Shown here: positions 1 to 29,121 of the stretch, in pieces
How positions within the stretch are numbered: position 1 is the first letter of the stretch
Layout of the letters: each line of letters begins with the position of its first letter
Virus record (IMG/VR): IMGVR_UViG_3300042987_000250
Span: 1-29,121 of that record
DNA from: a virus
DNA length: 29,121 nucleotides
Reading direction: 5' to 3' (one strand)
Position numbers and translations under genes: made by a program
Notes under the pieces: generated by a model
Told to the model about the DNA's origin: nothing
Seen by the model: only the letters and a program-made list of their open reading frames with translations
Databases searched by the model: none

Positions 1-2
1 AA

Positions 3-257
3 TGGCTGCTGAGTAAGTGCGAGGCGTTTGCCAAGCATGTCGCAGCCTGGCGCGAGGAAGTGTACGTCAAGCTAGCCAGTGAGGGCGTGGCTCAGTTGCG
101 CAAGCAAGCGAAGACGGACAAGGGTGCGGCTGCTGCACGTTGGTTGGCAGATAAAGGGTTTGTTCCTAAGAACAAAGGAAGACCACCGAAAGACAAACAA
201 CACGAAGTGCTGGATCTCGGGAGAGTGACCAGCGATCTTAAACGATTGGGAATGTAA
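3..257 (+). CDS. Probable terminase small subunit, C-terminal part
   Basis: The frame is open from the left window edge, so the true start lies outside; a GTG at 60 is an internal valine rather than a likely start. The visible 84 residues are basic and contain a segment (residues about 30-60 of the visible part) with the pattern LRKQAKTDKGAAAARWLADKG followed by a KGRPPKD stretch, which I associate with the C-terminal half of phage small terminase subunits that recognise packaging sites. The ATG of the next gene overlaps the stop codon (GTAATG). A perfect copy of the 12-bp dyad lies inside, encoding V-P-K-N. The family call is from recollection of this pattern and from the late-module context; a search with the full-length protein would settle it. 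Confidence 0.5.
   Translation, partial: WLLSKCEAFAKHVAAWREEVYVKLASEGVAQLRKQAKTDKGAAAARWLADKGFVPKNKGRPPKDKQHEVLDLGRVTSDLKRLGM
162..173. repeat. Dyad site 1, GTTCCTAAGAAC
   Basis: Perfect match to GTTCYTARGAAC inside the small terminase gene; read in frame as V-P-K-N. Confidence 0.9.
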
Positions 258-577
258 TGGGAACTAACGTTAACGTAACTAGAGATGCAAATGGACTGGT
301 CATTCAGGCACTGGCTCCTGATTCATCGGCTATTGCTAAAGCCACCATTGGAGCAGCCAGTGTGCAGTTGACCATTCCGTCAAACGCTGAAGTGATTCGG
401 TGTTCGTCGAATGCCAACTGCTACATTCTGTTCGGCACCAACCCGACAGCAGACGCCAACAGCATCCTGTTTCCGACGGGTGTTGAGTTGTTCCGGGTTC
501 CGCCTGATGTCACCAAGATTGCAGTGATTCAAGATGGCGCGTCAACGGGAACGTTTGTCATCACGCGGATGATGTAA
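257..577 (+). CDS. Small beta-rich virion protein, unknown
   Basis: A 106-residue protein starting at an ATG that overlaps the preceding stop. It is rich in T, S, V, I and N, has no membrane segment or signal peptide, and reads as a short all-beta protein, with a central part (residues about 45-75) of the type 'NCYILFGTNPTADANSILFP'. Small proteins of this appearance occur among phage tail and capsid accessory proteins, where a compact beta fold presents a value-and-position type motif. Its place at the head of a virion-protein cassette supports a structural role. I do not recognise a named family. The next micro-gene starts on its stop codon. Confidence 0.6.
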   Translation: MGTNVNVTRDANGLVIQALAPDSSAIAKATIGAASVQLTIPSNAEVIRCSSNANCYILFGTNPTADANSILFPTGVELFRVPPDVTKIAVIQDGASTGTFVITRMM

Positions 578-672
578 TGGGCTGGCTACGAAAACAACTT
601 AGCCGGTTGCGTAGCTGGCGTTTACACCGCCGAATAATGAAAGGCAAAGCCTTCAGGGGGAGAGTGCTGTAA
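577..672 (+). CDS. Micro-gene, 31-aa highly basic peptide
   Basis: An ATG at 577-579 overlaps the stop of the upstream gene (TAATG), and the ORF ends in a TAA whose last base begins the ATG of the next gene, again as TAATG. It encodes 31 residues starting MGWLRKQLSRLRSW, with eight arginines, three lysines and no acidic residue, so a net charge of about +11, plus two tryptophans. Basic and hydrophobic residues alternate in a way that would suit an amphipathic helix. Exact stop/start tiling on both sides argues that it is translated by coupling rather than being a chance ORF. Function is unknown; nucleic-acid binding, membrane activity or a virion role are all possible. Confidence 0.55.
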   Translation: MGWLRKQLSRLRSWRLHRRIMKGKAFRGRVL

Positions 673-1205
673 TGAAATGGCGCACAGTGTGGGAAGAGTT
701 CAAATTGCGGCTGCGTGTTCTTAGGAACGCGCTTGGCTCGGCACTGGGATATACCGGTGAAATTACACCAGTGGGGCGGCTGTACGCCAAGCTGTTCCGA
801 GCAGACGGTAGTGTTGTAAACCTCGGTCTGGTATCCACCAAAGTGGTGACGGATGCCGGAGTGGCCTATCTTGTAGACGCTCTGCAAAACCTCACCGAAC
901 CGGAAAACTTCAAATACCACGGCTCGGGCACAGGTACTACGGCAGAAGCGGCGTCACAAACTGCCTTGGTCACTGAGGTGGGAACGCGAGCTACCGGCTC
1001 GCAGGCAGAAGGCGCGTCAGCAAACATCTACAAGACAGTGGGTACAGTAACGTACACCAGTACGTACGCCATCACGGAGCACGGCATCTTTAGTGCATCG
1101 AGTACGGGCACGATGCTGGATCGTTCGGTATTTGCAGCCATCAACGTCGTGAACGGTGATGCCATCGAGTTCACGTACGAACTCACTCTACCTAGCGGGA
1201 GCTAA
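672..1205 (+). CDS. Conserved phage virion/tail-associated protein
   Basis: A 177-residue protein with a basic N-terminus (MKWRTVWEEFKLRLRVLRN) and a beta-rich remainder. The middle contains a Gly/Thr/Ala-rich stretch (residues about 85-105, GSGTGTTAEAASQTALVTE) and a C-terminal part with AITEHGIFSAS and LDRSVFAAINVVNGD. I have seen this combination as a conserved hypothetical protein in tail-fibre neighbourhoods of podoviruses and siphoviruses, but it has no assigned biochemical role that I know. Gene spacing is two bases to the next ORF. A perfect dyad site lies near the 5' end. A receptor-binding or baseplate-accessory role is inference from context. Confidence 0.6.
   Translation: MKWRTVWEEFKLRLRVLRNALGSALGYTGEITPVGRLYAKLFRADGSVVNLGLVSTKVVTDAGVAYLVDALQNLTEPENFKYHGSGTGTTAEAASQTALVTEVGTRATGSQAEGASANIYKTVGTVTYTSTYAITEHGIFSASSTGTMLDRSVFAAINVVNGDAIEFTYELTLPSGS
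717..728. repeat. Dyad site 2, GTTCTTAGGAAC
   Basis: Perfect match near the 5' end of the 177-aa virion gene; read in frame as V-L-R-N. The next perfect site is more than 4 kb away. Confidence 0.9.
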
Positions 1206-1207
1206 TC

Positions 1208-1708
1208 ATGGCCCTTAATCCTACCCAACTTACAACGCTCAAGGCACACATCCTAGCCAACACGGACCCCGTGGTGGTTGCTGCTCGTGATCCGAACGTT
1301 CGCAACGACGACGCCATTCGGGACTGGTACAACACGCCCTCCAATACTGATGTATGGGAATCCGCATGTGATCGCGCCTCACTATTTGAGGCCACGCCGA
1401 TTACGCAGTTCGATGGACTGACCGCAGGAAAGCGTGACGCATGGCGCTTGTTGCTTGAGCAGGCCGAACTGTTTCCCCTTGATTTTGGCAGGCCGAAGAT
1501 CCGCAACGCGGTGATCGATATTTGGCCTGCGGCTCAGGCTAACGCCATTCTGTCGACCTGTGTTCGCAAAGCAACTCGGGGCGAACTTGTATTCGGCGGC
1601 GTAAGCGAAACCGCCGTCATTTCAGGGGGCACAAACGTTACGGCAACTGATCTCAATGTCGAGATCGTCATGACCTCGTTTGACATCAGTCTAGCCCTTA
1701 ACCTGTAA
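1208..1708 (+). CDS. Conserved phage protein of tail cassette
   Basis: A 166-residue protein starting MALNPTQLTTLKAHI. The N-terminal two thirds look helical, with a repeated acidic and aromatic pattern (IRDWYNTPSNTDVW, then LTAGKRDAWRLLLEQ), while the last third is beta-like. The N-terminal pattern (LKAHI... NTDP...) resembles a family of phage proteins found beside tail fibre genes. No catalytic motif or membrane segment is visible. The ATG follows the upstream stop after two bases and the next gene begins 11 bases after the stop, so it belongs to the same translation unit. Function unknown; structural or assembly role inferred from neighbours. Confidence 0.6.
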   Translation: MALNPTQLTTLKAHILANTDPVVVAARDPNVRNDDAIRDWYNTPSNTDVWESACDRASLFEATPITQFDGLTAGKRDAWRLLLEQAELFPLDFGRPKIRNAVIDIWPAAQANAILSTCVRKATRGELVFGGVSETAVISGGTNVTATDLNVEIVMTSFDISLALNL

Positions 1709-1719
1709 AGGCGAGACTA

Positions 1720-2193
1720 ATGGCTATCAGCACCAACGACTTGATCGACAAGTTTGGTACGCAGGATACCGTCACCACTGGGACTCCGGGGTCTATTGCG
1801 TCTGCTGCGTTTTCCGTATCCGGGGACGTTGCAACATGGACGAACGACGATGACGCGCCGAGCGCGGTGTTCGCCCTGAAGTGTCAATGGGCGACGGTGA
1901 CTGGTGTTGCCAACAAGATCATCAACCTGTATGCACTGCCGCTCAACATCCAGAGCACTAACGATCCGGTATCCCCGGGAACAAACCGTCAGGCACAACT
2001 GATCGGTCGATTCATTGTGTACGCTGCCAGTACCGGCACGGACTACTGGTTCGAGTCTGATGGGATTTGTGACCTTCCAAACCACCAGACAAGTCAGGAC
2101 TACACCTTCTTTCTGGAGAACCTGACCGGACAGACGATCTCTTCTGGTTGGGCCCTGTACGTCACGCCTAAGTCCGTCGGCCCGCACGCATAA
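1720..2193 (+). CDS. Putative virion protein, unknown
   Basis: A 157-residue, mostly beta-strand protein beginning MAISTNDLIDKFGTQDTV. There is no signal peptide, membrane helix or recognisable enzyme motif. Composition (high T, S, A, N, D; few charged runs) is typical of phage virion accessory proteins. It is preceded by GAGACTA (a weak ribosome-binding site) seven bases or so before the ATG and is followed by the next ATG three bases after its stop. Together with the two genes upstream it makes a repeated arrangement often seen next to tail fibres. Identity of the family not recognised. Confidence 0.6.
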   Translation: MAISTNDLIDKFGTQDTVTTGTPGSIASAAFSVSGDVATWTNDDDAPSAVFALKCQWATVTGVANKIINLYALPLNIQSTNDPVSPGTNRQAQLIGRFIVYAASTGTDYWFESDGICDLPNHQTSQDYTFFLENLTGQTISSGWALYVTPKSVGPHA

Positions 2194-2196
2194 GCC

Positions 2197-3363
2197 ATGC
2201 CGTATATCGTTCGTCGGAACCGACCAACAGCACACCCGCGAAGCCAGTATAAGGCCTCGCAGAACGTCCTTGCTGCGTTCGTCGGCACGCCGACTGGTGG
2301 GCTTCGCACTTACACGCTGCCGCCACAAGGCAGTAGTTTGCACCTGCGAGAAGGTCCGGCGATATACAACGCTGCGGGGTCGGCAAGTGCTACGTTCATG
2401 GAAGCGTATGCACCGGGCATCCATCGGGGGCCAGTCACATTCCTGATGATGGGCTGGTTCAGGTGGGGCGGAACAATTACGTTCCGTCTTGGCACGTCGA
2501 ACGGGGTTGCGCTTGCCAAATCCGCTAACAACGGCACCTTTCTCCTGACCCCGGGTGGTTACACATACAATCCAGCGACTATTGTTTCGTACGGGTTCAG
2601 TTCTAACCCAACTTTTCGCATTGTTGTCGGCCAGTTCGACCTCACGAACAATTCCGCCAGCCTATGGGACAACGCTGGCACAACAAACACAAGATCACAA
2701 ACCGGAAGCTACTCACAGCCTTCAGACAATAAAGTATCACTGTCTATCGGGTCGAGCGGTCTTGATTACATTCAGCTAGCAGCGATCTTTTCCGGCTTTA
2801 TCTCCCACAAGGAGTTAATAGCTAACCCCTGGGGTTGGTTGTGCCCACCAAGAAGCAGGACAACGTACTTCTTTCCGAGTGGTGGGGGTGGTGGCTCCAC
2901 CTACTACAAGTCCATCGCCGGCTCCCTCACGCCCACCGGTCTAATCGTTCGTAAAACTACAAAGACGTACACTGGCTCGATCACTCCTGCTGGTGCTTTG
3001 TCTCGTCAGGTTGTTCTACGGCTACTGCTACAAGGATCAATTAGTGGTGTAGGTGCTCTACGCAAGCTGACGCGCAAGACCGCAAGTGGCAGTGTTTCCC
3101 TATCAGGCAGTCTTCTAAAGAAGACTCGACGTACGTTAGGTGCCTCCATTACAGCGGCTGGCACACTCGTTAGAAAGACCACTAAACGATTCACCGGTAG
3201 CGTGTCTGCGAGTGGAAGTTTGGTGACGCGTGTTGTAATCCGTCAAACAGTAGCGGGCACTATCACAGCATTTGGTTCGTTAGGTACACGGTTCATAGCC
3301 TATGTAGCTAGTACAGCGAGTGGTTTTGTTGTTAGCTTAAGGCGCTTCATTGGACGGCGTTAG
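2197..3363 (+). CDS. Putative tail fibre/receptor-binding-type protein with C-terminal repeats
   Basis: A 388-residue protein. Residues about 1-225 look like a LamG/concanavalin-type beta sandwich (segments MGWFRWGGTITFRLG, RIVVGQFDLTNNSASLWDN, and a closing HKELIANPWGWLCPP), a fold often used for sugar binding in phage tails. A Gly-rich linker (FPSGGGGGS, about residues 227-235) leads into seven short repeats (residues about 241-366) with the core G-[ST]-[ILV]-x3-G-x-L and basic connectors. The protein ends in a basic tail. Its TAG stop overlaps the GTG start of the large terminase. Role as a fibre or adhesin is inferred from fold impression and position; no trimerisation or chaperone domain was recognised. 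Confidence 0.55.
   Translation: MPYIVRRNRPTAHPRSQYKASQNVLAAFVGTPTGGLRTYTLPPQGSSLHLREGPAIYNAAGSASATFMEAYAPGIHRGPVTFLMMGWFRWGGTITFRLGTSNGVALAKSANNGTFLLTPGGYTYNPATIVSYGFSSNPTFRIVVGQFDLTNNSASLWDNAGTTNTRSQTGSYSQPSDNKVSLSIGSSGLDYIQLAAIFSGFISHKELIANPWGWLCPPRSRTTYFFPSGGGGGSTYYKSIAGSLTPTGLIVRKTTKTYTGSITPAGALSRQVVLRLLLQGSISGVGALRKLTRKTASGSVSLSGSLLKKTRRTLGASITAAGTLVRKTTKRFTGSVSASGSLVTRVVIRQTVAGTITAFGSLGTRFIAYVASTASGFVVSLRRFIGRR
2917..3294 (+). repeat. Seven degenerate 18-20-aa coding repeats
   Basis: Successive units begin AGSLTPTGL, GSITPAGAL, GSISGVGAL, GSVSLSGSL, ASITAAGTL, GSVSASGSL and GTITAFGSL, each followed by a basic or hydrophobic connector of about ten residues. DNA identity between units is low, so the repeat is maintained at the protein level. 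Confidence 0.75.
3109..3126. repeat. 18-bp inverted repeat
   Basis: AGTCTTC, TAAA, GAAGACT: seven-base perfect arms around a four-base centre, inside the coding repeats of the fibre-like gene. Its core TTC-TAAA-GAA resembles the 12-bp dyad at a distance and lies in the longest stretch free of that dyad; it may be chance. Confidence 0.4.
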
Positions 3364-4895
3364 TGGCAGTTAGCAAGAAGGACGCAATTAGAAGCCTAGC
3401 CGAAGCAGACCTCCTGACGTTCATCAAACTGGTAGCCCCACACCGCGTCCTCGGAGCGATACACGAGGAGCTGGTACGGTGGTGGACCAGATCGGACGCG
3501 CTAGACAACCAACTGGTTCTCCTCCCACGCGATCATCAGAAGAGCGTGATGGTGGCCTATCGCGTTGCGTGGTGGATTACCAACCACCCCGACGCGACGG
3601 TCCTCTACGTGTCAGCTACGGCTGACTTGGCAGAGAAGCAGCTCAAGGTGGTGAAGGACATCCTCACGTCTGACATCTACCGGTTCTACTGGCCGGAGAT
3701 GGTGCAGAAGAATGAGAACGACAGAGAGAGGTGGGCAGTCAATGAAATCTCTGTGGATCACCCGAAACGGAAAGCGGAAGCTGTCCGCGATGCGACTGTT
3801 AAGGCTGTCGGACTCACCGCAAATACGACGGGCCTCCACTGCTCAGTGGCGGTGCTTGATGACATTGTGGTGCCAGGAAACGCATACACGCAGATTGGCC
3901 GTGATCAGGTTAGATCCTTCTACTCTCAGCTTTCGTCCATTGAAACTACCGGGGCTAAGGAATGGGTTGTGGGCACTCGATACCATCCGTCGGATGTCTA
4001 CCGCGACCTTATCGACATGCAGGAGATTTACACCGACGGTGAGACTGGAGAGGACGTAGAGCGTCCCGTGTACGAGGTGTTCGAGCGTCAGGTGGAGACG
4101 AACGGCGAATTCCTCTGGCCGAAGCAGCGGCGAGCAGACGGAAAGACCTTTGGGTTCGACGAGAAGGAACTCGCCCGCAAGAAGGCTAAGTATCTCGATG
4201 TAACGCAGTTCTACGCACAGTATTACAACAACCCTAACAACGTGGAGAACAGTTACATCGATGAAAGCAAGTTCCAATACTACAGCCGAGAGAACTTACG
4301 GAACGTTAGCGGCGCTTGGTATCTGGGCGACAAGCTCTTGTTTACCTACACGGCTATTGACTTCGCCTACTCTATCTCGCAATCGGCTGACTACACCGTT
4401 GTCCTCACAGTCGGCGTGGATTCGGAGGGCAACATTTACGTACTCGACATTGACCGGTTCAAAACCAATAAGGTTAGTGTGATGTATGAGCACGTGCTAC
4501 GTGCCTATCGCAAGTGGGGATTCCGTCGCTTGCGTGCAGAAGTCACGGCAGCACAGAGCTTGGTGGTCCAGCAACTCAAGGACTACATGCGTAGTGTCAA
4601 CCTGCCCATCTCGATTGACGAGCACCGCCCTGGTCCCACGAAGACCAAGGAGGAGCGCATCCAGATGGCGCTAGAGCCGCGCTACAGCAACCAGCAGATT
4701 TGGCACTACAAGGGCGGGAACTGTCAGGTGTTGGAAGAAGAGTTGATTGTCCAGCACCCTGAGCATGACGACGTAAAGGACACCCTCGCTTCAGTGGTGG
4801 AGATTGCCCACGGGCCATCTGCCTCCCTGCAGAGCAAGCAGAAAGATCGAGTGATGACCTACTCCAGCCGATTTGGCGGAGTGGCTTTTACGTAG
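3363..4895 (+). CDS. terL: Terminase large subunit
   Basis: A 510-residue DNA-packaging motor: an N-terminal ATPase and a C-terminal RNase H-like nuclease. The Walker A-like loop is LLPRDHQKS (residues 53-61), the Walker B strand is VAVLDD (162-167) and the coupling motif is VVGTRYHPSD (about 202-211). Nuclease acidic residues are likely D333 in AIDFA, D362 in VLDIDRF and the Asp cluster in HDDVKD near the C-terminus. Length is normal for podovirus large terminases. The start is a GTG overlapping the upstream TAG, which keeps the frame through the conserved N-terminus. It is unusual that the likely small subunit is about 3.1 kb upstream with virion genes between. Confidence 0.95.
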   Translation: MAVSKKDAIRSLAEADLLTFIKLVAPHRVLGAIHEELVRWWTRSDALDNQLVLLPRDHQKSVMVAYRVAWWITNHPDATVLYVSATADLAEKQLKVVKDILTSDIYRFYWPEMVQKNENDRERWAVNEISVDHPKRKAEAVRDATVKAVGLTANTTGLHCSVAVLDDIVVPGNAYTQIGRDQVRSFYSQLSSIETTGAKEWVVGTRYHPSDVYRDLIDMQEIYTDGETGEDVERPVYEVFERQVETNGEFLWPKQRRADGKTFGFDEKELARKKAKYLDVTQFYAQYYNNPNNVENSYIDESKFQYYSRENLRNVSGAWYLGDKLLFTYTAIDFAYSISQSADYTVVLTVGVDSEGNIYVLDIDRFKTNKVSVMYEHVLRAYRKWGFRRLRAEVTAAQSLVVQQLKDYMRSVNLPISIDEHRPGPTKTKEERIQMALEPRYSNQQIWHYKGGNCQVLEEELIVQHPEHDDVKDTLASVVEIAHGPSASLQSKQKDRVMTYSSRFGGVAFT

Positions 4896-4907
4896 GTTCC
4901 TAAGAAC
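4896..4907. repeat. Dyad site 3, GTTCCTAAGAAC, before portal start
   Basis: Perfect match occupying the only gap between terminase stop and portal ATG; one base separates it from the ATG at 4909. Confidence 0.9.
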
Positions 4908-4908
4908 A

Positions 4909-6705
4909 ATGAGTACCCCTTTGGACAGCCGCTACGAAGCGGATTCAGTTGCTAAAGCGATTGCTAACAAGTGGAGCACGTGGCAGTCCCTGCGCGACAA
5001 ATGGTTGCAGGAGAAGAAGGAGCTACGCGAGTACCTGTTTGCTACCAGCACGAAGGATACGAGCAACAAGAAGCTGCCGTGGAAGAACTCCACGGTGACG
5101 CCTAAGCTCACGCAGATTCGAGACAACTTGCACGCCAACTACATGGCTGCGTTGTTCCCGCGTGAGCAGTGGTTTGTCTGGCAGGCTGCTGACAACGACA
5201 GCGTGTCTAAGGAGAAGAAGGACACCATCCAGTCCTACATGCTCACCAAGTTGCAAGGAGCAGGCGACTTCGAGCGGACGGTGAGTCAGCTTGTGTTGGA
5301 CTACATCGACTACGGTAATGCGTTTGTGGGCCACCACTACTGCGTGGAGAAGAAGGTAGATCCCAAGACTGGGGAAGAAGTGGTGGTGTATCAGGGACCG
5401 AAAGCCTATCGGATCAGTCCGCTGGACATCAACTTCGATCCCACTGCGTGTTCGTTCCGCGAAGCCACTTGCATTGTGCGGCGTCTCGTACACATCTCCG
5501 AACTGGCTGAGATGGCAGAAGCGCACCCTGAGTTGGAGTTCAACCCAGAAGTCATCGCTAAGCTGCAGTCGTGGCGCATGGCTCCTGCGGATCAGGTGGA
5601 TGCTCTTAAGAACGACGGCTTGCTTGTGGACGGCTTCGGTACGCTGCAGCAGTACATTGAGAGTGGGATGGTGGAGTTGCTGCACTTCTACGGGGAAGTG
5701 TATGACCCCGTGACCAAGACACACTACGAAGACATGGTGATTACGGTGGCAGATCGCCGCTGGACACTTGCCATGCACGAGAACAAGAGTTGGACTGGGG
5801 AACGTCCCATCAAGCACGTGGGATGGCGTCTGCGTCCCGACAACCTGTGGGCACAGGGTCCGCTGGACCAGTTGGTGGGCATGCAATACCGCATCGACCA
5901 CCTGGAAAACCTCAAGGCTGACGTGTTTGACCAGATCGCGCACCCCCTGATTAAGGTGAAGGGGAGCACGGTGGATACGTTCGTCTTTGGGCCGGGCCAG
6001 ACGATCAATTGCGGGGATGATGGGGACGTGGAATTCATGCGCCCAGATGCTACCGCCCTGTCTGCGGACATGGAAATCCAGACGCTGATGGATCGTATGG
6101 AAGAGTTGGCTGGTGCACCGCGTCAGGCAATGGGCATCCGTACTCCAGGCGAGAAGACCAAGTATGAGGTGCAGGTTCTGGAGAACGGCGCTGGCCGCAT
6201 CTTCCAATCCAAGGTGCAGTGGTTCGAGCGCAACCTCATCGAGCCGCTACTCAACTCTATGTTGGAGGAAGCGGTACGCTGCATGGGAGCGAAGGATGCT
6301 ATCCGTCGAGTGGATCCCGACTACGGTACAGAGAAGTTCACGGACATTGTTAAGACTGACATCACTGCGCGTGGGAAATTCCGTGCGGTTGGAGCGCGTC
6401 ACTTTGCGGAGCAAGCGATGTTCACCCAGGAACTTACGCAGACACTGCAACTTATCCAACAGCTCCCACAAGTTGCCGCGCACATCTCAGGAAAGGCCAT
6501 CGCTAAGGCGCTTGAGGAAACGATGGGCTGGAAGAGCTTCGGGATCATTAAGGACAATGCCCTTATTCAGGAGCAGGCCGATACCAAGCGTCTTATGGAT
6601 ACGACGGAAGAACAGTTGACGACGGAAGCAGGTATGCCCACGGAGATGCAACCCGGCGATGTGGGCATGCCGCAGGGAGGCGTGAGTGAACCAGCTATTA
6701 GCTAA
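4909..6705 (+). CDS. Portal protein (head-tail connector)
   Basis: A 598-residue podovirus portal, forming the ring at the capsid vertex through which DNA is packaged and to which the tail attaches. Family signs are the N-terminal helix with WSTWQSLRDKWLQEKKELREY, the block TPKLTQIRDNLHANYMAALFP, the central stretch KHVGWRLRPDNLWAQGPLDQ with MQYRIDHLENLKADV, and the late AGAPRQAMGIRTPGEKTKYEVQ segment. A longer frame opens at 4873 inside the terminase, but the ATG at 4909 gives the expected N-terminus (MSTPLDSRYEAD) directly after the dyad site. The C-terminus is Gly/Met/Pro-rich and overlaps the next gene by 20 bases. Confidence 0.93.
   Translation: MSTPLDSRYEADSVAKAIANKWSTWQSLRDKWLQEKKELREYLFATSTKDTSNKKLPWKNSTVTPKLTQIRDNLHANYMAALFPREQWFVWQAADNDSVSKEKKDTIQSYMLTKLQGAGDFERTVSQLVLDYIDYGNAFVGHHYCVEKKVDPKTGEEVVVYQGPKAYRISPLDINFDPTACSFREATCIVRRLVHISELAEMAEAHPELEFNPEVIAKLQSWRMAPADQVDALKNDGLLVDGFGTLQQYIESGMVELLHFYGEVYDPVTKTHYEDMVITVADRRWTLAMHENKSWTGERPIKHVGWRLRPDNLWAQGPLDQLVGMQYRIDHLENLKADVFDQIAHPLIKVKGSTVDTFVFGPGQTINCGDDGDVEFMRPDATALSADMEIQTLMDRMEELAGAPRQAMGIRTPGEKTKYEVQVLENGAGRIFQSKVQWFERNLIEPLLNSMLEEAVRCMGAKDAIRRVDPDYGTEKFTDIVKTDITARGKFRAVGARHFAEQAMFTQELTQTLQLIQQLPQVAAHISGKAIAKALEETMGWKSFGIIKDNALIQEQADTKRLMDTTEEQLTTEAGMPTEMQPGDVGMPQGGVSEPAIS
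5602..5613. repeat. Dyad variant, GCTCTTAAGAAC
   Basis: One mismatch (second base) to the consensus; inside the portal gene, read as A-L-K-N. Confidence 0.6.
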
Positions 6706-6937
6706 GAACAAACCGATTGAGTACAGCCCGGAAGACTGGGAGAAGCACTGGAACGGGCTCACTATCACCTTCCAGGCGCTTGCTGACACCCTCAAAGAGA
6801 TGCAGGGACAGATAGAAAAGGTGGATCCGAAGGACTTCAGTCTGCCCAACCACTACGAAAAGATGGTGTGGGCGGCTGCGCAGTCCCAGATGATTGACCG
6901 AATCCTGGATCTCCTACCACAAAATGTGAGGAAGTAG
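6686..6937 (+). CDS. Small hypothetical protein after portal
   Basis: An 83-residue, mainly helical protein (GTG start overlapping the end of the portal gene, with GGGAGG about six bases upstream). The sequence includes EYSPEDWEKHWNGLTITFQALADTLKEMQGQIEKVDPKDF and ends ILDLLPQNVRK. Small helical proteins in this position in T7-like genomes are often of unknown function. There is no motif I can name. It is the last gene before the structured leader of the scaffold gene. Confidence 0.6.
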   Translation: MNQLLAKNKPIEYSPEDWEKHWNGLTITFQALADTLKEMQGQIEKVDPKDFSLPNHYEKMVWAAAQSQMIDRILDLLPQNVRK

Positions 6938-6957
6938 GGAACTTTTTTCGATTTTTG
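6914..6957 (+). terminator. Weak possible terminator or attenuator
   Basis: CCTAC and GTAGG can pair around an inner CACA/TGTG with a bulge, overlapping the end of the 83-aa gene, and are followed by two T-runs (TTTTTT, TTTTT). The stem is imperfect, so read-through is expected. Confidence 0.3.
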
Positions 6958-7157
6958 TTGTCTACGTTGAACAACAAGTGGAGAGTAAGGGCGGCGGCGT
7001 CACCATTGAGCGGTGAAGGGGCTACGCGACTCTTTCGAACCGACACGCGGAGCAAACGAGGGGGCAGCCTCTGAAGCTGCCTGCCCAAACCTGCTCCTAA
7101 ACTCTTAGTAGTACATAACAACAATAAGAAGGTAGGCCAAACCTACCCACCCCTTGG
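6938..7157 (+). promoter_or_regulatory. Structured leader upstream of scaffold gene
   Basis: The largest gene-free stretch of the + strand (220 bases). It holds T-runs at 6944-6957, an inverted repeat TTGTTG/CAACAA (6955-6960 and 6972-6977), a six-base perfect hairpin GGCAGC-CTCTGAA-GCTGCC (7063-7081), an A-rich tract ACATAACAACAATAAG (7113-7128) and a hairpin GGTAGG-CCAAA-CCTACC (7131-7147) ten bases before the ATG. The Shine-Dalgarno-like AAGAAGG (7127-7133) is 24 bases from the ATG and partly in the last stem, so folding would bring the AAGAA close to the start, as known for T4 gene 38. A phage promoter may also be here; none is recognisable. Confidence 0.5.
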
Positions 7158-7922
7158 ATGACCACCCAGGAAACTATCTTTCAGTCCGACCAGGACTCCT
7201 CCCAGAACCAAACCAGTCAGACCCCGAGCGACACCTCGGAACACCTGGCAACCCTTGTGGGCGATGCCCGCAAGTACAAGACTCCCGACGAGCTGGCGAA
7301 AGCCTACCTGCACCTGGATGAGTTTGCTGAAAAGCTCAAACAGGAAAACGCGGATCTCCGCGCCAAGGTGGCTGAGAGCAAGACTGTTGCGGATGTCTTG
7401 GACCGATTGAATGCAGAGGAACGACAGGCCACCCAAGACCAGGGTGGGAAAAAGGCGGACCAAGCGTCAAGTCTTTCTGCTTCCGACGTAGCAGCAATCG
7501 TACGAGACACACTCACGGGTATGGAAACTGCCCGCTCTCGTCAAGAGAACCTTCTCAAAGCTGATGCTGAGATGAAGCGGCTCTTTGGTGAGAAGGCTGC
7601 TGAAGTGTTTGCAAAGGAAGCTGTCACGCCTGCTATGAAGAAGGCGATGATGGACCTGGCTTCAGTGAGCCCTGAGAAGTTTGTTGCGCTATTCCAGAAA
7701 GAGCAGCCTGCTCCCACTGGAAGCGTCAACGGTGGATCGAAAGTGAATACCGGTGCGTTGGAACACACCGACGTGAGCGGTAGAGCTGCGGACCCGGAGT
7801 GCAAAGAGTATTACAACACTCTGCGCAAGAAGGATCCAAAGCGTTACTACTCGTCTGCCGTGCAGTTGCAGATGACTAGGGCAGCAACGCAAAACCCTAC
7901 GAAGTTCTTCCAAAGTTCCTAA
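7158..7922 (+). CDS. Capsid assembly scaffolding protein
   Basis: A 254-residue acidic, Gln/Lys-rich helical protein directly before the major capsid gene, which is the standard position of the scaffold that directs procapsid assembly and is then lost. Visible features are a low-complexity N-terminus (SQNQTSQTPSDTSEH), the segment YKTPDELAKAYLHLDEFAEKL (residues about 40-60) typical of this family, a coiled-coil-like stretch to about residue 85, and a helical C-terminus. The stop codon TAA is formed by the centre of a dyad site. Translation may depend on the hairpin just upstream of the start. Confidence 0.85.
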   Translation: MTTQETIFQSDQDSSQNQTSQTPSDTSEHLATLVGDARKYKTPDELAKAYLHLDEFAEKLKQENADLRAKVAESKTVADVLDRLNAEERQATQDQGGKKADQASSLSASDVAAIVRDTLTGMETARSRQENLLKADAEMKRLFGEKAAEVFAKEAVTPAMKKAMMDLASVSPEKFVALFQKEQPAPTGSVNGGSKVNTGALEHTDVSGRAADPECKEYYNTLRKKDPKRYYSSAVQLQMTRAATQNPTKFFQSS

Positions 7923-7926
7923 GAAC
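7915..7926. repeat. Dyad site 4, GTTCCTAAGAAC, across scaffold stop
   Basis: Perfect match whose TAA is the scaffold stop codon; frame reads S-S-stop. Confidence 0.9.
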
Positions 7927-7977
7927 ACGAACTCGTAGTTTGCTCCCTACATAACAATAACAATAAGGGAATGAGTC
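7923..7977 (+). promoter_or_regulatory. Leader and RBS of major capsid gene
   Basis: After the dyad comes ACTCGTAGT, then ACATAACAATAACAATAAG (7949-7967), then AAGGGA seven bases before the capsid ATG, a good ribosome-binding site. The block aligns with the leader of the scaffold gene (GCTCCTAAACTCTTAGTAGT then ACATAACAACAATAAG). Confidence 0.6.
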
Positions 7978-8955
7978 ATGGCTGGCGTTGACTCCAGTAC
8001 GATTAGCACCGATCTGACGCGGACTAATCTTTGGAACGACCAACTTAAAGACATCCTCATCGACATCCTGCAAGGTCAGCAGTATGTCAACTGGATGTCT
8101 AATTTCCCGGACGGTACTACGTTCAACATCCCCTCCATCGGTGAACTCCCGATGCGGACTGTTAACGAAAACGATCCGGTTGTGTATGACACGATTGACA
8201 CTGGTAACTTCACGTTCACGATTAACAACTACGTGGAAGCTGCCACTTACATCACTGACAAGGCGAAGCAAGACTCGTACTACAGTGATCAACTGATTGC
8301 CGCGTTCCTTCCGAAGATGAAGCGTGCAATCGAAGAAAACCTCGAAACCAACATCTTCAACCTGGCCAACAGCCAGACGCAAGCCAACCCCAACTCGATC
8401 AACGGTGTGGCCCACCGAATGATTGCGTCGGGTGCGACGAACACGCAGTTGGCGATTGCCGACTTTGCGCGTATGAAGCTGGCGATGGACAAGGCTAACG
8501 CCTCAGCTCGTCGAATTGCAATCATCGATCCGTCGCAAGAGTATGTGCTTAACACCCTGACCAACATCACTGCACTGACGAACGCGAACGCGCAGTTCGA
8601 CGGTATTGTGCAAGAGGGTTTTGTTAACAGCACGACTGGCCTGCGCTTCTCGAAGAACATCTTTGGCTTTGATGTCTATGTGTCCAACTACCTGAGTGCG
8701 CCGACGAGCACGGGTGCGATCAACGCGGACTCGCGTGGTTCGGTGTCTTGTCCGTCCAGCCCCATCCAGAACATCTTCATGTCTGTGGGTGGCGACGAGA
8801 CTCCGTTTAAGGGTGCGTGGCGTCAGATGGTGCGGGTTGAGCAAGAGCGTAACAAAGACCTCCGTCGAGACGAGTATGTCATGAACGGGCGCTATGGCCT
8901 GAAGCTGTACCGGCCTGAATGCCTGGGTGTTGTCATCTCTACGACCAACGTCTAA
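7978..8955 (+). CDS. Major capsid protein
   Basis: A 325-residue protein of the HK97-fold type used in podoviruses, building the icosahedral shell. The N-terminal arm is followed by NFPDGTTFNIPSIGELPMRTV (residues about 42-62), a block that I associate with phage coat proteins, then a long spine-helix-like region (YSDQLIAAFLPKMKRAIEENLE), and the A-domain part RIAIIDPSQEYVLNTLTNI. The C-terminus runs RRDEYVMNGRYGLKLYRPECLGVV, the usual closing strand. Position after the scaffold and the strong RBS fit a highly expressed gene. No dyad copy lies within it. Confidence 0.93.
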   Translation: MAGVDSSTISTDLTRTNLWNDQLKDILIDILQGQQYVNWMSNFPDGTTFNIPSIGELPMRTVNENDPVVYDTIDTGNFTFTINNYVEAATYITDKAKQDSYYSDQLIAAFLPKMKRAIEENLETNIFNLANSQTQANPNSINGVAHRMIASGATNTQLAIADFARMKLAMDKANASARRIAIIDPSQEYVLNTLTNITALTNANAQFDGIVQEGFVNSTTGLRFSKNIFGFDVYVSNYLSAPTSTGAINADSRGSVSCPSSPIQNIFMSVGGDETPFKGAWRQMVRVEQERNKDLRRDEYVMNGRYGLKLYRPECLGVVISTTNV

Positions 8956-8969
8956 TAGGAGCTTGACAG

Positions 8970-9437
8970 ATGACTCGCGCTACTACGTGGGCTAACTCGG
9001 ATAATCTGAACGTTGGGTACGGCACCAACGTTCCTGAACGACAACTTCCGGCTGAAGATCAAGAATCAATCTATCGTGTTGTAAAGCTGTCAATTGATGC
9101 GGTGAACAGCACCTTTGGTGCCTCTGGTGTGAAGTGGACTGCTCCGGCTGGCTCGATGGTGACTCGTGTGTGGGTTCGGTTTACTGAAACCCACGCAGGT
9201 GGTACGTCGATTGTGTTCGGTGACGGTAGTACGACCAACGGCTACGTCACTGCCACTGAGTACGGCGCTACGCCTGCAGCGAGCACCATTGTGCAAGGGA
9301 AAGGAGCCTACCTCTACACCGCGACTGAAGGTGTCTTGCCCGGCAAGATTTACGCTGCGGCTACTGACCTCTACTTTACCAAGACTGGTACGTACACTGC
9401 CGGTAAAGCGGATGTCTTTGTTGAATACCTGCAATAA
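8970..9437 (+). CDS. Putative capsid decoration / head-associated protein
   Basis: A 155-residue beta-rich protein (Gly, Thr, Ala, Tyr rich) immediately downstream of the capsid gene, with TAGGAG about ten bases before its ATG. Its segments VKWTAPAGSMVTRVWVRFTETHAGG and FGDGSTTNGYVTATEYG suggest a compact beta sandwich. Capsid cement or decoration proteins commonly sit here. No membrane or enzyme motif is seen. It is the last gene before the intrinsic terminator at 9480, so it is probably co-expressed with the capsid at high level. Role inferred from position and composition. Confidence 0.6.
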   Translation: MTRATTWANSDNLNVGYGTNVPERQLPAEDQESIYRVVKLSIDAVNSTFGASGVKWTAPAGSMVTRVWVRFTETHAGGTSIVFGDGSTTNGYVTATEYGATPAASTIVQGKGAYLYTATEGVLPGKIYAAATDLYFTKTGTYTAGKADVFVEYLQ

Positions 9438-9459
9438 CGTTCTGTTAACGCAGTGACTT

Positions 9460-9476
9460 GGCCGTGCAACGCGGCC
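9460..9476 (+). other. Small GC hairpin before terminator
   Basis: GGCCG, loop TGCAACG, CGGCC: five-base perfect stem just upstream of the main terminator hairpin. Confidence 0.4.
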
Positions 9477-9479
9477 CTA

Positions 9480-9517
9480 GGGAGAGGGAGCCGCAGGCTT
9501 CTTCTCCCTTTTCATTT
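9480..9517 (+). terminator. Strong intrinsic terminator after capsid genes
   Basis: GGGAGAGGGAGCC (9480-9492), loop GCA, GGCTTCTTCTCCC (9496-9508): a 13-pair stem with two G-T wobbles, then TTTTCATTT. It probably limits transcription of downstream tail genes relative to capsid genes. Confidence 0.9.
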
Positions 9518-9528
9518 AGGACTTACGT

Positions 9529-9915
9529 ATGAGTGTTGACCACTCCACACTAACAGACCCCAACCTGCATGAGCCGAAGGGTATTGCCACGGCTACGTCA
9601 GGACAGATGTATGTAGCGAATGGTACAGGTGGTGGGACGTGGACGTTCCCCATTCGCAAGTACACCATCACCATTACGCCTGCTGCTGTGTCTGCCAATA
9701 GCACTAGCGAGCAGACGTTCACGTGCACTGGCCTCGTGCTGGCTACGGACACCATCATCGGTGTCTCCAAGCCCACGCATCAAACCGGACTCGGTATTGT
9801 GGGCTGGCGGGTGTCGGCCGACAACCAGATTGCCATTGCCTTCATGAACAACACAGGTGTGGGCATCACCCCAACAGCAGCACAAACGTACACCGTCTTT
9901 GCGCACCGTGCCTAG
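9529..9915 (+). CDS. Head fibre / virion protein
   Basis: A 128-residue protein starting MSVDHSTLTDPNLHEPKGIA, then ATSGQMYVANGTGGGTWT; this N-terminal pattern (TDP-LHEPKG-A...YVA-G-G-GTW) recurs in phage head-fibre and virion-surface proteins. The rest is a beta-rich domain with GLGIVGWRVSADNQIAIAFMN near residue 100 and the ending TYTVFAHRA, a common finish of such domains. It begins 11 bases after the terminator's T-tract, with TAGGAC upstream as a weak RBS. The stop overlaps the start of an acidic micro-gene. Confidence 0.65.
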   Translation: MSVDHSTLTDPNLHEPKGIATATSGQMYVANGTGGGTWTFPIRKYTITITPAAVSANSTSEQTFTCTGLVLATDTIIGVSKPTHQTGLGIVGWRVSADNQIAIAFMNNTGVGITPTAAQTYTVFAHRA

Positions 9916-9997
9916 GGACTTTGACGAATGGTGGGAGGATGGGGAAGACCCTCCTCCGCCAGACGGACCAGACGCTGATTGGGAAGGATTTGAGTAA
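9908..9997 (+). CDS. Micro-gene, 29-aa highly acidic peptide
   Basis: Starts at a GTG (9908-9910) inside the end of the head-fibre gene and ends in TAATG that begins the next gene. It encodes 29 residues starting MPRDFDEWWEDGEDPPPPDG with seven Asp, five Glu and one Arg (net about -11), four consecutive prolines and three tryptophans. It exactly fills the otherwise empty gap between two genes, with overlaps at both ends, which supports translation. Function unknown; a DNA-mimic, chaperone-like or interaction peptide are options. An ATG start is absent, so the GTG is the only plausible start. Confidence 0.5.
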   Translation: MPRDFDEWWEDGEDPPPPDGPDADWEGFE

Positions 9998-10701
9998 TGC
10001 AAAAGACACTGCTTGAGATTGTCCAGGACATCTTGAATGACATGGACAGCGATAGTGTCAACTCCATTGATGACACGGAAGAAGCTCGGCAAGTAGCACA
10101 AATCGTACGCACCACTTACGAGAAGTGGTTGGCTGCACGGGACGATTGGCCGTTCTTAAGAACACTGTCCCAATTGACAGGACTCGGGGACTTGGACAAT
10201 CCCACCAAGATGCAAATCCCTGAAGACATGACGAAGGTGGAGTGGGTTAAGTACAACAAGAAGGATGTCACCTACCTCCCACCCAAAGAGTTCAAGGACA
10301 TGCTGGATACCCGCACGGAAACCACTGACATCGTTGATGCCAATGGCTACATCCTCAACGCGGATCCCACCTACTGGACTTCGTATGATGAGGAGTACAT
10401 CCACTTCGATGGGTATGACAGTGCAGTAGATACGACGCTGCAACAATCCAAGAGTGTAGTGTATGGACTAATCACTCCCGATTGGGAACACGAAGATCAG
10501 TTCACTCCCGTACTACCAGCCAAGATGTTCCCTGCGTTCATTGCAGACGCCAAGGGCACAGCCTTCCTCGCGCTGAAGCAGCAAGCACAAGCGAAAGAGG
10601 AAGAGTATGCACGCAAGAGTTTCAGTCGATTTCAAAAATCCTCATTCCGAAACAGACAAGCAGAACCAAAAACCAATGAGAACGTAGATTACGGACGATA
10701 G
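9997..10701 (+). CDS. Tail tubular protein A-like (gp11-type adaptor)
   Basis: A 234-residue protein forming, in T7-like phages, the ring that joins portal and nozzle. Typical features are the N-terminal helical part with EARQVAQIVRTTYEKWLAARDDWPFLRTLSQL, a middle beta part around PTKMQIPEDMTKVEWVKYN and YLPPKEFKDML, and the DYSAVDTTL-like and TPDWEHEDQFTPVLPAKMFPAFIADAKG segments near the C-terminus. It is followed by the gp12-like gene two genes on, the usual order. The C-terminus is basic. A perfect dyad is embedded at the WPFLRTLS codons. Confidence 0.85.
   Translation: MQKTLLEIVQDILNDMDSDSVNSIDDTEEARQVAQIVRTTYEKWLAARDDWPFLRTLSQLTGLGDLDNPTKMQIPEDMTKVEWVKYNKKDVTYLPPKEFKDMLDTRTETTDIVDANGYILNADPTYWTSYDEEYIHFDGYDSAVDTTLQQSKSVVYGLITPDWEHEDQFTPVLPAKMFPAFIADAKGTAFLALKQQAQAKEEEYARKSFSRFQKSSFRNRQAEPKTNENVDYGR
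10152..10163. repeat. Dyad site 5, GTTCTTAAGAAC
   Basis: Perfect, fully symmetric copy in the tail adaptor gene; here the frame is shifted by one relative to most sites and reads F-L-R-T. Confidence 0.9.
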
Positions 10702-10702
10702 C

Positions 10703-10957
10703 ATGGCCCGAGAGATTGTGAAGAGTATTGAAGACGTAGAGAAGGAGTTGGCAGAGAAGGAAAACCAAGTAGACAAGCGTACGGAAGAGAAGGAGTTTGT
10801 CATCAACCGGGAGGACGAAGGACTCTACTCCATCGGCTACACCGCTGGTGGTGAAGTACCGGACGTACTGAAGGGGAAGTGGACGAACATCCGCATTGCG
10901 GAAGCTGCCATCAAAGACTACAAGCGCATCCAAGCCGAGAAGGAAGCCAGTAAGTAA
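10703..10957 (+). CDS. Small hypothetical protein between tail genes
   Basis: An 84-residue charged protein: a helical, Glu/Lys-rich first half (SIEDVEKELAEKENQVDKRTEE) and a second half with EGLYSIGYTAGGEVPDVLKGKWTNIRIAEAAIKDYKR. The second half resembles short proteins encoded between the tail-tube genes of other podoviruses. ATG starts one base after the preceding stop. No catalytic residues are evident. Because the following gene begins with TTG on its stop codon junction, translation is probably coupled. Confidence 0.65.
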   Translation: MAREIVKSIEDVEKELAEKENQVDKRTEEKEFVINREDEGLYSIGYTAGGEVPDVLKGKWTNIRIAEAAIKDYKRIQAEKEASK

Positions 10958-13180
10958 TTGGCTAAGTCCGTCTCCAACAAGAAGTCGTTCACGTTCGTGG
11001 CTGGCCTCAACACTGAGGCTGGCCCACTGACGTTTCCCCCTAACACCTGGGCTGATGGCATCAACATCATCCCGGATGTGGATGGGAGTCTAGTGAAACG
11101 TCCGTCCATCAACTACGAGAACGCCTATGCGCTTAGCGCCAAGCTCACTGGTCCCGTAGCTGAGGAAACGGGAGCGTTCGTCTGTGGAGAATGGAACTCT
11201 GCTGGCGGTAACGGAGCGTACAACTTCGTTGTCGTCCAGCGTGCTGACAAACTGTACATCTACACGAATAGTGGAGATGGCATCTCTCCGACGGAGCAGC
11301 CGCTAGTTGAGATTCTGCTTGCCACTTACAAGGTGCCAGGCAATCCCAACGCTTCAGGTGTAGCACCGTGCTCGTTCAGTAATGCGAACGGACGGTTGCT
11401 CGTCACAAGCGCTGACACCTACCCGCTGCTTCTCACCTACACCGTATCCACCGGTATCTTCAGTGCCAGTGTGGTCACCATCTACTTCCGTGATGTGTAC
11501 GGAGTGACAGACGGACTGGCTGTCAACAATCAGCCTGCCACGCTATCCAACGAGCACAAGTACAACCTGTACAACCAGGGGTGGACAGACACCAACATCA
11601 ACTCCTACTTCGCTTCTCAAGCTAAGTACCCGTCCAACGCACAGGTGTGGACTGCAGGGAAGGATGCGAGTGACAACTTCGACCCTACGCTACTCGTCAA
11701 GCAAGACTTTGGTACGACGCCTGCAGCCAAGGGGCGCTTTGTCCTCAACCTGTTCTACCGAGATCGAGACAGTGCAGCAGGGATTGCTGCTGGTCTAGTG
11801 TCCAGCGAACTCTACTACCCAACCACCTGTACATTCTACGCAGGACGTGCGTGGTATGCAGGGATGAAGGGATCCGACATCTCCACGTGGGTGCTGTTCA
11901 GTCAGGTGGCTGACGACAACACCAAGTTCGGCTACTGCTACCAGGAAGCAGACCCCACCTCCGAGTTCATCTCCGATCTGGTGGACACGGACGGGGGTGT
12001 GATTCCCATCCAGGATGCAGGCAACATCATCTGCTTGAAGTCGGCATACAACTCCCTCCTTGTGTTCGCTGAGAACGGAGTGTGGCAGATCAGTGGGGGC
12101 TTGGATCAGGGCTTCAGTGCCACCTCCTACGAGGTTAAGAAGCTCAGCTCTGCTGGTTGTGTGGGTGCACAAACTGTGGTGGAGGCGGAGAACAATGTGT
12201 TCTTCTGGTCTCAGGATGGTATCTGGCGGATCAGTCCTACTGACACTGGAACGCTCAAGGTTGAGAACATCACCAACCTCACCATACACACCCTGTACGC
12301 AGCTATCCCGGTGTCGGGTCGAACCTACGCCAGTAGCCGCTACCACCTCGAAGGGAAGTGTGTGTACTGGCTGTACAACGATGACGATGAGCAAGATGGG
12401 GTGAGCCGAAGGTACAAGAAGAACAAGATGCTGGTGCTGGACCTGCGCCTTCCTGCGTTCTACGTCCACTCCATCAGTTCGTTGTCGCCTACCACGCCAT
12501 ACATCACTGACCTCTGCATCACCAAGACTCGGCAGTCACTCTCCAGTGACTACGATGTGGCAGATTCCAGTGGCAGCTTGGTTGTGGATGGGTCAGGTAA
12601 CCAGGTGGTAGCCACCCTCATTCCGGCTGTTCTTAGGAACACGGATGTTCGCTTTATGACGGTGGTTCCGTCAGGTGCCAACTTCACGCTCACCTTCTCG
12701 TCGTTCGATGACGGCATCCAGACGACGCACAAGTTCAAGGATTGGTACACCTACGATTCGGTGGGCACCACCTACGCCTGTTATCTGTTGACAGGGCATG
12801 ACCTAGGGAACAACCAGGGCGGGGATCGACACATCCAGGGACTGTACATCACGTGCTTCTTCCGTCGCACGGAGACAGGTGTGGACTCTCTTGGCAATCC
12901 GATTGGTGCGTCAAGCTGCACGCTGCAAACGCGGTGGGATTGGACCGATGCGTCCATCGCAGGGAAGTGGAGTGCAGGGGAGGAAGTGTATCGGCATCGA
13001 CGTGCCTTCTTCCCGGACGTGCCTAGTGTGTCGTACGGGGATGGTTATCCGGTGGTTACGTCGAAGAGTAAGGTGAGGGGGCGAGGTAGATCGGTACAAC
13101 TGCTGTTCACTGCAGCCGCAGAAATGGACATGCAACTACTTGGTTGGGCGATCACCTACATTGGAAACCAAAACGTTTAA
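10958..13180 (+). CDS. Tail tubular protein B-like (gp12-type nozzle)
   Basis: A 740-residue beta-rich protein, the expected size for the T7 gp12-like tail nozzle. N-terminal block KSFTFVAGLNTEAGPLTFPPNTWADGINIIPDVDGSLVKRP matches the family start; later blocks include CTFYAGRAWYAG (residues about 288-299), VFAENGVWQISGG (about 368) and FFWSQDGIWRISP (about 415), characteristic propeller-like strands. It starts with TTG right after the preceding TAA; no ATG fits the conserved N-terminus. A dyad copy lies at P-A-V-L-R-N. The next gene overlaps its end. Confidence 0.88.
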   Translation: MAKSVSNKKSFTFVAGLNTEAGPLTFPPNTWADGINIIPDVDGSLVKRPSINYENAYALSAKLTGPVAEETGAFVCGEWNSAGGNGAYNFVVVQRADKLYIYTNSGDGISPTEQPLVEILLATYKVPGNPNASGVAPCSFSNANGRLLVTSADTYPLLLTYTVSTGIFSASVVTIYFRDVYGVTDGLAVNNQPATLSNEHKYNLYNQGWTDTNINSYFASQAKYPSNAQVWTAGKDASDNFDPTLLVKQDFGTTPAAKGRFVLNLFYRDRDSAAGIAAGLVSSELYYPTTCTFYAGRAWYAGMKGSDISTWVLFSQVADDNTKFGYCYQEADPTSEFISDLVDTDGGVIPIQDAGNIICLKSAYNSLLVFAENGVWQISGGLDQGFSATSYEVKKLSSAGCVGAQTVVEAENNVFFWSQDGIWRISPTDTGTLKVENITNLTIHTLYAAIPVSGRTYASSRYHLEGKCVYWLYNDDDEQDGVSRRYKKNKMLVLDLRLPAFYVHSISSLSPTTPYITDLCITKTRQSLSSDYDVADSSGSLVVDGSGNQVVATLIPAVLRNTDVRFMTVVPSGANFTLTFSSFDDGIQTTHKFKDWYTYDSVGTTYACYLLTGHDLGNNQGGDRHIQGLYITCFFRRTETGVDSLGNPIGASSCTLQTRWDWTDASIAGKWSAGEEVYRHRRAFFPDVPSVSYGDGYPVVTSKSKVRGRGRSVQLLFTAAAEMDMQLLGWAITYIGNQNV
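12629..12640. repeat. Dyad site 6, GTTCTTAGGAAC
   Basis: Perfect copy in the nozzle gene, read as V-L-R-N. Confidence 0.9.
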
Positions 13181-13472
13181 GACGTGGCTGGATGATGAAG
13201 ACTGCACCATCGACATTGAGACGCACGGAGAGCTACGGGGTGTAGTGTTCCTGCACGTACAGGTGAAGCGATGGAATCTACGCTCTGCCTACCGTGGTTA
13301 CACGCTGCTGAGCAAACTCATCACTGAGCTGCAAGAGGACAAGGTGAGTCACATCTTCACCTACAACCGCAACCAGGATGACAAGTGGCGGAAGTTCCTC
13401 AAGATGTACGGCTTTACATTTGCATTCTCCACCAATGAAGGCTTGGAGATGTACGTTAGGAAGATTGCATAA
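13161..13472 (+). CDS. GNAT-like small phage protein (gp13-position)
   Basis: About 103 residues from a TTG at 13161 (another TTG at 13140 is possible; neither has a clear RBS), overlapping the nozzle gene. The pattern TIDIETHGELRGVVFLHVQVKRW, then GYTLLSKLITELQEDKVSHIFTYNRNQDDKWRKFLKMYGF and a closing EGLEMYVRKI is that of a reduced GNAT acetyltransferase fold, with the acetyl-CoA loop poorly kept. T7-like phages have an internal-protein-associated gene in this position between tail and internal virion genes. Enzymatic activity is doubtful; role inferred from place. Confidence 0.45.
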   Translation: METKTFKTWLDDEDCTIDIETHGELRGVVFLHVQVKRWNLRSAYRGYTLLSKLITELQEDKVSHIFTYNRNQDDKWRKFLKMYGFTFAFSTNEGLEMYVRKIA

Positions 13473-14011
13473 TGGGTTTTGAAGTAGCTGTGGCAGGTCT
13501 TGTAATGTCCGGTGTCTCGGCATACATGCAGTATGAGTCGGGACAAGATGCAAAGGACGCAGCTAATCGTCAAGCCGACGCTCAACGAGCGCAAGCAAAT
13601 GAGCAGCGCAAGCAGGCAGAGATAGCACAACGCCAAGCAGACATCCAGAACGCACGCACTCTGCGTGCTGCTGCACGTCAAGCTCGCATTGCACGAGCCA
13701 GTGTCGTTAACAGTGGTGCCAATGCGGGCACGTTGTCGAGCAGTGGTGTGTTAGGTGGTGTGGGTTCCATCACGTCACAGGAGTCCTCGAACGTTGGGTA
13801 CTTCCAGCAGATGGGTGGACTGCAAGAGCAGATGACTGAATCCCAAAAGACCTCAGCAACATACGCTGCAGAGGCAGGTGCTGCTGCTGGTGACATGCAA
13901 GTGGCACAGGCGACAGGTGCTCAGTGGGGTGCAATGGGTAGCCTGGGAGGCACAATCTTTAGCGGTGCTGGTGGTTTCAAGACCATCTTCGATGGACTTA
14001 AGAAGAGTTAA
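13472..14011 (+). CDS. Internal virion protein B-like (gp14-type)
   Basis: A 179-residue protein with a short hydrophobic N-terminal segment (VAVAGLVMSGVSAYMQY), then a long Ala/Gln/Arg-rich amphipathic coiled region (residues about 25-75, AQRAQANEQRKQAEIAQRQAD), and a Gly/Ser/Ala-rich second half. This architecture matches T7 gp14-like proteins, which are ejected and insert into the outer membrane to begin the DNA channel. ATG overlaps the preceding stop and the gene's stop overlaps the start of the giant protein (TTAATGG), consistent with coupled expression. Confidence 0.8.
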   Translation: MGFEVAVAGLVMSGVSAYMQYESGQDAKDAANRQADAQRAQANEQRKQAEIAQRQADIQNARTLRAAARQARIARASVVNSGANAGTLSSSGVLGGVGSITSQESSNVGYFQQMGGLQEQMTESQKTSATYAAEAGAAAGDMQVAQATGAQWGAMGSLGGTIFSGAGGFKTIFDGLKKS

Positions 14012-17000
14012 TGGAAGACGTTTCTCTCCTCCCTGACGAAGCAGCGGAAGCACCCATTGAGTCGGTGCTTCCCGATCCGCCGGCTGAGCCGCCGACGCTG
14101 GTTCTTAAGAACGACCAGGAGGTGGCTGGCATGCTGGCGCTCGCCTCCAATCCTGCTGACTTCAGTAAGAGCTTTAAGACAATGCTGCCTGCTGTGCAGG
14201 CGGGCAATCATGCTCCCATCCTGTCAGACATCCTAGTAAAAGAGAAAGAAGAAAACATTCAGGCAGCTCGTGCTGCTGCGCTCTCTGCTGCGCAAGCTTA
14301 CGATGTACAGAAAGCAAGGCTTGCTATTGAGCAAGAGCGTCAACTCCAAAACCAATCTACTGATGCAACTACTGATCCTACTCGCGCTCTACACGCCGCT
14401 AGTGTACGCGCTCTTGAAGAGACCGGTCTCGAAGAAGCAGCACGACGATGGCGAGACTTCAACGCAGTAAACAAAGCTATTGACGGAGCATCCGCTTCGT
14501 TCGTTACTCGACAGCTCCTCTCTGCTGCTGCGTCTAAGACTGAGGAGAGTGCAACGTCATGGGACAAGGTGAAGGCGTTCTTCACTGACATCATCCCTGG
14601 GATCACTGCGTTCGACAACCGCCTACTCGCTAAGCACTTTGGTGAGAAGGTGGGGGAATCGTTCGTCTTCAACACGTATGCACACGCCCAAGCGATTCGT
14701 GATGTGTTGATGAACTTGCCTCCGAGTGAGCAGCAGAAGCTGCTGGAGGCAGTGGTCACTGACACCAGCATGAACCCCGCCAGGAAGGCAGACCTTCTGC
14801 GTAAGCTGGCGGAGATGACGAAGGAGGAGTTTGTTGCTGACAGTGCGTTCCGTCTGCTGGACGCTACGCTGGTCGGTGACGCACTGAAGCTCCTCTCAGG
14901 TGTAGCACGTAAAGGCTTGCCGGGTAAGCTGCTGAAGGATGTCGCTGGCGAAGACACAGCAGGGAAGGCGGTTGCTGCTGACATCCTGAACAAGACCAAC
15001 ATCACGGGCTGGACCAATGAGGAGTTGGTTGCTCGTGCTCTGGCTGCTGGCAAGATGCCGTTCGACATCGATCCTGCTGCGGCTGCTGGTCTCAATGCAT
15101 CTACACAGAAGATGCTGCGGGACAAGTACAACTCCATGCTGGATGAAATCCAGAGTCGTCTCAACTCGTCAGGTATGACGAAGGAGGAGATGGCTAAGGC
15201 AGCAGGGCAAATCCGTGACAGCTACATGCAATCCACGGACAAGTCTCTTTACGATGTCCACTTCGGTGAGGCGTCAGTAGACGGCCAGAAGGTGACGCTG
15301 TTCCTGCAAGACAACAGTGGGAAGGTGTTCCTTACCAAGGAAGCTGCCGTCGAACACGCACTGCGCGAAGGTATTGTTGACTTCAAGGTGGTGCCTGTCA
15401 CTGCTGCTCGCATGGGACCGATTCATGCACAGACTGCTTTCCACGGTGGCTCTGTGGTCAACAAGTTTGACGACGGCTTCATCGGAAGTGGTGAAGGATG
15501 GGACAGTCTGGGATGGGGACACTACCTCTCTCCCTCGGAAGCGTTTGCTGAGAAGTATGCGTCTAGGTTTGGTGGTCGGCTGTCCTCCTGGGACATCCCG
15601 GAAACCAGCACGATGGTGCACTGGGACGCTCCCTTTGCTGAGCAACCTGCTGTCGTGCAGAAAGCAGCAAGCAAGCTGCTGAAGATGGACGAGGATGTTC
15701 TTAGGAACATGGCTGGTAGTGACATCTACAACGCTGTCAAGGACAAGTTCGGATCGGCGAAGGCAGCGAGCCAGCGCCTATACAAGGAAGGAGTGAAGGG
15801 GAACTATCAGGCGGCCAACCCTGGGTTGAGTCGCACGCCTGAGTACGTGGTGTTCAATGCGAAGGATGCCAAGTTCAAGTTTGTGCGGGACGTAGAGGAA
15901 ACCGCGGCGTTCCCTCGTGTGGAAGAGCCTCCTATTGAAGTGGATGGTCAGGTGTTCTTCAACATGGCACGCGCCGACGCGCAAGGACTCCCTGTACCCA
16001 AGGCTAATGGAAACGCACGCACTGCGTTCGACAAGGGAGAGAAGTTGTTCCAGGACGGTAAGACCCTGGAGCATTCCGATGCGGTACATGACAAGTACGG
16101 GAAGGTGATGGAAGGGTGGATGGACTTCCTGCACTTCCCCTTACAAGATCGTGTACTGCTCATCGAAGCTGAAGACATTGCGCTGTTGCACAAACGTCTG
16201 GGCTTGGACGATCAGTATTGGAAGGAACAGTTCCTTCGCCTCTACGTGGCGACGAAGGGGGCTAACGGCACGCACACTTACATAGACATTCCCACCGGGA
16301 AGAACACGCACCAACGAGTGCACATCATCACGGTCAATGACAGCGTGCTTAAAGGACGCTTTAGTAACTGGCTTCCGGTGATGGCACATGAGTTTGGTCA
16401 CGCGTTTGACCGGGCTGTGCTGGCACATGCTCCCGTGGAAACTCGCAAAGCGTTGTTCAACGAGTTCAAAACGTACATGCTCTCGGTGCGCAAGGATACA
16501 CCGCTGCGTCAGTTTGTGGGTGAATACCGCAGCCATTCCACCTCGACGTGGGACTCCGTTATGGGCGGTACGTACGACAACGCCACTGTGGGCCAGTTGT
16601 CTCGGGGAAGCCTTGAGTGGTACGGCAGCTTTGCTGAGTGGTGGGCTGAGAACTTTGCCAAGTACATGATGACGGAGACGCGCCCTGTTGGCATTGTGGC
16701 GCAGTTCTTCTACGACCATGTACAGAAGCTGAAAGCATTCTTTGCCAAGGTAGCAGCACAGTTTGGCGATCGTGCTGTCAAGCCGTCTGACCTCACCAAG
16801 AAGTTCCTGGACGAGTACCTGGATCGTGGGGGCATGACGTACTTCCCGCTGTCGAAGAACCCCATTGATGACGCCATCAAAGAGGCGGCTGGTGTACCCA
16901 TTTCTGAGTCGATGCGTCACGACACTAGTACGCTGTTGGGTGGTACGGGGCGTGCCGTCCAGAGTGAGAATGACGTTGGGGCGCTGCTTCGCCCGCGTGA

Positions 17001-20000
17001 AGAGCCGAGTGCACCGGGATGGGTGTTGCAGGTAGAGCGTACTGATCCCTACTCCTACTACGCCATCGGTAAGTTCAGCGACAAGGACATCGAGTCGATG
17101 CCCTTCTTCGCCATTGACCCGAAGCATCGTGCATCTGAGCAGGCAGTGGAAGCTCGGGTGGTGGGTGTGCACGGGGAAGCGAAGGTGCGTAAGGAGTTCA
17201 CGGACTTCATCATGCCCTTCTACAAGAAGCTGAGTAGGGCTGGTGTGCAGCGGGTGGAAGCGCTTCTGAAGGATGGGGACAGCTACTCCAACCTCGGTGG
17301 TGTTGGACGTGAGTTCACCGCTACGGAGGCGATGGCGCGTGGTTTGTCCCACGACGAGGCTGCTGCCTACCTTGCTACGCGACAGCTTCGCATGGCCATG
17401 TACTTTGTGAAGAACAAAGAACTGGTCCAACACATGCGGGCTTCAGGGCTGAAGGAAGTGGAACTCACTGGCACAGGTATCCGCACTGCGGGTTCTCGGT
17501 TGTCGGAGGATATGGCTGTTGTACAGTTGGGTGGAAAGCAGGTGTACGACTACCTCAACCTAGCCAACAAGAAGGTGACCGCTGACAGCATTCGTGAGTT
17601 GTACGCGCAAGGGAAGTCGATTATTCGTCTGGCCAAGCCGGTGAACATCGAGGGTGAACTACGCCGTCACCTCATTGTGGATGCCGAGACGGCTAAGGTG
17701 CGGGAGATCCAGACGGCGTTGTCCTACCGTCCTGGTGAGTACGCTCGTATCTACAGCGACGAATACTTCATCACTCGCACTGTCAACCGCATGGTTGATG
17801 GAGAGCTGCAGCCCGTCACTGAAGTGCTGCGCACTGCTGCATCAGCTCGGGAAGCAGACGAGTTTGTGACGGGTGTGAAGGCAGCCATCGATGTTCTTAA
17901 GAACGGAGGTGGGGATGATCTGTTGCAGCGGCACATTGGTCGCTACTTCGATGTAAGCGAGTTCCGTGCCAGGTATGCAGAGGGTGAGTTCGATGGGATG
18001 ACTGACTTGTCCCACCACTTCACCCGGAACCAAGAGGAGTATTTGAACGGCAGCGTGCGCGAAGCGCTGGCCTATGGACGGACGTTCTACAGCGAACGGA
18101 ATGAGAAGGTGATGGGGATGAATCCCCTGAAGGAGAACACGCTCGGAGTGTTCGAGAGCTTGGAGCGTGAGATTACAAACACCAGTCGAGTGGCAAACAT
18201 CACACAGTGGCGAGAGCAGATGGTTCGTCGATGGATGAACACGTTCGGTGATCTCATCCCCAACAGAACAGGGGATGACGTAGCCGATTTCTTCAGCGCT
18301 GCGGATGCCCACTTCACTGCTGGTGGCAAGGAAGCACAGTTTGCACAGCGTACCCACCGCTACATCATGCGGCAGATTGGGTTGCGTACGCAGGAGGAAC
18401 GGCTATACGAACAGGTTACCCGGCAGTTGACCGAGAAGTTCTTTACTGGGAACGAGAAGATCGAGAGTGTGGGAGCGAAGATCCGACAGATGGGGGTGTT
18501 GGGCTTTATCCGCAACATCAACTTCAACCTGAACCTGGGGATGTTCAATCCTGCACAGCTTATCGTCCAGGCCAACGGTGCTGCTACTGCCCTGATTCTC
18601 TCACCGATGCATGGCGCAGCGGCTGCAAAAACGTTCCCATTGTTGCGTATGGCGTTGATGAGCGACAACCCCGATGTGTGGAAGTTCATGGGGAAGATCG
18701 ATGCTACGCTCTTTGGTGATGCCGATGAGTTCCAGAAGCTGGTGAAGGCAGTGCGTCAGACCGGCATCATCGACAACATCCGATCCACTGCACTCCACAA
18801 CCTTGAGGATGGGAAGCTGAACATCTTCAACGGTTACCCACAACGTGTACTAGGTAGCCATGCGTTCTTCTTCAACCGTGGCGAAGAGTTTGCTCGTCTT
18901 GTTTCCTTCGACGTTGCTCGACGGGAATGGATGGCAGCGAATAAGGGAATGGACTGGACCAGTAAGGAAGCACTGGCGCAGATACTGGTGCGTCAGGATG
19001 ACCTGACACAGAACATGACCAGGGCCAACCTCGCACGCTTCCAAGAAGGGGCGCTGTCCATCCCGATGCAGTTTGCTCAGTACAACATCAAGCTCGCTGC
19101 TAACGTGATGAGTGCTCTGCTCGGTAAGGGAGAGGGACGAGGGTTCACCAAGACTGAAGCGCTCACCCTGATGGGTGGGCACATCCTGCTCTATGGTGCT
19201 GCTGGTAACGGCATTGCCTGGCTCGTGGATGAACTCATGTCGAAGGACACGAAGGAGAGTTTGTCTGAGACACAGAAGACCTACATCGCTCAGGGATTGC
19301 TGTCTGGTTTGCTGAACCAGGTGGGTGAGTGGTTCACCGGAGAGAAGATGAACGTGGCCCTAGGCTCACGCCTCGGTGCGTTCGACTACTACCACCAGCT
19401 TGGCAAGGCCATCTTCACAGATCCTAAGAACATCTACGAAGCGCTGCTTGGTCCCACTGTGGGCACTGCGAAGCGTTGGTCTGTGGCTATGGATGTGGCA
19501 AAGCTGATGTGGAAGGATCCCAACCGCAGTGGTCAGGACGTGCTGGAAGGACTGGCACAACTCACTACTGAGCAAGTGGCTACGCTGCGCAACGCAGCCA
19601 AAGCCTACCTGTACACCATCCACCAAGGCAAGATGCTGGACAAGAATGGGGTGGCTGTCGGTAAGGTGAACAGCAACGAGATACTGGCGCAGGCACTAGG
19701 CTTCCAGCCTACGATGGCAATGGATGTACACAACCTCATCCAAGCCAAGAAGGACCACAACGAAGCATTGGACGACATCGCTCGTCTGATTATGAAAGTA
19801 CAACGTGACATCATGACAGCACGATTGCGAGGTGATCATAAGTACGCAGAAGAACAACACAAGCTACTCACGGCTCTGTGGCCGGAGAATGCTGGCGATG
19901 TTCAAGCAGTTCGTACTCGCATTCGTGATCGCCTGTACCCTTACGACAGCGAGTTCCAAAAGCTGCTTGGAGAGTACATGTGGAAGGGACAGACCTACGA

Positions 20001-20049
20001 TCAACCAATGGTTGTCACGCAACCACCTAGGAACACTAATGGCAAGTAA
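14011..20049 (+). CDS. Giant internal virion protein with ART-like and zincin-like segments
   Basis: A 2012-residue polyvalent virion protein. Residues about 475-530 (FHGG, then GFIGSGEG and LGWGHYLSPSEAFAEKY) match the ADP-ribosyltransferase-like module common in large phage proteins. Residues 791-797 give the zinc motif MAHEFGH, with SFAEWWAEN (873-881) as a likely third-ligand helix, so a metallopeptidase-like domain is probable. The C-terminal third contains NLNLGMFNPAQLIVQANGAA and an amphipathic region typical of ejected internal proteins. The protein probably enters the host with the DNA or lines the ejection channel. Activity of either domain is inferred from motif similarity only. 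Three dyad sites lie inside, plus one variant. Confidence 0.8.
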   Translation: MEDVSLLPDEAAEAPIESVLPDPPAEPPTLVLKNDQEVAGMLALASNPADFSKSFKTMLPAVQAGNHAPILSDILVKEKEENIQAARAAALSAAQAYDVQKARLAIEQERQLQNQSTDATTDPTRALHAASVRALEETGLEEAARRWRDFNAVNKAIDGASASFVTRQLLSAAASKTEESATSWDKVKAFFTDIIPGITAFDNRLLAKHFGEKVGESFVFNTYAHAQAIRDVLMNLPPSEQQKLLEAVVTDTSMNPARKADLLRKLAEMTKEEFVADSAFRLLDATLVGDALKLLSGVARKGLPGKLLKDVAGEDTAGKAVAADILNKTNITGWTNEELVARALAAGKMPFDIDPAAAAGLNASTQKMLRDKYNSMLDEIQSRLNSSGMTKEEMAKAAGQIRDSYMQSTDKSLYDVHFGEASVDGQKVTLFLQDNSGKVFLTKEAAVEHALREGIVDFKVVPVTAARMGPIHAQTAFHGGSVVNKFDDGFIGSGEGWDSLGWGHYLSPSEAFAEKYASRFGGRLSSWDIPETSTMVHWDAPFAEQPAVVQKAASKLLKMDEDVLRNMAGSDIYNAVKDKFGSAKAASQRLYKEGVKGNYQAANPGLSRTPEYVVFNAKDAKFKFVRDVEETAAFPRVEEPPIEVDGQVFFNMARADAQGLPVPKANGNARTAFDKGEKLFQDGKTLEHSDAVHDKYGKVMEGWMDFLHFPLQDRVLLIEAEDIALLHKRLGLDDQYWKEQFLRLYVATKGANGTHTYIDIPTGKNTHQRVHIITVNDSVLKGRFSNWLPVMAHEFGHAFDRAVLAHAPVETRKALFNEFKTYMLSVRKDTPLRQFVGEYRSHSTSTWDSVMGGTYDNATVGQLSRGSLEWYGSFAEWWAENFAKYMMTETRPVGIVAQFFYDHVQKLKAFFAKVAAQFGDRAVKPSDLTKKFLDEYLDRGGMTYFPLSKNPIDDAIKEAAGVPISESMRHDTSTLLGGTGRAVQSENDVGALLRPREEPSAPGWVLQVERTDPYSYYAIGKFSDKDIESMPFFAIDPKHRASEQAVEARVVGVHGEAKVRKEFTDFIMPFYKKLSRAGVQRVEALLKDGDSYSNLGGVGREFTATEAMARGLSHDEAAAYLATRQLRMAMYFVKNKELVQHMRASGLKEVELTGTGIRTAGSRLSEDMAVVQLGGKQVYDYLNLANKKVTADSIRELYAQGKSIIRLAKPVNIEGELRRHLIVDAETAKVREIQTALSYRPGEYARIYSDEYFITRTVNRMVDGELQPVTEVLRTAASAREADEFVTGVKAAIDVLKNGGGDDLLQRHIGRYFDVSEFRARYAEGEFDGMTDLSHHFTRNQEEYLNGSVREALAYGRTFYSERNEKVMGMNPLKENTLGVFESLEREITNTSRVANITQWREQMVRRWMNTFGDLIPNRTGDDVADFFSAADAHFTAGGKEAQFAQRTHRYIMRQIGLRTQEERLYEQVTRQLTEKFFTGNEKIESVGAKIRQMGVLGFIRNINFNLNLGMFNPAQLIVQANGAATALILSPMHGAAAAKTFPLLRMALMSDNPDVWKFMGKIDATLFGDADEFQKLVKAVRQTGIIDNIRSTALHNLEDGKLNIFNGYPQRVLGSHAFFFNRGEEFARLVSFDVARREWMAANKGMDWTSKEALAQILVRQDDLTQNMTRANLARFQEGALSIPMQFAQYNIKLAANVMSALLGKGEGRGFTKTEALTLMGGHILLYGAAGNGIAWLVDELMSKDTKESLSETQKTYIAQGLLSGLLNQVGEWFTGEKMNVALGSRLGAFDYYHQLGKAIFTDPKNIYEALLGPTVGTAKRWSVAMDVAKLMWKDPNRSGQDVLEGLAQLTTEQVATLRNAAKAYLYTIHQGKMLDKNGVAVGKVNSNEILAQALGFQPTMAMDVHNLIQAKKDHNEALDDIARLIMKVQRDIMTARLRGDHKYAEEQHKLLTALWPENAGDVQAVRTRIRDRLYPYDSEFQKLLGEYMWKGQTYDQPMVVTQPPRNTNGK
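14101..14112. repeat. Dyad site 7, GTTCTTAAGAAC
   Basis: Perfect symmetric copy 90 bases into the giant virion gene; read as V-L-K-N. Confidence 0.9.
15697..15708. repeat. Dyad site 8, GTTCTTAGGAAC
   Basis: Perfect copy just after the ART-like segment of the giant gene, V-L-R-N. Confidence 0.9.
17893..17904. repeat. Dyad site 9, GTTCTTAAGAAC
   Basis: Perfect symmetric copy, middle of the giant gene, V-L-K-N. Confidence 0.9.
19420..19431. repeat. Dyad variant, GATCCTAAGAAC
   Basis: One mismatch at the second base; late in the giant gene, D-P-K-N. Confidence 0.6.
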
Positions 20050-22519
20050 GCGCACTGACTACTCTGTTCAACTGCCGGACATTTCCAATCCTGTCAAGGG
20101 AAGTGCCGGTGAGTTGTATGAACAAGCTGGCCGTACCGAAGGGCAGGCCAATGCCACACGAGGGCAAGCTGAAGCGATTGGCACCAAGGCCAACACTGAT
20201 GCGTTGTCGTTCCTAGGAACAACGGGCATTGCTGCAGCCAAGGGGTACTTGGAGTCGGAGGAAGGGAAGGAGATCCAGAATACCATCGACTGGACTGAGG
20301 AGATTGGCGCTAAGGGTAAGGTCACTCAGGAAGAGGCACGCCAGTTCAACAACAGCCAGGTGGCTATCGCTAGCGTCATGGGAGAGATGGGTGCTACCTA
20401 TCGTCCTGAGATGGCAGCGATGTCTGATGAAGGACAGCGCATCATGGAGGCTGTCAATCAGGGTGTTCTCAGCAAAGAAGAGGCTATCACTCGCATCTCT
20501 GCCACTGTGAAGAAGTACAGTGCAATGATGCCTGGGTGGGCTGCTGACTTCCGTAAGGTGGCTGCTGACTTAACTGGTATTGAGAAGGCTGACGTTCTTC
20601 CTGTACACAGTTTCTTCACTAAACAAAGTGCTAGGGAGAAAGAGCTAGAGAAGCGACGTGAAGTACAGCTTCAACTAGATAGAGAAACAGCTAGCTACTT
20701 TGGTATCTCTCTTGATCAACTGAGTCCTGAGTATCGTAAGAGCTATGCTCAGATCAAGGGAGTGAAGGCTGCACAGGAGGAGTTGAAGGCTAAGTTAGAG
20801 ATGGGCAACCTTGCCCAAGGGGAAGCTGACAAGGCGTACAGCCAGATGGTGACGCTCGATGTGGCGGCACAATTGGCTACGATGAATGCTGACTTGGTGA
20901 AGCTTGGTGCTCTGCACGCAGATCCGAAGCAGTTCATCGAGGCGCAGCAGTTCGGACTACAGCTCTCGACTAAGATCGGACTGATGTACAACGCTGTCAG
21001 TCAGCGTGTACGTGAGATGGTGAAGCCTGATCCGTCACGTCCGTCCCTGTCCGCTGATCACGCGCAGAAGCTCATCGACTCGATGAAGAAGGACTTTGAC
21101 TCCTACCAAGAAATGGTGAAGTCGGCAGAGGGACGCAACATGTTCCTGAACATTGCCAAGAAGAGTGAGAACGATGTCACCGTATTGATGAACAACTTCG
21201 CGTTGGCTGCTCCACACACCCACATCCTGGGTAAGTATGGTGTGCTGCCTCCTGTCTTCCAGGCATACATGTCGATGATGGATCCACAGGAGTTTGAGAA
21301 GAGGTTTCCTCGCCTCAGTGGGCCGATGCAAGCCCTACTTAATCCCCCTTCACAGCAGATGTACGCTGGTCTGTTCGGCTCCATTGTAGGAGGTCAGCCT
21401 GTCGACTTGAGGGAAGTGGCTAAGCTCAATCCCGACATGGCTAAGGTGTGTGCGACTGACCTACTGGAGTGTGCCAAGGAATGGAGTAAGGATGCGAACG
21501 CTACGCCTGAGAAGAAGGTGGCGTGGCGTAACGCAATGGGAGAGCTTGGTCGTACGCTCAACTTCAGTGTACCCAAGGACATCGACGCTGCCACTAAGGC
21601 AGTAGAGACTCCGCAGTTCAAGACGTTCGTAGAGGGACTGTCGTACACGGATAAGAACGCTGCTCTTGCACCCCTCCTCGCGTCCATTGAGACGGCAACA
21701 CGCAACAACATCACCGAACTCAATTCGGCTGTAGCTGCGTACAACAACGATCCTGACAACAAGGCAGTGGCTGCGGGTTGGCGCTTGCGCGTTGAGCAAG
21801 ATCCGATCAGCAAGCAACTGAAGGTTGTGCCAGTGAACGTGCTACGTGCAGATCAATGGGCTCCGCCTGCCAACCAGATTGGTACGTGGACTATGGGTGG
21901 GAAGGTGGGAGGGATTACCAGTCCCGCTGGTGTGGGACAGAACGCTCGTGCTGCACAACAGAGGGCAGTAGAGGTAGCGCTGAAGATTAATAAGGGAGCG
22001 GAAGTGTATTACAACGTGGGTCAGATGCTTGATGTAGCTGACCTGGGAAGCACAGTGGCGTTCCGTGACCACGTGTTCAGCATGACCACCACACCAGGGA
22101 AGCCCCTCTCCAGCGCCTTCACACAGCAGTTGGAAGCCACGTCGAATGCTCCTAGGAACAGAGCTGTCGAGCCGATGGTAGACGCCCTCGGCATGGCAGA
22201 GAGCGGTGGAAAGAACGTAGTGGGGGATGGAGGGAAGGCTGTGGGTGTGTACCAGATGCACCCTGAAGCGATGGTGGATGCAGGCTTCAAGCCTGAAGAT
22301 CGCACTGATCCCGTGAAGAGTAGGCAAGCTGCCATCAACTACTTCGGCAAGCAACTCGAAACCTACGGGGATGTGCTCAAGGCTATCGCTGCCTGGAACA
22401 TGGGACCGACAGGCTTTGCCAACCACCTTCAGAAGCATGGAGACATGTGGATGATGGAGCTGCCTGACGCCACTAAGGGACTCATCCGTCGCTTCCGCGA
22501 GCACTACAAACCTAAGTAG
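20039..22519 (+). CDS. Internal virion protein with C-terminal lytic transglycosylase
   Basis: An 826-residue helical protein from ATG 20039 (SD-like AGGA about eight bases upstream, itself half of a degraded dyad). A longer frame reaching to 19832 reads into the upstream gene and is unlikely. Residues 1-700 are helical and rich in Ala, Lys, Gln, as in ejected internal proteins. The C-terminus is a soluble lytic transglycosylase domain: catalytic Glu probably E721 in GMAESGGKN, then GDGGKAVGVYQMHPEAM and later LKAIAAWNMGPTGF. It would open the peptidoglycan for the ejection channel. In T7 the transglycosylase is N-terminal in gp16; here it is C-terminal. Confidence 0.85.
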   Translation: MASKRTDYSVQLPDISNPVKGSAGELYEQAGRTEGQANATRGQAEAIGTKANTDALSFLGTTGIAAAKGYLESEEGKEIQNTIDWTEEIGAKGKVTQEEARQFNNSQVAIASVMGEMGATYRPEMAAMSDEGQRIMEAVNQGVLSKEEAITRISATVKKYSAMMPGWAADFRKVAADLTGIEKADVLPVHSFFTKQSAREKELEKRREVQLQLDRETASYFGISLDQLSPEYRKSYAQIKGVKAAQEELKAKLEMGNLAQGEADKAYSQMVTLDVAAQLATMNADLVKLGALHADPKQFIEAQQFGLQLSTKIGLMYNAVSQRVREMVKPDPSRPSLSADHAQKLIDSMKKDFDSYQEMVKSAEGRNMFLNIAKKSENDVTVLMNNFALAAPHTHILGKYGVLPPVFQAYMSMMDPQEFEKRFPRLSGPMQALLNPPSQQMYAGLFGSIVGGQPVDLREVAKLNPDMAKVCATDLLECAKEWSKDANATPEKKVAWRNAMGELGRTLNFSVPKDIDAATKAVETPQFKTFVEGLSYTDKNAALAPLLASIETATRNNITELNSAVAAYNNDPDNKAVAAGWRLRVEQDPISKQLKVVPVNVLRADQWAPPANQIGTWTMGGKVGGITSPAGVGQNARAAQQRAVEVALKINKGAEVYYNVGQMLDVADLGSTVAFRDHVFSMTTTPGKPLSSAFTQQLEATSNAPRNRAVEPMVDALGMAESGGKNVVGDGGKAVGVYQMHPEAMVDAGFKPEDRTDPVKSRQAAINYFGKQLETYGDVLKAIAAWNMGPTGFANHLQKHGDMWMMELPDATKGLIRRFREHYKPK
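20209..20220. repeat. Dyad site 10, GTTCCTAGGAAC
   Basis: Perfect symmetric copy with the CTAG centre (the only one), near the 5' end of the transglycosylase gene, frame F-L-G-T. Confidence 0.9.
22148..22159. repeat. Dyad variant, GCTCCTAGGAAC
   Basis: One mismatch at the second base, 40 bases upstream of the transglycosylase catalytic Glu codon, A-P-R-N. Confidence 0.6.
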
Positions 22520-22595
22520 CGTAGTACGGCAGGCGCTGCACTACATACACCAAGAACCACAACGCAAGGAGAAGTACAACAATCCATTTGAACAT
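22512..22595 (-). CDS. Possible 27-aa single-helix membrane peptide, antisense
   Basis: On the minus strand an ATG at 22595 opens a 27-codon ORF starting MFKWIVVLLLALWFLVYVV, then QRLPYYAT and TAG. It is one near-perfect membrane helix with a basic-aromatic flank, and it spans almost exactly the + strand gap between the transglycosylase stop and the lysozyme frame. A TTG four codons upstream could also start it. The RBS is weak, and the strand is opposite to its neighbours, so it would need transcription running past the terminator region at 23050. Size and hydrophobicity would suit a holin- or regulator-type peptide. May be chance. Confidence 0.35.
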   Translation of the reverse strand: MFKWIVVLLLALWFLVYVVQRLPYYAT

Positions 22596-22606
22596 CAGTA
22601 GGTCCA

Positions 22607-23044
22607 ATCATCAACACAGGGGAACGAGGCGTAAGCCTCATCAAAGAGTTCGAGAAGTGGGAACCTGAAGAGTACATCTGTCCCGCTGGCAAACGAACCA
22701 TAGGATACGGACACGTAATCCAAGAGGGAGAAGAGTTCACCTACCTTACTGAACCAGCAGCAGCTCTTTTGCTTGCGCATGACCTTGCTCCTCGTGAGCA
22801 GGCAGTGAACAAGTATGTGAAGGTGAAGTTGACGCAGAACCAGTTCGATGCACTGGTCAGCTTTGTCTACAATGTGGGGGTGGAAGCATTCCGTACCTCA
22901 ACGCTGTTGCGTAAGCTGAACAACGCTGACTACGTGGGTGCAGCAGCAGAGTTCAAGAGGTGGAAGTATGGCGGAGGGAAAGAGCTTCCTGGCCTGGTGA
23001 GGCGCAGGAAGCGAGAAGAACAGTTGTTCCTAAGAACCGACTGA
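22607..23044 (+). CDS. GH24 phage lysozyme (endolysin), start uncertain
   Basis: The frame carries a complete T4/P22-type lysozyme: GERGVSLIKEFEKW, then YICPAGKRTIGYGH, and later LTQNQFDALVSFVYNVG. Counting from 22607, the catalytic set is E16, C25, T31, with the 8- and 5-residue spacing of the E-C-T class. It cleaves peptidoglycan to release progeny. No ATG, GTG or TTG exists in frame between the upstream in-frame TGA (22589-22591) and the catalytic residues; TTG at 22769 would remove the active site. I placed the start at the ATC at 22607 only because the domain begins there. About 145 residues. The gene ends through a dyad site, 9 bases before the terminator. Confidence 0.75.
   Translation: MINTGERGVSLIKEFEKWEPEEYICPAGKRTIGYGHVIQEGEEFTYLTEPAAALLLAHDLAPREQAVNKYVKVKLTQNQFDALVSFVYNVGVEAFRTSTLLRKLNNADYVGAAAEFKRWKYGGGKELPGLVRRRKREEQLFLRTD
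23026..23037. repeat. Dyad site 11, GTTCCTAAGAAC
   Basis: Perfect copy over the last codons of the lysozyme (F-L-R-T), 15 bases before the terminator stem. Confidence 0.9.
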
Positions 23045-23224
23045 CTTAGAAGAAGCCCCCTCCTCGGGGGCTTTTTCTTTGATGATGTCGTCTAGCTTGT
23101 CAATGCTAGTGATGATCAGTGTGTTAGGAGGAGTGGTTGCGTACTCCTCAAATTCCCCAACGAGATCACCTAGTGTCTCAAAGGGTGGGTCAGATGGAGA
23201 GTTTGAGTTGTTGCGGGTAGGCAT
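23030..23224 (-). CDS. Small hypothetical protein, end of minus-strand operon
   Basis: A 64-residue acidic protein from the ATG at 23224, which has AAGGAG six bases upstream; an upstream ATG at 23239 is a poorer start. The sequence begins MPTRNNSNSPSDPPF and runs through GDLVGEFEEYA and IITSIDKLDDIIKEKAPEE. Its 3' end lies over the + strand terminator and overlaps the end of the lysozyme by about 15 bases. It overlaps the upstream 68-aa gene by 35 bases. No family recognised. The good RBS favours a real gene, the overlap with the terminator makes this less certain. Confidence 0.5.
   Translation of the reverse strand: MPTRNNSNSPSDPPFETLGDLVGEFEEYATTPPNTLIITSIDKLDDIIKEKAPEEGASSKSVGS
23053..23080 (+). 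terminator. Intrinsic terminator of the late operon
   Basis: AAGCCCCC (23053-23060), loop TCCTC, GGGGGCTT (23066-23073), then T-run TTTTTC TTT. Efficient on the + strand; on the minus strand the downstream tract is CTTCTTCT, so weaker. Marks the meeting point of the two transcription units. Confidence 0.9.
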
Positions 23225-23396
23225 GTGCATCTCCTTCATACTCTTCAGCTAACGCTATACCAATGTCCGACAGGTTGTCAAGTACCACTGTGGTGTCAAC
23301 GCGGGTGAGGCAATCGACAGGATCTGTAACGTTCTTCTGGACAATGTACCTCTCGTTGTCCGACTTGGTGATGAAGAAGCTCACTCGTTCTTTCAT
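23190..23396 (-). CDS. Small hypothetical protein
   Basis: A 68-residue protein beginning MKERVSFFITKSDNERYIVQKNV and continuing TDPVDCLTRVDTTVVLDNLSDIGIALAEEY, which reads as a small alpha/beta protein. Its ATG (23394-23396) is directly abutted by a perfect dyad, with an eight-base hairpin just upstream of that, so little room remains for a ribosome-binding site except the AGGA inside the dyad, only two bases from ATG. An internal GTG (V5) is an alternative. No family recognised. It overlaps the next gene's start. Confidence 0.6.
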   Translation of the reverse strand: MKERVSFFITKSDNERYIVQKNVTDPVDCLTRVDTTVVLDNLSDIGIALAEEYEGDAHAYPQQLKLSI

Positions 23397-23408
23397 GTTC
23401 CTAAGAAC
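23397..23408. repeat. Dyad site 12, GTTCCTAAGAAC, abutting a start codon
   Basis: Perfect copy with no spacer before the ATG of the 68-aa minus-strand gene; a non-coding location on both strands. Confidence 0.9.
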
Positions 23409-23411
23409 CTG

Positions 23412-23432
23412 GGGATTAGCCCACCTAATCCC
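23412..23432 (-). promoter_or_regulatory. Eight-base hairpin upstream of the 68-aa gene
   Basis: GGGATTAG, loop CCCAC, CTAATCCC, perfect stem. In the minus-strand transcript it precedes the dyad and the ATG by three bases plus the dyad. No T-run follows, so a processing or translation-control element is more likely than a terminator. Confidence 0.55.
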
Positions 23433-23440
23433 GCTGTCCC

Positions 23441-23674
23441 TTACACCTTCTGGATACTGTAGCCTGCGTTGGTGTAGTTCACCGGGTTACGGCTAACGTC
23501 GTCCCACCGAGCAACACCACCAGGGACCAGTCCGCCATCAAACATCGTCTTGCGCATACGCCCTGCACGGACCAACTTTCGGATGTGCTTCCGCAGCGCT
23601 TGCCGCGCCTGCTCGTACGTCTCGAACATATGACCCTTCAACGTCGCTCGCTTGTTCTTGAACACGCAGTACAT
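23441..23674 (-). CDS. Small basic hypothetical protein
   Basis: A 77-residue protein from ATG 23674, chosen because AGAGGT lies about six bases upstream; ATG 23701 is a possible longer start. The sequence is basic and helical (MFETYEQARQALRKHIRKL, then VRAGRMRKTMFDGG) and finishes NPVNYTNAGYSIQKV, a type of ending seen in conserved small phage proteins. Its 5' part overlaps the 3' part of the diphosphohydrolase-like gene by 137 bases, far more than any other overlap in this operon. No functional motif identified. Confidence 0.65.
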   Translation of the reverse strand: MYCVFKNKRATLKGHMFETYEQARQALRKHIRKLVRAGRMRKTMFDGGLVPGGVARWDDVSRNPVNYTNAGYSIQKV

Positions 23675-24008
23675 TAGCCACCTCTGGTTTCCACCGATCA
23701 TCGAGATCGGGACGATTGGTGTACATCCACAGCGCAAACAGAACACAGCATCCTGCGTGCGCTAGGTGAGACAGCCCACTCTCGGGATCCCTGTCCTCAC
23801 CATCTTTGAATTGACCAATGTGCCTCTCTGCAGCAGCAATGAGCCGAGACATTGCTATCCCTTTACGCCAGTTGTGCGCGTCGTACTTCTGCGCACCAAA
23901 CCCTAAGACCTCGGCAATCTGTGCTACGGACTCATACGGAACCAGGTCCATACGGGGTTTACCTCCATCAAACTTCATCCCCGTAGTCCAGGTGTCTTTA
24001 CTCGTCAC
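23538..24008 (-). CDS. dATP/dGTP diphosphohydrolase-like protein (DUF5664 type)
   Basis: A 156-residue protein whose first 100 residues match a phage-enriched MazG-like, all-helical family: GMKFDGGKPRMDLVPYESVAQIAEVLGFGAQKYDAHNWRKG, then AAERHIGQFKDGEDRDPESGLSHLAHAGC. The acidic and His residues in the ERHI and DPESGLSHLAHA helices are the likely metal/nucleotide site. Members are thought to hydrolyse purine dNTPs to dNMP and diphosphate, tuning the nucleotide pool. After LDDRWKPE the tail is Ala-rich and reads over the downstream gene in another frame; the family usually ends near there, so the tail may come from loss of a stop or a frameshift. ATG 24008 overlaps the upstream gene by 11 bases. 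Confidence 0.75.
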   Translation of the reverse strand: MTSKDTWTTGMKFDGGKPRMDLVPYESVAQIAEVLGFGAQKYDAHNWRKGIAMSRLIAAAERHIGQFKDGEDRDPESGLSHLAHAGCCVLFALWMYTNRPDLDDRWKPEVANVLRVQEQASDVEGSYVRDVRAGAASAAEAHPKVGPCRAYAQDDV

Positions 24009-24183
24009 TGACCAGTGCCATGATGCACGAACACACAGCCTCTGCTTCCTCGACTGTCAGCTCCACTGTGACACCACCCGCATTAGAGTAGATGCAGATC
24101 ATGCTTTCATCTTTGTACACTTCCAAAAAATCATCTTCAGACTCAATCCTGAACTTCGGTATACACGTCACGTTAGCTGCCAC
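23998..24183 (-). CDS. Small acidic hypothetical protein
   Basis: A 61-residue protein, MAANVTCIPKFRIESEDDFLEVYKD at the start and GGVTVELTVEEAEAVCSCIMAL near the end, with net negative charge and four cysteines. It overlaps both neighbours by 11 bases, which is the pattern of the whole minus-strand operon and supports translation. Likely a small alpha/beta protein; no family recognised. Confidence 0.65.
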   Translation of the reverse strand: MAANVTCIPKFRIESEDDFLEVYKDESMICIYSNAGGVTVELTVEEAEAVCSCIMALVSDE

Positions 24184-24511
24184 AGGTAAATCTCCCAGTT
24201 ACTAAGTCTCGATTGAACCTCTTTGATCGTCTATATCTGTGCTGCTGGTTGATAGCATGTGTGCCCAACTCAAGGTGCGTTGGATTGACACACGCTGCGT
24301 AATCACAAGTGTGTAGTACCCACATCCCTTCCGGTATAGGACCGTTGTGCAACTCCCACACAACGCGGGGTGCTGGAACCCATCGCTTGTTGACTTTCAT
24401 CTTTCCACGACCACCTTTAAGACAGGAACCTGTCCATCTAACACATCCGTCTTCTTGTACTTTTGAGTGACGACGGATGCGCTCCTCTATCGGTATCTTA
24501 TGAGCAGGCAT
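24173..24511 (-). CDS. HNH homing endonuclease (HNH_3 type)
   Basis: A 112-residue free-standing endonuclease. The first half has CVRWTGS and WVPAPRVVWELHNGPIPEG, the second the HNH core MWVLHTCDYAACVNPTHLELGT, where His and the CDYAACVNPTHLELGT loop provide the metal site. Proteins of this type cut DNA at a specific site in related genomes, spreading their own gene. Its ATG overlaps the stop of the ribonucleotide reductase gene (TGATG), so it lies next to that gene's 3' end with no gap; no intron is implied since the reductase frame is whole. Its tail is basic. Confidence 0.85.
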   Translation of the reverse strand: MPAHKIPIEERIRRHSKVQEDGCVRWTGSCLKGGRGKMKVNKRWVPAPRVVWELHNGPIPEGMWVLHTCDYAACVNPTHLELGTHAINQQHRYRRSKRFNRDLVTGRFTCGS

Positions 24512-26178
24512 CAGCTACCGCACACCCCGCCCTTTCCACTAATCTCACAAATGTCGTTCTCGGCAAAAACAACACCTTTGTGTTTCACTGCTTCTTCGTA
24601 CTCTACTTCGACGAGAGGTTGACCTCCTCGACTTCCATCTGGGTAACAGGTAAATCCCCGGAGTCTAGGAGCGTAACCAGCGAGTGTGTCAGCAAACGCA
24701 GCAACACGGGATTCGTTATTGCTTGCACTTCCCCAAGCAGGAAGGTTGATTGTGCTGGATATGGACATGTCAACGTAATCTTGTACGTCCGCCTGGAATC
24801 TGATGCGTCGTTCTGGATCATCCGCTAGCTGCCTCGCCGTCTCGATGTCCCTAGGATTGATGTCGTACTCCCTAATCAGGTGGTCAGCAGTGGCATCCAC
24901 TACATACTCGTAGTGCCATCGCGTTCCGTCCTTGAGATAACGTCGCTTGTAAGCCACAGCAAACAGAGGCTCGATACCAGTAGTAGTAGCAGCGAGTATC
25001 CCAATGCTGCCAGTGGGAGCAATAGCCCGGTATGCCACAGGATGATTAAGGAATAGCCGATCACAATGCTCGTCAGCAGCGCGTTTACTTTCGTCCCGAT
25101 ATACAGCAAGCCAACTGTGGAGTTCAGTTCCGACTTCATACCGTAGTCCCCTCTTAAGCAACCACTCGTGGATGCCCATCAGTCCTAGTCCGATGCGTCT
25201 GTTCTTTTCCCGTACAGCTTTGACTCTCTCATTAGGAAGCTCAGCGCGTACAGTGCCGCACACCAGAAACATGCTAGCAAGACGGACGACATCAACCAGT
25301 TCAGCAATGGAACCCACAGCCCCAAGGTTGACAGACCCAAGATTGCACACGTCGCTATCATCGCTGCTAGTAACTTCTGTGCACGCATTCCTAAGTGTCT
25401 CATTCTGCTTCTCTCCGAAGTTGAAGCTGAACCCTGGTTCCCCTGTCTTCAACGCCTGCTCGACGTTCTTAAGAAACACTGGGTTGTGCTGCAGGCCACC
25501 CACCAATGATGCGTCGTCGTAGTTGACGGAGATGTTGGTCATGTCCAGCGGAGCGGGGTAGTTGAAGTCTGCGTTCTTTGCATCCCACACTGTCTGCCCT
25601 GTGCCTGCTATCTCCTTCGAGTGCCAGTCCTTAGCAGTGAGGAACGCTGGCGTGTCCTCGTGCTGCCAGTTGAGCGACGCATAGATCGCTGACCTCCGAC
25701 TCCCACCCTGCATGACGTTGCGTCCGATCTCGTTGATGGCGTACATGAGCGGGAGCGGCCCACTAGCTTTACCACCAGTCCGAGACAGAAGACGACCACT
25801 AGGACGGAAAACAGAGTAATCAATTCCAATACCTCCACCCATACAGAGACAGCTCATGGCATCGTGTACCAATCGAGCCCATTCCTCGCGGGTGTCTTCC
25901 TGTCCCTTCAACAGGTAGCAGTTGTTGTATGCTTTCATGGGACGCCCTGCGTAGTACAGGTAACGCCCACCAGGAATGAACTTCATCTCAGCGATGTACT
26001 GCGTCAGTTGCTTTCGATCTGACTCCGACATCAGCGCATGTACCGTACCACCACGAGTACCACACACGTCATCTACAACCCGGTAAGCTAGGTTGTCCCA
26101 ACTGTCTGCACTACTAAATGCGTACTTCTGAAAGAAGATGTGTTCAGCGAATGGAGTCTTGAATCTATTTGGTTGCAC
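24511..26178 (-). CDS. nrdJ: Class II (B12-dependent) ribonucleotide reductase
   Basis: About 555 residues from GTG 26178, preceded by GAGAAGG; the longer frame to 26292 lies in the HNH gene and is unlikely. It reduces ribonucleotides to dNTP precursors. Active-site residues: C87 (NNC), N264-C266-E268 in NACTE, C278 in CNLGS, PTGSIG (388-393) for the substrate loop, and a C-terminal cysteine pair C544/C553 for re-reduction. The ending RGFTCYPDGSRGGQPL is typical of the adenosylcobalamin-dependent class, and no NrdB-like partner is visible. Host cobalamin would be needed. No intein or split seen. A one-mismatch dyad lies inside. Confidence 0.9.
   Translation of the reverse strand: MQPNRFKTPFAEHIFFQKYAFSSADSWDNLAYRVVDDVCGTRGGTVHALMSESDRKQLTQYIAEMKFIPGGRYLYYAGRPMKAYNNCYLLKGQEDTREEWARLVHDAMSCLCMGGGIGIDYSVFRPSGRLLSRTGGKASGPLPLMYAINEIGRNVMQGGSRRSAIYASLNWQHEDTPAFLTAKDWHSKEIAGTGQTVWDAKNADFNYPAPLDMTNISVNYDDASLVGGLQHNPVFLKNVEQALKTGEPGFSFNFGEKQNETLRNACTEVTSSDDSDVCNLGSVNLGAVGSIAELVDVVRLASMFLVCGTVRAELPNERVKAVREKNRRIGLGLMGIHEWLLKRGLRYEVGTELHSWLAVYRDESKRAADEHCDRLFLNHPVAYRAIAPTGSIGILAATTTGIEPLFAVAYKRRYLKDGTRWHYEYVVDATADHLIREYDINPRDIETARQLADDPERRIRFQADVQDYVDMSISSTINLPAWGSASNNESRVAAFADTLAGYAPRLRGFTCYPDGSRGGQPLVEVEYEEAVKHKGVVFAENDICEISGKGGVCGS
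25465..25476. repeat. Dyad variant, GTTCTTAAGAAA
   Basis: One mismatch at the last base; inside the reductase gene, minus strand reading F-L-K-N. Confidence 0.55.
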
Positions 26179-26539
26179 GTTGCGCCTTCTCTTTGTTGGT
26201 CTTTTTCTTGTGGCACGGTTTACACAAGACTTGTAGCTTCTTGGCTTCCACGTACAATCGTTCGATGAACGTGTCCCAATTGACGAACCCAACCTTGGGA
26301 TCGACTACAGCCTTCACGTGATCTACTTGGACTTCCTTGGCAGGGAATTCCTTCTTGCAAGCCTGGCACGTGTAGTGCATGGCCAGCTTCCCAGTCTTGG
26401 GATTGATGCGGCGCTCCGTCGCTGCGTTCCTAAGAACATCAAACTTGGGAGGCCAGCGTCGAAACGCCGCTCTCAATGCGCTGACTATGAAGGATTTGTA
26501 TCGAGCTTCAGTCCAGCGCCCGCCGTTCCTAGTCGTCAA
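26165..26539 (-). CDS. HNH endonuclease
   Basis: About 124 residues from a TTG at 26539 (the frame opens further but has no good start there). N-terminal TTRNGGRWTEARYKSFIVSALRAAFRRWP is followed by the HNH core: HYTCQACKKEFPAKEVQVDHVKAV (residues about 57-80) and KKLQVLCKPCHKKKT at the C-terminus, giving CxxC and CxxCH zinc/structural pairs around the His-metal site. The lysine-rich tail is DNA-contacting. It is the second endonuclease gene, on the other side of the reductase, overlapping its start by 14 bases. A perfect dyad lies within. Confidence 0.8.
   Translation of the reverse strand: MTTRNGGRWTEARYKSFIVSALRAAFRRWPPKFDVLRNAATERRINPKTGKLAMHYTCQACKKEFPAKEVQVDHVKAVVDPKVGFVNWDTFIERLYVEAKKLQVLCKPCHKKKTNKEKAQRATK
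26426..26437. repeat. Dyad site 13, GTTCCTAAGAAC
   Basis: Perfect copy in the upstream HNH gene; minus-strand reading V-L-R-N. Confidence 0.9.
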
Positions 26540-26696
26540 ACGGAACGTCAGTGATACCGAACTTCGACTTGTGATCGAGGATGTGATCAGGGAACCGATC
26601 CAGGATGTCTTCCAGATCGATTTCAAGCAGATCAATCAAGTCGTGTACATCTTCAACTTGGCGGGAGACGATGTCCCGGATTTCAGGCATTCGCAT
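26529..26696 (-). CDS. Small acidic hypothetical protein
   Basis: A 55-residue protein from ATG 26696 (or 26690), beginning MRMPEIRDIVSRQVEDVHDL and continuing IDLLEIDLEDILDRFPDHILDHK; strongly acidic and probably a short helical hairpin. It overlaps the metallophosphoesterase stop by 14 bases and the HNH start by 11, which fits the operon's tiling. No family recognised; the pattern is seen in small phage proteins of unknown role. Confidence 0.6.
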   Translation of the reverse strand: MRMPEIRDIVSRQVEDVHDLIDLLEIDLEDILDRFPDHILDHKSKFGITDVPFDD

Positions 26697-27456
26697 TACG
26701 AAGTACCCCGCGTCGTGGTTTGGGTGTACTTCCGTATTTGTTGTACAACTGTCGCATGCTGGTCGTGTTGATGTCGAACCTGTTCTCATCGTAGATGTCC
26801 AGGTCCACCACCCCACGCCAGTAGTTGGTCATAGAACCCTGAGCGTATTCGTCCACATGCTCAAAGAAACAGCCCACTGACAGAGACTGATTAAGGTGAG
26901 CAGCACCGTGCCTGTGTTCAGCGGCGTGATCCAGAGTGTGGGTATGACCAAAGACAACAGAACTAGAGAAAAGACGAAGTGCTTTCTGAGCAACGTTCGG
27001 ATTGCCGATAGCTTTTCCGTTGCTGCTAATGGGGATGTGGGTGAAATGTACACCGTGGAGTTCAAAGCACGCTTTATACGGTATCCAAGTGATGCCCCGG
27101 CCTTTGACATCCAGGTCTGAAGGGAGATGCACCAACCCTTCAAACGTTGGGTCATGGTCGAGATAACGGTCCAGTCGATTCTCATGGTTGCCCTCGATGT
27201 AGATGAGGTTCTTAGGAACACCCATCAAGTCCAACGCTCGTCGTCCTGCTTCTACTTCAAGGATGTACCTCTTGTTCTCCATCTTGGCCCGCTTGTTGCG
27301 GTCCCATTCGGAGAGGCAGTTCAATGAGAGGAAGTCACCGATGATCACTACGTAGTCGGGCTTCTCCGCTTGAATCTTGTTGCCAAGCGCTTTGAATCTG
27401 TCGAGAGGTTGATCCTCATCGACGTGCGCGTCGCCCACTACCAGCACCCTGCTCAC
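26683..27456 (-). CDS. Metallophosphoesterase
   Basis: A 257-residue calcineurin-type phosphoesterase with all signature blocks: GDAHVD (D9, H11), IIGDFLS (D41), EGNHENR (N90, H91), FTHIP (H140) and FGHTHT (H171, H173), which bind two metal ions. The family includes phosphatases and DNA nucleases; substrate cannot be told from these motifs. It follows the Cas4-like nuclease with a four-base ATGA overlap, so the two are likely made together and may act in DNA processing. Length is compact, without an SbcD-like capping domain. A perfect dyad lies inside. Confidence 0.88.
   Translation of the reverse strand: MSRVLVVGDAHVDEDQPLDRFKALGNKIQAEKPDYVVIIGDFLSLNCLSEWDRNKRAKMENKRYILEVEAGRRALDLMGVPKNLIYIEGNHENRLDRYLDHDPTFEGLVHLPSDLDVKGRGITWIPYKACFELHGVHFTHIPISSNGKAIGNPNVAQKALRLFSSSVVFGHTHTLDHAAEHRHGAAHLNQSLSVGCFFEHVDEYAQGSMTNYWRGVVDLDIYDENRFDINTTSMRQLYNKYGSTPKPRRGVLRNANA
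27208..27219. repeat. Dyad site 14, GTTCTTAGGAAC
   Basis: Perfect copy in the metallophosphoesterase, close before the GNHE block; minus-strand reading V-P-K-N. Confidence 0.9.
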
Positions 27457-28334
27457 GCAGCGAGTGGTAGTGAGGCAACTGCCGGTTCTCGTTTGACCTC
27501 AGTGAGGAACACAGGACCAGTGGAGTAGGCATATCCCTTCAAGCCTGCACCACCATTCGCGTCCTCCCAACACTTCTGCTTGTACTGACAGTAGGAGCAC
27601 TCGACGCACAGCTTCATGTTCCCACTCTTACCTTCAGGTATAGCTGCAAAGCTACGTGGCGGAGGCATACGCGTACTCACACTACCGATGCACTTGCCCA
27701 TGCGAAACGCTTGGGATTCCCACGGATACTCGAAGAACTTCACGTGTCCGCTCTGCTTGTCAATCACCAGGAAACCCTGGCGCTCGAACTCAGGAACATC
27801 CCACCCGTTGTACATCGAGAGCTGTGAGCGATAGCCGAAGCTGTCGTTCTCGTCCGTCAAGCCTCGCTCAAACTTCTTGAAGCTATACGGACTAGCACTC
27901 TTCACGTCCACCAGGACACCATCGATGACTGCATCCAGGCGTCCCGTAAAGCGCCACCCATGACTCTCATACTCCTTCCGCTCTTGCCTACGTTCCACCT
28001 TGTGGCCCGCAGTCTCAGCCAGCAGGAGAGCGATCTCTTCGATCAAGTCTCCATACAGGAACTTGAACTGGGTGTGGTCTTGCAGCTTCTCCCCGTACTC
28101 GGGGTGGTAGACTGAGTACCACAGCTTGCGGTAGCAGGGAGTCCCAACCTCAGACATGTAGATGGTGTTGGGCTTACGAGACCTAGTGCGAGCGCGGAGC
28201 GTGTCAGCCACGTGCATAGCCACGTTGGTTCCAAATCCAACGAGCAGTTCCTCGGGGATGAGGGTTCCTGATCCATCGATAGCTCTACTGAATTGTGCTT
28301 GTAGATCCTTCGTCAACGTGTCAATGCTTGCCAT
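27453..28334 (-). CDS. PD-(D/E)XK nuclease, Cas4/AddB-like with probable Fe-S cluster
   Basis: A 293-residue nuclease. The core is GRLDAVIDGVLVDVKS (D134, D143, K145) with preceding Glu in GDLIEEIAL (E99/E100) and Q171 in YRSQLSMYNG. Cysteine C67 (TPCYRKLWY) and the C-terminal group C243-C246-C249-C255 (C-x2-C-x5-C) are arranged like the 4Fe-4S ligands of Cas4 and AddB. Such proteins cut or resect DNA ends, in recombination, replication or host-DNA degradation. It shares an overlap with the metallophosphoesterase and with the upstream 122-aa gene (14 bases). No CRISPR array is near, so it is a phage DNA-metabolism enzyme. Confidence 0.85.
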   Translation of the reverse strand: MASIDTLTKDLQAQFSRAIDGSGTLIPEELLVGFGTNVAMHVADTLRARTRSRKPNTIYMSEVGTPCYRKLWYSVYHPEYGEKLQDHTQFKFLYGDLIEEIALLLAETAGHKVERRQERKEYESHGWRFTGRLDAVIDGVLVDVKSASPYSFKKFERGLTDENDSFGYRSQLSMYNGWDVPEFERQGFLVIDKQSGHVKFFEYPWESQAFRMGKCIGSVSTRMPPPRSFAAIPEGKSGNMKLCVECSYCQYKQKCWEDANGGAGLKGYAYSTGPVFLTEVKREPAVASLPLAA

Positions 28335-28689
28335 GTTTCATCATCCACTCTTCGTGAGCGCGAGCACGCTCTTCCGCATCCTTCTTGAGCATTTCTTCAC
28401 GCTCGTTGTGATGCGTATCACACAGGGTTTTCAACCAGCCGCCGCTCCTAAGAACACCAGGAGCACCACACTTTTCACAGATGTGGTAGGACGCTTGCTC
28501 GGCTGCGTCAATGCGATGCCACAAGTCTTGACTTCCACCATGTACATAGAAGCGCAGGCCACCGAACTTCTCTTTGATCTGCGCCACAGTGACGCCATCT
28601 CTTGCGCATTCGTCGAGGAGGGGCTGGATAAGAGACATCCAGCCTGGCCCACACTCCACGCCGAACCGCTCATACACGGTTCGAGTCAT
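28321..28689 (-). CDS. Zinc-ribbon-containing conserved phage protein
   Basis: A 122-residue protein. The N-terminal half, with MSLIQPLLDECARDGVTVAQIKEKFGGLRFYVHGG, resembles a conserved hypothetical phage block. The second half holds ICEKCGAPGVL and LKTLCDTHH, a likely zinc knuckle (C-x2-C ... C-x2-H), followed by a charged helical tail (EREEMLKKDAEERARAHEE). DNA or RNA contact is plausible but unproved. A one-mismatch dyad lies inside the zinc-ribbon coding part. It is followed by the nuclease gene with overlap and preceded by the partial gene at the window edge. Confidence 0.65.
   Translation of the reverse strand: MTRTVYERFGVECGPGWMSLIQPLLDECARDGVTVAQIKEKFGGLRFYVHGGSQDLWHRIDAAEQASYHICEKCGAPGVLRSGGWLKTLCDTHHNEREEMLKKDAEERARAHEEWMMKHGKH
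28444..28455. repeat. Dyad variant, GCTCCTAAGAAC
   Basis: One mismatch at the second base; minus-strand reading V-L-R-S between the zinc-ligand pairs. Confidence 0.6.
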
Positions 28690-28692
28690 ACG

Positions 28693-29121
28693 TTACGCAG
28701 CCTTTCGATCCGCTTCAGTCAGCTCGTTTTCTACTTCCTCCATGTCCAGATCCCCACAGCTATACGCCTCGAACTTGCGAGCCACCTTGACGATGAGATC
28801 TGCCACTTCCTCATACTTGCAGGTCTCAGTCGAGGCGTCGTACAGAGTGGACGGGATGTGTGTACATACCAGCTCACGCGCATTGGTCAGCGCGTTCTGG
28901 CGCACAATGGCACGTTGGCCATCAAGCGGAGGAATAGGGAACACCCCTTTACCGCCATAGGAGGGGACGACTGCTGCAGCAGTCTTAGCTCCAGAGGGAG
29001 AGGTAGTGGGGGTTCCCTTAGTGATGGACGCAGGGTCAACATCCTTCCCATACGAGCCATCCGTATAGGAGAACGTGGCACTATCGCCGACATTCAGGTT
29101 GTGCTTCTTGAAACCGGTGGA
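28693..29121 (-). CDS. Partial gene, C-terminal 142 residues, unknown
   Basis: The minus-strand frame is open to the right window edge, so the start is outside; a GTG at 28944 is internal. Visible parts are FKKHNLNVGDSATFSYTDG near the edge, a Pro/Ser/Thr-rich linker (TKGTPTTSPSGAKTAAAVV), then GVFPIPPLDGQRAIVRQNAL and a helical region, LTNARELVCTH... EEVADLIVKVARKFEAY, with an acidic end. The edge part could be the last strands of an OB-like domain, but I cannot name the family with confidence. It leads the visible minus-strand operon and is three bases from the next gene. Confidence 0.6.
   Translation of the reverse strand, partial: STGFKKHNLNVGDSATFSYTDGSYGKDVDPASITKGTPTTSPSGAKTAAAVVPSYGGKGVFPIPPLDGQRAIVRQNALTNARELVCTHIPSTLYDASTETCKYEEVADLIVKVARKFEAYSCGDLDMEEVENELTEADRKAA

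Follow-up and report, generated by a model that had tools for sequence, protein, structure and literature searches.

T4-type lysozymes (PF00959, GH24), such as the Acinetobacter prophage muramidase (6et6), the PHAb10 enzyme (9kbq) and P22 lysozyme (2anv), share a domain, a fold and an active site with the spacing E-x8-C-x5-T. The phage lysozyme gene analysed here has all of these traits, but differs from them in lacking an ATG, GTG or TTG start codon and in encoding no N-terminal signal-arrest-release segment. The textbook example of initiation at another codon is E. coli infC, which starts at AUU and is autoregulated by IF3, according to the references given in PMC9845219. The lysozyme gene resembles infC, as well as the rare genes starting at AUU, AUC, AUA or CUG, in its putative non-canonical AUN start behind a Shine-Dalgarno (SD) sequence; in contrast to infC, the codon is AUC, and the IF3 loop is a feature of infC. 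Bacterial ribosomes can initiate at AUC, with low efficiency: ATC has been listed among the rare starts of E. coli (PMC5597208), and in B. subtilis a lacZ fusion with an AUC start is expressed, at a much reduced level (PMC10303841). The codon also figures in the start list of NCBI table 11. A literature search of limited scope found no phage endolysin with AUC as its only plausible start. Gene 26 of phage T4 has an internal AUU start and is hence a phage gene with an AUN start, as is putatively the gene described here; in T4, however, the AUU serves a second product, while here AUC would be the sole start of the enzyme.

The gene lies in a 29,121-nucleotide stretch of DNA, positions 1 to 29,121 of IMG/VR virus record IMGVR_UViG_3300042987_000250 (hereafter the window). 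The portal protein is similar to those of SIO1, ICP2 and their relatives, and on this basis we take the phage to be a podophage of the Zobellviridae kind. By its sequence, the gene is a genuine phage endolysin gene of an ordinary and common family, with predicted muramidase activity. Its product matches the full Phage_lysozyme domain (PF00959, E=2.3e-44, profile positions 1-125 of 125) and also endolysin PHROGs. The active-site residues are E21, C30 and T36, numbered from the beginning of the open frame, and both E21 and T36 are invariant in an alignment of 19 sequences (A1). The AlphaFold model of the protein (mean pLDDT 92) has its nearest matches among solved muramidases of phages and prophages, with a TM score of 0.87 to 6et6, and a sequence search for solved homologues retrieved the same families (for example, 9kbq and 6et6). 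Model confidence averages 70 over residues 1-10 and 96 over residues 11-20, which is consistent with the codons upstream of 22610 lying outside the enzyme. The residues up to the catalytic Glu (TSVGPIINTGERGVSLIKEFE) include no hydrophobic N-terminal segment of the kind found in SAR endolysins. The features of the locus are collected in Table 1.

Table 1. Features of the lysozyme locus (window coordinates).
Feature	Position	Strand	Remarks
Virion protein with C-terminal SLT lytic transglycosylase domain	20039..22519	+	PF01464, E=4e-11, residues 706-799
Stable hairpin directly 3′ of the TAG of the SLT gene, no T run	22521..22544	+	By folding
AAGGAG, strong SD match	22566..22571	+	No usable start at normal spacing
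In-frame TGA 5′ of the lysozyme	22589..22591	+
SD-like CAGUAGGUC	22596..22604	+	5 nt 5′ of AUC 22610; duplex -4.6 kcal/mol
ATC, most likely start codon	22610..22612	+	Initiator-Met column of A1; precedes the catalytic Glu by 14 codons
Phage lysozyme (T4-type muramidase, GH24)	22610..23044	+	About 144 aa if read from AUC 22610; PF00959
Small hairpin GAGGC-GUAA-GCCUC	22626..22640	+	About 16 nt 3′ of AUC 22610
Intrinsic terminator-like hairpin	23057..23080	+	3′ of the lysozyme, end of the rightward transcript

The lysozyme is encoded in an open frame of 150 codons (22592-23044), which is shared by two upstream stops, the TGA that precedes it and the TAG that ends the preceding gene (22517-22519). 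From the TGA to the catalytic Glu at 22652 the frame contains not a single ATG, GTG or TTG. When all forward frames are considered between 22520 and 22651, there is a single such codon, TTG 22588, and it belongs to another frame than the lysozyme. The first canonical start in frame is TTG 22769; it lies downstream of all active-site residues (Glu 22652, Cys 22679 and Thr 22697), so that initiation there would deprive the protein of its active site. A preliminary description of this DNA had reported an endolysin frame with an intact active site and no standard start codon, and both the frame scan and the PF00959 match bear it out; the landmarks that it listed (TAG 22517-22519, TGA 22589-22591, AAGGAG 22566-22571, AGTAGGT 22597-22603 and ATC-ATC 22607-22612) are all where it had placed them. 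That the leader has so few start codons is not in itself a signal: 20 random codons would lack a canonical start with p ~0.38, and the single start found in 22520-22651 compares with a mean of 1.7 in dinucleotide shuffles (p = 0.30), a scarcity accounted for by the A/C-rich composition. What makes the absence notable is that a real and intact enzyme follows, and that all 69 of the other distinct lysozyme 5′ ends do have a start there.

These 69 come from a set of 70 distinct 5′ ends, gathered from IMG/VR and bacterial genomes, in which the lysozyme of the window is the only one without a canonical start before the Glu. When 39 distinct relatives were read back to the preceding stop, every one showed a canonical start, separated from the catalytic Glu by 11-17 codons, and in 15 of them (14 ATG, 1 GTG) it stands exactly 14 codons before the Glu, that is, in the column of ATC 22610. 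An AUN start at this position is carried by one population only, the relatives with ATG or GTG being about 50% identical. The preliminary description had proposed that the anomaly would be refuted by relatives that start normally at this position. Such relatives do exist, but as different phages of about 50% identity; their starts locate the expected start and do not remove the anomaly here. A search for closely similar 5′ ends in which the third base of the start codon was left free returned the same contig alone. Near relatives sought by the SLT protein were limited to the same population in IMG/VR, with none among phage records, and neither collection yielded a closer relative with the same gene arrangement.

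Alignment A1 places the second codon of the ATC pair, ATC 22610, in the initiator-Met column, the adjacent ATC 22607-22609 being an alternative candidate. The SD-like sequence lies at a normal spacing from ATC 22610. Its duplex is moderate rather than strong and comparable with those of many genes in the window, most of which fall between about -2 and -11 kcal/mol. The stronger AAGGAG upstream is probably a relic or a chance match. A phage-encoded initiator tRNA was considered and rejected, as neither the window nor the 13 kb piece of a longer contig next to it contains a tRNA. The structure of the leader RNA as a whole (22500-22670) is not unusual (z -0.7). Within it, the segment containing the hairpin after the preceding stop (22515-22550) folds at -12.5 kcal/mol (z -1.75), and the segment with the GUAA tetraloop (22605-22660) has a z of -2.4; this second hairpin might influence initiation. 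The spacer before the lysozyme is also filled by an antisense ORF, MDLLMFKWIVVLLLALWFLVYVVQRLPYYAT (or from ATG 22595), at 22512-22607 (-), encoding a membrane-like peptide of 27-31 aa with a single membrane span. It was discarded as the true gene of this stretch: even a threshold of E<=10 brought up no match among phages, and Pfam gave none.

To assess the reliability of the sequence, we compared the window with a second IMG/VR contig, 3300047550_000638 (G001, 38 kb), which covers it completely. Both differ by two substitutions in 29,121 bases, at 20363 and 26768, and are identical over 22400-23150. With a second contig identical in the region, a base-calling or assembly error at the lysozyme start, one of the options raised in the preliminary description, is unlikely. 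Because both contigs represent the same population, they amount to one biological observation and provide no independent evolutionary evidence.

The gene preceding the lysozyme encodes the SLT virion protein, which matches a PHROG annotated as lytic tail protein. The nearest contigs by this protein, G002 and G003 (34% and 31% identity), also have a gene directly after it, encoding a Peptidase M15_3 in G002 and a DUF5675 protein in G003; unlike the lysozyme of the window, both genes have their own ATG, overlapping the SLT stop. In these two contigs the gene in the slot is followed by an opposite-strand lipoprotein-like gene, none of which was seen in the window. Since G002 and G003 carry other genes in the same slot, the lysozyme is probably a cassette swapped in for another lysis gene. 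Among 50 contigs with a shared capsid protein, a lysozyme match was found in one, and it was weak. A GTA_holin_3TM holin (PF11351) is encoded just 5′ of the window in G001, and the proteins that were scanned include no second recognisable endolysin. Given this upstream holin and the lack of a second recognised endolysin, some lysozyme is probably needed by the phage; as the phage genome is incomplete, another endolysin may exist elsewhere in it.

Further upstream in G001, 5′ of window base 1, lie two paralogous tailspike-like genes in tandem, whose N-terminal domains are similar, followed by a 63-aa membrane protein and then by the holin. What had looked like a frame break in the upstream tailspike turned out to be these two tandem genes. 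Start codons other than ATG are found at several genes. TTG or GTG starts overlap or touch the previous stop at window position 10958 and in the genes at 24511-26292 (-) and 26165-26635 (-). Reading by eye, an HNH-like protein has a TTG at its likely homologous start and a ribonucleotide reductase has a GTG near its conserved N-terminus; a tail protein starts at TTG. The phage seems to make free use of weak start codons.

The explanation that we consider probable is that this is a genuine endolysin gene which has replaced another lysis gene in the slot, and that it is translated from AUC 22610-22612. Among the start options listed in the preliminary description, this codon is the one best supported, by its place in the Met column and by its SD spacing, while read-through, re-initiation and frameshifting found little support. 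The chief rival is that a recent point mutation removed the start and left a crippled gene, decaying or leaking weakly, its role being covered by another enzyme or the lineage being defective. We regard this as unlikely, yet to be taken seriously. AUC is one base away from the start of the relatives, and the plain loss of a start codon would leave just such a single-base difference from ATG. Moreover, lysis genes are often exchanged in the slot, making turnover normal, and AUC is carried by a single population; as both contigs belong to it, they do not bear on whether AUC is kept over evolutionary time. Against such a loss stand the 150-codon frame with all of its active-site residues intact, the lack of any other recognised endolysin in the parts scanned, and the presence of the variant in both contigs. 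The sequence of one population cannot separate the loss of the start from initiation at AUC.

The remaining explanations are far less probable. An artefact common to both contigs, or a population whose majority sequence differs, is conceivable for metagenome contigs from closely similar populations, but agreement at 29,119 of 29,121 bases, the absence of long homopolymers in the window and the lack of any other noticeably broken gene make it highly improbable. We give as little credit to the production of lysozyme by stop read-through or re-initiation from the SLT virion protein. Both proteins are in the same frame, which is expected by chance in one case out of three, and a UGA with a following A, as found here, is a leaky stop context. 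Read-through would nevertheless need the suppression of two serial stops (TAG 22517 and TGA 22589), re-initiating ribosomes would have about 90 nt to cross, a hairpin follows the TAG, and the genes in the slot of the relatives start at their own overlapping ATG. Least probable of all is a start at the out-of-frame TTG 22588 with a subsequent +1 frameshift into the lysozyme frame: this TTG is the sole canonical start nearby and has the AAGGAG upstream, but the motif ends 16 nt before it, too distant for normal placement, inspection by eye revealed no recognised slippery sequence, and the peptide of that frame is unlike a lysozyme N-terminus.

If translation does start at AUC 22610, CAGUAGGUC would position the ribosome ahead of it, and the initiator fMet-tRNA would mispair with AUC at the third codon position, so that lysozyme would be synthesized at a low level. 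IF3 discriminates against AUC, and in E. coli this codon falls far short of AUG in strength. The lysozyme is hence probably made weakly, from a non-standard start, and we infer that this weakness is tolerated or useful; it may be a way of keeping lysozyme low, as the preliminary description had suggested. A stronger version, in which AUC is a selected rheostat that throttles the endolysin and thereby delays or limits lysis, tied to the IF3 level of the host or aided by the GUAA hairpin, appears doubtful to us.

Non-canonical starts are a known type, of which this one is a rare variant, and the enzyme itself is ordinary. If the AUC start is true, gene finders restricted to ATG, GTG and TTG would miss or truncate the only recognised lysis enzyme of this phage, and the gene would be a natural example of one of the weakest start codons driving the synthesis of an essential-type enzyme. 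A lysozyme with an AUC start would hence offer a testable case for the minimum amount of endolysin that a phage needs.
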